From: Halovibrio variabilis
Lineage (GTDB): Bacteria > Pseudomonadota > Gammaproteobacteria > Pseudomonadales > Halomonadaceae
NCBI RefSeq assembly: GCF_007991175.1
Contig: NZ_BJXV01000004.1
Span: forward strand, 1-64,000
Reading direction: 5' to 3'
Length of the DNA stretch: 64,000 nt
Each line of letters starts with the position of its first letter. Within the stretch, counting starts at the first letter, position 1. Positions 1-64,000 of this stretch are shown here, piece after piece. The notes beneath the pieces were generated by a model. The model searched no databases, had not been told where the DNA came from, and saw only the letters and a program-made list of their open reading frames with translations. The translations under genes and the position numbers were made by a program.

Positions 1-475
<475 letters not shown>

Positions 476-535
476 AAATGGCGTGACTTACCCGATCGAT
501 CTGGTCCTTGGTCGACGGTGTATGACCGGTTACGG
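476..535 (+). pseudogene. IS5-family transposase fragment
   Basis: About 20 codons in the same frame as the preceding IS701 remnant read KWRDLPDRSGPWSTVYDRL, the signature of the N-terminal half of IS5-group transposases (usual form WRDLPxRxGPWxTVYxRF). Nothing else of this family is present on either side, so it is a small scrap left by nested insertion or deletion. Confidence 0.55.
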
Positions 536-552
536 TCAGGTGTGTCGTGCCA

Positions 553-770
553 ACGGTATTTACCCGTATTGGCTGTTGGGATCATGCGCGACGCAAGTCC
601 GTGGACGCGACGCAGGCGGCCAAGCCCCCTGGTAGTAGCAAACTAAAACAGGGCAAAGCGTCCAAAGCGGATGTTGCGGGCGATTAGCCATCAAGCGCAA
701 ACATGCGAGACGTTATACGAGGGGAAGGGAGAAATTGAGCAGCTTAGTACCGCAGAGAACCAAGGGAGTC
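553..770 (+). pseudogene. IS66-family transposase (TnpC) fragment
   Basis: In the frame that contains position 565 the translation reads RIGCWDHARRKSVDATQAAKP followed by a K/A-rich stretch to a stop at 685-687. GCWxHARRKF is a hallmark of IS66 TnpC. After the stop, another frame still gives LYEGKGEIEQLSTAEN, resembling the next conserved block of IS66 transposases. Frameshifted, truncated on both sides and non-functional. From here to the tRNA-derived repeat at 795 I see nothing else. Confidence 0.55.
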
Positions 771-794
771 ATTCCCTTGCTTAAAAAGCAAAAT

Positions 795-840
795 TGGTGG
801 GCCCAGTAGCACTTGAACCTACGACCAAGGGATTATGAGT
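795..840. repeat. Distal attachment-site copy: 3' half of the CAU tRNA
   Basis: This 46-bp segment matches 3463-3508, the 3' half (anticodon loop to CCA) of the tRNA gene, with one mismatch (810 C versus 3478 G, in the T stem). Homology stops at both ends. The missing 5' half and the T-stem change mean it is not a working tRNA. Partial tRNA 3'-end duplications at a distance from the intact gene mark the far end (attR) of elements integrated by tyrosine recombinases. Same orientation as the intact copy. Confidence 0.85.
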
Positions 841-1038
841 TCGCCTTTAAAACAATAAGCCACTGATACACAAGGAAAACCAACCGTAATCGAGCGAAAG
901 GTACAGTTCTTTTGAATCAGTAGATTAGCGAAAGTTGAGGATAGCACACGAAGCTGGTGTGTGTACCGCTGCTGTACTGATTTGGGATCCTCACCTCTCT
1001 CGAACAGCATGCCTATGGGTAACACCTACATTGCGAAC

Positions 1039-1056
1039 TATACAGAACTTTGTATA
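1039..1056. promoter_or_regulatory. Inverted repeat, putative HigBA operator
   Basis: TATACA (1039-1044) and TGTATA (1051-1056) are perfect inverted arms separated by 6 bp. They overlap a possible promoter (TTGCGA at 1031-1036, TATACT at 1053-1058, 16-bp spacer) and lie directly before the HigB start at 1065. This is the expected place for autorepression by the XRE antitoxin. Binding is inferred. Confidence 0.5.
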
Positions 1057-1064
1057 CTTGCATC

Positions 1065-1402
1065 ATGTCAGAATATAAGCCCCTAAATTTCCGAGGCAGT
1101 GCCCTCGCCGATCTCCGCGCTTTCCCGGCGACTGTCCGGCAGGAAGCAGGTTACCAGCTCGACAAGGTGCAAAGAGGGCTTGTCCGAACGACTGGAAGCC
1201 AATGGCCACCGTTGGTCAGGGCATGCGGGAAATCCGCATCAGAGAAGCTAGTGGTGCATTTCGAGTGATCTACGTAGCCAAGTTCGCCGAAGCTGTCTAT
1301 GTCTTGCACTGCTTCCAGAAGAAAACCCAGAAGACGAGTAAGGCGGATCTCGACCTGGCCGAAGCCAGATACCGTGCATTGCTAAGCGAGGTGAAACGAT
1401 GA
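1065..1402 (+). pseudogene. HigB/RelE-like toxin (phage Gp49-type), frameshifted
   Basis: The reading frame from ATG 1065 gives MSEYKPLNFRGSALADLRAF, then ATVRQEAGYQLDKVQRGL, typical of the N-terminal half of HigB-type RNase toxins. Near 1185 the homology moves to another frame, which continues DWKPMATVGQGMREIRI, then a strand with FRVIYVAKF, and ends FQKKTQKTSKADLDLAEARY at 1402. The intact product would be about 112 residues, but a single-base deletion near 1185 breaks it. The stop overlaps the start of the antitoxin (ATGA), the normal toxin-first order. Either the toxin is inactivated or this is a sequencing error; the C-terminal half could also start alone at ATG 1202. Confidence 0.75.
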
Positions 1403-1680
1403 GTAATGAGACTTTTGAAAGCGTGTGGGACGCCATTGAGGACACTGCCGCCGAAGCGGAAAATATAAAGCTTCGCTCTGGTCTGATGATGGCCCTTGAG
1501 CAGCACATTAACCGGCAGGGCTGGACCCAGGGCGAAGCTGCTAAGCGGCTGGGCGTCACTCAACCCAGAGTGTCCGATCTGATGTGTGGTAAAATCCACC
1601 TATTTGGTCTCGATACACTGGTGAACATGGTGGTAGCAGCGGGGCTGCATGTCGAAATGCGTGTACTTGAGGTCGCTTAA
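1399..1680 (+). CDS. higA: HigA-like XRE-family antitoxin
   Basis: A 93-residue protein with a helix-turn-helix XRE/Cro domain in its C-terminal two thirds (WTQGEAAKRLGVTQPRVSDL, residues about 39-58) after an acidic N-terminal helix. This is the usual plan of the short HigA-type antitoxins paired with Gp49-type HigB toxins: it would neutralise the toxin and repress the shared promoter. It overlaps the toxin frame by 4 bp. It is intact although the toxin is frameshifted, consistent with loss of the toxin while the antitoxin, harmless or useful against related systems, stays. The family call is solid; toxin specificity is inferred. Confidence 0.8.
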   Translation: MSNETFESVWDAIEDTAAEAENIKLRSGLMMALEQHINRQGWTQGEAAKRLGVTQPRVSDLMCGKIHLFGLDTLVNMVVAAGLHVEMRVLEVA

Positions 1681-1722
1681 AAACACTCCTGTTATGTACG
1701 TAGAAATATTTACACAATTTCT

Positions 1723-1812
1723 TGATCTGGCAACAGTTTTCCGGACACCTTTTTAAGCGGCTGCTCGTAGCCTCGATTCATAGTCCGTTGGACTCATATA
1801 GCCGTTGCTAAG
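1723..1812 (-). mobile_element. IS3-family remnant (OrfB C-terminus and inverted repeat)
   Basis: On the minus strand the translation reads SNGYMSPTDYESRLRAAA and stops at 1755-1753, the C-terminal signature of IS3-family OrfB transposases (usual form NGYxSPxxYE). Just beyond the stop lies a plausible terminal inverted repeat, TGTCCGGAAAACTGTTGCC on the minus strand (about 1729-1747). Only this end of the IS remains. Confidence 0.6.
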
Positions 1813-1871
1813 TTACTTCCCATAAATTTTCATCTATAAAGAACGTACGACTCTCAGCATAGGCATTCCTC

Positions 1872-2307
1872 ATGGCGCGGCTCTTTATCTCACTCACGCT
1901 TGATGAACAGCAGGTATTAAATGAGGCCTATCAGCATGGCGAGAAGCGGGCGTTGCGCCGACGGGCTCACGCGATTTTGCTTAGCCACCAGGGTTACACG
2001 ATCGACCAGATCAGTAGCATCCTTAAGGTACAACGCAATGCCGTGGCGGACTCGTTCAAGCAATGGAAGGCCTCAGGGCTTGAGGGGCTGGCAGATAAAC
2101 CCCGTGGCGGCCGCCCATCCATTCTGAACGATGCCGACCGTGCCTCTCTACAGCAATTGGTGGAAGAACACCCCCATCAACTACCTGTGCTACAGGCACG
2201 CTTACAGGGAAAAACAGGCAAGGTATTCAGTCGCTCCACGCTGCGTCGTGCGTTAAAAAAAACGGTAATAGCTTCAAGCGAGTCCGACACTCCCTGAAAA
2301 GCCTCTC
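1872..2307 (+). pseudogene. IS630-family transposase, N-terminal fragment
   Basis: The first about 130 codons encode the winged-helix DNA-binding half of an IS630-type transposase: RALRRRAHAILLSHQGYTI, then KVQRNAVADSFKQW, then GLADKPRGGRP, the standard linker. At a run of eight A residues (about 2255-2262) homology moves to another frame, which reads NSFKRVRHSLKSL, the next IS630 block, up to about 2307. IS630 elements often use A-run frameshifting, so the shift itself may be native. The whole DDE catalytic half is missing and methylase sequence follows at once, so the element is dead. Confidence 0.7.
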
Positions 2308-2848
2308 AAGTGGGCGCTTTCCAGCCGCCAAGTGTTCGAGTGGCTCAAGATGACACGCCCTGAAACGCTCACCGATATACAACGCGCAGCACGCTTCTAC
2401 TATCTATAGAGCGACAATTAACTTGTCCGGTCCAGCGACTACCACCCCACCCGGCTTAAACCTGCTGCGCTTGGAGGAGTCGCTATCGGCAGCTCACTTG
2501 CGCTTATCAAGCACCTTTATAGAGCACCTAAGCTGGCAGGCGTGTATCGAACGCTATGACCGTCCACACACCCTTTTTTATATGGACCCACCCTACTGGC
2601 AGACAGAAGGATATGGGGTACCCTTTGGCATAGAACAGTACGAGGAAATGGCGAAAATGTTGGCCAAGTTCAAAGGCAAGGCCATCATCAGCCTCAACGA
2701 CCACCCAGACATCCGCCGGATCTTCACAGGCTACCACATCGAAACCACCGACATACGCTACACCGTCGGCGGCGGCAAAGGCTCAGACGCCAAAGAGGTG
2801 CTGATCTTCAGCTGGGATGTAGAGGCGGAGCCAGCGGGGCTGTTTTGA
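2308..2848 (+). pseudogene. D12-class DNA adenine methylase, truncated and broken
   Basis: Remnant of a phage-type N6-adenine methyltransferase. The frame from 2308 reads SSRQVFEWLKMTRPETLTD and then IQRAARFYYL before a stop at 2407-2409. The frame from about 2423 continues ATTTPPGLNLLRLEESLSAA, then LFYMDPPYWQTEGYGVPF with the catalytic DPPY motif, and ends near 2848 after TVGGGKGSDAKEVL. The N-terminal SAM-binding FxGGG region is missing because IS630 sequence abuts it, and a small deletion removes the conserved block between the two frames. The 3' part could be translated from GTG/TTG starts but would lack SAM binding. Probably cargo of the original element. Confidence 0.75.
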
Positions 2849-2872
2849 ATTCACCTTATAAGGGATATCAAA

Positions 2873-3280
2873 ATGATCGATGCAAAAATGGTGAAAGACC
2901 TCCTCCAGGCAATTGGTGAAGGTCAATATGTAGGCACACCCAACACCAAGCTTATGGATGCTTTTGTTGGTGACTTTGATGAAGCTGATGAAAATACCAG
3001 AGAGAAATTCATCTACCACATGGATGAGCTTTTCTCTGCTGACTTGTACAGGTCTAAGGATCTGACCGATGAATACGGTTGGGGGGCAATATCAGGAATT
3101 GATGGTCACATCAGCATTGCTGAAACCAATCTCGTGTTAACCCCAGTAGGGGGAGAAGTATTAGAAGAGCTTATGAAGCCAAAGGGGCTTGACCGCATGA
3201 AGTCAGCCATACGCAGCGTAGGTGCTATGGCGGGAAGCGAGGCAGTTAAGTATGCGGTAGGAGAGCTGTTAAAAAGCTGA
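2873..3280 (+). CDS. Hypothetical protein of the integrated element
   Basis: A 135-residue soluble protein with a clear Shine-Dalgarno (AAGGGA, 7 bp before ATG 2873). It begins with an amphipathic helix (KMVKDLLQAIGEGQY), has an acidic middle (FDEADENTREKFIYHMDEL), then a short strand region with NLVLTPVGGEVLEEL, and ends in a small Ala/Gly-rich helix. The layout of a helical segment followed by LTPxGxExL loosely recalls the small winged-helix phage proteins of the DUF2513 type, but I do not recognise the family. It is the only intact ORF besides higA inside the repeats. Confidence 0.55.
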   Translation: MIDAKMVKDLLQAIGEGQYVGTPNTKLMDAFVGDFDEADENTREKFIYHMDELFSADLYRSKDLTDEYGWGAISGIDGHISIAETNLVLTPVGGEVLEELMKPKGLDRMKSAIRSVGAMAGSEAVKYAVGELLKS

Positions 3281-3386
3281 TGCTTAGCCCATGCCAAATC
3301 TATTGCAAAAAAACGCAGGGACATTAGCTTTTTCTCTGTGCCAAATGCGGCGCGCGTTTACACACATACGGGCCAAAATTCTAGGG

Positions 3387-3407
3387 TGTAGACGCTTTGT
3401 AGACACT
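3387..3407. repeat. Tandem 10-bp repeats, possible integrase arm sites
   Basis: TGTAGACGCT (3387-3396) and TGTAGACACT (3398-3407) are direct repeats with one mismatch, 11 bp apart, 56 bp inside the tRNA-proximal attachment site. Arm-type binding sites of tyrosine integrases have this size and spacing. A short ATG-started stub (MAGKSLI, 3439-3462) follows and may be an integrase N-terminal scrap, but it is too short to support. Confidence 0.4.
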
Positions 3408-3462
3408 GGCGGAAAAAGGTACAGCGAGGAAGGGTATTATGGCGGGTAAGTCTTTGATTTAA

Positions 3463-3539
3463 TGGTGGGCCCAGTAGGACTTGAACCTACGACCAAGGGA
3501 TTATGAGTCCCCTGCTCTGACCAACTGAGCTATAGGCCC
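3463..3539 (-). tRNA. tRNA with CAU anticodon (tRNA-Ile2 or elongator tRNA-Met)
   Basis: The minus strand from 3539 begins GGGCCTATAGCTCAGTTGG, folds into a full cloverleaf (7-bp acceptor stem with one G-U pair; D arm AGCTCAGTTGGTCAGAGC; anticodon loop CTCATAA; T loop GTTCAAGTC), carries discriminator A and an encoded CCA. The anticodon is CAU. The stretch from anticodon to T arm resembles E. coli ileX/ileY more than metT, favouring tRNA-Ile2, whose C34 is converted to lysidine, but elongator Met cannot be excluded by eye. Its 3' half is the integration target of the neighbouring element and remains intact. Confidence 0.92.
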
Positions 3540-3651
3540 GAAAAGCGTGCATATCATAGCGAATGTGGCGGGGCGAGGCTAGCCCCCTCGTGCTATCTTG
3601 ATGTCATTGCGGCACTTTATGTGGATTGGGCAGTCTGGAGAGTAGTTCCTT

Positions 3652-4242
3652 ATGCGGAGACGCGCTGTGAAAGCATTGATTGCTCTATTTCCTTTATTGT
3701 TGGTGCTGCCTGTGCACGCTGATTGGCAGCTTGAGCCTGCTCAGTCGCGGGTGCAGGCATCGATTACCCATTTAAATGGCGAGGCACCGCAAACCCACCA
3801 CCATCAGGTGCGCGATCTGCAGGGGGATATTTCCAGCGATGGCACTCTTCGCCTGCCGTTAAAACTTAGCCAAACCGATGTGCTTGAACGTTTTGGTGAG
3901 TTACCGCCGTGGATAGGCTTGCTGGCGAACACCACCTTGGTGACGCTGGTGGCGCAGATGTCGCCGGAGCGGCTGGACGGTTTGGATATGGGTGAATCGC
4001 TAGTGGAAACGCTGACGTTTCGCGTTCAGTCAGACATGATTAACCAGCAGGAATCGGTACCGCTGCGCTTTACCCGTGAAGGCTTGAACGAGATACGCGT
4101 GACCCACGCCGAACCGATGGCAATCGACGGTAACGTTCTGATGGAAAACAGCACGGTGCGTACCGTGCTGTCGTTGCTGGGCTATCAGGAGATTGACGAG
4201 CATGTGCCCGTCACTTTGAATGCGCTGTTGGTTAACCGCTAA
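3652..4242 (+). CDS. YceI-like periplasmic protein
   Basis: A 196-residue exported protein. An N-terminal signal peptide (positively charged start, hydrophobic FPLLLVLPVHA, cleavage about residue 23) is followed by an all-beta YceI-like lipocalin fold: WQLEPAQSRVQASITHLNGE at the start, GDISSDGTLRLPLKLSQTDV in the middle. YceI proteins bind isoprenoid or similar lipids in the periplasm, and some members are base- or stress-induced. The ligand cannot be read from sequence. Faces the convergent ABC exporter; the two stops overlap by a few bases, so it is monocistronic. Confidence 0.65.
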   Translation: MRRRAVKALIALFPLLLVLPVHADWQLEPAQSRVQASITHLNGEAPQTHHHQVRDLQGDISSDGTLRLPLKLSQTDVLERFGELPPWIGLLANTTLVTLVAQMSPERLDGLDMGESLVETLTFRVQSDMINQQESVPLRFTREGLNEIRVTHAEPMAIDGNVLMENSTVRTVLSLLGYQEIDEHVPVTLNALLVNR

Positions 4243-6062
4243 CCGTTTAGCGCTTCTAAATCCCTCGTTTGGGCCTCACCGGTTTGTACTCGCCACTGGG
4301 CGGCGTAGTGGCCGTCAGCTTCCAACAAACTGGGGTGGGTTCCGCGCTCGGCCACTCGGCCCTTCTCAATCACCACGATCTCGTCGGCGTGGACAATGGT
4401 TGAAAGTCGGTGGGCGATCATAATCACCGTGCGGCCGTGGGCGATGCACTTAAGCGAGCGCTGAATAGCGGCTTCGGTTTCATTGTCCACCGCGCTGGTG
4501 GCTTCATCCAGCACCAGAATTGGCGGGTCTTTAAGTAGCGCCCGCGCCAGGGAGAGCCGCTGGCGTTGGCCGCCGGAAAGGCGCACGCCCCGCTCCCCTA
4601 CCGGTGTGTCCATCCCTTGAGGCAACGTCTCGATAAAGCTCCACGCCTCGGCGGTTTTGGCGGCATCGATAATCTCAGCGTCGTCGGCATCGGGTTTGCC
4701 ATAGGCAATATTGTCGCGAATGCTGCCTTCGAACAGGTAAACGTCCTGGCTGACCAGACCAATCGATTGACGAAGTGAGTGCATACTCACCTCCATTACC
4801 GGCTGACCGTCGATCAGCACCCTGCCTTTTTCGGGGTCGTAAAAGCGTAGCAGCAGCTTGATGAGGGTTGATTTGCCCGAACCGGTCGCGCCGACCAGCG
4901 CCAGGGTTTGTCCGGCAGGCGCGTGTAGATCCACCCCATCAACGCCAACCTCGCTGGCGGCGTAGTGAAAACTCACCGACTCAAAACGCACCTCGCCCTT
5001 AACGGGCTGAGCCAGGGGAGTCGTGCTGTCGTCCTTAACGGTAATGGGCTCCTCCAGCAGGTCGAGAATCCGCTTGGTGCTCGCCATGGCACGCTCGAAC
5101 AGGTCAATCACCTGGGCCAGACCGGTCAGCGGCCAGAGCAGTCGCTGGGTCAGAAATACCAACACGCCGTAGGCGCCCACGTTCAACGAGCCATTGAGCG
5201 CCATCATGCCGCCCACGGTAAAGGTGGCTAAAAAGCCGGCCAAAATCGCCATACGGATAATTGGAATAAACGCCGAACTGACCTGAATCGCCCTGCGGTT
5301 AGCCTCGACATAGGCTTCGCTGGCAGCGCGCAGGCGCTCGGCTTCACGGTCTTCGCTGGTAAAGCTCTTGATGGTGGCAATACCGCTTAGATTATTGGAC
5401 AGGCGGCTGGCCAGATCGCCGACCTTTTCGCGCACGTCGCTATACAGCGGCCCCGCTTTGCGCTGGAAGTAGAACGCGCCCCACACAATCAGCGGAATCG
5501 GCGTAAACGCCAGCAGCGCAATCAACGGCGAAAGCACAAAGAAAACCGCGCCTACCGCCACGACGGTAACCAGCACCTGAATCAGCGCGTTGGCGCCGCC
5601 ATCCAGAAAGCGTTCAAGTTGGTTGACGTCATCGTTCATCGTCGCCACAAGCTGGCCGGAGCTTTTCGATTCAAAGAAGGCCATATCCAGCCGTTGCGCG
5701 TGCTCGTAGGTGTCTTGACGCATATCTGCCTGTAGCCGCTGGGCTAAGTTGCGCCACAGCACTTGAAACAGGTACTCAAATAGCGACTCTCCCGCCCAAA
5801 TAACAAACGTCAGCACCGCCAACATGGTGATCTGCTGCTGGGGCGTATCAAAGCCCAAACTGGCCACAAAGCTTTGCTCTTGATTGACCACCACATCAAT
5901 GGCAACACCAATCAAAATCTCGGGGGCAATATCAAACAGTTTGTTGATGACTGAACAGGTGGAGGCGGCAATAATCCGGCGGCGGTAGCCTTTGGCATAG
6001 CGAAATAGCCGCACCAGGGCTTGAAAGCTCTGATTCTGAGGATGGGGCTTAGAGGGAGCCAC
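4239..6062 (-). CDS. ABC exporter, fused membrane and ATPase domains (MsbA/ABCB type)
   Basis: A half-transporter of about 607 residues that would homodimerise in the inner membrane. The first about 330 residues form six membrane helices of the type-1 ABC exporter fold; the rest is the ATPase with Walker A GATGSGKST, signature LSGGQRQRLSLARALL, Walker B ILVLDEATSA and switch histidine in IAHRLST. Size and layout fit MsbA-like lipid exporters or multidrug exporters; the cargo is unknown. Start: the AAGGA ribosome site (6073-6069) abuts ATG 6068 with no spacer but lies 6 bp from GTG 6062, so GTG 6062 is preferred. It stands alone, 94 bp downstream of the iron ATPase gene on the same strand. Confidence 0.85.
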   Translation of the reverse strand: MAPSKPHPQNQSFQALVRLFRYAKGYRRRIIAASTCSVINKLFDIAPEILIGVAIDVVVNQEQSFVASLGFDTPQQQITMLAVLTFVIWAGESLFEYLFQVLWRNLAQRLQADMRQDTYEHAQRLDMAFFESKSSGQLVATMNDDVNQLERFLDGGANALIQVLVTVVAVGAVFFVLSPLIALLAFTPIPLIVWGAFYFQRKAGPLYSDVREKVGDLASRLSNNLSGIATIKSFTSEDREAERLRAASEAYVEANRRAIQVSSAFIPIIRMAILAGFLATFTVGGMMALNGSLNVGAYGVLVFLTQRLLWPLTGLAQVIDLFERAMASTKRILDLLEEPITVKDDSTTPLAQPVKGEVRFESVSFHYAASEVGVDGVDLHAPAGQTLALVGATGSGKSTLIKLLLRFYDPEKGRVLIDGQPVMEVSMHSLRQSIGLVSQDVYLFEGSIRDNIAYGKPDADDAEIIDAAKTAEAWSFIETLPQGMDTPVGERGVRLSGGQRQRLSLARALLKDPPILVLDEATSAVDNETEAAIQRSLKCIAHGRTVIMIAHRLSTIVHADEIVVIEKGRVAERGTHPSLLEADGHYAAQWRVQTGEAQTRDLEALNG

Positions 6063-6156
6063 AAGCATTCCTTACAAAGTAAGTGATGAGCTGAATAGGT
6101 TAGAGGGGCTAGCGTAATGAAATCACCACCCAGGCTCAATGCGTGACGGTGAAGTA

Positions 6157-6972
6157 TTAGCCAGCGGCCGCAGAACGCCGCACATTGGCAAGCAACGGAC
6201 TACCGGTATCAGGGTCAATAATCAGCGTGCAGTCTACCTGATAAAGCTCACGCACAAGGCCTGGGGTGACGACGTCTGCTGGCGTGCCCTGGGCAACGAT
6301 ATGCCCTTCGCGCATGGCGATGAGATGGTCAGCGTAGCGGCAGGCACTGGCAAGATCGTGCAACACCATCACCACGGTGCGGCCGTGACGGGCAAGGTGC
6401 CTAACCAGTTCGAACACTTCGATCTGGTGGCCAAGATCCAGCGCAGAGGTGGGCTCATCCAGCAGTAATAACGGCGTTTGCTGGGCGATGGTCATGGCAA
6501 TCCAAGCGCGCTGACGCTGCCCACCGGAAAGCGCTTCTATCGGCCTATCGGCAAGCTGCTCTAGCCCTGCGGCAGCCAACGCCTGCTGCACCACGCGTTG
6601 ATCTTCCGCCGACCACTGGCGCAGCCAGCCTTGGTGGGGTTGGCGCCCAAAGCGGATTAGCTCGGTCACGGTTAGCCCTTCGGGAGCAACGGCTTCTTGG
6701 GGCAATAGCGCCAACTGGGTGGCTAACTGACGGGCAGGAAGGCGTTGAATATCGTCACCGTCCAGCAACACTGCCCCGCTGTCGGGCTTATGCAAACGCG
6801 CAAGACCGGCCAGCAGCGTTGATTTGCCGCAGCCGTTGGGCCCTACAATGGCGGTGACCTGCCCGCTCGGCAGCGTGATATCTAAGCCATCGATCACCTG
6901 ACGGCTGCCATAGCTCATGCCTAACGATTGAGTCGCCAGTGATGGCATTGACGAAGTCGTGGCTTGGCTCAT
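6157..6972 (-). CDS. Ferric-siderophore ABC transporter ATPase (FecE/FhuC type)
   Basis: A 271-residue ATPase energising iron-siderophore import. Walker A GPNGCGKST, Q loop at LLPQEAV, signature LSGGQRQRAWIAMTIAQ, Walker B LLLLDEPTSALD and H loop VLHDLASA are all present, with the FepC/FhuC-type spacing. Last gene of a four-gene minus-strand operon; its ATG overlaps the stop of the permease gene before it (ATGA), implying translational coupling. The 184-bp stretch between this gene and the next downstream exporter start holds no obvious terminator. Confidence 0.9.
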   Translation of the reverse strand: MSQATTSSMPSLATQSLGMSYGSRQVIDGLDITLPSGQVTAIVGPNGCGKSTLLAGLARLHKPDSGAVLLDGDDIQRLPARQLATQLALLPQEAVAPEGLTVTELIRFGRQPHQGWLRQWSAEDQRVVQQALAAAGLEQLADRPIEALSGGQRQRAWIAMTIAQQTPLLLLDEPTSALDLGHQIEVFELVRHLARHGRTVVMVLHDLASACRYADHLIAMREGHIVAQGTPADVVTPGLVRELYQVDCTLIIDPDTGSPLLANVRRSAAAG

Positions 6973-8132
6973 GTGAAGCTCCGTTGCGGGCGCATTAATA
7001 TCCAGAGTAACCAGGGTCCACCGACGACGGATGTCACGATACCCACTGGCAGTTCGATGGGGGCGAGCAGCGTGCGCCCGGCCAGGTCCGCGAGCACCAT
7101 TACCAACGCCCCCGCCAAGGTAGCGGCCATGATCGGTACGCTGCGCGAACTTGATAGCGAGCGGGCAATCTCGGGGCCAATGAGGCCCACCATGCCCACC
7201 GGCCCGGCCACTGCGACCGCTAGTCCGGTTAGCGCCACCGATAGCAGCAGCACCTCAAGGCGGCGGCGCCGAACGTTAACGCCCAAGCCTCTCGCGGTGG
7301 CATCTTTAAAACGCAGCAGGGTTAATGACCGCGCGAGCGCCAGCGCGGCCGCCAGGCCTAACGCCAACCCAACGCCCAGCAACTGCACCGCGCCCGCGGG
7401 GCGAGCATTCAACGAACCCACGGTCCAGGGGTAGGCGGCATTGGCGGTATCAATCGCTACTCGCGCCAGCATCAGTTGAGTCACCGCGCCAAACACCGCG
7501 CCGACGCCAATCCCGGCGATAATAAAGCGATAGCCTTGGGTACCGCTGCCAGCAGAAAGCCCAAAGGTCAGGACAGCGGCCGTGGTCGCCCCGGCTAATG
7601 CCATCGCCGGCGGTGCGATAGAAACGCCCAACCCCACCACTGACGCCACGGCAAACGCCGTCGCGCCGTTATCGATGCCGATAATACCCGGCGTAGCCAA
7701 ACGGTTGCGCGCCAAGGTTTGCATCAGTATGCCCGCTAACGCAAAGGCCGCCCCGGTCGCACAGGCAGCAGCCAAACGGGGCAAGCGCAGTTCCTGAACA
7801 ACAAACGCTGTCATGCTATCTGCGTTACCCAACAAGACCTGGAGCACCGCTAAAGGCGCCACAGGAACACTGCCTAGGCTCAGGTAAATCACACAAACAA
7901 GGGATAAACAACATAGCAGCCCAGCGTTAACGGCCACGGCACGCTGATCAAACAACACGCTTTTCTCGCCGCTGGCGCTGCGCCACCCGAACCGCCAAAA
8001 CCCGATGGGCGGCCGCACGTTGTCGCTATCGCTGTGCTGGGAACCGGTTGCGTAGCGCTCAGATGTGAAAGGCATAGGCTCAGTGCTTAACAGAGGGGTT
8101 CTTATCGGAGAGTTTTTCATAGGCCCGCTCAT
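6969..8132 (-). CDS. Ferric-siderophore ABC permease (FecCD family), second subunit
   Basis: A 387-residue integral membrane protein of the BtuC/FecCD family. After a hydrophilic, poorly conserved N-terminus of about 60 residues, hydrophobic segments carry LRLPRLAAACATGAAFALAG and MQTLARNRLATPGIIG, the FecCD hallmarks, and GPEIARSLSSSRSVP in the ATPase-coupling loop near the C-terminus. An upstream extension to 8291 is open but overlaps the other permease; ATG 8132 overlaps that gene's stop as ATGA and is the coupled start. Forms the membrane channel as a heterodimer with the 8129-9151 product. Confidence 0.88.
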   Translation of the reverse strand: MSGPMKNSPIRTPLLSTEPMPFTSERYATGSQHSDSDNVRPPIGFWRFGWRSASGEKSVLFDQRAVAVNAGLLCCLSLVCVIYLSLGSVPVAPLAVLQVLLGNADSMTAFVVQELRLPRLAAACATGAAFALAGILMQTLARNRLATPGIIGIDNGATAFAVASVVGLGVSIAPPAMALAGATTAAVLTFGLSAGSGTQGYRFIIAGIGVGAVFGAVTQLMLARVAIDTANAAYPWTVGSLNARPAGAVQLLGVGLALGLAAALALARSLTLLRFKDATARGLGVNVRRRRLEVLLLSVALTGLAVAVAGPVGMVGLIGPEIARSLSSSRSVPIMAATLAGALVMVLADLAGRTLLAPIELPVGIVTSVVGGPWLLWILMRPQRSFT

Positions 8133-9151
8133 AGCATCGGTAAGCGGCGCGCGCGCACCACGGCCACCAACACCGGCGCGCCACATAGCGCGGTAAGCAC
8201 TCCCAGCGGCAGTTCCGAGGGCGCGACGACAACGCGTGAAATAATATCCGCCGCCAGCACCATTAAGGGGCCGATAGGCAGGCAAAACCACAGCGTGCGA
8301 CGAATATCAGGCCCGGCAAACGCCCGCGCCACAAACGGCACCACCAGCCCGACAAAGGCAATCGGCCCGGCGATGGCCGTGGCGGCGCCAACCAATAGCG
8401 CCACGCAGGCGACCACTAGCCAGCGAATCAGATTGGGGTGGTGGCCGAGCCCAGAGGCAATACGTTCGCCTAGGGCAAGCGCCGCCAGCGGCCTCGCTAT
8501 CAGCGCAATGACGAGCGCCGCCAGCAGCATACTCGGCATCACCGCCACAAGGTCATCCAACCGGCGCCCTGACAAGCTGCCAATCACCCAAAACCGAATT
8601 TCGTCAGCGGCGCGCTGGTCGTAAAGCAGTATCAACGAGGTTAGCGAGGCAAGCAGCCCTGAAAACGCCGCCCCGGCGAGCACCAGCCTGACAGGGTCGT
8701 TACCCACGCCGCGAAACCGTGCCACGCTTAGCACACAGACACAGCCAAACAAGGCACCCAGCTGCGCCACAGAAATACGCAAGGTGGCGGCACTAGCCCC
8801 CAGCACCAAGGCGAGGGCTACCGCAAACGCTGCGCCCGCGCTAACGCCTAGCAGACCCGGCTCGGCCAGCGGATTGCGGGCAACCGCCTGCAACAGCGCC
8901 CCCGAGACGCCTAATGCCATGCCCACCATAATGCCAATTAAGGTCCGCGGCGCGCGTAGTTCCCAAACGATAAAACTCGCTTCACTGTCCGGCGAGCCGC
9001 TAAGCAGCGCTAAAACTCGCCATGGCCCGACGCTACCCGCACCCACCAATAAGCTAACGACACTCACCGCCACAAGGGCGGTGAGTAGTAGCAGTATTGA
9101 CGTGCGCGAACGTGTACGCCGAACGACGGTTGCAACACCTGGAACCATCAC
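8129..9151 (-). CDS. Ferric-siderophore ABC permease (FecCD family), first subunit
   Basis: A 340-residue permease with about nine to ten membrane helices. Conserved FecCD segments: ELRAPRTLIGIMVGMALGVS, LLQAVARNPLAEPGLLGVSA, GPIAFVGLVVPFVARAFAGP. The pairing of two non-identical FecCD permeases is normal for catecholate and hydroxamate siderophore importers (FepD/FepG arrangement). Coupled to the binding-protein gene before it and the permease after it by 4-bp ATGA overlaps. Confidence 0.9.
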   Translation of the reverse strand: MMVPGVATVVRRTRSRTSILLLLTALVAVSVVSLLVGAGSVGPWRVLALLSGSPDSEASFIVWELRAPRTLIGIMVGMALGVSGALLQAVARNPLAEPGLLGVSAGAAFAVALALVLGASAATLRISVAQLGALFGCVCVLSVARFRGVGNDPVRLVLAGAAFSGLLASLTSLILLYDQRAADEIRFWVIGSLSGRRLDDLVAVMPSMLLAALVIALIARPLAALALGERIASGLGHHPNLIRWLVVACVALLVGAATAIAGPIAFVGLVVPFVARAFAGPDIRRTLWFCLPIGPLMVLAADIISRVVVAPSELPLGVLTALCGAPVLVAVVRARRLPML

Positions 9152-10104
9152 GGCAACAGCGCAGCCTCAATATCATCAAGAATGGCTTGCGCGGCGAGCG
9201 GGCCGTTGGCACTGCTCCACAGCTGGCCGTTCACAGGCACCACCTGCTCTTGCTGAACCACATCAAGGCGGTTAAAAGCGGCGCTTTGCTTAGCGGCTTC
9301 TAGCGCTTCTTGCCCATCTTCATTGAGGGTTGCCAGGAACAGCCAGTCGCCGTCTACTTGGGAAAGGTTCTCCAGGCTGAGCACATCGCTATGCACCCCG
9401 CGCTCGCCAATTAAATCGGCGCCTTGCACCTCAAGCCCAACCCGTTCTAGCAGCCCTGTGGCAATTAGGTTTTCCGACATCACCATCGGGCCACCGGGCA
9501 TCCAGCGCACTAAAAAGGCGGTACCGCCTACCTCTGCATCCGCTAATGCGTCGGCTAATTCCATGGTGCGCTGATCAACCGCCGCAATGGCTTCTTCGAT
9601 CGCTTCTTTACGGTTTAACGCTTCACCGTAAAGTCGCGCCTCAGCTTCCCAGTTATCCGCGGCTAATGGCTGGGTGTGTGGCACAACGGTCGGGGCAATA
9701 AGTGAAAGCAACTGGTACTGCTCTTCGGAAAGCTGGGCGGGCGCCAAAATCAGCTCCGGCTGCTGTGCCAGCACGGCTTCAATATTGATCTCACGCACCA
9801 CGCCCATAATGGCGGGTCGGTCATCGCCCAAATGGGCTTCCACGTACTCGGCGACGTTATCGCCACCCCGCGTGGTGACGGCACCTAATGGGGTAATGCC
9901 GGCGGCTAAGGCGGCATCCAGCGCACCTTCGTAAAGCGTCACCACGCGTTCAGGGGTTCCCTCCACCTCTACGTCGCCAAACGCGGTATCCAGCGTGCGT
10001 GCTTGAGCAGCGCCGACTACCAGTGTGCTGAGTAGCACGGCAGCCACGCCTTGGCGCAGATAGGTGGCTATCACGGCGGAAATCGATTGGGTGGTGACCA
10101 GCAT
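9148..10104 (-). CDS. Periplasmic iron-siderophore binding protein
   Basis: A 318-residue exported solute-binding protein (class III, FepB/FecB type) with a signal peptide (VLLSTLVVGAAQA). Typical two-lobe sequence: TPERVVTLYEGALDAALAAG near the start, ELILAPAQLSEEQYQLLSLI in the first lobe. It would deliver ferric siderophore to the two downstream FecCD permeases. First gene of the operon; a Fur-box-like sequence lies 30 bp before its ATG. An alternative start at a later ATG is unlikely given the signal peptide. Substrate class cannot be read directly. Confidence 0.85.
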   Translation of the reverse strand: MLVTTQSISAVIATYLRQGVAAVLLSTLVVGAAQARTLDTAFGDVEVEGTPERVVTLYEGALDAALAAGITPLGAVTTRGGDNVAEYVEAHLGDDRPAIMGVVREINIEAVLAQQPELILAPAQLSEEQYQLLSLIAPTVVPHTQPLAADNWEAEARLYGEALNRKEAIEEAIAAVDQRTMELADALADAEVGGTAFLVRWMPGGPMVMSENLIATGLLERVGLEVQGADLIGERGVHSDVLSLENLSQVDGDWLFLATLNEDGQEALEAAKQSAAFNRLDVVQQEQVVPVNGQLWSSANGPLAAQAILDDIEAALLP

Positions 10105-10133
10105 ATATTTCTCTCAGGCAGTAAATTCAAAAA

Positions 10134-10150
10134 GATAATAACGATTCTCA
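10134..10150 (-). promoter_or_regulatory. Fur-box-like site before the siderophore ABC operon
   Basis: GATAATAACGATTCTCA on the plus strand matches the Fur 7-1-7 consensus at about 12 of 15 positions. It lies 30-46 bp upstream of the binding-protein start. Iron repression by Fur is the expected control for this operon; binding is inferred. Confidence 0.5.
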
Positions 10151-10250
10151 AAAACACTTGCACTACCATTTGAGCGAATAATGCGTTCCATTTTCTGCAA
10201 CCCTGGCACCGCCGCGGTCCCTTCCGGCAGAAGGCGGCACTTATAACCTG

Positions 10251-10281
10251 AAAAGCGGCTATCCAGTGACAGCCGCTTTTT
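10251..10281. terminator. Rho-independent terminator after the TonB receptor (bidirectional form)
   Basis: AAAAGCGGCT (10251-10260) pairs with AGCCGCTTTT (10271-10280) around a 10-base loop, giving T runs on both strands. It sits 25 bp past the stop of the minus-strand receptor gene. Confidence 0.7.
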
Positions 10282-10305
10282 GCACTTATTGCTCGAAAAT
10301 AGCGT

Positions 10306-12294
10306 TTAGAAGGAGACGTTCAACCCCAACCAAACACGACGGCCATCTTCTATATAGCCATACTCATCGTAGTCAATATCTTCATCAAACAGGTTATAGA
10401 TGCCCGCATTCAGTTGAGTGCTTTCGTTCAATTGGTAGCCAACGCCGGTGTCCACAAAGGTGTAGGAAGGGGCAACAATAGAACGACTTGATGGACCGGT
10501 AGTGGGCTGACTTTCTTCACCACGGTAAGTCACTTTGGTCCACTGACTCAGCTTGGCAGAGGCTTGCCAATCTAGCGTGGCCGATACCTGATGGCGAGGC
10601 AGCTGGGTTAGCGGATCGCCTTTGTATTCACCGCTTTTTTGCTCAGAGTCGGTAAAGGTGTAGCTGGCCGTGAGCTCCAGGGCATCGCTCAGCGGCGCGG
10701 CGAAACTCGCTTCTACGCCCTGGGTGACCGCTTCATCAACATTGACTCGTGTGTTTGTATAAAGGTTTCCATCCTCGTCTGTATCAAACTGAGTCGCTGC
10801 TGGGCACTCTGTTGCCGACAAGCCTACGGATGTGCACCGCAACCGTGTAATCTTGTCCTCAAAGTCATTGTGGAAAAGAGTGATGCCCCCGCTCAGGCCG
10901 CTTTGTGCACTATATAACAGTGCTATTTCCTTGTTGAGCGAGGTCTCAGGCTCCAGGCTTGGGTTCCCATAGGTAGTACCGCCACGGCTGACAGCACCCC
11001 AATCAGAGGTTATCTCACGCAGGCTTGGCGAGCGATAACCCGTTGAGACACCACCCTTCAATGTCCAGTCGGGGGTCACGCTCCACACACTGTAAAGACG
11101 TGGGCTAATATGGGTGCCGAAGTTATCGTTGTCATCTAAACGCAAACCGCCGGTCAGCGCCCAAGATTCCGCCAGCATCCACTCATCTTCGACAAACAGC
11201 GCCCATTGGCTGTTCTCAATCTCGGTGCGGTCGGATATTTTATTGGTGGTAGTGTCGTTGAGCGACTCTTCCTCGTAGTTCGCTCCTACCGTCAGTATAT
11301 GCGCCCCAAGCGGAATAACTGCGCTGGTTTTGGCGGTGGTGTTGGTAATTTCAATATCGCGCGAATCGTTTTTACTCTGCTCGCGCTGGATAAAGCTTTC
11401 ACTGGTCCCCCAATCAAATCGCCCGTTATGGGTCACCGCGACATGCTGGTTGGTAAATTCGTTAAAGCTATCTTCACAGCCACCTCGGCAACCCTCAGCG
11501 GCGGCTGACCGACCCACTAGCGACTGCCGTTCTTGCTCGGTAATGCCCGCTTCAAACGTAACGTCGTGATTCTCAGTGGCAGCCAAACTCAGCCGGGCGG
11601 TAAGACTCTGTAGATTTTTATCTTCGTAGCCATTAACGATGTTGTCTTCGTCACGCTGGGAGGTACTTCCGTAGAGCTGGAGGCCCAACCGATCACCGAC
11701 CAAAGGGCCACTCAGATAGAAGTTGGCTTGGCGGCTGTCGCCGGAATCGTTGTCTGCTTGCAAGATGGTGTCGAGCTGAACGTTACCGTGCCACTCCTTG
11801 GCGACCTTGCGGGTAATCACGTTGATCACCCCACCAAGGGCGTCGGAGCCGTAGAGGGTTGACATGGGCCCACGCACTACCTCGATACGCTCAATGGCCT
11901 GTAGCGGCGGCAGCCAGTCTTGTTCGAACCCCGCACTGCCATTTGGCCGTGACTCGCGGGAGCTCTGCGGGCGCCCGTCGACCAACATCAGCGTGTACTG
12001 GGAGGGCATACCGCGAATGGAGATATCATGGCCTCGATCACCGCCTCCGCCGCCGGTCACAATCACACCGGGCACATCACGTAGCGCATCGGTAACGTTT
12101 TGATAGTGGCCTTGCTCCAGCTCTTCGCGCGATACCACACTGATAGACGCCGGGGCATTGGCAATTTGCTGTTCAAAGCCAGATGCAGTGACCACCATAT
12201 CGTCTAAGCGGGGCGCCTCTTGTGCCCAAAGAGAGCCACTAGCAAGCGTTGAGATGGCGCTGGCTAATAACGTACGACGCAAACAGGGAGACAT
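10306..12294 (-). CDS. TonB-dependent siderophore receptor (FepA/CirA-like)
   Basis: A 662-residue outer-membrane receptor. Signal peptide to about residue 24 (SGSLWA), a TonB box region DDMVVTASG, a plug domain with ALRDVPGVIVTGGGGGDRG and MPSQYTLMLVDGRPQ, then IERIEVVRGPMSTLYGSDAL closing the plug, and a 22-strand barrel ending in the C-terminal LGLNVSF with terminal Phe, as needed for BAM recognition. The late motif YNLFDEDIDYDEYGY resembles catecholate-type receptors. Start supported by AAGGA before the ATG. It faces a LysR regulator and lies upstream, same strand, of the siderophore ABC operon, but has its own terminator. The ligand is not readable. Confidence 0.9.
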   Translation of the reverse strand: MSPCLRRTLLASAISTLASGSLWAQEAPRLDDMVVTASGFEQQIANAPASISVVSREELEQGHYQNVTDALRDVPGVIVTGGGGGDRGHDISIRGMPSQYTLMLVDGRPQSSRESRPNGSAGFEQDWLPPLQAIERIEVVRGPMSTLYGSDALGGVINVITRKVAKEWHGNVQLDTILQADNDSGDSRQANFYLSGPLVGDRLGLQLYGSTSQRDEDNIVNGYEDKNLQSLTARLSLAATENHDVTFEAGITEQERQSLVGRSAAAEGCRGGCEDSFNEFTNQHVAVTHNGRFDWGTSESFIQREQSKNDSRDIEITNTTAKTSAVIPLGAHILTVGANYEEESLNDTTTNKISDRTEIENSQWALFVEDEWMLAESWALTGGLRLDDNDNFGTHISPRLYSVWSVTPDWTLKGGVSTGYRSPSLREITSDWGAVSRGGTTYGNPSLEPETSLNKEIALLYSAQSGLSGGITLFHNDFEDKITRLRCTSVGLSATECPAATQFDTDEDGNLYTNTRVNVDEAVTQGVEASFAAPLSDALELTASYTFTDSEQKSGEYKGDPLTQLPRHQVSATLDWQASAKLSQWTKVTYRGEESQPTTGPSSRSIVAPSYTFVDTGVGYQLNESTQLNAGIYNLFDEDIDYDEYGYIEDGRRVWLGLNVSF

Positions 12295-12336
12295 AACAAC
12301 GTCCTTATAAGGTGAGTGAGCAACCGCTCTATTAAA

Positions 12337-12351
12337 TAGGAATTATTAACA
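12337..12351 (-). promoter_or_regulatory. Weak Fur-box-like site before the TonB receptor
   Basis: TAGGAATTATTAACA (plus strand) matches about 11 of 15 Fur consensus positions and lies 43-57 bp upstream of the receptor ATG, in an AT-rich divergent promoter region (12295-12487). A second AT-rich stretch near 12421-12450 could serve the regulator gene. Confidence 0.35.
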
Positions 12352-12487
12352 TTTATATTCTTACATATTTTTTGCACAGAAGAGTGAGACATCGCGTTCA
12401 AAAAAACGGAACACAAATGCCTATTATTTTCATTCGTAAGAATAAATGGCATAATCGCTATTCAACTTCTGCCCTGTGGGCCTGACG

Positions 12488-13402
12488 ATGTATGACTTTG
12501 ATGAACTTGCTGCTTTTGCCGATGTTATGACCACCGGCAGCTTAACGCGCAGTGCGAAAAAGCTGGGGCTCGCCAAATCGACCCTAAGCCGTCGCATCAG
12601 CCAACTTGAAGCTCGCCTGAACCAGCCGCTGTTGCGACGCCAGGCGAACTGCCTGATCCCTACCGAAGCTGGGCTGCTGTTTCATACCTATTGCACTGAA
12701 TTACTCGCCATGGCGGCCCACAGCGAGGAAGCGCTTTCAGAACTGCGTGAGGAAATCAGCGGAGCAGTTACCCTGGAAGTGCACGGCGCGCTGGCGCGCG
12801 GCTGGCTGGCGAGTGCGATTGACGCCTTTTTAAACCGTCATCCCAAAGTGGAATTAACGCTGCATACCCGTGAGACACCGCCAACAAAAATGCACAGCAA
12901 TAGTGTTCACGTTTGGCTGGGACCAACGCATGAGTGCGGGCTGAATCAAGAGCGTTTGGGGTACTTAAACCGCGGGCTATATGCCAGCCCCCGCTATTTA
13001 GCGGCAAGGGGTATGCCCAGCCATCCCGATGAACTTAACCAACACGCCTGGATAGACCTGCTGGGTTCGACGTCTGATGGGCTGCTGCTCTCTCACCCTG
13101 AGCATAGCGATTACACCTTCAACCCACCGCGTTCGCGGCTGCGCGTCGACCTTACCGCCCTGCATATTGACGCCATCGCGCGTAGTCAGGGCATAGGCTT
13201 GCTGTCTCACTGGCTAACCGCACAGCGCGAACAGCACCATCCGGGCGAGTTAGTTAACTGCCTGCCCGGCTGGGAGCCGGTGCCACTCCCTATCACCTTG
13301 CTTTACGCCTACGGCCACCAATCGCGCCGCACTCATGCGCTATTGGAGTTTTTACGCAGCCAGGTGCCCGCCCAGTGGCGCACTTCTACCGCCGCTGTTT
13401 AA
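12488..13402 (+). CDS. LysR-family regulator beside the siderophore receptor
   Basis: A 304-residue LysR-type regulator. N-terminal winged helix: ELAAFADVMTTGSLTRSAKK then KSTLSRRISQLEARL, followed by a linker helix and a C-terminal effector domain of type 2 periplasmic-binding fold. ATG 12488 fits the family's N-terminus; a GTG at 12476 would add four residues. It diverges from the TonB receptor, the classic LysR arrangement for controlling the neighbour. A LysR regulator (rather than AraC) at a siderophore locus is less common. The effector is unknown. Confidence 0.85.
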   Translation: MYDFDELAAFADVMTTGSLTRSAKKLGLAKSTLSRRISQLEARLNQPLLRRQANCLIPTEAGLLFHTYCTELLAMAAHSEEALSELREEISGAVTLEVHGALARGWLASAIDAFLNRHPKVELTLHTRETPPTKMHSNSVHVWLGPTHECGLNQERLGYLNRGLYASPRYLAARGMPSHPDELNQHAWIDLLGSTSDGLLLSHPEHSDYTFNPPRSRLRVDLTALHIDAIARSQGIGLLSHWLTAQREQHHPGELVNCLPGWEPVPLPITLLYAYGHQSRRTHALLEFLRSQVPAQWRTSTAAV

Positions 13403-13427
13403 GTTAATTTGAGTGTTTGCCTTGCCA

Positions 13428-13462
13428 GTTAGCCCGCTTATTAACGACAATGGGCGGCTAAC
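13428..13462. repeat. Inverted repeat before the AEC carrier
   Basis: GTTAGCC (13428-13434) and GGCTAAC (13456-13462) are inverted arms with further GC pairing inside. It lies between the LysR stop and the AEC start. It lacks a T tract, so it may be an operator or a weak hairpin. Confidence 0.3.
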
Positions 13463-13480
13463 GAATGCCAAGGACAGCCA

Positions 13481-14356
13481 ATGCTTGCCGAACTTTTTGC
13501 CGTTATGGCGCCCGTACTGGCCGGTGCAGGGCTTGGCTACGTGTGGGTACGCTTAGGGCACCCTTACCCGGTCGACTTCATTACCCGGTTAGTGTTTAAC
13601 ATTGGTACCCCGTCTTTGGTGCTCGCCTCGCTTGCCGGCGCCGATATAGACGCGGCCACCTTCGGACAAACCATGCTGGCTGCCGCACTGGTGATTATCA
13701 CCATGGGAGCAGCGACTTTTTTAGTCGCTAAATTATTGCACCGCCATTGGCGGGTACTGCTTGCCCCCATGATGTATCCCAATACCGGCAATATGGGCTT
13801 GCCGGTGGTGCTTTACGCCTTTGGCAGTGCTGGCTTTGCCTACGGCATTACGGTCATGGTCACCGTGTCGCTATTTCAGTTCACCTTAGGCGCGGTGCTT
13901 AATAATCAAGGCAATCCCCTTAAAACCTTATTAAAGACGCCCACGGTATACGCCATAATAATCTCCATGGTGCTGCTGCTGACAGACACGTCCCTCCCCG
14001 CCTGGCTGGCGAACACGGTTGATTTAATGTCGGGCTTCACGGTACCGCTGATGCTGATTACGCTGGGCGTGGCACTCGCCAATATTCAAGTTAAGAATTT
14101 GCGCTCCGGGCTCGGGTTTAGTTTGATCAGGATCCCCCTGGCCGCCGTCGTGGCCTGGTTGATCGCCGGATGGGTCGGCCTACCGCCGTTGGCACAAAGC
14201 ATTTTAGTCGTGCAGATGTGTATGCCCGTTGCCGTGTTTAACTATTTATTTGCTCAGCGCGCCCAGCGCGAGCCTGTCTATGTCGCCAGTTTGGTGTTTT
14301 GTTCAACGTTATTAGCGCTGATTTACCTGCCTGTGCTACTCGCCCTTCTAATGTAA
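13481..14356 (+). CDS. AEC-family (auxin efflux carrier-like) transporter
   Basis: A 291-residue membrane protein with about ten helices in two five-helix halves. Diagnostic segments: FNIGTPSLVLASLAGADID in the N half, PMMYPNTGNMGLPVVLYAFG (helix 4 unwound Asn-Gly region) and VQMCMPVAVFNYLFAQR in the C half. Bacterial AEC members move small carboxylates such as malate or malonate, often as exporters. Here it follows the LysR gene by 78 bp and may be co-controlled with it. Substrate unknown. Confidence 0.8.
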   Translation: MLAELFAVMAPVLAGAGLGYVWVRLGHPYPVDFITRLVFNIGTPSLVLASLAGADIDAATFGQTMLAAALVIITMGAATFLVAKLLHRHWRVLLAPMMYPNTGNMGLPVVLYAFGSAGFAYGITVMVTVSLFQFTLGAVLNNQGNPLKTLLKTPTVYAIIISMVLLLTDTSLPAWLANTVDLMSGFTVPLMLITLGVALANIQVKNLRSGLGFSLIRIPLAAVVAWLIAGWVGLPPLAQSILVVQMCMPVAVFNYLFAQRAQREPVYVASLVFCSTLLALIYLPVLLALLM

Positions 14357-14437
14357 CGGGTGGAACCCCATCCGGGGTAACGAGTCACTGTTAGGTACTG
14401 AGCAAGCTTAAATAAGCACTGAGCAGCATTAACGCGC

Positions 14438-14681
14438 AATGACTATGCCACTAACGAGCCGATTGGGGCTGATTCGTTACCCGGCATGACCGACCCGGTC
14501 TACGTATTCGAAGGCCGTTTTGCTCCAGCCGGGCTTGCTGAAATCACCGGTGACACCTTGAGCGCCTGGGAGGGCAACCTATTGGTCGGGGGTTAGCCAA
14601 GGCCCTAACGGGGCTCTCTACTTGCTCACTGACAACCCGCAAGGGAGCCTTTATCGCTTGCGTCCCCATGCCAATCGGTAA
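14438..14681 (+). pseudogene. PQQ-dependent sugar dehydrogenase (YliI/Asd type) remnant
   Basis: In one frame 14438-14593 reads NEPIGADSLPGMTDPVYVFE, then APAGLAEITGDTLSAWEGNL and LVGG before a stop. From 14601 it resumes GPNGALYLLTDNPQGSLYRL and ends at 14681. These are the C-terminal blocks of soluble PQQ-dependent aldose sugar dehydrogenases (six-bladed propellers of about 370 residues); the part between them and the whole N-terminal three quarters are gone. A genuine gene corpse filling most of the 373-bp gap between the AEC carrier and the kinase. Confidence 0.75.
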
Positions 14682-14729
14682 CCTTTCAACGGACTGATCA
14701 ATCAGTATTAACACCACCCTGGATGCCAA

Positions 14730-16175
14730 ATGCGATTACGCAATTTAATGATATTGACGGTGATTGTACCGCTGTTTGTCAGCCTGGTGGTGTTTAGCCT
14801 AGTAGCGATTAAATCGCTGGAAGATAACGTCCGCTCGAAACTACAAACCGAAGTTGAAATCATTACCCGCGCGCTGAGCACCTCGCTTAGCTACGCAGTC
14901 ACACCGGACAGCAGCACCCCGCTTGAAGAGGCGTTGCAGTCAGCGTTTTCCTTCCATCGCATTTACGGGGCCTATGTTTTCGATACCGATGGTCGGAGTA
15001 TTTATGGCCTGGGCCTGGGCCAGGATATTTTCAGCCGCGAAGAGATCCAGCAGGTCATTGAGCGCGATGATCTGTATAGCAATTATCGTCAACACGACGG
15101 CTGGAACTATTATTCTGCGTTGACACCACTGCGCTCGCAAGATGGCACCGTTTATGGCGTCTTGCAGGTAAACCGCCTTAACACCGGCATTGAGAACTAC
15201 ACTGGGTTTATCAGCCTTGTTGCCGTGTTGGTGTTTGTGGTGGGTGCGGCGGGCATTGTGCTGAGCATCTGGTGGGGGTTTCGCAGCTATATTGAACGCC
15301 CACTTAATCGCTTGTTGCACGTTATGTCGCTCATTGAAGAAGGCGATCGTAGCCAACGTGCGACTGAAGATGGCCCTGCCGAATATCGCCACCTAGCCTC
15401 AGGGTTAAATGGCATGCTGGATGCGATGGCAGAAAAAGATAGCGATATTGAAAGCCGTCAGCGGCGCGAAATAGAGCTTGAAAAGCGCCTACGCAAATCG
15501 AAAAAACTGGCAGAGCTGGGCGTACTGGCAGCAGGTGTTGCCCATGAAATAGGTGCACCACTAACGGTCATTAATGGCCAAGCTCAGCGTTTGGCTCGCC
15601 GCGATGTCATCGGCGATGACGAACGCGCTCGACTAGGGCGAATTCGCAGCGAAGTGGAACGCGTCGTCGCCATTGTGCGTCAGTTGATGGAATTAGGCCG
15701 TCAACATAACGTAGAGAAAGGCGCGGTGGCCCTTGATCAGCTTATTATCAGCGCGAGGGATTTAGTCGAAGACACGCTCGAACCGCGCCATATTCGGTTA
15801 GACATTGAATTACCGTCGCCGACACCCAATTTAGTGGCCAACGGCCAACAACTTGTGCAGGTGCTGACCAATTTATTGCGCAATGCGGCGCAGGCACCAG
15901 ACGTTAACCGCATCCGCGTACGCGCCCGCAAGCACGAGCATGAACTACTCTTGTGGGTAGAGGATGATGGTCCGGGAATTCCCAGCAGCCATCACCATAA
16001 AGTGTTCGACCCATTTTTTACCACCAAACCGGTTGGCCAAGGCAGCGGTTTGGGGCTCTCAATGGTGCACCGCATTATTAACGACCACGGCGGTACCATC
16101 GGCGTGTTTGACAGCGCCCTTGGCGGCGCTGGATTTGAGATTACGTTACCCATTAGTGAAACTGCATCCGCGTGA
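14730..16175 (+). CDS. Sensor histidine kinase
   Basis: A 481-residue membrane kinase. Membrane helix 1 (residues about 7-28), a periplasmic sensor of about 125 residues (PAS/CACHE-like, e.g. RIYGAYVFDTDGRSIYG), membrane helix 2 (about 160-182), a HAMP domain, a dimerisation helix with the phospho-acceptor H272 in VAHEIGAPLTVINGQ, and an ATPase domain with N box LRNAAQAP, G1 DDGPGIP and G2 GSGLGLSM. The usual HEIRNPL is changed to HEIGAPL, as in NtrB/HupT-like kinases. The stop overlaps the open frame of the next gene, so both are co-expressed. The signal is unknown. Confidence 0.88.
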   Translation: MRLRNLMILTVIVPLFVSLVVFSLVAIKSLEDNVRSKLQTEVEIITRALSTSLSYAVTPDSSTPLEEALQSAFSFHRIYGAYVFDTDGRSIYGLGLGQDIFSREEIQQVIERDDLYSNYRQHDGWNYYSALTPLRSQDGTVYGVLQVNRLNTGIENYTGFISLVAVLVFVVGAAGIVLSIWWGFRSYIERPLNRLLHVMSLIEEGDRSQRATEDGPAEYRHLASGLNGMLDAMAEKDSDIESRQRREIELEKRLRKSKKLAELGVLAAGVAHEIGAPLTVINGQAQRLARRDVIGDDERARLGRIRSEVERVVAIVRQLMELGRQHNVEKGAVALDQLIISARDLVEDTLEPRHIRLDIELPSPTPNLVANGQQLVQVLTNLLRNAAQAPDVNRIRVRARKHEHELLLWVEDDGPGIPSSHHHKVFDPFFTTKPVGQGSGLGLSMVHRIINDHGGTIGVFDSALGGAGFEITLPISETASA

Positions 16176-16186
16176 GGACAACGTTT

Positions 16187-17587
16187 GTGACCCATCAGGA
16201 ACACCTTTTACCTTTGTTGGTGGTGGAAGATGACGCCGCTATACGTGAGTTGTTAGAAGAAGAGCTGCAGGATGCCGGCTACACAACGCTTGGCGTCCCC
16301 AGCGCTGAAGAAGCCATCGCCCTACTCAGCCACACCACCGTCGCGCTGGTGATTACCGACGTGCGCCTACCGGGCATGACCGGCATACAGCTACTTCAGC
16401 AGCTACGCCAAGCGGGTAGCGAGCTGGGCATTATTGTGATTACCGCGTTTGGCACCATCGACCAGGCCGTTGAAGCACTGAAATTAGGGGCTGACGACTT
16501 TTTAACCAAACCACTTGATCTGGATGCTATTCGTGACTCGGTGTTTCGTGTCCTGGAGCGGCAGCGTTTGGCGGTTTTCCACGATTCGGATGTCAGCCAT
16601 TTCCACGGCATTGTGGGTAAGAGCCAGGTCATGCAGACGCTCTTTCATGACGCCTCGCGCCTTGCCAAAAGCGACGCCCCGATTTTGATCCTGGGCGAAA
16701 GCGGCACCGGCAAAGAGCTACTGGCCCGCGCCATTCATCAGGAAAGCCAGCGCGGTGAAGAACCGTTTGTGCCCATAAACTGCGCCAGTATCCCGGCCGA
16801 CTTGATGGAAAGCGAGTTTTTTGGTCATGTGAAAGGCGCCTTTACCGGGGCTAACGAAGCCCGCAAAGGGCTGTTTCAAAGCGCCCAGGGCGGCAGCCTG
16901 TTTTTAGATGAAATTGGTGAGATGCCGATTAATCTGCAGGCAAAATTATTGCGCGCGCTTCAGGAAAAAACCGTACGGCCGGTGGGTAGTGAGCGTGAAG
17001 AACCGGTCGATGTGCGCATTATTGCCGCGACTCATCGCAATCTGGAGCAAGAAATAGAGCAGGCCAATTTCCGCAGCGACTTGTTCTATCGTTTAGAAAC
17101 TTTCTCATTGCGTATTCCACCACTGCGCGATCGCGGCAGCGATATTGAACACCTTGTGTTTGCGCTTATCGACAAACACTCAGAGGCTCAGGGTAAACAA
17201 ATAGAGCAAATCGAGCCCGACGCCCTGAGTAATTTGCTTAACTATAGCTACCCCGGCAACGTTCGCGAACTGGAAAATGCCGTGATGCGCGCCGTTACGC
17301 TAAGCGAGGATGGCTCACTTAACCACAAAGACCTGCCCGAACGGCTGCGCGAGCATTCCAGTCCAGAAGCGGGCATGCCACTGGCAGCGACATTAAGTGG
17401 TGAGATAGTCGCAGGGACACCCATACCAACGCCACCACCGATCCGTTGGCCCAGCTTGGAGGAGGTCGAAAAGCGCTATATTAATAAAGTATTGGAAGCC
17501 ACGGGGGGTAATAAACGACGCACCGCGGAGGTCCTTGGCATAGCGCGTAGGACGCTGTACCGTCGCTTGGAAGATAATGAAGAGTAA
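16187..17587 (+). CDS. Sigma54-dependent response regulator (NtrC family)
   Basis: A 466-residue activator and partner of the kinase before it. Receiver domain with acidic pocket VVEDD and phospho-acceptor D58 (ITDVRLPGMTG); AAA+ domain with Walker A GESGTGKE, the sigma54-contacting loop GAFTGA and Walker B LFLDEIGEM; C-terminal Fis-type helix-turn-helix (NKRRTAEVLGIARRTLYRRL). GTG 16187 is preferred to 16172 because a GAGGA ribosome site lies about 8 bp before it. It would activate sigma54 promoters; no clear target is visible nearby, though the neighbouring AEC carrier is a candidate. Confidence 0.88.
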   Translation: MTHQEHLLPLLVVEDDAAIRELLEEELQDAGYTTLGVPSAEEAIALLSHTTVALVITDVRLPGMTGIQLLQQLRQAGSELGIIVITAFGTIDQAVEALKLGADDFLTKPLDLDAIRDSVFRVLERQRLAVFHDSDVSHFHGIVGKSQVMQTLFHDASRLAKSDAPILILGESGTGKELLARAIHQESQRGEEPFVPINCASIPADLMESEFFGHVKGAFTGANEARKGLFQSAQGGSLFLDEIGEMPINLQAKLLRALQEKTVRPVGSEREEPVDVRIIAATHRNLEQEIEQANFRSDLFYRLETFSLRIPPLRDRGSDIEHLVFALIDKHSEAQGKQIEQIEPDALSNLLNYSYPGNVRELENAVMRAVTLSEDGSLNHKDLPERLREHSSPEAGMPLAATLSGEIVAGTPIPTPPPIRWPSLEEVEKRYINKVLEATGGNKRRTAEVLGIARRTLYRRLEDNEE

Positions 17588-17639
17588 GCGCTACGCTGTA
17601 TCGCCATACTTACATTATGTAGCCGCAAATGTAGTCGCC

Positions 17640-17664
17640 AAAAAAACCCCCGCAGGCGCGGGGG
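17640..17664 (-). terminator. Rho-independent terminator of the lipoprotein gene
   Basis: CCCCCGC (17647-17653) and GCGGGGG (17658-17664) form a 7-bp GC stem with a 4-base loop; the A tract at 17640-17646 becomes a T tract on the minus strand. It serves the minus-strand gene ending at 17789. Confidence 0.75.
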
Positions 17665-17788
17665 CAGAAAGGATGATAAACCGTGTGGAGCAGCTGCAGG
17701 GAACGAACAGCTGGATCGATTTACCATCGTAGGGATCGTTACTCACCGTTAATGACGGTTTAATTAGTGACTCCTGGTTAACTCCTGG

Positions 17789-18298
17789 TTAATTACTAGT
17801 TGACTCGTTATCACCATCTTCATCTTCGGCATTTTCGCCATTGTTTTCGCCATCGCCGGGCATCGGGTCAGTGCCTTCTCCAAAACCAGGCTCATCCTCG
17901 TCTGGGTCCATGGCGTTCATGGCGCCTTCTACTGGCTCGTCCATAGTGTCTTCAGGCATGGTTTCTTGATCAGTTTCTTGATCAGCCATACCGTCTTGTT
18001 CAGCCGTGGGCGTTTCAGACTCAGCACCGTTACTCTGATCTGAATTCATTGAACCTGCCGAGACTGAGCCTTCTTCCAGACCTGGATCCTCCTTCAACAC
18101 GGGCTCTTGTTCCAAGCCAGACGCTTGACCATTGGTCGCATCTTGCTCCATTGGCGCGGCTTCTTCTGCTGGCGGTTCTTCATTCTCGCCACAGCCCGCT
18201 AAAACAATGACACTGGCAACGCTTGCTACCATGCACAACGTTACCCAGCGGAAACGCTTATTTCGATTACGCTCAGTGTGGACACGTGGATTATCCAT
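17789..18298 (-). CDS. Acidic low-complexity lipoprotein
   Basis: A 169-residue predicted lipoprotein. After a basic N-terminus (HTERNRNKRFRW) a membrane segment ends in the lipobox VLAGC, so it would be lipid-anchored on Cys. The mature part is strongly acidic and low in complexity (runs of E, D, M, Q, G, N) with no recognisable fold, as is common for surface proteins of halophiles. A GGGAGGT ribosome site 8 bp before ATG 18298 fixes the start, against an open extension to 18328. Function unknown; the osmoprotectant operon diverges from it. Confidence 0.65.
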   Translation of the reverse strand: MDNPRVHTERNRNKRFRWVTLCMVASVASVIVLAGCGENEEPPAEEAAPMEQDATNGQASGLEQEPVLKEDPGLEEGSVSAGSMNSDQSNGAESETPTAEQDGMADQETDQETMPEDTMDEPVEGAMNAMDPDEDEPGFGEGTDPMPGDGENNGENAEDEDGDNESTSN

Positions 18299-18381
18299 AC
18301 TTGCGACCTCCCGTCCTGATGGCATCAATCATCCTTTCAATAATCAGTGTTTGCATAAACCAATAATTTTTAAAACTAATT

Positions 18382-18421
18382 TTTAGAAACTGATTTAAGG
18401 AACTGATCTTTAGAAACTGAT
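18382..18421. repeat. Three spaced AACTGAT repeats in an AT-rich promoter region
   Basis: AACTGAT occurs three times at 13-14 bp steps (ending 18394, 18407, 18421), twice within TTTAGAAACTGAT. They sit in a long AT-rich intergenic stretch (18299-18762) between the divergent lipoprotein gene and proV. The spacing is near but above one helical turn. Regulator sites or simple sequence drift are both possible. Confidence 0.4.
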
Positions 18422-18520
18422 CTATAAAGTTATTGCGATATTTGTGCCAAAAATTTATTATTTATAAAAAAATATTTAATAATCAAATATTTATATAAAT
18501 TAATGCTTTTCCTTAGTATG

Positions 18521-18549
18521 TTGACAACTCACCCTCAGGTGGGTAAAAA
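18521..18549 (+). promoter_or_regulatory. Candidate sigma70 promoter of proVWX
   Basis: TTGACA (18521-18526), a 17-bp spacer and TAAAAA (18544-18549). The spacer holds a small palindrome (CACCctcaGGTG) and a perfect 12-bp palindrome AACGGGCCCGTT follows at 18567-18578. Upstream DNA is very AT rich, as in osmoregulated proU promoters. The leader to ATG 18763 would be about 200 bases. Confidence 0.45.
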
Positions 18550-18762
18550 ATGACACATGTGGCGTTAACGGGCCCGTTGATGGGTCGTTGTGACACACAG
18601 GTCCTGCCTATGTATAATAATTTTTAATAAATTATCCGACTCAAGCTCTTATTTATTTATGAATGGCACCGTAGCTGTTCTTATTGGCGTGGCTTGATAT
18701 ATTCCATTAGCAAGTACGCATCAGCGGCACACCCCATTCTGCTCACCAAAAAGGCATTGTCG

Positions 18763-19965
18763 ATGGACGAGACACGTAATGTTAAAATTAAGGTGCGTGG
18801 TTTAAGCAAGGTATTTGGTAAACAACCCAAAAAAGCGCTTGAGCTACGTGACCAAGGGCTTAAACGCCCTGAAATTCTTGAAAAAACGGGTCAAACGCTC
18901 GGGCTTTCGAATATTTCCTTCGATGTTTATGAAGGCGAATTACTGGTCATCATGGGCCTATCCGGCTCGGGAAAGTCAACGTTAATCCGCTGCCTGAACC
19001 GCTTAATCGATACCACAGAAGGCGATATCATCATCGACGATGAGAATATCCCGACGCTGAGTGAAAAGGCGCTGCTCGAATGCCGTCGCCGCCATTTCTC
19101 CATGGTGTTTCAGAATTTTGCTCTGTTTCCCCATCGCACCGTGCAGAAAAACGTCGAGTTTGGCCTGGAAATTCGCGGTGTTGACCCAGCTGAGCGGTAT
19201 AAAATCGCTCATGAGACACTCACCCAGGTAGGTTTGGAAGGCTGGGAAGATGCCTACCCGAACCAGCTTTCCGGCGGCATGCAGCAGCGCGTTGGTTTGG
19301 CCCGCGCTTTGGCAAATGACGCTAGCGTACTGTTGTTGGACGAAGCCTTTTCGGCGCTTGACCCACTGATTCGCAAAGATATGCAGCAAGAACTGCTCGA
19401 ACTGCAGTCGAGAATGCAGAAAACAACCGTCTTTATTACCCACGATCTAGACGAAGCATTGAATATCGGCGACCGCATTGTGCTGTTGAAAGACGGTGAA
19501 GTGGTACAAATCGGCACCCCTGAAGACATCTTAACCAACCCTGCCGATGACTACGTACGTCGCTTCATTGAAGGCGTTGACCGCTCGCGCATCCTTACCG
19601 CCGAAAGCGCCATGCGCCCAGTACGCACTACCGCACGCGAAAGCGATGGTCCGCGTACCGCGCTTCACCGTATGCGCGAACACAGCATTGATTCAATCTA
19701 CGTGACCGACCGTGACCGTAACCTGCTTGGGCTGCTCGAAGTAGACAGCGCCAGTCAAGCGATGGAGCAAGGGGCGGATACCATTACCGACTATCTCACC
19801 CAGGACTTCCGCAAAGTCCCCCCGGAGGAGCCGTTGCATAACCTATTCGCGATGTTTAGTGAAAAGGGCTTCCCCATCGCCGTCATTGACGAGCAAGAGC
19901 GCCTACTGGGCGTGGTGGTCAAAGGCGCCGTTTTGGATCAACTGGCACGGGCAGGAGAAAAATAA
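18763..19965 (+). CDS. proV: Glycine betaine/proline ABC importer ATPase
   Basis: A 400-residue ATPase of the ProU/OpuA osmoprotectant importer. Walker A GLSGSGKST, signature LSGGMQQRVGLARAL, Walker B VLLLDEAFSALDP and H loop ITHDLDEA, followed by a C-terminal pair of CBS domains (from about residue 285: DSIYVTDRDRNLLGLLEVD, then FPIAVIDEQERLLGVVVKGA), which in OpuA sense ionic strength. The long N-terminal lead (KVFGKQPKKALELRDQGLKR) is typical of ProV. ATG 18763 has an AAAGG site at a suitable distance; an open extension to 18694 lacks support. The stop overlaps proW's start (TAATG). Confidence 0.95.
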   Translation: MDETRNVKIKVRGLSKVFGKQPKKALELRDQGLKRPEILEKTGQTLGLSNISFDVYEGELLVIMGLSGSGKSTLIRCLNRLIDTTEGDIIIDDENIPTLSEKALLECRRRHFSMVFQNFALFPHRTVQKNVEFGLEIRGVDPAERYKIAHETLTQVGLEGWEDAYPNQLSGGMQQRVGLARALANDASVLLLDEAFSALDPLIRKDMQQELLELQSRMQKTTVFITHDLDEALNIGDRIVLLKDGEVVQIGTPEDILTNPADDYVRRFIEGVDRSRILTAESAMRPVRTTARESDGPRTALHRMREHSIDSIYVTDRDRNLLGLLEVDSASQAMEQGADTITDYLTQDFRKVPPEEPLHNLFAMFSEKGFPIAVIDEQERLLGVVVKGAVLDQLARAGEK

Positions 19966-20795
19966 TGGATATTATACGTATTCCCCTGGGTGATTGGATT
20001 GAGAGCGGCCTGACCTGGCTCACCAGCGAATACTCGATCGTCACGCGCGGCATTTCGCGTTTTACCCAAACCGGCATTGATGTTTTAAACAGCGCCCTGT
20101 TTTGGCTCCCGGAATGGGCACTGCTAGGCTTGATTGCTCTGCTTTGCTGGCGTTTAGGCGGCGTTCGCCTGGCCATTGGGGCTATCGCGGGCTTGGCATT
20201 AATTTGGAACCTGGGCCTGTGGGAGCCCATGATTGAGACGCTCACTCTGGTGGTATTTGCTACGCTGGTGGCCGTGGTTATTGCTATGCCGGTAGGCATA
20301 GCGGCGGCCCTATCCGAAAAGCTCTATCGACTCATCATGCCGATACTCGATTTCATGCAGACCATGCCGGCTTTCGTGTATTTGATTCCCGCTATTCCAT
20401 TTTTTGGCATCGGTTCGGTGTCGGCGATTTTTGCCACGGTGATTTTCTCCATGCCACCGGCTATTCGTTTTACCACCCTGGGCATTCGCCAGGTGCCGGT
20501 CGAGCTTATTGAAGCCGCCGACGCTTATGGCGCTAACCGCACTCAAAAACTGTTTAAAGTGCAGCTACCCTTGTCGTTACCGACAGTGATGGCAGGTATC
20601 AACCAGACCATCATGCTGGCCCTTTCGATGGTGGTTATTGCCGCCATGATCGGTGCCGATGGGTTAGGCAGCGAAGTCTGGCGCGCTATTCAACGCCTGC
20701 GTCCTGGCGATGGTTTTGAAGCGGGTATTGCGGTGGTTATTTTGGCAATGCTGCTGGATCGTCTCACCCAATCGCTGCGTAAAACGCGCCGCTGA
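19965..20795 (+). CDS. proW: Glycine betaine/proline ABC importer permease
   Basis: A 276-residue inner-membrane permease. Family segments: LSEKLYRLIMPILDFMQTMP, the FVYLIPAIPFFGIGSVSA helix, and the ATPase-coupling EAA loop ELIEAADAYGANRTQKLFKV. It would dimerise and couple to two ProV subunits for uptake of glycine betaine or related solutes. Shorter than E. coli ProW (354) because it lacks the long N-terminal periplasmic extension, as do many Gram-negative homologues. Confidence 0.93.
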   Translation: MDIIRIPLGDWIESGLTWLTSEYSIVTRGISRFTQTGIDVLNSALFWLPEWALLGLIALLCWRLGGVRLAIGAIAGLALIWNLGLWEPMIETLTLVVFATLVAVVIAMPVGIAAALSEKLYRLIMPILDFMQTMPAFVYLIPAIPFFGIGSVSAIFATVIFSMPPAIRFTTLGIRQVPVELIEAADAYGANRTQKLFKVQLPLSLPTVMAGINQTIMLALSMVVIAAMIGADGLGSEVWRAIQRLRPGDGFEAGIAVVILAMLLDRLTQSLRKTRR

Positions 20796-20919
20796 AGCAA
20801 AGCAGCCTGAGCGACTGCGTTGAGTCAAGCACTTGCCAAGTCGCTTATTGCTATCCATGCTGTATAAGTTAGTAATGCGCCACGGCGTTAAAAAAATTTA
20901 TACCCAAGGGAGTAAGTGA

Positions 20920-21795
20920 ATGAAACATCGCACATTGAACCTCCGTATTCGTCTCGCCTCACTGGCATTATTAGCCGGTGCTGGTGTAGCCGTTAGCAGT
21001 GCGGCGCAAGCCGAAGAAGAGAAGGGAACGATTAACTTGGCCTACGTAGAATGGTCATCAGAAGTTGCCTCTACCAACGTGATTGCCGTGGTACTTGAGC
21101 AAGCTGGCTACGAGGTTGACCTAACGTCACTCTCCGCAGCCGCCATGTTCCAAGCACTCTCTACTGGCGATGCTGATGCTATCGTCGCCGCTTGGCTGCC
21201 CACCACCCACGCTGAGTACATGGAGCGCGTGGGCGATAACGTTGAAGACCTCGGGCCTAACCTTGACGGCACCAAGCTTGGCTTGGTCGTACCTGAGTAC
21301 ACCGACGTTGATTCCATTGCTAAACTGAACGATAACGCCGATAGCTTTAATGGCGAGATCATCGGTATTGATCCCGGCGCAGGCCTGATGTCGCTGTCCG
21401 AAGAGGTTGTCGATACCTATGACCTTGAATTAAATCTGCGTAGTGGCAGTGGGGCTACGATGACGGCAGCGTTAGCCAATGCCATCAACAATGAAGAAGA
21501 TATTGTAGTGACCGGCTGGACGCCGCACTGGATGTTTGCCCGTTTTGATCTTAAATACCTAGACGATCCTGAAAATGTCTATGGCGGTGCCGAGCAGATC
21601 CATACCGTTGTTCGCCAAGGCCTTGAAGGTGACATGCCGGAAGCCTATGCCATTCTCGACGCTTTTGAATGGACCCCTGAGCAAATGGGTGAAGTCATGC
21701 TCATGAACCAGGAAGATGACAGCGATCCTCAAGAAACTGCCCAGCAGTGGGTTGAGGATAACCAGGACGTTGTAGAGCAATGGCTAAATAACTAA
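20920..21795 (+). CDS. proX: Glycine betaine-binding periplasmic protein
   Basis: A 291-residue exported solute-binding protein of the OpuAC family. Signal peptide to about residue 31 (GVAVSSAAQA). Mature N-terminus GTINLAYVEWSSEVASTNV and GWTPHWMFARFDLKYLDDPE, both typical of betaine-binding proteins, where Trp/Tyr residues cage the quaternary ammonium group; a late AWLPTTHAEYM segment also fits. Third gene of proVWX, 124 bp after proW with its own ribosome site (AAGGGAG), and closed by a terminator. Confidence 0.93.
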   Translation: MKHRTLNLRIRLASLALLAGAGVAVSSAAQAEEEKGTINLAYVEWSSEVASTNVIAVVLEQAGYEVDLTSLSAAAMFQALSTGDADAIVAAWLPTTHAEYMERVGDNVEDLGPNLDGTKLGLVVPEYTDVDSIAKLNDNADSFNGEIIGIDPGAGLMSLSEEVVDTYDLELNLRSGSGATMTAALANAINNEEDIVVTGWTPHWMFARFDLKYLDDPENVYGGAEQIHTVVRQGLEGDMPEAYAILDAFEWTPEQMGEVMLMNQEDDSDPQETAQQWVEDNQDVVEQWLNN

Positions 21796-21831
21796 TCAAG
21801 CTTTGAAAAAAGTTATTGATGGTGATTGGCT

Positions 21832-21866
21832 GAGCTGGGGCGCCTCAACGCCTCAGCTCTTTCTTC
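21832..21866 (+). terminator. Rho-independent terminator of proVWX
   Basis: GAGCTGGGGCG (21832-21842) pairs with CGCCTCAGCTC (21849-21859) in an 11-bp stem with one G-U pair, a 6-base loop and a T-rich tail. Confidence 0.7.
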
Positions 21867-21947
21867 AGGCCTCATTTAACCCTACGGATATGACCAACGT
21901 TATGGTGGTAGCCTATCCATCACGACAAATCATGCTGGGAGTTTGCT

Positions 21948-22370
21948 ATGTTTAATAACATCATGGTGCCGGTCGACCTTGCCCATCTAGACACCATTGA
22001 ACCTGCGTTGAGCATTGTGGCCGACCTTGCCAAACAATATGACGCGCATATTACCTATGTCAGCGTTACGGCTAGTACGCCTACCAGCGTTGCTCGTACC
22101 CCCCAGGAGTACGAGCAAAAGCTCAATGCGTTTGCCCAAGAACGGCATAAGGTTCATGGGCAACCGGTAAGCATCAAGGTCTATAGCTCGACAGATCCTA
22201 TTGCCAACGTTGATTCAATATTAGTAAAAGCAGTTGACGAGGTAGGGGCCGACTTGGTGATGATGGGAACTCATTTGCCACGCCACCTTGATATTGTCAT
22301 GCCTTCTCATGGTGGCAAAGTGGCAACCCACACCAACGCGTCTGTTTTTCTGCTTCGTTTAGCCCAATAA
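21948..22370 (+). CDS. Universal stress protein (UspA family)
   Basis: A 140-residue single-domain Usp. It begins FNNIMVPVDLAHLDTIEPAL, the standard first strand and helix, and contains GADLVMMGTHLP, then SHGGKVATHTNASVFLLR, with the glycine-rich ATP-binding pattern near the C-terminus partly altered (usual GSxxxxxxxxxxxPVLVV). Lies between the betaine ABC operon and a BCCT carrier, suggesting a role in the osmotic response; in Halomonas a Usp (TeaD) regulates an ectoine transporter, so a regulatory role on the adjacent carrier is plausible but unproven. Confidence 0.85.
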   Translation: MFNNIMVPVDLAHLDTIEPALSIVADLAKQYDAHITYVSVTASTPTSVARTPQEYEQKLNAFAQERHKVHGQPVSIKVYSSTDPIANVDSILVKAVDEVGADLVMMGTHLPRHLDIVMPSHGGKVATHTNASVFLLRLAQ

Positions 22371-22422
22371 AGTGGCATCGCGTTTTAATAACGATTTTTA
22401 TAATAGCTAAGGGAGCAACTTT

Positions 22423-24066
22423 GTGGAAAAAAAACCGCAGAATCCTTCATCAGATGATTCAGCCTCTTCAGAGGGTATCCCCGCCCCTGAAGGCGCAGCG
22501 AATCTGATTGATACCGATTATGTAATCGGCCAGGACAACATCACCACCAATGCCATGGGTCTCAATCTTGACCTGCACGGCAAGGTGTTTAGCATTTCAG
22601 CCATCATCGTGCTGCTGTTTGTGGTGCTAACGCTTGCGCTGCAAGACACCATCGCACCGATCTATGATGCTATTTTTAGCTTTTTGACGGTCAATCTGGG
22701 GTGGTTCTTTATCTTATCGGCGAATGTATTCGTCGTTTTGTGTATTGGCCTGATCTTTTCCCCACTCGGTAAAATCCGCATTGGCGGTGCCGATGCCAAG
22801 CCCGATTTTACCTATATGGGCTGGTTTTCCATGCTGTTTGCGGCGGGCATGGGCATTGGCCTGATGTTTTTCGGTGTCAATGAGCCACTGACCCACTTTG
22901 GCACCTCGTTTGACGGCGGCAGCTGGGCACCGCTGGCAGGCGCGGAAGGTGACGCCACAGGCGCTGCGGCGCTGGCCATGGCGGCAACCATCTTCCACTG
23001 GGGCCTACACCCCTGGGCGATTTACGCAGTGGTGGCGCTTTCGTTGGCGTTGTTCTCGTTCAATAAGGGCCTGCCGCTCTCAATGCGCTCAGTGTTCTAC
23101 CCCATTTTAGGTGAGCGCGTTTGGGGCTGGCCAGGACATATCATTGATATTCTTGCCGTTTTTGCCACTCTATTTGGTTTAGCGACTTCGTTAGGGCTAG
23201 GTGCCACCCAGGCTGCAGCGGGTCTAACCTATCTGTTCGATGCGCCGGAAAGTGACGTCACCATGATCCTGCTGATCATTGGTATTACGCTCATTGCAAT
23301 TTGCTCAATTCTAGCCGGCGTTGATAAGGGCGTTCAGCTGCTGTCAAAAATCAACATCGCCATGGCAGCGTTGCTGCTGTTTTTTGTGATTGCGGTTGGC
23401 CCTACCCTGCTAATTGCCACCGGCTTCTTTGAGAACCTGTGGAGCTATGCGGTTCACCTGCCAGCGCTATCCAATCCGTTTGGCCGCGAAGACGCCAACT
23501 TCAGCCAAGGCTGGACGGCCTTCTATTGGGCATGGTGGATCTCCTGGTCGCCTTACGTGGGTATGTTTATCGCCCGGGTATCGCGTGGGCGCACGGTGCG
23601 CGAGTTCCTGATATCCGTCATGCTGGTGCCCTTTTTCGTGTCGGTTTTGTGGATGACCACTTTCGGTGGTACCGCAATTGATCAATACGTGAGTCAAGGC
23701 ATTGAAGCCGTACGCGATGCGGGCGTCGATCTGCAGCTATTCGTTATGCTAGAGCAGCTGCCACTGTCACAAATCACCTCTTTCGTGGCGATTGTGTTGG
23801 TGATCATCTTCTTTGTGACCTCTTCTGACTCAGGCTCGCTGGTCATCGACTCGATTACCGCAGGCGGTAAGGTCGATGCGCCAAAACCACAGCGCGTGTT
23901 CTGGGCGATCATTGAAGGCGCGATTGCCATTGCACTGCTATTAGGTGGTGGTCTAACCGCACTGCAAACCATGGCGGTCTCTACCGGCTTTCCGTTCACG
24001 ATCATTTTGCTGGTGGCCTGCTACGCCATTATCAAAGGGTTGATGAGCGAGCCAAAAGCAGTCTAG
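22423..24066 (+). CDS. BCCT-family betaine/choline/carnitine carrier
   Basis: A 547-residue secondary transporter with twelve membrane helices. Hydrophilic N-terminus of about 40 residues, then helices with GIGLMFFGVNEPLTHFG (the glycine-rich and Asn/Glu substrate loop of helix 3-4) and WAWWISWSPYVGMFIARVSR with RGRTVREF, the BCCT signature in helix 8 and its loop. The C-terminal tail is short, so the long osmosensing extension of BetP or BetT is absent. Sodium- or proton-coupled uptake of glycine betaine or a relative is likely. GTG 22423 follows AAGGGAGC. 52 bp after usp; likely one operon. Confidence 0.93.
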   Translation: MEKKPQNPSSDDSASSEGIPAPEGAANLIDTDYVIGQDNITTNAMGLNLDLHGKVFSISAIIVLLFVVLTLALQDTIAPIYDAIFSFLTVNLGWFFILSANVFVVLCIGLIFSPLGKIRIGGADAKPDFTYMGWFSMLFAAGMGIGLMFFGVNEPLTHFGTSFDGGSWAPLAGAEGDATGAAALAMAATIFHWGLHPWAIYAVVALSLALFSFNKGLPLSMRSVFYPILGERVWGWPGHIIDILAVFATLFGLATSLGLGATQAAAGLTYLFDAPESDVTMILLIIGITLIAICSILAGVDKGVQLLSKINIAMAALLLFFVIAVGPTLLIATGFFENLWSYAVHLPALSNPFGREDANFSQGWTAFYWAWWISWSPYVGMFIARVSRGRTVREFLISVMLVPFFVSVLWMTTFGGTAIDQYVSQGIEAVRDAGVDLQLFVMLEQLPLSQITSFVAIVLVIIFFVTSSDSGSLVIDSITAGGKVDAPKPQRVFWAIIEGAIAIALLLGGGLTALQTMAVSTGFPFTIILLVACYAIIKGLMSEPKAV

Positions 24067-24093
24067 CGCTACGTTACACCGCGCTAGCAAGCA

Positions 24094-24125
24094 AACGGGC
24101 AACCCACTGGGTTGCCCGTTTTTTT
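24094..24125 (+). terminator. Rho-independent terminator after the BCCT carrier
   Basis: AACGGGCAACCC (24094-24105) pairs with GGGTTGCCCGTT (24109-24120) in a 12-bp stem with a 3-base loop and a run of seven T. Confidence 0.9.
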
Positions 24126-24194
24126 GTGCCTGTTTTAATGGGGCTCTTCGTGACTCAGTGTTGAATTAACTCTGCCATCCTGATGGTAGCTCCC

Positions 24195-24307
24195 GTGGGA
24201 GGGAGCTTCAGCTCGCGAATATTTGGGCTCCTAGCATGATGAAACCAAGGGGGTGCCTGCGGCACCCTTCGCCGAAGTGTCGGACCAACGCTGAAGCGCC
24301 CTCCCAC
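24195..24307. repeat. MITE/REP-like element with 18-bp inverted ends
   Basis: GTGGGAGGGAGCTTCAGC (24195-24212) and GCTGAAGCGCCCTCCCAC (24290-24307) are inverted with one mismatch in 18. Inside is a second hairpin, GGGTGCC (24252-24258) with GGCACCC (24262-24268). The left end resembles the GTGGGAGCGGGCTT..TCGCGAA repeats of pseudomonads. No ORF. It occupies the 343-bp gap between the BCCT terminator and the exonuclease gene; the rest of the gap shows nothing recognisable. Confidence 0.7.
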
Positions 24308-24409
24308 AAAATATAGATAGCTCAGTAGTTTCATCCTGAAACGTGAGACACAAAATAGCTAATAAACATTAAATCCACGAAGTGACGAAGAACCTTTAAT
24401 GGATAGCCT

Positions 24410-25135
24410 TCAACACCAGATATCTTTCAATGGCGTTTCAGGTCGGTAATGATTAGCAATCTGCGCCTGTAATAACTCTGCGGTCGCCAGGGCATCAACC
24501 AGGGCATGATGCCCTTGATAGCCAGGCAGGCCATAGCGTTCGCGGCTCGCGTGTAGGCGGATGGAAACCGGTGGGCGACCCAGCCATCGACGAAAGCGCG
24601 CCCATAGCGTTTGGCGATGCAGCCTTGCCTCCAGCGACATGGTATCGATCATCGGAAACAGCACACCTTCGCCACGACGTGCCTTAACGGCGGCGTCTAA
24701 AAAGGGCCGTTCAATATTGCGAAAATGAACCACCACCAAGCGACCTGCGAGTTGCGCCAAGACATCATCCAATATCTCCTCTAGGTCCGGCGCCTGGGCG
24801 ATCTCCGAATGGGTAATATGGTGGTAGGCAATTGAGGCTTCGGCTAAGGGCCTGGACGGATTCAGCACCCAGTAGCGCCGTTCGGCAAGCTTAATGCGTT
24901 GAAGCGTAAACGGCACCAGGCCAATACTCACAATCGCATGGCGGCGCTCATCGAGCCCCGTGGTTTCCATATCCAGCGCCACCATAGGCACCTCGGCAAT
25001 GGGGGTATCGGGGTCGGGTAGTGGCGTGTCAAAAAATCGCTGAATGGCCGGATTACGCGCTTTCCGGGCCCGTTGAGCCATATAGCCATTCCAGTCGGCC
25101 TGGGTTATTTTCTGGCGTGGACGTATACCGCGCAT
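24410..25135 (-). CDS. DnaQ-like 3'-5' exonuclease (DEDDh)
   Basis: A 241-residue exonuclease-fold protein. Exo I: VALDMETTGLD (D55, E57); Exo II region LVVVHFRNIERPFLDAAV, where the usual Asn-Asp is HFRNIERPFLD; Exo III: HHALVDALATAELL with the general-base His and metal Asp. Stand-alone DnaQ-like proteins process single-stranded DNA or RNA ends. Its ATG is one base after the stop of the cNMP/CBS/DUF294 gene, a pairing often conserved in marine gammaproteobacteria, so the two likely act together. Confidence 0.85.
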   Translation of the reverse strand: MRGIRPRQKITQADWNGYMAQRARKARNPAIQRFFDTPLPDPDTPIAEVPMVALDMETTGLDERRHAIVSIGLVPFTLQRIKLAERRYWVLNPSRPLAEASIAYHHITHSEIAQAPDLEEILDDVLAQLAGRLVVVHFRNIERPFLDAAVKARRGEGVLFPMIDTMSLEARLHRQTLWARFRRWLGRPPVSIRLHASRERYGLPGYQGHHALVDALATAELLQAQIANHYRPETPLKDIWC

Positions 25136-25136
25136 C

Positions 25137-27047
25137 TTAACGCCCCTGCCGTTGAGCGGGCATGGGATAGCGGAATTTTAAAAACTTTTGGGCGTTGCTG
25201 AGCACCTGGAAAGCATCTTTCAGCGTGTGCCGTTCGCTATCGGCGACGTTTTCAGGCTCGATATTGTTATCCGGCTGGCGGCTCTCCTGCAGGTCGATCA
25301 TCTGATGGCGCAGCCGTGACATACACATGAACTCAAAGGCGTAGCTGAGCTTGTCGCTCATGCCGTTTGCCAATAGCTGGGTCTTGCTGATGTCATTCAA
25401 ACGCTGGAAAGAGTTCTGTGCTTTGGAACCGCATGCCATGGCATGAATACGGACTAAATCCACCATCGGCGCCGTGCCCCGACGCTTGAGGTTGATGGTG
25501 TTGTTGTGTTCACCGTCTTTCTCCATCACAAAGGTGCGGAAAAACCCTAGCGGTGGCGTTCGGTTTAACGCATTACGCGCCATGGCGGCTAAAAAAAGCG
25601 GCGATTTGGGAGCTGTATGGGCAATCAGATCCTGCAGCGATTCCACATAAACGTCTTCCCCATAGCAGCTATCCAGGTCAAAGAAAATCGAGCTGTGCAG
25701 CAGCCGTTCTGGCGTGGGGTTGGCCATCCAGTCTTGAAAATACGCCTTCCAAACCCTTAGCGGCTGACGCCACTGGGGGTTAGTTGCCATCACATCGCCT
25801 TTACAGTAGGCGTAGCCGCAGGCATCTAAGCCATCGCTGACAATTTTCGCCAGCGCGTAAAAGTAATCATCATGCTGCTTGGGGTCAAAATCATCGGAGA
25901 GGATCAGCGCATGATCTTGGTCGGTGACAATGCTCTGTTCATTGCGCGCCATGGAGCCGTTAACCATAAAGCAATAAGGGACCGGTGGCGGACCCAGCTC
26001 GACTTCAGCCATTTCCAACAGACGTCGAGTAAAGCTACGCCCGATAGTTGAGAGTGCGCTGCCCACCATCTGCGAGTTAGCGTCTTCTTGCACCATCCGC
26101 ACAAACGCCGCGCGCACGTCGGGGGCTAAGCGCGCCAGCTCCTGGACGCTGGATTGATTAAAAATATTGCTGACGAGATAAAGGCCACTGTGGGTTTCAT
26201 AGCGGATAATGTCGGAAAGGTGCACCACGCCAACCGGGCGCTGGCGATACACAACGGGCAAGTGGTGAACATTATTGCGCAGCATGGTCAGCATCGCTTC
26301 ATACACAGACGCATCCGATTGAACGGTAATTAACCGTGAGGAGATTACCTCGCCTACCGGGGTTTGCGGCGAGCGACCTTCGGCGACGACGCGGTTACGA
26401 AAATCACTATCGGTTAAAATACCGCACATTTGCCAGGTTTGGCCTTCGCTGTCTTTAAAGCTAAACCGCGGGTTTTCACTGCCCTCTTTTAACACCAGCA
26501 GAGCAGAGGCCTGGGCTTCGCTCATCTGCTGAGCGGCCCGCTGAACGCTGGTGGATGCTTCAACCATCACCGGATAGCGAGTCACCAGCTTACGTATCCG
26601 CGTGACCATCATATCGTTGGATTTCTTTTGCTGCTCGGCGATGGTTTCCAGCCGCGGTCGCTCAAGCTCTACAAAATCAGCAAAATGGTCATCCTCTTCA
26701 CACAGCCGCTGAAAAACCGCATCCGGGATAAAATACAGCAGGGTATCTTCAATCGCCTTTGCGGGTAGGCTCACTTTATGGTTTCGTAGCAGGCTGAAAT
26801 GCCCGAAAATATCGCCTTCGCCCAGGCGGTTATAAAGTTCTCCGTTTCTACGATAGACTTCCACGGCCCCACTGCGGATATAACACAAATCGTTAACCGT
26901 CTCGTTGAACTCCAGGATGTCGCTACCGGTTTTAAAGTAGCTAACTTCCACCTGCTCGGCAATCGCGTCAAGAAGATCGTCCGACAACCCGTCGAAGGGG
27001 GGGAACCGCCCCATGTGCTGGCGTATTTCTAACAGTTCGACGTCCAT
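25137..27047 (-). CDS. cNMP-binding/CBS/DUF294 nucleotidyltransferase-like protein
   Basis: A 636-residue multi-domain signalling protein. Residues about 15-130 form a cyclic-nucleotide-binding fold (YIRSGAVEVYRRNGELYNRL, GEGDIFGHFSLLR); about 155-290 a pair of CBS domains (ILTDSDFRNRVVAEGRSP, LPVVYRQRPVGVVHLSDII); about 330-470 a GlnD-like nucleotidyltransferase fold with GSMARNEQSIVTDQDHALIL, where the G-S and D-x-D residues are kept; then a DUF294 C-terminal helical domain. The architecture suggests a nucleotide-sensing switch, possibly a uridylyl- or adenylyltransferase for a partner protein. Homologues often neighbour acetate/solute symporters; here the flanking carrier is BCCT. Target unknown. 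Confidence 0.85.
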   Translation of the reverse strand: MDVELLEIRQHMGRFPPFDGLSDDLLDAIAEQVEVSYFKTGSDILEFNETVNDLCYIRSGAVEVYRRNGELYNRLGEGDIFGHFSLLRNHKVSLPAKAIEDTLLYFIPDAVFQRLCEEDDHFADFVELERPRLETIAEQQKKSNDMMVTRIRKLVTRYPVMVEASTSVQRAAQQMSEAQASALLVLKEGSENPRFSFKDSEGQTWQMCGILTDSDFRNRVVAEGRSPQTPVGEVISSRLITVQSDASVYEAMLTMLRNNVHHLPVVYRQRPVGVVHLSDIIRYETHSGLYLVSNIFNQSSVQELARLAPDVRAAFVRMVQEDANSQMVGSALSTIGRSFTRRLLEMAEVELGPPPVPYCFMVNGSMARNEQSIVTDQDHALILSDDFDPKQHDDYFYALAKIVSDGLDACGYAYCKGDVMATNPQWRQPLRVWKAYFQDWMANPTPERLLHSSIFFDLDSCYGEDVYVESLQDLIAHTAPKSPLFLAAMARNALNRTPPLGFFRTFVMEKDGEHNNTINLKRRGTAPMVDLVRIHAMACGSKAQNSFQRLNDISKTQLLANGMSDKLSYAFEFMCMSRLRHQMIDLQESRQPDNNIEPENVADSERHTLKDAFQVLSNAQKFLKFRYPMPAQRQGR

Positions 27048-27144
27048 GGCGCCTCCTAGGGCTTGCCGATCAATACATTAAGTGGAGTGTGGCGGGGTGG
27101 CTCAGCAACGTAAACCCCGCCAGCATAATTAAATGACCATCCGC

Positions 27145-27175
27145 AAAAAGCCCGGCGCTCAGGGCACCGGGCTTT
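27145..27175 (-). terminator. Rho-independent terminator of the DUF4168 gene
   Basis: AAAGCCCGG (27147-27155) and CCGGGCTTT (27167-27175) pair in a 9-bp stem with further pairing inside; on the minus strand it is followed by five T. Sits 78 bp past the stop at 27253. Confidence 0.75.
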
Positions 27176-27252
27176 AAGTGGCCGAAACCACGCTGATATT
27201 AATGTTGGCTACTTAAATAACCAACCGTTTCAGCCTATATCAACAGCATGGT

Positions 27253-27645
27253 TTAAGACTGGTTGGCCATTTCTTGCACACGCTGCATCATTTCGGGATC
27301 TTGCTGAATGGTCTGACCGATGGCGTTGAAGGTATCGACATCCAGACCGCTATCTTCGACAACTTCGATCATGCGTTCGTTAGCTTCGGTGCGCACTTCC
27401 TGCTGCGCAGATTCATCTTCCGCTTCCTGCAGACGCTGGGTATATTCTTGAGAAATAACCGCGATTTCTTGAGAAGCATCGGCAAACTGCTGGAGCTGAT
27501 CGTCAGAAAAATCCTGGGCGGGTGCGGCTTGCTGGGTTGCCATTGGATCTTGGGCGGCGTCTGGCTCTTGCTGGGCGTGGGCAGTTGCCGTCATCAGACC
27601 AGTGGCGAGCAGGGCAGCGGAGAACAGAGCAGTCATACGTTGCAT
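27253..27645 (-). CDS. DUF4168-domain exported protein
   Basis: A 130-residue secreted protein with a signal peptide (ALLATGLMTATAHAQ) and a helical, Gln/Glu-rich mature part. The blocks FSDDQLQQFADASQEIAVIS and TFNAIGQTIQQDPEMMQRV match the DUF4168 pattern (two-helix repeat ending in N..AQ.....L...I). These small periplasmic proteins have no known function. ATG 27645 is preferred: a GAGG site lies 9 bp upstream and it gives a clean signal peptide, whereas the open frame to 27681 does not. Confidence 0.75.
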   Translation of the reverse strand: MQRMTALFSAALLATGLMTATAHAQQEPDAAQDPMATQQAAPAQDFSDDQLQQFADASQEIAVISQEYTQRLQEAEDESAQQEVRTEANERMIEVVEDSGLDVDTFNAIGQTIQQDPEMMQRVQEMANQS

Positions 27646-27790
27646 AGTAAGAAACCTCAATGATGCGTTGTGAGTGTGCACACTGTGACGCGGCTGTTTC
27701 GAACAGGTTCAATTTTTAATGTAACGGTTAGTAACGAAAAGAACTTTATATGTCTAAAAACTCGCAGGATCACGCCATGATGGAAACACT

Positions 27791-28729
27791 ATGACACCGC
27801 TCTTCAACCCACTCCGCTCGCCTGACTTATCTTCAGCCGGGCTTAAAGCCATGCCCGTGCTCTTCGTGCTGCTGTGGAGTACCGGCTTTATTGGCGCCAA
27901 GTTTGGCCTGCCCTATGCAGAGCCGTTTACGTTTTTGTTTATTCGTTTTGTACTCACACTGCTGCTATTAATTCCACTGGTCATTTTGATGCGTATTCGC
28001 TGGCCTTCATCACCTAGGTTATGGACGCATATCGCCATATCGGGTCTGCTAGTCCATGGTGGCTACTTGGGGGGTGTTTTTTATAGCATTGACTTGGGCA
28101 TGCCAGCAGGCCTAGCGGCGTTGCTTGTCGGGCTTCAGCCGCTGGCAACGGCGGCCTTAGCCGGTCCGTTACTGGGCGAGCAACTGTCAAGACGTCAATG
28201 GTTGGGGCTGAGCTTGGGGCTAATCGGAATCAGCTTGGTACTCGGTAGTCAGCTTGAACTGGGTGAGTCGCTGTTTGACGGCTTCGGCATTAGCGCACTG
28301 CTGTGTGTGATGGGCGCCTTAGCGGGTATTTCGCTGGGTACGCTGTATCAAAAACGCTTTTGCACCCGTATGCCACTGCTGTCTGGCGCGGTTATTCAAT
28401 ACGTGGCGGCGGCAATGCTCGTCGGAAGTGGCGCACTGCTGTTTGAAACTCGCCAAGTGGAATGGAGCAGCACCTTTGTGCTGACGCTCGGCTGGCTGGT
28501 GTTGATTCTTTCAATCGCCGCTATTTTGTTACTAATGGCCTTGATTAAAAAGGGGGAAGCCTCGCGGGTCGCGAGTCTTTTTTATCTTGTGCCGCCGGTC
28601 ACTGCGCTTCAAGCATGGTGGCTATTTGACGAACGCCTCCCTTTGCTTGGGTTTGTCGGCATGTTGGTCGCTATCACCGGAGTGGTGATGGTGATTAAAA
28701 AATCTGCCGACAAGGCGACTAAACGATAA
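27791..28729 (+). CDS. DMT-superfamily transporter (EamA family)
   Basis: A 312-residue inner-membrane protein with ten helices in two EamA repeats. First repeat opens VLFVLLWSTGFIGAKFGLPY, second contains VMGALAGISLGTLYQKRF and ends with ASRVASLFYLVPPVTALQAW, standard EamA signatures. Members export amino acids, nucleobases or drugs; the cargo here is unknown. Stands alone, divergent from the DUF4168 gene and followed by an EAL gene 43 bp later, with which it may be co-transcribed. Confidence 0.85.
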   Translation: MTPLFNPLRSPDLSSAGLKAMPVLFVLLWSTGFIGAKFGLPYAEPFTFLFIRFVLTLLLLIPLVILMRIRWPSSPRLWTHIAISGLLVHGGYLGGVFYSIDLGMPAGLAALLVGLQPLATAALAGPLLGEQLSRRQWLGLSLGLIGISLVLGSQLELGESLFDGFGISALLCVMGALAGISLGTLYQKRFCTRMPLLSGAVIQYVAAAMLVGSGALLFETRQVEWSSTFVLTLGWLVLILSIAAILLLMALIKKGEASRVASLFYLVPPVTALQAWWLFDERLPLLGFVGMLVAITGVVMVIKKSADKATKR

Positions 28730-28772
28730 CGCTATTTTTATAGCTCATCTTATACCTAAGGCTTGGATAAGC

Positions 28773-29540
28773 ATGTCTGTACAACCACGCTGTGCCAGGG
28801 TGAACGACCGCTGTAACCGCTGCGATTTACCGGTGCCTTTTGCTTTTACCATGGCGTTTCAACCCATCGTTGATGTTAGCCAACGAAAAATTATTTACTA
28901 CGAGGCTTTGGTACGCGGCCTTAATGATGAATCCGCCTATTCTATTCTTGATCAAGTCACCGAGGATTTACGTTACCGCTTTGATCAGGCGTGCCGTATC
29001 AAGGCGATTGAGCTTGCCAGCGCGCTGGGTATGCAGGAACGGCTGTCTATCAACTTTCTGCCCAAAGCGGTCTACGAGCCGGAAGCGTGCATCCAAGCTA
29101 CCCTGGAGGCATCACGCCGAGTAGGCTGGCCCAGCGACCGACTCAATTTCGAAATTACCGAAACCGAGCCGGTCAATGACCGGCAACATATGCGCACTAT
29201 TATCGAGAGTTATCGCAAAATGGGCTTTACCACCTCGTTGGATGACTTTGGTAACGGCTATGCCAACCTCGACCTATTGACCGACATGCGCCCTGATACG
29301 CTTAAAATTGACCGCGATTTAGTCATGGGATGCGGTAGCGATAAGCGCCGCCAAGCCATTCTACGCAGTCTGGTAACGCTGGCCGATACGCTAGGCACGC
29401 AGTTGATTGCCGAAGGGATTGAAACCCGCGAGGAATCGCGCTGCCTGCTTGCGCTGGGCATCCCCATGCAGCAGGGATATTACTTTAGCTACCCGAATCT
29501 GGAAGCGCTGGCAGAGATTGACGACGCTAAATACGACTAG
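28773..29540 (+). CDS. EAL-domain c-di-GMP phosphodiesterase
   Basis: A 255-residue stand-alone EAL protein, expected to hydrolyse cyclic di-GMP to pGpG in the cytoplasm. Catalytic motifs all look intact: YEALVRG (EAL), the metal-binding NFEITETEP, the DDFGNGYANL loop 6 motif, KIDRDLV and AEGIET. Before the domain is a short N-terminus with a C-x6-C-x2-C cluster (residues 7, 14 and 17, CARVNDRCNRC) that could bind metal or respond to redox state. No membrane segment or GGDEF partner. The QGYYF end motif is present. Confidence 0.88.
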   Translation: MSVQPRCARVNDRCNRCDLPVPFAFTMAFQPIVDVSQRKIIYYEALVRGLNDESAYSILDQVTEDLRYRFDQACRIKAIELASALGMQERLSINFLPKAVYEPEACIQATLEASRRVGWPSDRLNFEITETEPVNDRQHMRTIIESYRKMGFTTSLDDFGNGYANLDLLTDMRPDTLKIDRDLVMGCGSDKRRQAILRSLVTLADTLGTQLIAEGIETREESRCLLALGIPMQQGYYFSYPNLEALAEIDDAKYD

Positions 29541-29604
29541 CCACGCCAGCAAAGCAGGTCTTAAACAGCGACAGGTATTCTAGGCTATCAATGTTCTAGG
29601 TAAG

Positions 29605-30321
29605 CTATAGATGTTGCAGATAACCCGCCCCACCTAAATTACGCATTTGCTGACGTATCCATTGGCTGCGACGCTCCACCTGAGCGTCGGGTCGAGCCGC
29701 ACTACGCGTGCGCGGGCTAGGCAAAATCGCCGCGAGCAGGCTCGCCTGACGCTCTGTCAGCGCGCTGGAAGACGCCCCAAAGTAGTGCTGGGCCGCCGCC
29801 TCTATGCCGAACACCCCACTGTCCCACTCGGCCACGTTGAGGTAGACCTCCAAAATACGCTGCTTGCTCCACAGTATTTCAATCAGCAGCGTAAACCATG
29901 CCTCCAAGCCTTTACGCGTCCAGCTACGGCCCGTCCATAAAAAAACGTTCTTGGCGGTTTGTTGGCTTAAGGTGCTGGCACCGCGTAACCGCCCACCGTC
30001 TTGGCTTGCCTGCCACGCTCGCCGCAACTCGACAAGGTCAAAGCCACGGTGGTGTGGAAAGCGCTGATCCTCTGCCGCCATCACGGCGAGCTTGGCATTA
30101 GCCGAAACAGAATCCCAGCCTCGCCATTCGCGCCGTATATCGATCGGCTCGCTGTGGATCCAACTCTGAACTTTACGCTCGACCATCACCATCGAACCCG
30201 GCGGGGGCACGACGCGAAACAGTAGCACTACCGCGACAGAGAAAAGCACAAACGCTAGCACGCCACGCCAAACAATACGCCATAGCAGACGCATAAAACG
30301 GCGCAGCGTACGATTGAGCAT
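29605..30321 (-). CDS. mtgA: Monofunctional peptidoglycan glycosyltransferase
   Basis: A 238-residue inner-membrane-anchored enzyme that polymerises lipid II into glycan strands. One N-terminal membrane helix (residues about 12-34), then the GT51 domain: AVMAAEDQRFPHHRGFD with the catalytic Glu, GASTLSQQTAKNVFLW, then RKGLEAWFTLLIEILWSKQR with the second Glu region and YLNVAEWDSGVFGIEAAAQH. Length matches E. coli MtgA (242). Lacks the transpeptidase domain of class A PBPs. It lies 13 bp downstream of fghA on the same strand, though unrelated in function. Confidence 0.95.
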   Translation of the reverse strand: MLNRTLRRFMRLLWRIVWRGVLAFVLFSVAVVLLFRVVPPPGSMVMVERKVQSWIHSEPIDIRREWRGWDSVSANAKLAVMAAEDQRFPHHRGFDLVELRRAWQASQDGGRLRGASTLSQQTAKNVFLWTGRSWTRKGLEAWFTLLIEILWSKQRILEVYLNVAEWDSGVFGIEAAAQHYFGASSSALTERQASLLAAILPSPRTRSAARPDAQVERRSQWIRQQMRNLGGAGYLQHL

Positions 30322-30334
30322 TTCGTTATCCTTA

Positions 30335-31189
30335 TTAACGCTTCAAGAGATGGTCTGCATGATAACGCAGATGGTCCTCAATGAACGAGGCGATAAAGAA
30401 GTAGCTGTGATCGTAGCCCGGTTGACGACGCAGCGTCAGCGGATGATCGTGCTCCTCACATACCGCCTCTAAGCGTTCTGGCTGTAGCTGTTCCTCAAGG
30501 AACTGATCGGCTTCGCCCTGATCGATAAACAGACGTTGACGCGAGGCACCGTTGGCCACCAATTCACAGGCATCGTACTGGCGCCAGCGCGACGTGTCCT
30601 CGCCCAAGTAAGCGCTGAAGGCTTGCTGGCCCCAGGGACAATTGATCGGATTGACCACCGGCGAAAACGCCGATACCGAACGGAAGCGCCCGGGGTGACG
30701 CAGCGCTAAAATCAACGCGCCGTGCCCACCCATGGAGTGGCCGCTGATGGATTCACGCCCATTGACCGGAAAATGCTGGCGCACGACGGAAGGCAGCTCC
30801 TCAATCACATAATCGTACATGCGGTAGTGGGCTTTCCAGGGTGACTCGGTCGCATTGACGTAAAACCCAGCGCCCGAGCCCAAATCAAAACGCTCATGCT
30901 CGCCGGGCAAATCGGTCCCCCGCGGACTGGTGTCAGGGCAAACAATGGCCACGCCTAGCTCAGCGGCAATACGGTGAGCCCCCGCTTTCTGCATGAAATT
31001 TTCGTCATTGCAGGTCAACCCTGAGAGCCACCAAAGCAAGGGTACGCGCTCGTTTTCCGCCTGGGGGGGCAAGTAAACAGCGAATATCATGTCGCAGTCC
31101 AACGCACGGGAGTAGTGGCGATAGCGCTTATGCCAGCCACCGAAACTACGGTTGGCGGACACCAGTTCTAGAGTTTCACTCATGCTCAT
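30335..31189 (-). CDS. fghA: S-formylglutathione hydrolase
   Basis: A 284-residue esterase-D-type alpha/beta hydrolase that releases formate and glutathione from S-formylglutathione, the second step of formaldehyde detoxification. The nucleophile elbow is ISGHSMGGHGALIL (Ser in GHSMGG); the acid is in IDQGEADQFL and the base His in PGYDHSYFFIASFIEDHL. LSGLTCNDENFMQKAG is the family's oxyanion-loop signature. It follows adhC on the same strand with a hairpin between them. Symbol frmB would be equivalent. Confidence 0.95.
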   Translation of the reverse strand: MSMSETLELVSANRSFGGWHKRYRHYSRALDCDMIFAVYLPPQAENERVPLLWWLSGLTCNDENFMQKAGAHRIAAELGVAIVCPDTSPRGTDLPGEHERFDLGSGAGFYVNATESPWKAHYRMYDYVIEELPSVVRQHFPVNGRESISGHSMGGHGALILALRHPGRFRSVSAFSPVVNPINCPWGQQAFSAYLGEDTSRWRQYDACELVANGASRQRLFIDQGEADQFLEEQLQPERLEAVCEEHDHPLTLRRQPGYDHSYFFIASFIEDHLRYHADHLLKR

Positions 31190-31213
31190 GGGCAGGTTCC
31201 TTTAAATGCAGCA

Positions 31214-31240
31214 AACGCGGCAGGTCTACCCTGCCGCGTT
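31214..31240. terminator. Hairpin between adhC and fghA (terminator or attenuator)
   Basis: AACGCGGCAGG (31214-31224) pairs perfectly with CCTGCCGCGTT (31230-31240), 11 bp with a 5-base loop. The T tract on the minus strand is only three, so it may partly terminate or stabilise the 3' end of adhC mRNA rather than end transcription. Confidence 0.5.
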
Positions 31241-31291
31241 TTAAACGTACTCACTATACTACTGAATAATGCAGCACCTAGTAATGCAAGA

Positions 31292-32410
<1,119 letters not shown>

Positions 32411-32443
32411 TTACTGTTGGTGATTTCTAAGGTAATAAATACG

Positions 32444-33427
32444 TTACTCGTCAGTGGTCACCGGGCCAAATTCAATCGGTAGCCAGCGATAGCCCCCGTC
32501 ATCTTTGCTGATATGGCCAATCCCAGGGAAGGGCATATGCGCGCCAGCAACCCAGTGCTTGTCTTCAACCGCGCTTTCGAGCACGCTTTCTCGCGTGCGA
32601 ATAGCCTGTTCGGGGTCAGAATCAAACTCAATGGCGACCGTAGGGTCTGCAAATTGAACACCGTAACTGTGGACCACGTCTCCCCATACCAACATGGCGT
32701 CATCATCGCTGTTGAGCATAAAGCTTGAGTGTCCGGCGGTGTGACCATGGGTATCCTGGGCAACGATACCCATTAGCACTTCATCACCAGCCGTGAAGGG
32801 GTTGAAACGATCAGCGTCCTGATAAGGCGCTACCGCATCTTGAGCCATGGTGAAGAAGGCTTGAGCAGATTCGGGTGCCGCTGCTGCACGCTCCTCATCC
32901 AACCAAAAATCAGCATCCGCCTGACTGGCACGCAGCTCAGCATTGGGATAAACCGCTTCGCCCTCTTCATTGGCCAAACCACACACGTGATCAGGATGCA
33001 AGTGGGTCATCAACACCGTATCGACATCGTCCGGCGAGTAACCAGAAGCACGCAGGTTACTCTCTACCTGTCCCAGTGAAGGACCAAAGCAGGCGGCGGA
33101 ACCGGCATCCACTAATACAAGGTTCTCGCCGGTATGTACAAGGAAGGCGTTTACCGCAGTTTGCATGCCGCTTTCCGCATCAATAAAAAGCGCATCCAGG
33201 TGGCGAAGAATTTCTTCTTGCTCCATGCCTTTTAGCAAGGAGGTATCAATAGCCGTATGACCGTCGTATAGCGCGGTTACCTCATACTCCCCGACCATCA
33301 TGCGAAACCAGCCCGGCGCTTGTTCCTGCTGCTGGTTGGGTAGCTCTGCCTGGGCACTAACAGCCCAACCTGCACTAATAGCGACTGCCAGTGCACTGTG
33401 CGACCACTGTGGTAAAGATATAGACAT
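32444..33427 (-). CDS. Exported metallo-beta-lactamase-fold hydrolase
   Basis: A 327-residue MBL-fold protein with a signal peptide (LAVAISAGWAVSAQA). Metal ligands: MTHLHPDHVCG (HxHxDH), the later GHTAGHSSFML and VWGDVVHS, giving a full dinuclear zinc site. Near the start VGEYEVTALYDGHTAIDTSL is typical of the periplasmic MBL proteins that sit beside glutathione-dependent aldehyde genes. Substrate unknown (lactone, thioester or quorum signal all possible). An open extension to 33505 is unlikely; GGAG 10 bp before ATG 33427 and the signal peptide fix the start. The divergent LysR probably controls it. Confidence 0.82.
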   Translation of the reverse strand: MSISLPQWSHSALAVAISAGWAVSAQAELPNQQQEQAPGWFRMMVGEYEVTALYDGHTAIDTSLLKGMEQEEILRHLDALFIDAESGMQTAVNAFLVHTGENLVLVDAGSAACFGPSLGQVESNLRASGYSPDDVDTVLMTHLHPDHVCGLANEEGEAVYPNAELRASQADADFWLDEERAAAAPESAQAFFTMAQDAVAPYQDADRFNPFTAGDEVLMGIVAQDTHGHTAGHSSFMLNSDDDAMLVWGDVVHSYGVQFADPTVAIEFDSDPEQAIRTRESVLESAVEDKHWVAGAHMPFPGIGHISKDDGGYRWLPIEFGPVTTDE

Positions 33428-33511
33428 AAGCAAAAGGCTCCATTGATAAGCTAACGATGTTAGCAGTGTAGGCCAGCTAGGCACTCTTGATAAACCGGGA
33501 TACACTCATAA

Positions 33512-33535
33512 GATTGTTGCCACACAGCAACAATC
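33512..33535. promoter_or_regulatory. LysR-type operator between the MBL and LysR genes
   Basis: GATTGTTGC (33512-33520) and GCAACAATC (33527-33535) are perfect 9-bp inverted arms with a 6-bp spacer, matching the T-N11-A plan of LysR sites. It lies 23 bp before the LysR ATG and 85 bp before the MBL ATG, between divergent genes. Confidence 0.75.
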
Positions 33536-33557
33536 GCTATTAACCCAGGAAATTATC

Positions 33558-34454
33558 ATGCAGCACTGGAGCAGTATCGAAGCCTTTGTTGAGGTGGTGC
33601 GTTTAGGCACGTTCTCTGCCGCGGCCCGCCACCTCAAGGTGTCGACCTCGCACATCAGCCGCCTGGTCAGCCAACTTGAAAACCAGCTGGGCGTGCAATT
33701 ACTCTATCGCACCACCCGCCAGATTCGTTTGACCGACGCGGGGGCTATCTACGTGGAGCACTGCCGTCATCTCTTTGATGGGTTACGCGATGCCGAGCAA
33801 GCGATTAGCGAACTGCAGTCCACGCCTAACGGGCTGCTTAAACTTACCTCGGCCACTACCTTTGGCGAGCGCTTTATCGCCCCGCTGGTTAATGACTTTC
33901 AGTGTTTACACCCTCAGTTGGACGTCCACATGCACTTCACTAACCGCCCGGTCGAGCTGATTGAAGAAGGGTTTGATATTGCGATTCGCATGGGGGTCTT
34001 AAAAGATTCCAGCCTGATTGCCCGGCGCCTATGTGATCGCCGGGAGTATATCGTCGGTTCCCAGGCGTACTTCCGCCAAGCGCCGCGACCACACACGCTG
34101 GGCGAACTGAGTCAGCACCGCTGCCTGATCGGTTCACGGCCCAACTGGCTATTTGAGATGAACGGCCAGCGCCGCGAGGTGCGCGTAGAAGGCTGCTGGA
34201 CCAGCAATTCAGGCCCGGCGCTATTAGACGCCGCCCGCAAGGGGCTGGGACTTGCGCAGCTGCCGGACTACTACGTGGCCCCTTACCTGGCCAGTGGCGA
34301 GCTGGTCGCCGTGCTCGAGCCCTTCCAGCACCACGATACGGCAGTCTGGGCGGTCTACCCACGCCACCGCCACCTGTCGCCCAAAATCCGCCAGCTGGTG
34401 GATTATCTGGTGGCTAATATCGGTAGTGTATTGCCCAGTAACACACTGGTTTAG
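33558..34454 (+). CDS. LysR-family regulator, divergent from MBL-fold gene
   Basis: A 298-residue LysR regulator. DNA-binding domain: EAFVEVVRLGTFSAAARHL, then STSHISRLVSQLENQLGVQL and YRTTRQIRLTDAGAIYVEHC. Effector domain of the PBP2 CrgA-like type (LKLTSATTFGERFIAPLVND, then RPVELIEEGFDIAIRMG). Divergent from the MBL gene with a clear inverted-repeat operator between them, so it likely controls that gene and perhaps adhC-fghA beyond. A fragment resembling its middle portion recurs at 44266-44316, across the whole peptide cluster. Confidence 0.88.
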   Translation: MQHWSSIEAFVEVVRLGTFSAAARHLKVSTSHISRLVSQLENQLGVQLLYRTTRQIRLTDAGAIYVEHCRHLFDGLRDAEQAISELQSTPNGLLKLTSATTFGERFIAPLVNDFQCLHPQLDVHMHFTNRPVELIEEGFDIAIRMGVLKDSSLIARRLCDRREYIVGSQAYFRQAPRPHTLGELSQHRCLIGSRPNWLFEMNGQRREVRVEGCWTSNSGPALLDAARKGLGLAQLPDYYVAPYLASGELVAVLEPFQHHDTAVWAVYPRHRHLSPKIRQLVDYLVANIGSVLPSNTLV

Positions 34455-34488
34455 CACCCGCCGGTCGCGCGCAAGACATTGCTGAGAC

Positions 34489-35535
34489 TTACCGCTGGAG
34501 GACCCACGCCAGCATCAGCCGAGTTACCGCCAGCACGGACGTCATATGCGTGCGCTCATAGCCATGCGTGCTGTCAGTACCAAAACCCAGTAACGCCGTC
34601 CGCGTATCGTAGCCCGCATTTTTAACGGATGACCCATCACTGTGATAGTGGCGGAATACATCCCGCACATAGGGCAGCTCATGCGTCTGCGCCAGGATTT
34701 CCAGTTCGGCCAGCAGGCTCTGACTGTGCGGACCGGCGGCGTCCTTATATCCCAGAGTGGCATGAAACTCGCTTGAATGCTGGTTAGCCGCCACCGGCGC
34801 AATATCCACGCTGACCAGGTCATCCACCGACGGCGGCAATGATGTACCTGCTCCGTGACCGACTTCTTCAGCGTTGGTGAAGGCAAAACAGAAGGGAACC
34901 GTCGGTGCCAAATCGTTCTCTTTCAACAGGCTCAGACATTCCAGAGCACAGGCGATGGCCACCTTGTTGTCCAGGTAGCGGCTCACCAGAAATCCGGTTT
35001 GTGTAAATTCCGGCTCGACATCCAGCGCCACAATCTGGCCTGGCGCAATGCCGGCGGCCCGAGAGTCCTCAGCGGAATGCGTCACAATATCCGGGCGGAA
35101 CTCGATCTGCGCCCAGTTGACAGGCTGGGTATCCACGACCTCGCTCCAGGCATGGCCGGACGCATGCCTGGGCAAAATGGTGCCGCGGATACGCTCGCCG
35201 TTGTTGCACCATATTGTCGCACGAGCACCTTCGGCAAAACGGGCAGACCAGGTGCCCAATGGCGTCAGTTCGAGCCGCCCGGACGGCAGAATGTATTGCA
35301 CCATGGCACCCAAGGTGTCCATATGCGCGGCAATGGCGCGTTTTGGGTCGCCTTCGCCCAGGGTGACAATCAGATTGCCTCGAGCTGTAACGCTCTGACG
35401 TACCGGCCAGGGTGCCAGCTTATCCTGAAGGAGGCGTAGCATGCCATCGGTCGCCCCTACCGGGCTGTCTTCCAGCAACAGTACTCGCAGGGTCGCCTGC
35501 AAACGTTCAGGAAGAGGTAACGGTAATTCTTGCAT
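34489..35535 (-). CDS. M42-family peptidase, NAGGN-osmolyte-associated type
   Basis: A 348-residue cocatalytic metallopeptidase-fold protein. Metal ligands: HMDTLGA, YLDNK, the catalytic pair in FTNAEEVGHGAG, DIAP, and a final His in FGTDSTHGYERTH. Blocks such as LELTPLGTWSARFAEGAR, then GTILPRHASGHAWSEVVDTQ and RDVFRHYHSDGSSVKNAG match, from memory, the subgroup placed with genes for the osmolyte N-acetylglutaminylglutamine amide (NAGGN). Here the biosynthetic genes are absent and a peptide importer is present, so a catabolic role on a capped dipeptide is inferred. It has its own AGGAG site and follows the M20 gene by 71 bp. Confidence 0.82.
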   Translation of the reverse strand: MQELPLPLPERLQATLRVLLLEDSPVGATDGMLRLLQDKLAPWPVRQSVTARGNLIVTLGEGDPKRAIAAHMDTLGAMVQYILPSGRLELTPLGTWSARFAEGARATIWCNNGERIRGTILPRHASGHAWSEVVDTQPVNWAQIEFRPDIVTHSAEDSRAAGIAPGQIVALDVEPEFTQTGFLVSRYLDNKVAIACALECLSLLKENDLAPTVPFCFAFTNAEEVGHGAGTSLPPSVDDLVSVDIAPVAANQHSSEFHATLGYKDAAGPHSQSLLAELEILAQTHELPYVRDVFRHYHSDGSSVKNAGYDTRTALLGFGTDSTHGYERTHMTSVLAVTRLMLAWVLQR

Positions 35536-35606
35536 GGTTTGCTCCTGAATCTGGACGACGCTCTATCAACCTAGGTCCTTGGACAGAAGACCGTCTGCGA
35601 AGCAGA

Positions 35607-36854
35607 CTACCCCGGCCAGGATTCAATAAAGCGCCGAATGACCTGCCCGCTAGCCTCCAGATCTTCGGTGGTTACCGACTCATCCGGATGGTGGCTCAAG
35701 CCGTCTTTGCAGCGCATAAACAGCATGCCAATATTCGTCAGGTGCGCCATAGCCAGGCCGTCGTGGCCGGCGCCACTGAACAGACGACGGACCGGATACC
35801 CTGCGTCCTCGACCGCCTGTGCCAGCGCCCACTGAACGGATTCAGCACAGCGCACCTCATTCTGTTCATAGGTCGTCTCGACCTTCCATTGGCAGCCCGA
35901 ACCATCCAGCGCCCCGGCCAGTCGCTCCATCAAGTCCAGGCGCGCCCGACGCCGAATGGCAGAATCAGGCGATCGCAGCTCAATGCTCATCGTCACCTCC
36001 GCCGGAATCACATTGACCGCTCCAGGCGTGACGTCCAGTTGACCGACCACTCCGACCAAGTCATCCGTGCTATGGCACAGCTCATCGACGACCAGGACCG
36101 CACGTGCAGCGCGCACCAGTGCATCCTTGCGTAAATGCATGGGCGTCGTGCCGGCATGACCTGCCTTGCCCGTTATCGTCAATCGGTGGCGCTCAATACC
36201 CGTAATAGCCGTCACCACCCCCACCGGCAAGTTCTCTGCCTCCAGTATCGGCCCTTGTTCAATGTGCACCTCTACGTAACCGGACACCTGCTCGGGCTGT
36301 CGCGCCACTCGGTCGATCTGATCCGGATTCGAACCCAGTGCACGCAGCGCATCGGCCAGGGTCACGCCGTCCGAGTCAGTCACCGCCAGAAGATCGCGAT
36401 TGAAATTGCCAGCGATGGCCGAACTACCGATCAGAGTCGACGCAAAGCGCGTGCCTTCCTCATCGCAGAAGGCAACAAGTTCGACAGCCGTAGCAGGACG
36501 CCGACCTGACCGGTTGATTTCTGACAACACTGCCAACGGCAACAAAACGCCCATGATGCCGTCATACGCACCTCCCTGACGTACGGTATCCTGGTGTGAT
36601 CCGATCAGCAGGGTACGTGCGTCAAGCAATGAACCTTCCCAGCGCCCTACCAGGTTACCAGCGTCGTCCAGCCACACCGCATCGGCGCCGGCTTCCCGAT
36701 ACCAGTCTGCCAGTACGGGCAGAAGTGCCCTGTGTTCAGCCGAGCCCAGCACCCGGGTCACGCCTGGCCCTGGTTCGGAGTAAGTAGCTGCCGTCTTCAG
36801 CCAGGAACGTGATTGTATGCCGATACGGCATTCAGTGAATACAAGCTCTGTCAT
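35607..36854 (-). CDS. M20-family amidohydrolase (allantoate/N-carbamoyl amino acid hydrolase type)
   Basis: A 415-residue zinc hydrolase of the AllC/ureidopropionase/N-carbamoyl-L-amino-acid hydrolase group. Metal ligands: IGSHQDTVRQGGAYDGIMG, then FCDEEGTRF and YVEVHIEQGPILE, with FSGAGHDGLAMA near the C-terminus; the GKAGHAGTTPM segment is the dimerisation/substrate lid. These enzymes cut ureido or other C-N amide bonds of amino acid derivatives. ATGA overlap with the DUF1028 gene upstream shows coupling. The usual SGAGHDA reads SGAGHDG. Exact substrate unknown. Confidence 0.85.
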   Translation of the reverse strand: MTELVFTECRIGIQSRSWLKTAATYSEPGPGVTRVLGSAEHRALLPVLADWYREAGADAVWLDDAGNLVGRWEGSLLDARTLLIGSHQDTVRQGGAYDGIMGVLLPLAVLSEINRSGRRPATAVELVAFCDEEGTRFASTLIGSSAIAGNFNRDLLAVTDSDGVTLADALRALGSNPDQIDRVARQPEQVSGYVEVHIEQGPILEAENLPVGVVTAITGIERHRLTITGKAGHAGTTPMHLRKDALVRAARAVLVVDELCHSTDDLVGVVGQLDVTPGAVNVIPAEVTMSIELRSPDSAIRRRARLDLMERLAGALDGSGCQWKVETTYEQNEVRCAESVQWALAQAVEDAGYPVRRLFSGAGHDGLAMAHLTNIGMLFMRCKDGLSHHPDESVTTEDLEASGQVIRRFIESWPG

Positions 36855-37543
36855 GGATTCACTCCGTTCTCTTTGACATGGCCGGTCTTGGTCGGATGAG
36901 CTCGAGTGGGAACGCCCGCAAGGAAACTGAGAAAGGCTGGATCCTGTGTTTTTTCATACACTTGCCATAGTCGGCCGATGCAGTCTTCGTCCGCCCAGTC
37001 GACACGCAGATCCATGGGCGGACGGTCAAAAGCAGAAATAGTCACTGCGGCACTGCGCGTCCCACGGAAGTCACCGCCAGCGTCCTCTCCCGCCACCAAT
37101 GCCTTTATTAGGCGTTCTGCAAATGGGTACCCGGCGTGCGCCAGATAGGTTTCCATCATAATCTGCGGGATCGACCGATCCGCAAGCATATTCCCAGCTG
37201 TTGCCACGCCCTCACCGCAATGGTGCGCCACCTGCGCCAAGTTGGCGCTACCGGTATAGCCAGCCGTATTACCCTCCCGGTCACAGAGAATGAACTGGCG
37301 CTGCGACATCCCCGGGTCCTCTTCCAACAATTGTTCCCGCACGCGCGCCGCTGATACGCCGGTTGCCATCAGATCGAGGCCGCGTTCGCCATACAGCCAG
37401 TTGGTAAACGCTCCTTGGGTCGCCACGGCACCTGCCCCGGATCTTGCATGAGGAACAAAACCGCCCACGGCCACGCTGCCAGTCGCTGTAGCGGAACCAA
37501 AAGCACCGGTATCGGGGTCGCGGGCAATGATCGAATAGGTCAT
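36851..37543 (-). CDS. DUF1028 Ntn-hydrolase-fold protein
   Basis: A 230-residue DUF1028 protein. Begins MTYSIIARDPDTGAFGSATA, then GSVAVGGFVPHARSGAGAVA and TQGAFTNWLYGERGLDL, the family's conserved N-terminal half; a known structure of a member shows the Ntn-hydrolase fold, though no activity has been shown to my knowledge. VATAGNMLADRSIPQIMMET is the second conserved block. First gene of a three-gene minus-strand operon with the M20 and M42 hydrolases, divergent from the peptide importer, suggesting an amide-bond-directed role on the imported compound. Confidence 0.85.
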   Translation of the reverse strand: MTYSIIARDPDTGAFGSATATGSVAVGGFVPHARSGAGAVATQGAFTNWLYGERGLDLMATGVSAARVREQLLEEDPGMSQRQFILCDREGNTAGYTGSANLAQVAHHCGEGVATAGNMLADRSIPQIMMETYLAHAGYPFAERLIKALVAGEDAGGDFRGTRSAAVTISAFDRPPMDLRVDWADEDCIGRLWQVYEKTQDPAFLSFLAGVPTRAHPTKTGHVKENGVNP

Positions 37544-37622
37544 AGAGCGGACTCACTTTTCCTGATGGCCGGAGAATTATTCTGTTGCGGGACAACGTTT
37601 CTGACACTAATTTTAATTAAAG

Positions 37623-37726
37623 TTTATATTTTTACAGCGACAACATCCACCCTGCATGGTCAGGGACACAGTTAATAAATACGGCACATTTATCATTATA
37701 AATTAGTTGCGTCTATATTTTTATAG
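37623..37726. promoter_or_regulatory. Paired AT-rich motifs in the divergent promoter region
   Basis: TTTATATTTTTACAG (37623-37637) and TCTATATTTTTATAG (37712-37726) agree at 13 of 15 positions; the second contains the inverted repeat CTATA-tttt-TATAG. Both lie in the AT-rich 273-bp gap between the divergent hydrolase operon and the importer operon, so they may be operators for the cluster's FadR-type regulator. No firm -35/-10 pair was assigned. Confidence 0.4.
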
Positions 37727-37816
37727 TGATAATTGTAGTTCGACAGCTTCAGGTAGGTTGCGACATCGTCCGTGGTTGAAACGGAAAACCAACAAACCGA
37801 GACAAGAGGCATCACC

Positions 37817-39373
37817 GTGAAAAGAATAGTCAACCCCATCGCAGCGGTGGCGTTTGCCACGACCAGCACTTTTGCCATAGCACAAACGCCGCCCAACGTT
37901 CTGGTCGTCGGCCAGATCGCTGAACCCCAGTCTCTGGACCCGCATGCCGTGACCGCGGTGAACGACTTCCGGATACTGGTCAACCTATATGACGGCCTGG
38001 TTCGCTATGCCGACGGCACCCTCGAAGTCGAACCGTCCCTTGCCGAAAGCTGGGATATCAGCGACGACGGCACCGTCTATAAATTCCAGTTGCGTGATGA
38101 TGTGGAATTTCATGACGGCACCCCGTTCGATGCTGAAGCGGTTGTCTTCAACTTCGAGCGCATGCTGGACGAGGACCACCCCTATTATGACACCGGCCCG
38201 TTTCCGCTCGCTTTCTACTTCAGCCAGATAGATACCGTGGAAGCCACCGCTGAACACGAGGTCACCTTCACTCTTAACGAACCGTTCGCCCCCTTCCTCT
38301 CTAATCTGGCCTACCCCACCGGTCTGCTGATTTCTCCACAGGCCGTGCGTGAGCATGGTGAAAATATCGGCCGTCACCCTGTCGGCACCGGCGCCTACCA
38401 GTTCGAAGAGTGGGAAAGCAATTCACGCGTTGTGCTTACTCGCAACAACGACTACTGGGATGGCGCGCCGGATTTGGAAGCGGTTGTCTTCAGACCTATC
38501 ACTGATGCCAACACTCGGGTTGCCGAAATGCGATCCGGTGGCATTGATATGATGGTCGAAGTCCCGCCCGACAACGTCTCCATGTTCAAAGAAGATCCCA
38601 TGTTCCAGGTCTACGAGCAGGCAGGACCGCACGTCTGGTTTGTCATTCTCAACATGCGCAATGAACTGCTGCAGGACAAACGCGTGCGCCAAGCGCTGAA
38701 TTACGCTGTCGATAAAGAGGCACTCGTCAACGACGTGCTGCAGGGAACCGCCACCGTCGCCGACAGCCCGATTGCCCCGGCCTTCAACTGGGCCTATAAC
38801 GACGAGCTGGATGGTTATCCCTACAACCCGGACCGCGCACGTGAACTGCTGGAAGAAGCCGGCGCCGTGGGAGAGGAACTCACCTTCTATGTCACTGAAG
38901 GTGGTTCCGGCATGCTCGACCCCATCAATATGGGAACCGCTATACAGGCGAATCTTGAATCCGTGGGCCTGGACATCAGCATAGAAACCTATGAATGGAA
39001 TACCTTCCTCGGCCGCGTAAACGCAGGATTGGAAGGCGAAGCGGACATGGCAGAAATGGCTTGGATGACCAACGATCCAGACACTCTGCCCTTCCTGGCT
39101 TTGCGGTCTGACGCCATGCCAGACGAGGGTGGTTTCAACTCCGGTTACTACAGCAACGCGGATGTGGACAAACTGCTTGAGCAGGCCCGCACTTCCACCA
39201 GTCAGGAGGAACGGGCTCGGCTGTACAAGGAAGCACAGGCCATAATCGTGGAAGATGCTCCCTGGATCTTTGTCGCCAACTGGCAACAAAATGCCGTGGC
39301 AACTGACCGGGTTGAAAACTTCCATCTGCAGCCCTCTTTCCTGCTGCAGTTGAGGGACGTGCGCAAACCGTAA
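37817..39373 (+). CDS. Peptide-type ABC importer substrate-binding protein (SBP_bac_5)
   Basis: A 518-residue periplasmic binding protein of the DppA/OppA family. Signal peptide (AAVAFATTSTFAIA), mature start NVLVVGQIAEPQSLDPHAVT, then the signature AESWDISDDGTVYKFQLRDD and GTGAYQFEEW; NYAVDKEALVNDVLQGTATV marks the second lobe. It captures di/oligopeptides or similar compounds for the downstream permeases. GTG 37817 with AGAGG 7 bp before is preferred to an open extension to 37772, because it gives a clean signal peptide. First gene of the plus-strand importer operon. Confidence 0.88.
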   Translation: MKRIVNPIAAVAFATTSTFAIAQTPPNVLVVGQIAEPQSLDPHAVTAVNDFRILVNLYDGLVRYADGTLEVEPSLAESWDISDDGTVYKFQLRDDVEFHDGTPFDAEAVVFNFERMLDEDHPYYDTGPFPLAFYFSQIDTVEATAEHEVTFTLNEPFAPFLSNLAYPTGLLISPQAVREHGENIGRHPVGTGAYQFEEWESNSRVVLTRNNDYWDGAPDLEAVVFRPITDANTRVAEMRSGGIDMMVEVPPDNVSMFKEDPMFQVYEQAGPHVWFVILNMRNELLQDKRVRQALNYAVDKEALVNDVLQGTATVADSPIAPAFNWAYNDELDGYPYNPDRARELLEEAGAVGEELTFYVTEGGSGMLDPINMGTAIQANLESVGLDISIETYEWNTFLGRVNAGLEGEADMAEMAWMTNDPDTLPFLALRSDAMPDEGGFNSGYYSNADVDKLLEQARTSTSQEERARLYKEAQAIIVEDAPWIFVANWQQNAVATDRVENFHLQPSFLLQLRDVRKP

Positions 39374-39396
39374 CGGAGAACAACCAAGCTGTGCAT

Positions 39397-39537
39397 GCTG
39401 ACAGTAAGCTGCGCCTTTGGCCACGCACTGTGCATTGATCACGGTGCGTGGCCAGGGCCCCACGCCACCGCTGTCAGCAGTGAGCGATCAGCACGGTCAT
39501 ACCGACGGCCTTTCACCTTTGAGGGCGCTTCGCGCCC
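39397..39537 (+). promoter_or_regulatory. Hairpins between binding-protein and permease genes
   Basis: Outer arms GCTGACAG (39397-39404) and CTGTCAGC (39471-39478) enclose a perfect 10-bp stem GGCCACGCAC (39419-39428) with GTGCGTGGCC (39444-39453). A third hairpin, GGGCGC-TTC-GCGCCC, is at 39523-39537. None has a T tract. Such structures after binding-protein genes commonly stabilise the upstream mRNA and lower downstream expression. Confidence 0.55.
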
Positions 39538-39576
39538 GGTCTTAGCATCATAAATCCAGAACAAGAGTGTCGAACC

Positions 39577-40536
39577 ATGGCCACACCACTCTGGCGTTAC
39601 GTAGGCAAGCGACTGCTCCTACTGATCCCCGTGCTGTTCGGGCTCAGTCTTATCGTCTTTTTCATTATGGCCCTGATTCCGGGCGACCCGGCTCAGGCCA
39701 TACTGGGCTCTTATGCCACTCCGGAAAACGTGGCCCGGTTGAACGCCCAACTGGGATTGGACAAGTCCCTGCCGCAACAATACCTGACTTGGCTCGGCAA
39801 TATCTTCCAAGGCGATTTCGGGCGCTCCTACAACCAAAACCGGGAAGTCATCAGTATTATCGCTGAACGTTTCGGTGCCACTCTGATTCTCGCGGGCACA
39901 GCACTCGTGCTGTGTTCCATTTTTGGTCTGCTAGCCGGCATCATTTCCGCCAGCCGCCAGTATGGCCTGGTCGACAAGGCCATCACGCTGATTGTGCTAA
40001 TCGGCATCTCGATGCCAGCTTTCTGGCTCGGCCTGCTGATGATCATGCTGTTTGCCGTCGAATGGCGACTGCTGCCAGCCAGTGGCATGTTTTCCATCTA
40101 TGGAGGCGGGGATCTTCCCGACCTGATACGCCATCTGATTTTGCCGGCCGGCACGCTGGCGTTTATCGCTACCGGTGTAATCGCCCGTCTGACCCGCGCC
40201 AGCATGCTGGAGGTTCTGCGGCAGGACTTCATTCGCACAGCGCGTGCCAAAGGTGTGAATGAACGACGGGTTATCTACCGGCATGCCTTCAAAGCGGCGC
40301 TGGTGTCCATTGTCCCTGTTATTGGCATTCAGGCAGGTTTTGTACTCGGCGGTGCTGTCTACATAGAAACCGTGTTCCAGTGGCCCGGCATGGGCAGTAT
40401 GTTGGTCAATGCCATTTCCACTCGAGATCTGCTGCTGGTGCAGGGTGGGGTCCTGGTCATCGCCGCAGCCTATGTGCTGATTAACCTGGCCGCAGACGTG
40501 GTGCAATTCATTCTGGACCCAAGGGTGACGGCATGA
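39577..40536 (+). CDS. Peptide-type ABC permease (DppB family)
   Basis: A 319-residue inner-membrane permease with six helices. DppB hallmarks: RLLLLIPVLFGLSLIVFFIM at the N-terminus, GDPAQAILGSYATPENVARL, the coupling loop MLEVLRQDFIRTARAKGVNE (EAA-type), and FQWPGMGSMLVNAISTRDLL near the C-terminus. Pairs with the permease half of the next gene. ATGA overlap with that gene's start at 40533. Confidence 0.92.
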   Translation: MATPLWRYVGKRLLLLIPVLFGLSLIVFFIMALIPGDPAQAILGSYATPENVARLNAQLGLDKSLPQQYLTWLGNIFQGDFGRSYNQNREVISIIAERFGATLILAGTALVLCSIFGLLAGIISASRQYGLVDKAITLIVLIGISMPAFWLGLLMIMLFAVEWRLLPASGMFSIYGGGDLPDLIRHLILPAGTLAFIATGVIARLTRASMLEVLRQDFIRTARAKGVNERRVIYRHAFKAALVSIVPVIGIQAGFVLGGAVYIETVFQWPGMGSMLVNAISTRDLLLVQGGVLVIAAAYVLINLAADVVQFILDPRVTA

Positions 40537-42464
40537 CCACCAATGCTCAGGCTCCTCTGCTTAGCCGCCTCTTCGGACGACGTCACAGCCGAACCTCCCC
40601 CCTGGCCCTGCTGGTGCGTAACCGCTTGGCTGCAGCCGGCCTAGTGGTGTTGTGTCTTGTGGTTTTCATCGCTCTCATTACGCCCTGGTTACCGCTGCCT
40701 GATCCGAACGCCACCCAACCCAGTGACCGATTGATTCCCCCTTTCACTACTGGCCACTGGCTGGGTACGGACCAGCTTGGCCGTGACATTCTATCACGCC
40801 TGCTCTGGGGAACCCGGGTCTCCCTCGTGGTGGGCATTGCCGCCACCCTGGTCGCGGCTCTCATCGGCTCCACCATCGGCATTGTAGCCGGCTATTTCGG
40901 CAAGCGTGTGGACAGCACGCTGATGCGCGGCATCGACATGATGATGGCCTTCCCCTACATCCTGCTGGCACTGGCCATTGTTGCCGTGCTCGGGCCGGGC
41001 CTGCTGAACGCACTCTATGCCATTGCCATTGTGAACATACCGTTCTTTGCGCGTAATGTACGCGGCGTGACAGTTACCCTGCGTAACCGGGAGTTCGTCG
41101 ACGCCGCGCTGCTGTCCGGCAAGAATCATTTTCTGATACTGGTTACAGAAATTCTGCCCAACGTCCTGCCCGTCATTGTCATCACCATGTCCACCACCGT
41201 GGGTTGGATGATCCTGGAAACAGCCGGTCTCTCCTTTCTGGGACTAGGCGCTCAGCCGCCTCAGGCAGACCTGGGCTCAATGCTGGGTGAAGGCAGACGC
41301 CTGATCTCGACGGCGCCCTTTGTTTCGACCGTGCCGGGGGTCATGATCTTCATCCTGGTCATGAGCATCAACCTTCTAGGTGACGGGATACGCGATGCGC
41401 TGGACCCGCGTCTCAAGGCCGGTGCCCTGCGCCGCCCGGCCGCGAGAACCAGAACCTCGGTCGAAGCGCGCCAAGCTTCGCAGTACGAGCAGAGGGGGGT
41501 CTTGGACGTGCGCGCACTGCGCACCGAGTTTCACCTGGACAACCAGGTCCACCGGGCGGTTAACGGTCCGACTTTCTCAATAGAAGCTGGTGAATGCTTG
41601 GGCATCATAGGCGAATCAGGCTCAGGCAAGTCGGTCACCGCCATGTCCCTGCTCGGTCTGGTGGCCTCCCCCCCAGGCATGATCATGGGTGGCCAAGTCA
41701 ATTACCGTGACACTAACCTGCTGGGCATTTCAGACAATGATCTGCGCCGTTACCGCGGCGGTGAACTCGCCTACATTTTTCAGGACCCGCTGTCCACACT
41801 GCACCCTCTCTTTACTGTGGGCGACCAACTGGTCGAAGCCATGCGATCACACTATGCAATTTCCTATACCGACGCTTGGAAGAAAGCGGTGACCCTACTG
41901 GAAGAAGTACGCATACCAAATGCCGCTAACCGAGCGCATTCCTATCCGCACCAGTTGTCAGGTGGCATGCGTCAACGTGTGAGTATCGCCATGGCGCTGG
42001 CCAATGAACCGAAACTGATCATTGCCGATGAACCGACTACAGCACTGGATGTTACCGTGCAGGCACAGATACTGGCGCTTTTGAACCGCCTGCGTGACGA
42101 CAAGGGGGCCAGCCTGATGTTCATCACGCATGATTTCGGCGTGGTGCGCCAGGTGTGCCATCGGGTTGCGGTCATGTACGCCGGCGAAATTGTCGAGATC
42201 GGCCCGGTGGAAGAGATTCTGGCGCAACCAGCTCATCCCTATACCAGACGCCTGATCAGCTGTGTGCCCGACGTCGAAAGAAAGACCGGTAAGCTGGAAG
42301 AGATCCCGGGGCTGCCCCCCCAAGTCAACAATCTGCCCGAGGGCTGCAAGTTTGCCGACCGCTGTGACATGGTCGCAGACCAGTGCCGCCAGGCGCCCAT
42401 TGAACTGAAAACCATGAACGAACGGCACCAAGCACGCTGCATTTTCGCCAAGGAGGTAGTATGA
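40533..42464 (+). CDS. Natural fusion of DppC-type permease and DppD-type ATPase
   Basis: A 643-residue protein in one uninterrupted frame. Residues 1-about 295 are a DppC permease (GTDQLGRDILSRLLWGTRVS, then ETAGLSFLGLGAQPPQADLG, ending GDGIRDALDPRLK); about 296-320 is a basic Ala/Arg linker; about 321-643 is a DppD ATPase with Walker A GESGSGKSV, signature LSGGMRQRVSIAMAL, Walker B LIIADEPTTALDVT and the C-terminal cysteine-bearing oligopeptide/dipeptide domain (GCKFADRCDMVADQC). The permease and ATPase are usually separate genes. Continuity without frameshift argues for a real fusion. Confidence 0.92.
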   Translation: MTTNAQAPLLSRLFGRRHSRTSPLALLVRNRLAAAGLVVLCLVVFIALITPWLPLPDPNATQPSDRLIPPFTTGHWLGTDQLGRDILSRLLWGTRVSLVVGIAATLVAALIGSTIGIVAGYFGKRVDSTLMRGIDMMMAFPYILLALAIVAVLGPGLLNALYAIAIVNIPFFARNVRGVTVTLRNREFVDAALLSGKNHFLILVTEILPNVLPVIVITMSTTVGWMILETAGLSFLGLGAQPPQADLGSMLGEGRRLISTAPFVSTVPGVMIFILVMSINLLGDGIRDALDPRLKAGALRRPAARTRTSVEARQASQYEQRGVLDVRALRTEFHLDNQVHRAVNGPTFSIEAGECLGIIGESGSGKSVTAMSLLGLVASPPGMIMGGQVNYRDTNLLGISDNDLRRYRGGELAYIFQDPLSTLHPLFTVGDQLVEAMRSHYAISYTDAWKKAVTLLEEVRIPNAANRAHSYPHQLSGGMRQRVSIAMALANEPKLIIADEPTTALDVTVQAQILALLNRLRDDKGASLMFITHDFGVVRQVCHRVAVMYAGEIVEIGPVEEILAQPAHPYTRRLISCVPDVERKTGKLEEIPGLPPQVNNLPEGCKFADRCDMVADQCRQAPIELKTMNERHQARCIFAKEVV

Positions 42465-43459
42465 CCGCACTACCGACAGGCTCAACGATGCAGGCCAGCA
42501 ACCATCTGGCCGTCTCAGACCTGGTCAAACAGTTTGGCGGCGGCCGTTCGCTGATCGGCCGTGAACTGCCCGCCGTGCATGCCGTGCGCAAACTGGCTTT
42601 CCATGTAGAAGCCGGAGAAATCCTTGGCATCGTGGGTGAATCCGGCTGTGGCAAGTCCACGGTGGCCCGCATGCTGGTTGGGCTGGACGCACCGACATCA
42701 GGCCGCATTGAGCTGGGCGGCAGCCCACTGGCTGAGCCCGGCAAACCCATCCATCGGCGGGCGCTCGCCAACCGGATCCAATATGTGTTTCAGGACCCGC
42801 TGAGTTCCCTCAACCCACGCAAGACCATACGGCAAATCCTCACCGCCCCCTTGGTCTATCTGAAGCACATGGACAAGGAACAGATCGAAACCCGCCTGAA
42901 GGAACTCATGGAACAGGTCAACCTACGAGCGGAGTTTCTCAGTCGTTACCCGCACGAGTTTTCGGGTGGCCAGGCACAACGTATCGGTGTGGCGCGGGCG
43001 CTGGCCGCCGAACCCGAAGTTCTGGTGCTTGACGAACCGGTCTCGGCGTTGGATGTCTCGGTACAGGCCCAGGTGCTGAACCTACTACAAGACCTGCGTA
43101 AGCGCTTCAATCTGACTTATGTGTTCATCAGTCACGACTTGGGTGTAGTGCGTAATCTGTGTGACCGCGTCGCCGTCATGTACTTCGGGCGCATTGTCGA
43201 GACAGCTGACACCGATACCCTGTTCAGCAACCCACAACACCATTACACCCGCCTGCTACTGGACTCAGTGCCGGGTACAGGTAAGCAGCTCAGTGTAGGT
43301 GACCAGGCCAACGCCGAACTGCCCGACCCGTTGAAGCCGCCGCCGGGCTGTGCTTTTGCCGCACGCTGCCCGGCAGCAACTGACCAGTGCCGACAGACAG
43401 ATCCCGAACTGAAGGGAACCGACGCGCATGCCGTGGCGTGTTATCATCCGGAAAAATGA
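42461..43459 (+). CDS. Peptide-type ABC ATPase (DppF family)
   Basis: A 332-residue ATPase, second of the pair driving peptide import. Walker A GESGCGKST, FQDPLSSLNPRKT (Q loop), signature FSGGQAQRIGVARAL, Walker B LVLDEPVSALDVSVQ, H loop ISHDLGVV and the C-terminal CAFAARCPAATDQC cysteine region, which in some family members binds a 4Fe-4S cluster. Overlaps the fused permease-ATPase gene by 4 bp (ATGA). The regulator gene follows after 32 bp. Confidence 0.93.
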   Translation: MTALPTGSTMQASNHLAVSDLVKQFGGGRSLIGRELPAVHAVRKLAFHVEAGEILGIVGESGCGKSTVARMLVGLDAPTSGRIELGGSPLAEPGKPIHRRALANRIQYVFQDPLSSLNPRKTIRQILTAPLVYLKHMDKEQIETRLKELMEQVNLRAEFLSRYPHEFSGGQAQRIGVARALAAEPEVLVLDEPVSALDVSVQAQVLNLLQDLRKRFNLTYVFISHDLGVVRNLCDRVAVMYFGRIVETADTDTLFSNPQHHYTRLLLDSVPGTGKQLSVGDQANAELPDPLKPPPGCAFAARCPAATDQCRQTDPELKGTDAHAVACYHPEK

Positions 43460-43491
43460 TAAGGTATCTGCCTCTTTCCAAAGGAGTTTTC

Positions 43492-44226
43492 ATGCCCGGC
43501 AAAACCACCAAACGATCGGATGAAGTCATCGGCCATCTGAAAGACTGGATTGTCGAGCAAGGTCTGCGCCCAGGCGACCGCCTGCCTCAGGAGAAAGCTC
43601 TGTTGGACCAGTTTCATGCCAGCAAAGGTACGATCCGGGAAGCCCTGAAGGGGCTGGAGGCGCAGGGACTGATTGTCACCCGAACTGGGCCCGGCGGCGG
43701 CGCCTTTGTCTCGGATATGCCGCCGGACCACATGACGTCCCTGCTGACGAACTATTTCTACTTCAAGGATATTTCAATCCACGACATCTACCAGATGCGC
43801 ATCCAGCTGGAGCCCGAGCTGGCCGCCAGTGTCGTGGGGCTCCTTACCGACGACGACTTTCGGCGCCTGCAGACGACCATGACCATCTATCATCAGCCGC
43901 CGGAAACCCAGGACGAAGAACACCGCATGCGCTTAGCTGAGCTAAGTTTCCACGAAGTCTTGGTGACGCTCTGCCCGAACCCGCTTTTGGCCTTTACCTG
44001 TCACTTCCTGCTCGGGTTGCTGAAAAATCTGCGGCTCTGCCATGACATTTACGACTTGCCCAACCCGGCCCTCTGGGAAACCGGCAAGCGTTACCAGATG
44101 GAGTTGCTGGAAGCCTTCAAGCGGGAAGACAAGACCGAAGTCCGCACCATTATGCGGGAACATATGCGCCGTGCTGAATCTCTGATGGAAGCACAAGAGA
44201 CCATCATCCTCGATCGGGTTCTTTAG
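43492..44226 (+). CDS. GntR/FadR-family regulator of the peptide cluster
   Basis: A 244-residue regulator. N-terminal winged helix: DEVIGHLKDWIVEQGLRPGD, then RLPQEKALLDQFHASKGTIR and EALKGLEAQGLIVTRTGPGG; C-terminal all-helical FCD domain (YQMRIQLEPELAASVVGLL, SFHEVLVTLCPNPLLA, MREHMRRAE) that binds a small carboxylic or amino acid effector, often via a metal. ATG 43492 has AAAGGAG at good spacing; an open extension to 43387 overlaps the ATPase and lacks support. Last gene of the importer operon and the probable local repressor. Confidence 0.88.
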   Translation: MPGKTTKRSDEVIGHLKDWIVEQGLRPGDRLPQEKALLDQFHASKGTIREALKGLEAQGLIVTRTGPGGGAFVSDMPPDHMTSLLTNYFYFKDISIHDIYQMRIQLEPELAASVVGLLTDDDFRRLQTTMTIYHQPPETQDEEHRMRLAELSFHEVLVTLCPNPLLAFTCHFLLGLLKNLRLCHDIYDLPNPALWETGKRYQMELLEAFKREDKTEVRTIMREHMRRAESLMEAQETIILDRVL

Positions 44227-44265
44227 ACTCCGTTCTCGAACGCCCATGCCGGGAAATCTGACCCG

Positions 44266-44316
44266 CACCGCTGCCTGATTGGCTATTTGAAATGAACAGC
44301 CAGCGCCAGGGCAAAG
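44266..44316 (+). pseudogene. Degraded copy of the LysR gene segment
   Basis: This stretch closely matches positions about 34117-34185 inside the LysR gene at 33558-34454: CACCGCTGCCTGATtGG, then CTATTTGAaATGAACaGCC and AGCGCC, with an 18-bp internal deletion and a few changes. It lies just past the FadR-type gene, at the opposite edge of the peptide cluster from the intact LysR. The rest of the 374-bp gap 44227-44600 shows no recognisable gene. Confidence 0.7.
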
Positions 44317-44600
44317 TAAGCCGCCGCGCGCATTGGGCCTACCGTGTGCGAGCTGTAGGACCCGATACCAATGCGGAAAAGATCCCACACACTAATTGCC
44401 ATGCCTACCAACCTTCACAACGTTTTATTCCCGCCTTTTAGTCCTTCGCAGCTCCGACGGCCAAACGTCGAGTGAATAACCGCAATATCGACGTGCCAAC
44501 ACAGAAGTGTGACGATATAATGAACATTCACCCATGCATGTTTTCTCATGTGCATTTCATTGCTCAATAGCAACGCTGCGAACCTACAAAGGATGTTGGT

Positions 44601-45248
44601 ATGTCTGCTCCCCCTCCCTGGCCAATAGGATTTAAAACCATCTTAGTGCGTGCGGTACTGTACGTATTATTTATCGGTGCGATTGTCCAAGGTGCTTATT
44701 TAGAAGCCCTTTATCTCCCTTCAGTACGTTTTACTGAGCTGGGCTTTACCGAGCTTACCCAAACGCTAGTACTGTTCACCTGCTGCGCCATGCTGATTTA
44801 TATTCGCCAAGTGCTTAAAGTCTGGCCTACCGTCACGCTGCTACTGCTGGCGTTTGTGGCTTCCTCGCTGGTACGCGAACAGGATTATTTTTTAGATACC
44901 TATGTGGCTGAAAACACCTGGAAGGTGCTTGTCGCGCTGATAATTCTTCCATCGCTATTTTGGGTGGTTAAGCAGCGCCAACGCTTTCTTGAGGAGTTCG
45001 CCCATTACAGCAACACCTTTGCCTTTGGTCTGTTTACAGCAGGCGTGCTGACCACCTATATTTTCTCACGCCTATATGGACGAACAATCATGTGGCAAGC
45101 CGTGCTAGACGATCAATACGTGCGTATCTTCAAGGACGTGGCCGAAGAAGTGGTTGAACTACTCGGTTACAGCTTGATTTTGATCGCCACCTTAGAGCTA
45201 CTGCTGCTGGCTAGGCGTATTTATCGGGCTCGGAAGATATCCGCTTAA
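44601..45248 (+). CDS. Six-helix membrane protein of unknown function
   Basis: A 215-residue integral membrane protein I do not recognise. About six hydrophobic segments: residues 13-35, 50-70, 74-90, 105-121, 140-160 and 183-203. It has no enzymatic motif; charged residues cluster between helices 2 and 3 (RQVLKVW) and at VVKQRQRFLEEF. A conserved-looking Glu-rich entry (FKDVAEEVVELLGYSL) starts the last helix. AAGGATG precedes ATG 44601. Convergent with rpoD and separated from it by a two-way terminator, so expressed on its own. Confidence 0.7.
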   Translation: MSAPPPWPIGFKTILVRAVLYVLFIGAIVQGAYLEALYLPSVRFTELGFTELTQTLVLFTCCAMLIYIRQVLKVWPTVTLLLLAFVASSLVREQDYFLDTYVAENTWKVLVALIILPSLFWVVKQRQRFLEEFAHYSNTFAFGLFTAGVLTTYIFSRLYGRTIMWQAVLDDQYVRIFKDVAEEVVELLGYSLILIATLELLLLARRIYRARKISA

Positions 45249-45280
45249 ACGCCGCAACAATCGCCTAATTGTCTTCAACA

Positions 45281-45314
45281 AAAAGCCCGCCGTTCATAGA
45301 ACGGCGGGCTTTTT
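45281..45314. terminator. Bidirectional terminator between membrane gene and rpoD
   Basis: AAAAGCCCGCCGTTC (45281-45295) pairs with GAACGGCGGGCTTTT (45299-45313) around ATA: a perfect 15-bp stem with T tracts on both strands. Serves the plus-strand gene ending at 45248 and minus-strand rpoD ending at 45377. Confidence 0.92.
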
Positions 45315-45376
45315 GATCTTAGGCGGCTACTGTCTATTCACCGTCCTCTATTTACCTCTTACCACTCTCAAAGCAA

Positions 45377-47227
45377 TCACTCGTCGAGGAACGAACGCAG
45401 CGGCTCAGAGCGGCTGGGGTGACGCAGCTTGCGCAGCGCTTTGGCTTCAATCTGACGAATTCGCTCGCGAGTTACGTCAAACTGCTTGCCCACTTCTTCA
45501 AGCGTATGGTCGGTGTTCATATCAATACCGAAACGCATGCGCAGGACTTTCGCTTCCCGCGCGGTCAAGCCGCCTAACACGTTGCGCGTGGCTTCGATAA
45601 GGCCTTCACCGGTAGCCATATCAATGGGCAGCAGCATGGTGCCGTCTTCGATAAAGTCGCCCAGGTGGGAGTCATCGTCGTCACCAATCGGCGTCTCCAT
45701 GGAGATCGGCTCTTTGGCAATTTTGAGCACCTTACGCACTTTGTCTTCCGGCATTTCCAAACGCTCGCCCAGCTCTTCAGGCGTCGGCTCACGGCCCATT
45801 TCCTGGAGCATCTGCCGCGATACGCGATTGAGCTTATTGATCGTCTCAATCATATGCACCGGAATACGGATGGTGCGTGCCTGATCGGCAATCGAACGGG
45901 TGATCGCCTGACGAATCCACCAGGTCGCATAGGTCGAGAACTTATAGCCACGGCGGTATTCGAATTTATCGACCGCTTTCATCAAACCGATGTTGCCTTC
46001 CTGGATAAGATCCAAGAATTGCAGACCACGGTTGGTGTACTTCTTGGCGATCGAGATCACCAAGCGCAGGTTAGCTTCCACCATCTCTTTCTTAGCACGG
46101 CGCGCTTTCGCCTCACCGATGGAGAGCTTGCGGTTCACCTCTTTAAGGTCGGAAACCGAAAGCTGCACCATGTCCTCTTCAAAGGCGATCTTACGCTGCG
46201 CACGGGCAATATCAGCACGCAGTGGCTCAAGACGGTCGGCGTATTTACTCTGCGCCGCCTGGAAATCATCCAGCCACGTTTTGCGCGACTCGTTGCCAGG
46301 AAACGACTTGATAAACGTCTTACGCGGCACCTTGGCTTTTTTGACACATAGCTGCATCACCGCTTTTTCTTGAGCACGTACTTGCTCAACGCTGATACGC
46401 ACTTGGCCGACTAGACGTTCAAAGTGCTTAGGCACCAGCTTGATCGGCGAGAAAAGTACCGCGAGGCGGGCTTGCTCGGCCTTAAGCTCGGCACTGCCGC
46501 GGCCATGCTTAGCATAGGCGGCTTCCACTAGGGCGTTTTGCTCGCGAATCTGTTCAAAACGCGCACGCGCTTCTTCGGGATCCGGACCACCTTCGCTGGC
46601 AGTGGAATCTTCGTCCTCCTCGTCGCCGTCGCCTTCAACGTCATCTTTAACCTCGGGCTCTGGCTCCGGTTCGGGCACCTCTGCTTCGGCCACGCCGGGA
46701 ATGCCTTCATCGGGATCGATAAAGCCAGAAAACAGATCTGAAAGACGTCCCGGCGCTTCTTCATCCTGGGTAGCGTCGTAGGCGTTTAGAATAGACGCAA
46801 CGGCTCCCGGCAAATAGGCCAGCGACGACATCACCTCACGGGTGCCCTCCTCAATCCGCTTGGCGATTTCAATTTCGCCTTCGCGGGTCAGAAGCTCAAC
46901 CGTACCCATTTCACGCATGTACATGCGCACTGGGTCAGTGGTGCGGCCCACATCACTTTCCACGGCGGCAAGGGCCGCGACAGCCTCTTCCGCAGCGGAC
47001 TCGTCCGTGGATTGATCCGACATCATCAACGTGTCTTCATCAGGGGCCTCTTCAGCGACACTTATACCCATGTCGTTGATCATGCCAATGATGTCTTCCA
47101 CTTGATCCGGGTCGGCGATATCCTCAGGTAGATGGTCGTTGACCTCGGCATAGGTCAGGTAGCCCTGTTCCTTGCCTCGAGCGATCAACTCCTTCAGACG
47201 CGACTGCTGCTGCGCATTTCCAGCCAT
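45377..47227 (-). CDS. rpoD: RNA polymerase primary sigma factor (sigma70)
   Basis: A 616-residue housekeeping sigma factor. Region 1.1 at the N-terminus ([20 protein letters not shown]), an acidic non-conserved region (about 190-240), region 1.2-2 ([20 protein letters not shown]; then [39 protein letters not shown] and [19 protein letters not shown] for -10 recognition), region 3, and region 4 with [20 protein letters not shown] for -35 recognition. Length matches E. coli RpoD (613). Last gene of the rpsU-dnaG-rpoD macromolecular synthesis operon, with 236 bp before it for its own promoter. Confidence 0.98.
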
Positions 47228-47463
47228 AGAAACCCTATCTCGACGAAGAAGAATGAAACACCTAGAGCGCTGAATCGATTAAACTCAACAAGCCGAACAG
47301 TATAGCGTAATCTGCCGGAAATTTTCCAGCTTGACGTATTTGCGCGGTCATTCAGGTGTGTTAGGTTATTTGGTTCGGTCAACACTTGATGTCTCGGTGT
47401 ATGACCGTTTATCTGGTGTCGACGCCGTGGGAATTCAACCCCCAGCGCCTCAACACTGACCTA

Positions 47464-49344
47464 CTAGCGCTTGCTTGCAGCCAACAGATGCATAAAGTTT
47501 AGCCGCTCCTCAGCAGTTAGCTTCTCACCAGACTCCTGCTTTTTTACTAATGCAGAGAACTGCTGCATCATTACATCGACCTCTTTCTTAGGATCGTTTT
47601 TCTCTTTCATAGCTTTAAGATAATTCACATTATCTATAAGCTCTGTTTCTCGATATTCCTTACTAAGCAATAATTCTTTTTGGGCTATTTCGTTTAATCG
47701 CCGCCCCTGATCAGTGCCTTGAAAATGCGCCAATACCACCTGAGGGCTTCGGTAACGCCCCGCTTTAAGGAGAGCAATCAGCTCTTGGCAGAGCAGCGCA
47801 TCGTCGTCGGCTGGCAGCCACGCCAACGACTCGGGCAGTGCGGCCACCAAACTAGGCTCATGCAACAACAGCTGCACGATACGCCCGACCGGAGAAAGCG
47901 CCTGGGATATTGGCCGAGATGACGGAGCAGACGCTGCTTGCTTCGTGGCAGACTGGGAAGGTGGCGCTGAATCGGCTCCCAACGGCTCAGCCTGCCCTTG
48001 TACAAGGCCCTTAAGGGCACGCTGCTCAGCTGCTTGTGTACGCTTTTCAAGCAGCCCTTTCAACTGCTCCTGCGCCAGCCCGCTACGCTGTGCCAACGAC
48101 TCCAGCAGTAGCGATTTGAGCATTCCTTCCGGCACTTTGTTCAATGCCTCAAGCACCTGACTGGCAAATCGCTCACGCCCTTCCACAGTGTTTACGTCGC
48201 GCCCCCGGGCCGCCTGCTCAAACAGAAACTCCGACAGCGGCATGGCACAGGTCACACGATCCTGAAACGCCTCGGCACCTTCACGACGCACCAATGTGTC
48301 CGGGTCATCACCTTCGGGCAGAAACAGAAAGCGCGCTTCGCGGCCATCGATCATTTGTGGCAGCGCGGTTTCCAGTGCGCGACTGGCCGCCTGCCTGCCC
48401 GCACGGTCGCCATCGAAGCAGAACACCACGCGACTCACCAGCCGAAACAGGCGGGTCAAATGGTCTTCCGTGGTGGCGGTACCCAGCGTTGCCACGGCGT
48501 TATGAATACCGTATTGGGCCAGCGCTACTACATCCATGTAGCCTTCGACCATGACGAGCTGCTCAAGCTTGTTTGACGCTTGGCGCGCCTCATACAAGCC
48601 GTAAAGCTCGCGGCCTTTATGGAACACCGGCGTTTCCGGCGAGTTGAGGTATTTGGGCTGATCGTCACCCATCACTCGACCGCCGAAAGCAATCGTTCGT
48701 CCGCGCAGGTCGCGAATGGGGAACATGACCCGATCACGAAAGCGGTCGTAGGTACGCCCGGTGTCTTCACGGTGAATCAGCAGACCGTACTCCACCTGCA
48801 CCGACTCCCCAATACCGCGCTCGCTGAGGTGCTGTTTTAGCGCCTCCCAGCCAGCCGGGGCATAGCCAATACCATACGTCTTGATCACGTCGTCCGAGAG
48901 CCCGCGACCCAACAAATAGCGCTGGGCGGCCTGGCCCTCTTGCATCTTTAACCGCTCGCGATAAAAACTGGCGGCAAGCTCAAGCAGGTTAACGCCCTCT
49001 TTGCGCTTTTGCTCGCGCTGCTGAGCACGCGGGTCATCGGCACCTTCGCGAGGCACTTCAATCCCCAGGCGCCCAGCCAACTGCTCAACCGCTTCGGGAA
49101 ACGGCAGCTTGTCGTACTCCATCAAAAAGCGCAGCGCATTGCCATTGGCACCACAGCCAAAGCAGTGGTAAAACTGCTTATCCGCACTGACGGTAAACGA
49201 TGGGGTTTTTTCTTGATGGAAGGGACACAGCCCTGAGTAGTTACGACCGGCCTTTTTAAGCTGCACACGCTCACCGACCACCTCGACCACATCGACGCGG
49301 CCTAACAGGTCATCAATAAAACGCTGTGGAATTTGGCCTGCCAT
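47464..49344 (-). CDS. dnaG: DNA primase
   Basis: A 626-residue primase making RNA primers at the replication fork. Zinc-binding domain at residues about 38-64 (CPFHQEKTPSFTV then FYHCFGCGANGN); Toprim core with VMVEGYMDVVALAQYGIHNA and CFDGDRAGRQAA holding the metal-binding acidic residues; C-terminal helicase-binding domain (about 480-626). Longer than E. coli DnaG (581), with an extra Ala/Ser/Gln-rich linker (about 420-470). Second gene of the operon after rpsU. Confidence 0.97.
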   Translation of the reverse strand: MAGQIPQRFIDDLLGRVDVVEVVGERVQLKKAGRNYSGLCPFHQEKTPSFTVSADKQFYHCFGCGANGNALRFLMEYDKLPFPEAVEQLAGRLGIEVPREGADDPRAQQREQKRKEGVNLLELAASFYRERLKMQEGQAAQRYLLGRGLSDDVIKTYGIGYAPAGWEALKQHLSERGIGESVQVEYGLLIHREDTGRTYDRFRDRVMFPIRDLRGRTIAFGGRVMGDDQPKYLNSPETPVFHKGRELYGLYEARQASNKLEQLVMVEGYMDVVALAQYGIHNAVATLGTATTEDHLTRLFRLVSRVVFCFDGDRAGRQAASRALETALPQMIDGREARFLFLPEGDDPDTLVRREGAEAFQDRVTCAMPLSEFLFEQAARGRDVNTVEGRERFASQVLEALNKVPEGMLKSLLLESLAQRSGLAQEQLKGLLEKRTQAAEQRALKGLVQGQAEPLGADSAPPSQSATKQAASAPSSRPISQALSPVGRIVQLLLHEPSLVAALPESLAWLPADDDALLCQELIALLKAGRYRSPQVVLAHFQGTDQGRRLNEIAQKELLLSKEYRETELIDNVNYLKAMKEKNDPKKEVDVMMQQFSALVKKQESGEKLTAEERLNFMHLLAASKR

Positions 49345-49463
49345 GAACGTCGGGCATCCTCGCGCATAGCGCTTACTCGCTAACGTTTAAGTCCCTGCTT
49401 AGGGTCATCAGACCCAATGCCAGATCACCTTAAACAGCGATGGATAACAACAATAATGCAAAA

Positions 49464-49495
49464 GCGAAAAACAAACGGCCACCTAGTGGCGGCCG
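49464..49495 (-). terminator. Attenuator-like terminator between rpsU and dnaG
   Basis: On the minus strand CGGCCGCC, loop ACTA, GGTGGCCG (plus 49495-49476) forms an 8-bp stem with one G-U pair, followed by TTTGTTTTTC. It lies 56 bp past the rpsU stop and before dnaG. An internal terminator at this point is an established feature of the E. coli operon, letting S21 exceed primase. Confidence 0.75.
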
Positions 49496-49550
49496 CTTGG
49501 CATCCCTCTTGAGACGGCCAGCTAACTGCTCTGACCCCCTCGGGTACGGA

Positions 49551-49766
49551 TCAATAGAGCCGTTCGAAACGCTTTTGCTCACGCTGCACTTTCTTAGCGT
49601 GGCGTTTTACGGCAGCTGCCGCTTTGCGTTTACGCTCAGCAGTCGGCTTCTCATAGTGCTCGCGGCGGCGTACTTCGGAAAGAACACCGGCTTTTTCGCA
49701 AGAACGCTTGAAGCGACGCAAGGCGACGTCAAACGGCTCGTTATCACGTACTTTTACAGAAGGCAT
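49551..49766 (-). CDS. rpsU: Ribosomal protein bS21
   Basis: A 71-residue, very basic 30S subunit protein ([20 protein letters not shown], then [20 protein letters not shown]). Length equals E. coli S21. First gene of the rpsU-dnaG-rpoD operon, with tsaD diverging 236 bp upstream, the standard gammaproteobacterial layout. The shared upstream region (49767-50002) must hold both promoters; I did not find convincing -35/-10 pairs by eye. Confidence 0.97.
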
Positions 49767-50002
49767 TAAGCACTCACCTACCTTAAGGAGTCTTGAGTTC
49801 AGATAGTACGTGCACTGCGATATCGCGGTTCATATTGCGACTAACAACGCGGTGCACGACCCAGTTTTACAGCGCACAATAGTGTAGTCGCCGTCGGCCA
49901 TCTTTGCAAATGCTTACGCTGACCTGCAGCGACAATGCTAGACTAGGGCGCTTGTGTTTTTCACCTTTATATCTTTTGAATAGCCTTTGAGAGTCCCTCT
50001 TT

Positions 50003-51070
50003 ATGCGTGTTCTGGGCATTGAAACATCCTGCGATGAAACGGGTGTCGCGCTTTACGACACCGCGTTAAGCGGCGGCGAAGGACTGCTTGCCGATGCGCT
50101 GTATAGCCAAATCGACATGCACGCAGCGTTTGGCGGTGTGGTGCCCGAACTCGCCTCTCGCGACCACACCCGCAAACTGCTACCGCTGATTGAACAGGTA
50201 CTCAGCGACGCCAAGCTGACGCGCCACGACCTGGACGGCATCACTTATACCGCGGGGCCGGGCTTGGTGGGCGCATTAATGGTCGGCGCTAGCACCGCCC
50301 ACGGCATGGCCCGCGCGCTAAACATCCCAGTACTCGGCGTGCACCATATGGAAGGCCATCTGCTGGCACCCATGCTGGAAGACGAGCCCCCCGCCTTCCC
50401 CTTCGTGGCACTACTGGTCTCTGGCGGCCATACCCAGCTTGTCGAAGTCCAAGGGCTAGGCCACTATCAACTGCTCGGCGAGTCGGTGGACGACGCGGCA
50501 GGCGAAGCCTTTGATAAGGCCGCCAAGATGTTGGGACTGACCTACCCAGGTGGACCACAGGTCGCCAGGCTAGCGGAACAGGGTGATCCCAAGCGCCTGC
50601 GTTTCCCGCGCCCAATGACCGACCGGCCGGGACTCGACTTCAGCTTTTCAGGCTTAAAAACCCACACCATGACGGCCATTCGCCAGCTTGACGCGGCCGG
50701 TGAACTCGACGATCAAGCCCGCGCGGACGTTGCTCGCGCCTTTGAGGAAGCAGTGGTCGATACGCTGGTGATCAAGTGTCGCCGAGCGCTGGATCAAACC
50801 GGTTTGAAGCGCTTAGTGGTGGCCGGCGGGGTGAGCGCCAACCATCGCCTGCGCGAACGACTGCAAACTGAGTGTGAAAAACGCCAGGCCCGCGCCTACT
50901 ATCCCCGCGGGCGCTTCTGCACCGACAATGGCGCCATGATTGCCTATGTAGGCGCTCAACGTTTGGCTGCGGGTGAATGCGACACCCCCGGCATGATGCA
51001 GGCGACGCCCCGCTGGCCATTGGATCAACTGGCGCCACCAGCAGCCTCTGACACCCAGCAGCACTCTTAA
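50003..51070 (+). CDS. tsaD: tRNA N6-threonylcarbamoyladenosine transferase subunit
   Basis: A 355-residue ASKHA-fold enzyme that transfers threonylcarbamoyl to A37 of ANN-reading tRNAs, with TsaB and TsaE. Signatures: [17 protein letters not shown] at the start, [18 protein letters not shown], metal-binding [10 protein letters not shown] with the two His, [10 protein letters not shown], and [13 protein letters not shown]. The last 15 residues ([11 protein letters not shown] end) are variable. The stop falls inside a 17-bp tandem duplication. Divergent from rpsU as usual. Confidence 0.97.
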
Positions 51071-51097
51071 CCTAGCGGCGCTCTTAACCTAGCGGCG
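51064..51097. repeat. 17-bp tandem duplication at the tsaD stop
   Basis: CTCTTAACCTAGCGGCG occurs twice head to tail (51064-51080 and 51081-51097). The first copy contains the tsaD stop codon (51068-51070). Likely replication slippage. Confidence 0.85.
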
Positions 51098-51099
51098 CC

Positions 51100-51672
51100 T
51101 TACGAGCCGCGAAACGGCGGCTCATCACCACGCCGCAGTCGGCGAATATTGAGGCCATGGCGGGCCAGCACCAGCAGGCTGAACCCGCCTACCACCATGA
51201 CGTACTCCGGCGCTAACCAGCCACAGGCAAGCGGTGCTACCAGAGCACTCACCAGCGAGGCCAACGCCGCCGTTCTAAGCCACCAAGCCAGTAGCGCCCA
51301 CACCGCTGCACTCAGTAGCGCCACCTGGGGCACCAACACCAGCAGCACGCCAAACGCACTGGAGACGGCTTTCCCCCCGCGAAAGCCATGCCACAGCGGA
51401 AAGCTGTGACCTAGCAGTACGGCCAACCCCACCAAACCCTGCAGCCAGACCGGATAGCCTATTAGCTTTGCGCCCAGCACGGCGGGCATGGCTTTTAAGG
51501 CGTCTAGCAGGAGCGTTGCTGCTGCTAAGCGCGGGCCATACAGGCGCAGCACGTTGGAAAAGCCGGGGTTCAGCGAACCGTGTTGACGGGGGTCGCCCAG
51601 GCCAGCCAGGCGGCATACACTCAGCGCTGCCAGCCAACTGCCGCTTAAATACCCCATCACTATCCAACCCAT
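51100..51672 (-). CDS. plsY: Glycerol-3-phosphate acyltransferase PlsY
   Basis: A 190-residue membrane enzyme acylating glycerol-3-phosphate from acyl-phosphate in phospholipid synthesis. Three family motifs on the cytosol-exposed loops: GSLNPGFSNVLR (usual GSGNPGATNVLR), LGHSFPLWHGFRGGKAVSSA, and RHGLNIRRLRRG at the C-terminus. About five membrane helices. The first motif departs from consensus at two positions (G to L, AT to FS), but the Asn-Pro-Gly and Asn-Val are kept. Convergent with tsaD; folB diverges from it. Confidence 0.9.
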   Translation of the reverse strand: MGWIVMGYLSGSWLAALSVCRLAGLGDPRQHGSLNPGFSNVLRLYGPRLAAATLLLDALKAMPAVLGAKLIGYPVWLQGLVGLAVLLGHSFPLWHGFRGGKAVSSAFGVLLVLVPQVALLSAAVWALLAWWLRTAALASLVSALVAPLACGWLAPEYVMVVGGFSLLVLARHGLNIRRLRRGDEPPFRGS

Positions 51673-51761
51673 GGCTGTGTGCTCGCTTTATGGCCCGGCT
51701 TACTGTCGTTTAGCCCCATCCTAACGTACAATCGCCGGCTGTTGCCGCAGGGGGAAGCTAG

Positions 51762-52142
51762 ATGGATCGCATTTTGATTGAAGCGTTAAGCGTCGACACC
51801 GTGATTGGTGTTTACGACTGGGAGCGCTCGATTCAACAGTCGCTCAGCTTAGACTTGGCGTTGGCAACCGATATCCGTTCGGCGGCAGCCACCGACGATT
51901 TACGCCTCACCCTGGATTACGCCGCTATTTGCCAGCGTATCCAGCAGTTTGCCGACGATCATCAGTTCGCGCTGGTAGAAACCTTCGCCGAACGCCTCTC
52001 GGCCTGCCTGCGCAACGAATTCCCGATCGCCTGGCTGCGGCTAACGGTGCGTAAACCGGGGGCGATTCCCAACGCGGCCAGCGTCGGCCTGGAAATTACT
52101 CGCGGCGATCTGCCGGAGGCGACCCAGGATTCCAGCCCATGA
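51762..52142 (+). CDS. folB: Dihydroneopterin aldolase
   Basis: A 126-residue T-fold enzyme splitting 7,8-dihydroneopterin to 6-hydroxymethyl-dihydropterin and glycolaldehyde in folate synthesis. Conserved EALSVDTVIGVYDWERSIQQ at the start, LDYAAICQRIQQF and the pterin-anchoring VETFAERLSACL (Glu), and catalytic Lys in LTVRKPGAIPNA. Length matches FolB (about 120). Overlaps folK by 4 bp (ATGA), the next enzyme of the pathway. Confidence 0.95.
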   Translation: MDRILIEALSVDTVIGVYDWERSIQQSLSLDLALATDIRSAAATDDLRLTLDYAAICQRIQQFADDHQFALVETFAERLSACLRNEFPIAWLRLTVRKPGAIPNAASVGLEITRGDLPEATQDSSP

Positions 52143-52687
52143 ACTTGGTGACAGTCAGTCTCGGCAGCAATATCGATCCAATCCGGCATATTCATTACTG
52201 CTTGGATGCCCTGGCGAATACCTTTGGCCCGCTGCAAATATCTCGCGTGTTTGAGAGCGAACCCGTTGGCTTTACCGATAGTCGTAATTTTTACAATCTG
52301 GTCGTCGCCTTTTATAGCGACTGGTCGCCCGGTGCACTGCAGGCCTGGGGCAAGCGGCTGGAAATACAGCACGGCCGCCACCCTGGCCTTACCAAGTTTA
52401 GCCCCCGCGCCTTGGACATTGATTTGCTGACCGTAGGCGACGCCTGCGGCGTTATCGACAACATTACCTTGCCGCGCAGCGAGATTACCCATAACGCGTT
52501 TGTTTTACAGCCACTTGCCGAGCTGCTTCCTACCGAGCGCCACCCCCGGTGCGGCACGCCTTATGCAACCTTGTGGGCAGGCTTCGCGTTAGCGGATCAG
52601 CGCCTTTGGCCGGTGGCTTTTAGTTGGCGTGACCGCCAAATATCTCACCCTGATGCGCCGCCACGATTCGCCGCGGCACGCCGGTAA
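52139..52687 (+). CDS. folK: 6-hydroxymethyl-dihydropterin pyrophosphokinase
   Basis: A 182-residue kinase transferring pyrophosphate from ATP to the FolB product. SLGSNIDPIRHIHYCLDAL at the start, FESEPVGFTDSRNFYNLVV, then LEIQHGRHPGLTKFSPRALD and IDLLTVGD with the metal-binding Asp pair (usual RxxRWxPRxLDxDxL, here HPGLTKFSPRALDIDLL, so the loop is altered). PRSEITHNAFVLQPLAELLP follows the consensus PHPxxxxRxFVLxPL with changes. Sequence is less canonical than E. coli FolK, but the context with folB supports the call. Stop is 4 bp from the convergent cca stop. Confidence 0.85.
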   Translation: MNLVTVSLGSNIDPIRHIHYCLDALANTFGPLQISRVFESEPVGFTDSRNFYNLVVAFYSDWSPGALQAWGKRLEIQHGRHPGLTKFSPRALDIDLLTVGDACGVIDNITLPRSEITHNAFVLQPLAELLPTERHPRCGTPYATLWAGFALADQRLWPVAFSWRDRQISHPDAPPRFAAARR

Positions 52688-52691
52688 GCGG

Positions 52692-53816
52692 CTATTTCAG
52701 CGCTGCTACCACGGCCTGCCCGCGGCGCTCACGCAAGGCTTCCCCTAACGCTGCCCCTTTATACCCTTCGGCTATCAGTACCTGAGGGCTAACCTCTTGG
52801 GCAGCTTGCCAGGCGCTTTTGAGCCGACCAACCTGCTCAGGCGCTAGCACCTTGACTAGCGCTAGCTGCGCCTCAACCTGTTCGGGCTTACGCCAACCAT
52901 CCAAGCGCTCCAGCCAGCGCAGCACCTGCGGGCCATCAAACTCAGCGGTTAACAGCGCATGGGTGAGCGCTGCTTGGCGGGCTAGCTGGGCGACGGCGTT
53001 AGGCAGTTTGAGTCGTTCTGCCAAGGCATCACGCTGCTCAGTGGTTAGTGGTGATACCAGCTGCGCATAGCGCCAATGGGCCACCGGCATTGAGCCGCTT
53101 TCGGGCACCTGAGCCAGCGCCGCCAAGCCCTTCTCTAGCCCCTCGCCGACCAACTCTGGCCACCATACGTTGAGCGCATCGCAGCGCTCAAGGGTGGTGA
53201 AGTAGACCTCTGGGCTAGGCTCACCCAGGGCTTTTTCGGTTTCGACCCACACCCGCTCAGCGGCCAGATGCTCAAGTTCGCCGCTGTGGCTCACCTGAAG
53301 CATCAGCGCCAGGGTTTCAGGCGCAATAGTGAAGCCCAGGGACGCATAGCGAGCCAGAAAGCGCGCGGTTCGCAGCACCCGCAGCGGGTCTTCGCTAAAC
53401 GCTGAAGAGATATGCCGCAGCACGCGCTGCTCGATATCGCCCTGACCATTAAACGGATCGGTTAATTCGCCATCGGTACGCTGGGCAATCGCGTTAATGG
53501 TTAAATCACGCCGCAGCAGATCCTCCTCCAGCGTGACATCAGGGCTGGCGTGAACGTCAAACCCGGCATAGCCGTGGCCGGATTTGCGCTCGGTACGGGC
53601 CAGGGCGTACTCCTCGGCGGTTTCTGGATGCAGGAAAACCGGAAAGTCACGTCCCACAGGCTTAAAGCCGCGCTTGCGCATGGCCTCTGGTGTCGCGCCC
53701 ACCACTACCCAGTCATTGTCATAGACCGGCCAGCCCAGTAGCGCATCGCGCACGGCGCCGCCCACCCGATACACGTTTAAGCCCGCGAGATGTGGATCGC
53801 TATTGGTCTCTTTCAC
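52692..53816 (-). CDS. cca: CCA-adding tRNA nucleotidyltransferase
   Basis: A 374-residue class II nucleotidyltransferase that builds or repairs the CCA end of tRNA. Head domain: VYRVGGAVRDALLGWPVYDN with DNDWVVVG (metal-binding D-x-D), then RRDLTINAIAQRTDGEL and EDPLRVLRTARFLARYASLG. The C-terminal region is shorter than E. coli Cca (412) and I see no HD dipeptide where the HD phosphohydrolase motif should be (the aligned region reads HWRYAQLVSPL), so that side activity is probably lost. Its first base overlaps the stop of apaH upstream. Confidence 0.93.
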   Translation of the reverse strand: MKETNSDPHLAGLNVYRVGGAVRDALLGWPVYDNDWVVVGATPEAMRKRGFKPVGRDFPVFLHPETAEEYALARTERKSGHGYAGFDVHASPDVTLEEDLLRRDLTINAIAQRTDGELTDPFNGQGDIEQRVLRHISSAFSEDPLRVLRTARFLARYASLGFTIAPETLALMLQVSHSGELEHLAAERVWVETEKALGEPSPEVYFTTLERCDALNVWWPELVGEGLEKGLAALAQVPESGSMPVAHWRYAQLVSPLTTEQRDALAERLKLPNAVAQLARQAALTHALLTAEFDGPQVLRWLERLDGWRKPEQVEAQLALVKVLAPEQVGRLKSAWQAAQEVSPQVLIAEGYKGAALGEALRERRGQAVVAALK

Positions 53817-54634
53817 TACGGTCTGCTCCGTTGATGACTCGCCACGCTGGTTCGCTCACCGCTATCCAAATTGAGCGCGGTTAGCCGCTTCCCCCAAACG
53901 CAACCCGTGTCCAGCGCTTCAACGGGTACCCGCGCCAGCGGGGTATTCCCCTCCAGAGCAGCCCAGTGCCCGAAGAGCAGCCGGGCATCATCACCACGTG
54001 GGTATTGAAACCAGGGCAGAAAGCCCGCTGGGGCGCTATCCAGCCCCTCTTTGGCGGCAAAGTCCAAACGCCCCTGAGCATCAATAAAGCGCATCCGGGT
54101 CAGTACATTAACAATCAGGCGCAGGCGATCCATGCCGTCTAGATCGTCATGCCAGCTATCTGGCTGGTTGCCAAATAGCTGGGCTAAAAACTCCCCGGCT
54201 TTTTCACCCGCCAATGCCGCCTGCACTTCACGCCCCAGCGCTTCAGTTTGCGCCACGCTCCATTGAGGCAACAGCCCGGCGTGGGTCATTAGGGTCGTGT
54301 TTTCAAACACGCTAAGCGGTTGGCTCTGTAGCCAATCCAGTAACGCTTCGCGATCAGGGGCGTCAAGAATATCGCTCAGCGTGTCGTTTTTTTTAAGCTT
54401 ACCGCCGCCGCGGGCCACCACCAGCAAATGAAACTCGTGGTTGCCCAGTACGCTGCGTGCGGCGCTACCCAGCGCGCGGACTTCTCGCAGGCACGCCAAA
54501 GACCCTGGTCCACGATTGATTAAATCGCCCACTAGCCATAGCGTATCCCTGGCGGGGTTGAAGCTCAGCTTTTCAAGAAGGGCTACAAATTCGGCGTGAC
54601 AGCCGTGCAGATCGCCGATCGCATAGGTACTCAT
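53816..54634 (-). CDS. apaH: Symmetrical bis(5'-nucleosyl)-tetraphosphatase
   Basis: A 272-residue metallophosphoesterase hydrolysing Ap4A to two ADP, and removing Np4 caps from RNA. Metal motifs: YAIGDLHGCHAEF, LWLVGDLINRGPGSL (usual GDLVNRGPxS), SVLGNHEFHLL, and MTHAGLLPQWS. Length matches ApaH (about 280). Follows apaG in the conserved surA-pdxA-rsmA-apaG-apaH order. Confidence 0.96.
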   Translation of the reverse strand: MSTYAIGDLHGCHAEFVALLEKLSFNPARDTLWLVGDLINRGPGSLACLREVRALGSAARSVLGNHEFHLLVVARGGGKLKKNDTLSDILDAPDREALLDWLQSQPLSVFENTTLMTHAGLLPQWSVAQTEALGREVQAALAGEKAGEFLAQLFGNQPDSWHDDLDGMDRLRLIVNVLTRMRFIDAQGRLDFAAKEGLDSAPAGFLPWFQYPRGDDARLLFGHWAALEGNTPLARVPVEALDTGCVWGKRLTALNLDSGERTSVASHQRSRP

Positions 54635-54677
54635 AAAGGGCCTCTTAACAAACGTTCGAACGTCGCTAACATCCGAT

Positions 54678-55055
54678 TTAATGCAATTGGAGCGGTACCG
54701 CTAGCCTGAACGGGGTAATGACCACTTCAAAAACCCGCTGGGTGGAGGTATCTAACAATGTATAGGCACCCTCCATCACTCCCACCGGGGTTTGGAGAAC
54801 GGCGCGACTGGTGTAGCGAAAGCTCTGACCGGGACCAATCAGCGGCTGCTGGCCGACAACGCCCTTACCGCGTACTTCTTGGCATTCGCCGCCGCCTTGG
54901 GTAATTTTCCAGTAGCGCGCCATTAACTGAACGCTGTGAGGGCTTTTATTGTGGACGCTAACGGTATAGCTAAATACGTAGCGTGACTCACCATCACTGG
55001 ACTCGTCATCGCGGTAGACGGGCGCAACACTCACCTCAATCGCTAAACCACTCAC
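54678..55055 (-). CDS. apaG: ApaG domain protein
   Basis: A 125-residue single-domain protein of fibronectin-III-like fold. Conserved blocks: YVFSYTVSVHNKSPHSVQLM, RYWKITQGGGECQEVRGKGV, VGQQPLIGPGQSFRYTSRAV, then TPVGVMEGAYTLLD. Binds pyrophosphate-containing compounds in some members; physiological role unclear. Its ATG overlaps the rsmA stop (ATGA). Confidence 0.95.
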   Translation of the reverse strand: MSGLAIEVSVAPVYRDDESSDGESRYVFSYTVSVHNKSPHSVQLMARYWKITQGGGECQEVRGKGVVGQQPLIGPGQSFRYTSRAVLQTPVGVMEGAYTLLDTSTQRVFEVVITPFRLAVPLQLH

Positions 55056-55879
55056 GCTTGGCCACCCCGCTCGTCGCCTGCCTGCTCATCGGCGGCGACA
55101 CGGTTGGCAATCGTCACGTACTCTGCCACGGTCAAGGTTTGCGGGCGGCGGATGGGATCAATACCCAGGTCTTCCAAGGTCTCGGGGCTCACCCGCCCTT
55201 TGAAGTTGTTGCGCAGCGTTTTGCGTCGCTGGCCAAAGGCAAGTTTCACCAACTCAAACAGCAGCACTGGATCATCGGCCGTATGGGGCAGCGCCTCATG
55301 GGGGGTTAAGCGCACGATTGCCGAATCGACCTTGGGGCGTGGTACAAACGCTTCCGGCGGCACAATAAACAGCTGCTCGACCTGACAGTAATACTGCGCC
55401 ATCACCGAGAGGCGCCCCCAATCGGCGCCGCCGGGTTCGGCGGCTAAGCGTTCAACCACCTCTTTTTGCAACATAAAGTGCATATCGGCGATCGCATCGC
55501 CAGCGGCCAGCAGATGTATTATCAGCGGTGTGGAGATGTTGTAGGGCAGGTTGCCTACTACGCGCAGCGCTGGCCCATCGCCTTTGAGCACGGCAAAATC
55601 AAACGTCAGCGCGTCGCCTTCGTGGATCACGAAATCGGGGTAGTTGAAAAACTGTACGCGCAAACCAGGAATCAGGTCACGGTCGAGTTCAATGACTTCT
55701 AAATGTCCGGTGGCGTCCAGCAGCGGCTCGGTCAGCGCCCCCTGGCCTGGGCCGATTTCGACGAGGCGATCCGTCGAGCGTGGGCCAACGGCGCGAACGA
55801 TCCGCGAGATAATGCCGAGGTCACGTAAAAAGTTTTGACCAAAGCGTTTACGAGCGCGGTGTTGGGGCACGGTAGACAT
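55052..55879 (-). CDS. rsmA: 16S rRNA adenine dimethyltransferase
   Basis: A 275-residue SAM-dependent enzyme dimethylating A1518 and A1519 of 16S rRNA (KsgA). RKRFGQNFLRDLGIISRIVR at the N-terminus, SAM site VEIGPGQGALTEPLL, catalytic NLPYNISTPL, and the C-terminal KLAFGQRRKTLRNNFKG. An AAGGA ribosome site 10 bp before ATG 55879 and the usual short N-terminus favour that start over 55909. Confidence 0.97.
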   Translation of the reverse strand: MSTVPQHRARKRFGQNFLRDLGIISRIVRAVGPRSTDRLVEIGPGQGALTEPLLDATGHLEVIELDRDLIPGLRVQFFNYPDFVIHEGDALTFDFAVLKGDGPALRVVGNLPYNISTPLIIHLLAAGDAIADMHFMLQKEVVERLAAEPGGADWGRLSVMAQYYCQVEQLFIVPPEAFVPRPKVDSAIVRLTPHEALPHTADDPVLLFELVKLAFGQRRKTLRNNFKGRVSPETLEDLGIDPIRRPQTLTVAEYVTIANRVAADEQAGDERGGQA

Positions 55880-55932
55880 CAAACGGTGTTCCTTGGAAGG
55901 CGGATTCAATCGGGCGTATTTAGTAGAGAAAG

Positions 55933-56997
55933 CTAAGCAGTCGCAGACAATCGCTGCGCGGCTAAGCGGCGGGCAAGGGCGATAGCGACGTTTAGGCTAC
56001 CGGGGTCTGCAACGCCTTTGCCAGCCAGATCCAGCGCAGTGCCATGATCGACTGAAGTACGCACCAGCGGCAGTCCCAACGTAATATTAGCGGCCTGACC
56101 AAAGCCTGCGTATTTTAACACTGCTAAGCCTTGGTCATGGTACATCGCCAGTACCGCATCGACACCTGCCAAGTGCCTGGGGGTAAACAGAGTATCAGCC
56201 GGCAGCGGGCCAAGGATATCCACACCTTCAGCGCGCAGGGCATCCAGTGCAGGAATCATAATATCCAGCTCTTCGCGCCCGAGGTGGCCATCCTCACCGG
56301 CGTGAGGGTTTAAGCCACACACCGCAATACGCGGTTTGGCTATCCCAAACTGGCGCTGCAAATCGGCGACCAGTAAGCGGCTGATTCGGGTGACCCGCTC
56401 AAAGGTGATAGCGTCGGCGACCTTGCGCAGCGGTAAATGGGTGGTTACGAGTGCAACGCGAAGATCGCCACTGCCCAGCCAGCCTGGGGCGCTGGCATGC
56501 AGCGCCGCGTCGGTGGCCAGCATCATCACCACCTCATCAACGCCGCAGGCATCGCGCAGCCATTCGGTGTGGCCGGTAAAACCTGGGTGGCCGCCTTCGA
56601 TAATCACGCCTTTGTGCAGCGGCGCGGTGACCATGGCAGCAGCCAGGCCTTTTTGGCAGGCATCGACCGCTAACGCCAAGGTGGCCAGCACGTAATCGGC
56701 GTTAGCCGGGTTAAGCACACCCGGCGTCGCCGGCTCATTCAGTGCAACCGGCCACACCGGCAACACCTTGTCGCCACCTGGACACTCGCCGGGCGAACAC
56801 TCGACCAGCGTCACATTGAGCCCCAGCGCTGCGGCACGCTTTCGTAGCATAGCGGGATCGCCAACTGCCACCGTATTAGCGGGCAATCCCCCTTGTGCCG
56901 CCAGCATCAGCGTTAGCTCGGGGCCAATGCCCGCCGGTTCGCCAGTGGTGACCACCACTGGCGGGGCGTTATCTGGCATTAAAGTGCCCGCTTCCAT
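55933..56997 (-). CDS. pdxA: 4-hydroxythreonine-4-phosphate dehydrogenase
   Basis: A 354-residue NAD-dependent enzyme of pyridoxal-phosphate synthesis. VVTTGEPAGIGPELTLMLAA at the start, APLHKGVIIEGGHPGFTGHT with metal/substrate His, CGLNPHAGEDGHLGREE and MYHDQGLAVLKYAGFGQAAN near the C-terminus, all classic PdxA. The ATG at 56997 shares a base with the surA stop (TAATG); an ATG at 56979 with a weak AGCGGG site is an alternative that would remove six residues. Confidence 0.96.
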   Translation of the reverse strand: MEAGTLMPDNAPPVVVTTGEPAGIGPELTLMLAAQGGLPANTVAVGDPAMLRKRAAALGLNVTLVECSPGECPGGDKVLPVWPVALNEPATPGVLNPANADYVLATLALAVDACQKGLAAAMVTAPLHKGVIIEGGHPGFTGHTEWLRDACGVDEVVMMLATDAALHASAPGWLGSGDLRVALVTTHLPLRKVADAITFERVTRISRLLVADLQRQFGIAKPRIAVCGLNPHAGEDGHLGREELDIMIPALDALRAEGVDILGPLPADTLFTPRHLAGVDAVLAMYHDQGLAVLKYAGFGQAANITLGLPLVRTSVDHGTALDLAGKGVADPGSLNVAIALARRLAAQRLSATA

Positions 56998-58049
56998 TAG
57001 AGACGAATATCAACAAAGGCCTGCGAGCGGATCTCTTGCTGCCAGGCTTCTAATTCCTCGTTGGCGCGGCGCTGGAAGATCGCTTGGCGAACCTGTTCGC
57101 GCTGACTCTCTTGAGTGACGTCCTGGCGACGACGCTCTTCCACTTCAATGATGTGGTAGCCGAACTGGGAGCGCACCGGCTGCGATACTTGGTTAACGCT
57201 TAACTCGCGCATCGCTTCTTCAAAAGCAGGAACGGTTTGACCGGGGCGCACCCAGCCCAGCTCGCCACCGTTGAGCGCGCTGCCGGTGTCGTCACTATAT
57301 TCCCGCGCCACCGAGGCAAAATCCTCACCTTGCGCCAGGCGTTCGCGAACTTCTTCTGCGCGCGCGCGCGCCTGACTTTCATCGCGATTAGGGGTCAGCT
57401 CAATCAACACATGGCGAGCACGGATCTCTTCGATAAAGCTCTGACCACTGGATTGACCCGGCTGCTGATTAATAAAGCGTTCTACATCGCGGTCGCTGAC
57501 CGATACCCGATTGCGGATTTGGCGCTGCTGCACCTGACGCATCAACATTTCACGGCGAACATCTTCGCGTACGCTGGCCAGCGTCATGCCATCGGCTTCT
57601 ACGGCATCGGCAAACTCATCCAGCGTCATGCCGTTGGATTCGGCAATTGAGCGCACCTGGCGGTTCAACTCGGTGTCATCAATAGTGAGGTTGGCCTCTT
57701 CCGCCATCTGCAGCTGAATCTCTTCCATCACCATGCGCTCAAGCACTTGGCGCTCTAGCTGCGTGCGCGGCGGAAGGTTGCCACCCTGCGACTGGTTTTG
57801 CTGCTCGATTTGCGCCACGCGATCGTCTAACTCACTGCGCATAATCACATCGTTATTCACCACGGCCACCACGCTGTCTAACGCTTGGCGCTGGGTGGAT
57901 TGGAAATCCTGCGTTTGCTGTGCTTGTACTGCAAACGGGGCAAGCGCAAGGCCTGCGCCTACACACATCGCCAGCAGGCTACCCGCAGAGAGCTGTTTCA
58001 TGTGGCCTAGCAGGGGCATACTCATTTTCATAACAAACGTCTCTTTCAT
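56997..58049 (-). CDS. surA: Periplasmic chaperone / peptidyl-prolyl isomerase SurA
   Basis: A 350-residue exported chaperone for outer-membrane proteins. Signal peptide (LALAPFAVQAQ), the SurA N-terminal helical domain (LDSVVAVVNNDVIMRSELDD), then one parvulin domain (RARHVLIELTPNRDESQARA, GSALNGGELGWVRPGQTVPA, VSQPVRSQFGYHIIEVEERR). E. coli SurA (428) has two parvulin domains; only one is evident here, as in many halomonads. The start is uncertain: ATG 58031 has an AGAGA site at better spacing than 58049. Follows lptD, whose assembly it serves, by 21 bp. Confidence 0.95.
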   Translation of the reverse strand: MKETFVMKMSMPLLGHMKQLSAGSLLAMCVGAGLALAPFAVQAQQTQDFQSTQRQALDSVVAVVNNDVIMRSELDDRVAQIEQQNQSQGGNLPPRTQLERQVLERMVMEEIQLQMAEEANLTIDDTELNRQVRSIAESNGMTLDEFADAVEADGMTLASVREDVRREMLMRQVQQRQIRNRVSVSDRDVERFINQQPGQSSGQSFIEEIRARHVLIELTPNRDESQARARAEEVRERLAQGEDFASVAREYSDDTGSALNGGELGWVRPGQTVPAFEEAMRELSVNQVSQPVRSQFGYHIIEVEERRRQDVTQESQREQVRQAIFQRRANEELEAWQQEIRSQAFVDIRL

Positions 58050-58070
58050 TAGCCATTCGATGGAGGTCGT

Positions 58071-60521
58071 TTACAGGGCCGTTGGACGATAGCCAGGAAT
58101 GGTCTGTTCAAAATAGCTATCCGCATCCTGGCCAACGCCGCCTAAGCCACGGAATACGAAGCGCAAAAATAACCCGCGATCGTTAAAGTCATCGTCGATG
58201 CGGGCGGTGTCGTCGTCATCTACCCATTCGCGCCAGACTACCTGCAGGCCGTAACAGCAATTGTTCCACTGCACGCCCGCCAGCTGCTCAAGCGGCCGGT
58301 CGTTAGTTTGATCGTGCAGGTAACGACCAATCAAATCAATGCTGGGACTGGCTTTCCAGGCCAACGACAAATCCCATTCTTCTCGACTGTAGTCGCGAAA
58401 GCCATCATCGCCGGGCAATACGCCGGGGTCGAACCCTTCAATCTCCCAACGGTAGCCAAGGTTCACGACGTGCCCTTCGGGATGGCGATAGCGTACATCA
58501 ACGCTTGAACGCTCAGTGCGGTCACGGTGGTCATCGTAAAGCCATTCAGCCCCACTGCTCCAGCGATCGTTGATCTGCCAGTCAAGGCGACTCACCAGTG
58601 GCGAACGGTCTCGGGTGGCTTGGTAGCGGCTTTCGGGATTGACGTTGGGGTTATCTTCGGGCCGGTCGGGTAGGGTATCTGCATTGCCTTCGCTATCGAT
58701 GCGGCGGTCATCAAAGTAAACGCTTTGGCCTACCCCTAACGAGAGCCGATCGCGACCCGATGCGTCTTCCAGTAGCCGCGACTGCATACCGTAAGAGAGT
58801 CGATTAATATCCCCCACGCGGTCAGCCCCCGAAAAACGCCGTGCCGACCAGAGCTGATCCCAGGAAAAGGGCCGTTCACTGCTGTCAAAATCGGGGAGCT
58901 CGCTTTGGTCGGTGCGCGGCACGTAGGCATAGTTAAGTCGCGGCTCAAAGGTTTGGCGATAGTCGCGCCCGCCCAAGGCGAGTTCACGTTCAAATACCAG
59001 CCCGCTATCGATGGAGGTAACGACGACACTGCGACTAGGTGTGTCACTACGTTGGGTAGCGCGCTCGCCGTAATCTAACGCATAAGCGGTATTCCAAAGC
59101 TCGGTACGCGGCTCCAAATAGCCCCACGGCCGCTCGAAGCGGCCACCCACAGCGGGGGTCAGATGCAAGCGGGTACCCGTGGCTGCCTCACGCTCGGGCA
59201 CCCGGCGCTCATCCACATCGCGCCAGAAATAGGTCGCGTTAGAGCGCCACTGGGTATATAGCCCATTGTCAAACTGCCAGTTGGCGCTAGCACTCACGCT
59301 CGGCAACCGATAAAAGGGTTTGTCGCTATCGCTTAGCGGGTCTTCCAGGCGCTGAAAACCCTGAGCGCGGGCGTCTAACTGCCAGCGCTGGCCGCGGTAA
59401 TCGACCTGGGCTAAACGCTCCATACTGGTGCGATCATTGCTGCCGAACTCACCGCCAAAGTCGTCAAAGTAGCGCCCGTCACTGGCCGCCCCGTAGCGCA
59501 GGCGGTAATTGCTACGCTCGTTAACCCGCCCCGCATGGCGGGCGTCCACGTACCAGCGATCATCGCCTGCAAAGCGATTTTCAACGCCCCCGGAACCGCC
59601 GTTATCGCTATTTAAATAGCCGCCTTCGAAGATACCTGAACTTTCATCGAGCAAATAACGATATTCACCATTCAGCAGCAACCCGTGGTCGGTCATCCAG
59701 CGCGGCGTGATGGTCGCGTCTTGATTAGGCGCGATATTCCAATAAAATGGCTGGGCGTAATCTACCCGGTCGCTGGAAAAGCCAATTGAAGGCGATAGCA
59801 GTCCAGTATGCCGGCGGTCATCAATGGGAAAACGTAACCAGGGCCAGTAAAACACCGGCACATCTTTGACGTGCAAACGGGCATGGCGGGCAGTGCCAAA
59901 GCCTTCAGCCTGGTTCAGGCGAATATCGCTGCTTACCAGTTGCCAGCTGTTCTCACCGGGGTCACAGGTAGTAAAGCTTGCATCCTGCAGGCGGTACTCA
60001 CTTTCGCCGGTCTGCTCCAACTGCCGCGCCTGTCCACGCAAATGCTGCTCGTAGAGCACGTAGTGACTGTTGCCCAGCGTGGCGCGATCTTCGTTTAGTC
60101 TGAGCATGGCTTGCTCGCCGCGCACCAGAGCGAGTCCATCGCGTATGGCGACATTCCCTTCTGCATCGACCTGCTGGCGGTCGGCAGGTAAAAACACGCG
60201 TTCGGCTTCCACTTCTTCATTGCCGCGGCGTAACACAACATTACCGCGCAGCAACGCTTCGCCATCGGCGGCGTAATCGACAGCGCTGGCCTCTAACGTG
60301 AGGGCTTCGGGATTAGCGTCCGCTGGCAGGCGGTAGCCGGGCATCACATAGCGCCCACGACAGAGTTGGCTCGCCGCCTCTTGCTCCCCCCAGGGTTGCC
60401 AATCCAGCGCTTCTGCAGGCATGGTTTGGTCTTGAGCCAACGCCGTCAACGAGGCGCCTGCCAGTAAACTGCCCGCCAGCGTATGCGCAACCGGCGAGGT
60501 GCGCGAAAATCGCTTGCCCAT
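58071..60521 (-). CDS. lptD: LPS-assembly outer-membrane protein LptD
   Basis: An 816-residue outer-membrane translocon that inserts lipopolysaccharide with LptE. Signal peptide (SLLAGASLTALAQ), N-terminal OstA/jellyroll domain (about 60-210: EVEAERVFLPADRQQVDAEG), then the 26-strand barrel beginning at FYWPWLRFPIDDRRHTGLLS. Cysteines at LCRGRY, TTCDPGEN and the tandem WNNCCYGLQVVWREW fit the inter-domain disulphides. AAGGA 8 bp before ATG 60521 is preferred to an open start at 60539. Head of the lptD-surA-pdxA-rsmA-apaG-apaH run; divergent from amgK. Confidence 0.96.
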   Translation of the reverse strand: MGKRFSRTSPVAHTLAGSLLAGASLTALAQDQTMPAEALDWQPWGEQEAASQLCRGRYVMPGYRLPADANPEALTLEASAVDYAADGEALLRGNVVLRRGNEEVEAERVFLPADRQQVDAEGNVAIRDGLALVRGEQAMLRLNEDRATLGNSHYVLYEQHLRGQARQLEQTGESEYRLQDASFTTCDPGENSWQLVSSDIRLNQAEGFGTARHARLHVKDVPVFYWPWLRFPIDDRRHTGLLSPSIGFSSDRVDYAQPFYWNIAPNQDATITPRWMTDHGLLLNGEYRYLLDESSGIFEGGYLNSDNGGSGGVENRFAGDDRWYVDARHAGRVNERSNYRLRYGAASDGRYFDDFGGEFGSNDRTSMERLAQVDYRGQRWQLDARAQGFQRLEDPLSDSDKPFYRLPSVSASANWQFDNGLYTQWRSNATYFWRDVDERRVPEREAATGTRLHLTPAVGGRFERPWGYLEPRTELWNTAYALDYGERATQRSDTPSRSVVVTSIDSGLVFERELALGGRDYRQTFEPRLNYAYVPRTDQSELPDFDSSERPFSWDQLWSARRFSGADRVGDINRLSYGMQSRLLEDASGRDRLSLGVGQSVYFDDRRIDSEGNADTLPDRPEDNPNVNPESRYQATRDRSPLVSRLDWQINDRWSSGAEWLYDDHRDRTERSSVDVRYRHPEGHVVNLGYRWEIEGFDPGVLPGDDGFRDYSREEWDLSLAWKASPSIDLIGRYLHDQTNDRPLEQLAGVQWNNCCYGLQVVWREWVDDDDTARIDDDFNDRGLFLRFVFRGLGGVGQDADSYFEQTIPGYRPTAL

Positions 60522-60591
60522 GTTCGTTATCCTTGGCATCCAGAATCGGTATTATACAGCCCGCATGATGCCCGACCAGCAAGGAGCTTGC

Positions 60592-62282
<1,691 letters not shown>

Positions 62283-62285
62283 CCT

Positions 62286-62705
62286 ATGCAGCCGCGTTAT
62301 TTACGCAAGGCGATCGCTGACACGCCGCGGGTAGCCGTCTATGGCACACTCAAGCAAGGCTTGAATAATGCCCATTGGTTGAAGGGCGCCACGCTGCTGG
62401 GGAACGACCGCACGACCGCCCTGACGCTCTACGACATCGGCCCCTACCCCGGCGCCAAATGGCGGCCATCCAAGGGCGTCACCATTGAGGTTTACCGGGT
62501 CAATGCTGACCACTTAGCCGCGCTCGACCGCCTGGAGGACTACCGCATTGATGCGCCCACCCAGGGTGAATATGACCGCCAGCGGCTCATCACCTGTTTT
62601 GGCCTCGCCTGGGTGTATCTTTACAATCCCAGCGTGCTGGGCAAGCCAGCCATTCGCGAAGGCGGTTGGCCAATACCTTCCACCGATCATCAACATCAAC
62701 GTTGA
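62286..62705 (+). CDS. Gamma-glutamylcyclotransferase-like (AIG2) protein
   Basis: A 139-residue protein of the GGCT/AIG2 fold. The substrate-binding loop is VAVYGTLKQGLNN (YGTL motif), followed by WLKGATLLGNDRTTALTLYD and ALDRLEDYRIDAPTQGEYDR, where the ExY/E pair carries the catalytic acid (the Glu-Asp of LEDY). Members cyclise gamma-glutamyl groups or act on related compounds; substrate unknown. Just 3 bp after the murU stop, likely the same transcript. Confidence 0.82.
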   Translation: MQPRYLRKAIADTPRVAVYGTLKQGLNNAHWLKGATLLGNDRTTALTLYDIGPYPGAKWRPSKGVTIEVYRVNADHLAALDRLEDYRIDAPTQGEYDRQRLITCFGLAWVYLYNPSVLGKPAIREGGWPIPSTDHQHQR

Positions 62706-62776
62706 GGAGAGGCGCGCAGGCCAAGAAATGTTATGCTGCGTTATTTATTGATCGTCGCCTAGATTAGGAGAACAGC

Positions 62777-63205
62777 GTGAAAGCACGGGTGAAATGGACG
62801 GAAGGGCGTCAATTTGTGGCGGAATCGGGGAGTGGACACAGCGTGGTGATCGACGGCCCACCCGACCACGGCGGCCGCAACACAGGGCCTCGCCCAATGG
62901 AAATGCTGCTGATGGGCATGGGCAGCTGCACTGCTTTTGATATCTTGAACATACTTGATAAAGCGCGGGCCGATGTGACCGACTGCGTTGCTGAGCTAGA
63001 CGCCGAACGCGCCGATGAAGTGCCCGCCGTATTTACCAAGATCCACGTGCATTTTGTGGTGTCTGGGCACGCGCTGAAAGAGAAGCAGGTTGCCCGCGCG
63101 GTTGAACTCTCCGCTGAAAAGTACTGCAGCGCATCGATCATGCTCGTTAACGGCGGCGTTAAGATCACCCATTCCTTTGAGATTATTGAGGAGGCTCGGA
63201 CGTGA
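62777..63205 (+). CDS. OsmC-family protein (YhfA-like)
   Basis: A 142-residue OsmC-fold protein. Family blocks: [20 protein letters not shown], then [20 protein letters not shown] with the redox Cys, and [20 protein letters not shown] with the second Cys. OsmC/Ohr relatives reduce organic hydroperoxides through the paired Cys, but the YhfA subgroup has no proven role. Overlaps the speD start by 4 bp, so co-translated with it. Confidence 0.87.
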
Positions 63206-63996
63206 CAGACAATCTCCGGCTCCACGGGTTTAACAACCTGACCAGCTCGCTGAGCTTCAACATTTACGATATCTGTTATGCCAAGACCGAAGAGCAGACG
63301 GCGGCTTACATCGATTATATTGATGAGCTCTATAACGCCGAGCGTTTGACGCAGATTCTCAAAGACGTCACCAATATTATCGGCGCCCACGTGCTCAACA
63401 TCGCCCGCCAGGATTACGAGCCTCACGGCGCCAGCGTGACGATCTTGATTGCCGAACATGAGCTTGATGAAACCGCGCCCGAGCAAATTGAGCCGGGTCC
63501 AGGACCGCTGCCCGAGACGGTGGTTGGGCACCTGGATAAAAGCCACGTGACCGTGCACAGCTACCCTGAGTCGCACCCCGACAACGGCATCAGCACCTTC
63601 CGCCTGGATATTGACGTCTCCACCTGTGGACATATCAGTCCGCTAAAAGCGCTGAACTACCTGATCCACAGCTTCGATTCAGACATAGTCACCATGGATT
63701 ACCGGGTGCGCGGCTTTACCCGCGATGTAGACGGTAAAAAACTGTTTATCGATCACGGTATTACCTCCATCCAAGACTACCTTGCTGAAGATACGAAGCA
63801 TGCGTATCAGATGATGGATGTCAACGTGTATCAGGAAAACATGTTCCACACCAAAATGCTGCTCAAAGACTTCGAACTGGATAACTACCTATTCGGCACG
63901 TCGCGTCGCGATATTACCTTTGAAGAAGCCCGGGACATTGAGGGACGCCTGCGTAAAGAGATGCTGGAAATCTTCTACTCCCGCAACCTGGACTAA
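63202..63996 (+). CDS. speD: S-adenosylmethionine decarboxylase
   Basis: A 264-residue pyruvoyl enzyme of the E. coli-type (class 1A) family, making decarboxylated SAM for spermidine synthesis. The self-cleavage site, where the pyruvoyl group forms from Ser, is in [17 protein letters not shown] (Lys-Ser). Further signature: [40 protein letters not shown] and [20 protein letters not shown]. Length equals E. coli SpeD (264). The stop is 4 bp from the window end. Confidence 0.97.
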
Positions 63997-64000
63997 GCGC

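What the first reader, a model, noticed from the sequence alone, without database searches (positions are those of the whole stretch)
34489..44226. Divergent amide-hydrolase/peptide-importer cluster, possibly for capped-peptide osmolytes
Three hydrolase-type genes (DUF1028 Ntn-fold, M20 ureidohydrolase-like, M42 peptidase) in one minus-strand operon face a complete Dpp-type ABC importer plus FadR-family regulator. The M42 protein matches, from memory, the subgroup normally found with NAGGN (N-acetylglutaminylglutamine amide) biosynthesis, yet biosynthetic genes are missing and an importer is present. I infer a scavenging route that imports and strips a capped or ureido dipeptide, possibly an osmolyte released by other bacteria, in a halophile. 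I know of no described system with this gene set.
Basis: partly seen in the sequence, partly recalled or inferred. Interest (0 to 1): 0.72.

Follow-up and report, generated by a model that had tools for sequence, protein, structure and literature searches.

The report
Scavenging cassette for capped-glutamine osmolyte NAGGN
This cluster looks like a self-contained kit for importing and digesting NAGGN, a protective compound that other bacteria make against salt stress; the same importer and control site also sit beside the genes that make NAGGN in other bacteria, so the idea can be tested directly.

Summary
The genes are real. The 8-gene cluster recurs in the same order in Saccharospirillum and Natronospirillum.

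The importer does carry it. Its binding protein (69-70% identical), permeases, ATPases and FadR regulator lie directly upstream of asnO-ngg, the NAGGN biosynthesis genes, in Sinorhizobium meliloti, Shinella and one further genome. A palindrome ATTTATNNNNATAAAT precedes the importer in both settings; its only exact copy in the window genome is at 37688-37703. NAGGN-type M42 genes lie beside this importer in several separate lineages. The binding protein lacks DppA's residues for free peptide ends.

In 15 sampled importer genomes, an adjacent DUF1028 gene and asnO exclude each other (10 and 5), a pattern that tracks lineage.

Best reading: a FadR-controlled cassette for NAGGN uptake and catabolism in a non-producer, with DUF1028 as a threonine Ntn amidase. 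The ligand and all three enzyme activities are untested. The rival ligand is carbamoyl-glutamine amide.

The parts
34489..35535 (-). M42 metallopeptidase; clade next to the NAGGN-trio M42s; predicted to split the Gln-Gln bond or remove acetyl-Gln
   Evidence: TIGR03106 352.1 bits, cut-off 397.75; own clade 100/100 beside a 97/83 clade with the trio M42s; H71, D189, E223, E224, D244, H324 invariant in 27 sequences (their role as M42 metal and catalytic residues is recalled)
35607..36854 (-). M20 hydantoinase/carbamoylase-family amidase; predicted N-acyl/N-carbamoyl amino acid amidohydrolase
   Evidence: TIGR01879 366 bits against 204; PRK09290.2-5 470.3 against 479; nearest solved relative 3n5f N-carbamoyl-L-amino acid hydrolase, 294 bits; H87, D98, E132/E133, H197, H233, N281, R294, H388 invariant in 15 (roles recalled)
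36851..37543 (-). DUF1028, threonine Ntn-hydrolase fold; predicted amidase
37688..37703 (.). palindromic operator ATTTATCATTATAAAT, predicted FadR-family site
   Evidence: only exact match to ATTTATNNNNATAAAT in the 3.73-Mb genome; sites within 1 mismatch upstream of the importer in 27 of 36 importer loci, 0 to 0.05 expected per locus; overlaps a promoter-like match
37719..37734 (.). second, weaker operator-like site (2 mismatches), 31 bp from the first
   Evidence: read from sequence; tandem sites 29-32 bp apart in L007-L011, L049, L174, L210-L212, L178
37772..39373 (+). SBP_bac_5 substrate-binding protein; lacks DppA D408 and R355 equivalents
   Evidence: PF00496 347 bits; alignment; model pLDDT 84.0 and PDB matches
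39577..40536 (+). ABC permease B
   Evidence: PF00528, PF19300
40533..42464 (+). fused ABC permease C and ATPase D
   Evidence: PF00528, PF00005, PF08352, PF12911
42461..43459 (+). ABC ATPase F
   Evidence: PF00005, PF08352
43492..44226 (+). FadR/FCD-family regulator (listed ORF from 43387; start moved)
   Evidence: PF00392, PF07729; AAAGGAG before ATG 43492

Best explanation
A FadR-controlled uptake and catabolism cassette for N-acetylglutaminylglutamine amide (NAGGN) in a bacterium that does not make it. The ABC importer brings in the uncharged, doubly capped dipeptide. Three cytoplasmic hydrolases then dismantle it. DUF1028, a threonine Ntn amidase, removes the terminal amide, either from NAGGN or from Gln-NH2. 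M42 splits the Gln-Gln bond. M20, which needs a free alpha-carboxylate, releases acetate from N-acetylglutamine. The products are glutamine, ammonium and acetate. The FadR-like regulator represses both operons at the central palindrome until the ligand or a product appears. Shown: gene content, order, conservation, linkage of the same importer, regulator and operator to asnO-ngg elsewhere, predicted fold and Thr2 of DUF1028, and loss of DppA's end-binding residues. Inferred: the ligand, every enzyme reaction and their order, that FadR binds the palindrome, and the sense of regulation.
For: (1) The same importer block (SBP 69-70% identical, permB, fused permC/ATPD, ATPF, FadR) lies directly upstream of asnO-ngg and downstream of a NAGGN M42 in S. 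meliloti (two other genes between M42 and SBP), Shinella HZN7 and G927. (2) TIGR03106-family M42 genes lie beside it, with no asnO in the stretch, in G971 (530 bits), a Klebsiella plasmid (457), Agrobacterium salinitolerans (438) and Qingshengfaniella (349, under cut-off), besides the window clade; the chromosomes of the plasmid hosts were not searched. Parsimony needs at least 6 changes of M42 adjacency on the SBP tree. (3) The palindrome lies upstream of the importer in producer and non-producer settings (4 of 4 asnO loci, two of them S. meliloti) and its only exact copy in the window genome is here. (4) DppA D408 becomes Asn in 33 of 34 readable SBPs and Ala in one; R355's loop EGGSGM has no Arg or Lys in 34 of 34. 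Two uncharged osmolytes with masked amino and carboxyl groups are listed in a review, NAGGN and carbamoyl-glutamine amide (PMC1224877 passages). (5) Of 15 sampled importer genomes, the 10 with adjacent DUF1028 lack asnO and the 5 without have it. (6) asnO and ngg over cut-off are absent from the window genome. (7) Others have proposed that the peptidase of NAGGN clusters balances the NAGGN pool (PMC5563000 passages on Frankia).
Against: The M42 is under the NAGGN cut-off and outside the clade with the NAGGN-linked M42s. The asnO/DUF1028 exclusion is not independent of lineage: 1 independent pair on supported branches, 3 on all branches; 8 of the 10 DUF1028 genomes bear one family code. Six importer loci have DUF1028 but neither M42 nor M20 in the stretch (L178, L181, L196, L199, L202, L204), so the enzyme set varies. 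The operator is missing in 9 of 36 importer loci, 4 of which (L195, L200, L181, L204) have an adjacent FadR. Exact palindromes also lie away from the importer in G885 and in L007's genome, G927 has none, and in G241 the reversed control pattern occurs more often (2) than the real one (1). SBPs of other ligands also lack D408 and R355, as GsiB does. No activity has been measured for any part.
Confidence: 0.58

Rival explanations
1. [quoted passage not shown] DUF1028 removes the 1-amide and M20, as an N-carbamoyl-L-amino acid hydrolase, releases glutamine, ammonium and CO2. M42 is an add-on for NAGGN in some lineages.
For: The M20's nearest solved relative is an N-carbamoyl-L-amino acid hydrolase, and its second-best NCBIfam hit is an N-carbamyl-L-glutamate amidohydrolase, under cut-off (374.7 against 520). 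DUF1028 with M20 and no M42 is seen in L175, L176, L177 and L188. The compound is a known halophile osmolyte with masked charges (PMC1224877 passages).
Against: The direct gene linkage of the importer is to NAGGN biosynthesis genes and NAGGN-type M42. The compound is reported from Ectothiorhodospira marismortui, and no genes for making it were sought.
Confidence: 0.15
2. A general importer and peptidase set for some other modified peptide or amide (glutathione-like, isopeptide or opine-like), whose neighbourhood to NAGGN genes in rhizobia is incidental.
For: The SBP's best structural match is glutathione-binding GbpA 3m8u, and GsiB is its best NCBIfam hit though far under cut-off (249.5 against 594). 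DUF1028 also occurs beside unrelated Dpp-type importers (L180, L182, L185, L187; SBP 23-31% identical).
Against: The SBP is strongly conserved across producers and non-producers with the same loop motifs, the operator is shared, and adjacency to NAGGN-type M42 changed at least 6 times on the SBP tree.
Confidence: 0.2
3. Import of NAGGN serves mainly osmoprotection, as ready-made compatible solute, and the hydrolases only trim the pool when salt falls.
For: Some NAGGN producers keep the importer and an M42 in the biosynthesis operon, as if for recapture; pool balancing by the peptidase has been proposed for Frankia (PMC5563000 passages).
Against: In the window type the importer faces three hydrolases across one shared operator, which fits catabolism better.
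Confidence: 0.07

Closest known systems
NAGGN trio asnO-ngg-M42 (TIGR03104/TIGR03103/TIGR03106)
   Same: Related M42; in S. meliloti, Shinella and G927 the same importer, FadR and operator are attached to it.
   Different: No asnO or ngg over cut-off here; M42 in a neighbouring clade; DUF1028 and M20 added.
Dpp/Opp/Gsi ABC importers (E. coli DppA, GsiB)
   Same: Same SBP_bac_5 and B, C, D, F parts.
   Different: C and D fused; D408 and R355 of DppA not kept.
DUF1028 protein SPO2555 (2imh)
   Same: Same fold, TM 0.92 for the model, 34-36% identity.
   Different: Solved and filed as a DUF1028 protein without a named function.
Ectoine uptake and catabolism operons (Ehu/Eut, Uch/Doe; recalled)
   Same: Works alike: osmolyte importer beside hydrolases and a regulator.
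   Different: Different substrate and enzymes; comparison recalled, not tested.

Membership tests
NAGGN biosynthesis system | asnO amidotransferase above TIGR03104 cut-off | tested here: not met
   Best hit in own genome 129.6 against 570.1
NAGGN biosynthesis system | ngg synthetase above TIGR03103 cut-off | tested here: not met
   Best hit 197.6, partial, against 569
NAGGN-system M42 peptidase | TIGR03106 above cut-off and inside the clade with the trio M42s | tested here: not met
   352.1 against 397.75; own 100/100 clade beside a 97/83 clade with the trio M42s
Importer family attached to NAGGN operons | SBP, permB, permC/ATPD fusion, ATPF, FadR in this order, SBP of one family | tested here: met
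   the SBP tree's root is weak
Importer family attached to NAGGN operons | Palindromic operator upstream of SBP | tested here: met
Importer family attached to NAGGN operons | Transports NAGGN | not testable with these tools
   No binding or uptake data; the link is by gene neighbourhood
DppA-type dipeptide importer | Asp408 (amine) and Arg355 (carboxylate) of the SBP | tested here: not met
   Asn and no basic residue in the loop; residue roles recalled, the same pair is mutated in 8z1z, DppA R383D+D436R in precursor numbering
Hydantoinase/carbamoylase amidases | TIGR01879 above cut-off | tested here: met
   366.4 against 204
Allantoate amidohydrolase PRK09290.2-5 | NF006775 above cut-off | tested here: not met
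   470.3 against 479
Ntn hydrolases | Ntn fold with N-terminal Thr after Met removal | tested here: met
   (predicted model and conservation; Met removal inferred)
Ntn hydrolases | Amide hydrolysis | not testable with these tools
   No assay

The most novel reading that the evidence does not exclude
A widespread, undescribed trade in NAGGN: producers recapture it with this importer and non-producers eat it with the same importer plus DUF1028, which would be the first function known to me for this family. NAGGN-type M42 has joined the importer several times. Other carriers appear in the same role: a YfcC/DcuC-type carrier with DUF1028, M20, FadR and the same operator in the window's own genus, and possibly a TonB receptor plus OPT transporter beside M42 in Alteromonadaceae. 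Some copies are on plasmids.
Probability: 0.48. Interest if true: 0.78.

Novelty: new variant of a known kind. Interest (0 to 1): 0.68.

Why it matters
NAGGN is a known salt-stress osmolyte with known biosynthesis genes, but I found no described importer or breakdown route. That rests on the searches, whose lists were partly capped (for example 40 of 106 papers listed), and on passages of seven papers; Sagot 2010 itself was not readable, and most subscription papers are not held. If right, this gives NAGGN a fate in the environment, a function for DUF1028, a ligand class for an importer family carried by S. meliloti and relatives, and a probable role for the M42 gene that accompanies NAGGN synthesis. 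One small compound, one binding protein and three enzymes would settle it.

Tried and rejected
An ordinary Dpp system for free dipeptides is disfavoured, because the SBP lacks DppA's end-binding residues.

An allantoin/ureide pathway was considered because of the M20. It misses the allantoate amidohydrolase cut-off it comes nearest to, and no other allantoin gene was seen among the eleven window proteins scanned; the rest of the genome was not searched for them.

'M42 proves NAGGN' fails: it is under cut-off and outside the trio clade. In that tree 61 of 87 collected M42s were used (26 rows thinned by me), and the label 'importer_AsnO' that I gave to L195 was wrong: its stretch holds an M42 7.8 kb from the importer but no asnO.

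Independent statistical support for the DUF1028/asnO exclusion failed: a Fisher test on 15 genomes gives p = 0.0003, but only 1 to 3 phylogenetically independent pairs exist, and 8 of the 10 DUF1028 genomes bear family code f94. In one search, of 28 handles, at least four Saccharospirillum/Natronospirillum handles look by size and place like the same genomes twice (for example G529 and L007's genome), so I count about 7 species there, not 11.

Background asnO rate: 9 of 80 phylum genomes over cut-off against 5 of 16 importer genomes; I do not lean on this difference.

Horizontal origin is likely by distribution (only the window among 275 family genomes), but GC is unremarkable (cluster 57.9%, window 55.9%). 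A search for FadR-type operator patterns that I recalled (TNGTNNNACNA-like) in 12 intergenic stretches found none. Literature searches for DUF1028 and for recalled SMb locus tags gave nothing. In the SBP tree the E. coli outgroup branches are extreme (lengths 8.7 to 10), so its root is not used; one search used a tree without them.
Full report
WHAT IS THERE. DUF1028, M20 and M42 form one minus-strand unit, with DUF1028 and M20 overlapping by 4 bp. Facing them are an SBP_bac_5 binding protein, permease B, a fused permease C/ATPase D, ATPase F and a FadR/FCD regulator. The regulator most likely starts at 43492 behind AAAGGAG. The 228-bp intergenic stretch between the two units has 38.6% GC in a 57.9% GC cluster.

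CONSERVATION. A protein search with the M42 shows 26 near-full-length relatives at 57-91% identity and then a drop to 48% and below, where records named 'NAGGN system M42' begin (120 of 2348 hits listed; two partial proteins at 59 and 64% sit lower in the list). In named genomes the close group falls in Saccharospirillum and Natronospirillum (6 of 67 loci). Five of those six loci carry all eight genes in the same order and orientation; the sixth (L049) is cut by its contig. A further genome of the same order, L206, is also complete. Of 275 genomes of the window's own family only the window has this M42 type; the next best match is 42% identical. So the cluster is a foreign-looking single occurrence in its family, though its GC is ordinary.

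THE M42 TEST. The M42 scores 352.1 bits against a cut-off of 397.75. In a tree of 61 M42s (thinned by me from 87) the window, Saccharospirillum and Natronospirillum M42s are a 100/100 clade. Beside it is a clade (97/83) that holds every M42 in the tree whose stretch has asnO, along with others. The two together are separated from Chloroflexota, Armatimonadota and Bacillota M42s with 100/100 support, midpoint-rooted (asnO found in 36 of 62 stretches). The argument for NAGGN has to come from elsewhere.

THE IMPORTER LINK. It comes from the importer. A tblastn of the SBP against plasmids gave 88 records, 63 of them Sinorhizobium. In S. meliloti RCAM1750 the order is M42, two unrelated genes on the other strand, SBP, permB, permC/ATPD, ATPF, FadR, asnO, ngg. 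In Shinella HZN7 it is M42, SBP, permB, permC/ATPD, ATPF, FadR, asnO, ngg without interruption. G927 has the same order. These SBPs are 69-70% identical to the window's. Around the same importer elsewhere are DUF1028 alone, DUF1028 with M20, DUF1028 with M42 (Klebsiella and Enterobacter plasmids, Agrobacterium salinitolerans, Qingshengfaniella; the last is annotated as M20 but is TIGR03106-like at 349 bits), all three (window type, G971), another carbamoylase-family hydrolase (Nitratireductor, G885, G932), or none of these (L198, L205, L214, L215, L216). Of 36 importer loci that I examined, 18 have an M42 in the stretch (with for L197), but these loci were partly chosen through M42 and include near-duplicates (two S. 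meliloti; the Klebsiella and Enterobacter plasmids). In the 398-genome phylum sample 16 genomes have the importer, and 3 of these 16 (window, G927, G971) have M42 beside it. On the SBP tree M42 adjacency needs at least 6 changes. G971 is telling: its M42 is over the NAGGN cut-off (530 bits), yet the genome has neither asnO nor ngg over cut-off. Its SBP gene shows an internal stop, so that copy may be broken or misread.

THE OPERATOR. In 10 of 12 DUF1028-SBP gaps compared (window and 11 relatives) the best inverted repeats include ATTTATNNNNATAAAT; L008 and L206 do not show it with that spacing but have one-mismatch forms. Allowing one mismatch, it is found upstream of the importer in 27 of 36 importer loci, with 0 to 0.05 expected per locus from local shuffles. 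It is also in 2 of 2 loci of the window's genus where a YfcC/DcuC-type carrier replaces the ABC importer; there it lies inside the longest reading frame of the carrier, so it is upstream only if the carrier starts at a later Met, as I assume. All 4 asnO-linked loci examined have it, 134-136 bp before the SBP hit. The 5 importer loci without a recognisable adjacent FadR (L198, L205, L214, L215, L216) lack it, and so do four with a FadR (L181, L195, L200, L204). In whole genomes the exact pattern occurs once in the window genome (37688-37703), once in G241, twice in G971 and twice in L009's Natronospirillum genome, all at the cluster. It occurs once at and once away from the cluster in L007's genome, once away from the importer in G885, and not at all in G927, whose site has one mismatch. 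The reversed control pattern gave hits in G241 only, 2 per strand, which is more than the real pattern there. A second weaker site lies 31 bp on (37719-37734), and tandem sites 29-32 bp apart recur. The site overlaps a promoter-like match. That FadR binds it is inferred from conservation and position.

THE BINDING PROTEIN. E. coli DppA holds the free amino end with Asp408 and the carboxyl end with Arg355 (recalled; the same pair, numbered D436 and R383 in the precursor, is what was mutated in entry 8z1z). In the alignment Asp408 is Asn in 33 of 34 readable family SBPs and Ala in L212; the Arg355 loop reads EGGSGM with no basic residue in 34 of 34 (the L174 row was unreadable there). The same motifs hold in producer and non-producer SBPs. 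This argues against free dipeptides and fits a ligand with masked ends. [quoted passage not shown] It does not prove NAGGN: GsiB also lacks these residues, and the SBP model's nearest solved structure is a glutathione-binding protein.

PRODUCERS AND SCAVENGERS. Of the 15 sampled importer genomes besides the window, the 10 with DUF1028 next to the importer (G862, G920, G931, G936, G942, G950, G956, G971, G981, G987) lack asnO over cut-off, and the 5 without it (G730, G885, G927, G932, G1003) have asnO, though only G927 has it next to the importer. The window and the Saccharospirillum and Natronospirillum genomes of L007-L011, L049 and L206 also have DUF1028 and no asnO over cut-off. This is what recapture by producers and catabolism by non-producers would give. 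It is not statistically independent of lineage: only 1 to 3 independent pairs exist.

VERDICT. Papers: passages of PMC8070244, PMC12442406, PMC1224877, PMC12491435, PMC7564387, PMC8146288 and PMC5563000 were read; others were seen only in search listings. Sagot et al. 2010 was not readable and is known to me through PMC8070244 and recall. In those passages and in the searches named under Why it matters I found no described NAGGN importer or catabolic cluster; a paper that is not held may exist.

Noticed in passing
L019:1057-9002 and L050:5458-12806 (Alteromonas alba, Aliiglaciecola): A NAGGN-type M42 lies between a FecR/TonB-receptor unit (an ECF sigma factor precedes it in L019) and an OPT oligopeptide transporter, with no asnO in the stretch; possibly another scavenging route.
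   Followed up: partly
L172:8199-12482 and L173:8436-12794 (same genus code as the window): A YfcC/DcuC-type carrier takes the place of the ABC importer beside DUF1028, M20 and FadR, with the same palindrome (one mismatch in L173) near the carrier's start.
   Followed up: partly
L210:8421-18273 and L211:6215-15902 (Klebsiella michiganensis and Enterobacter hormaechei plasmids): Importer, FadR and NAGGN-type M42 near IS26 copies; DUF1028 annotated only 432 and 552 bp long close to IS26, so perhaps truncated.
   Followed up: no
L194, L200, L203: A different carbamoylase-family hydrolase (28-30% identical to the window M20) sits divergent from the same importer; G885 and G932 carry asnO on another contig.
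   Followed up: partly
L174:11794-13386 (G971): The SBP gene of this otherwise complete cluster shows one internal TGA; whether it is a real break or a sequencing error was not examined.
   Followed up: no
window 32444-33505: A metallo-beta-lactamase-fold protein, nearest to AidB-type lactonase but under its cut-off (209 against 360).
   Followed up: no
window 30335-32401: By eye an AdhC-like alcohol dehydrogenase and an S-formylglutathione-hydrolase-like protein side by side, probably formaldehyde detoxification (recalled naming; no family scan run).
   Followed up: no
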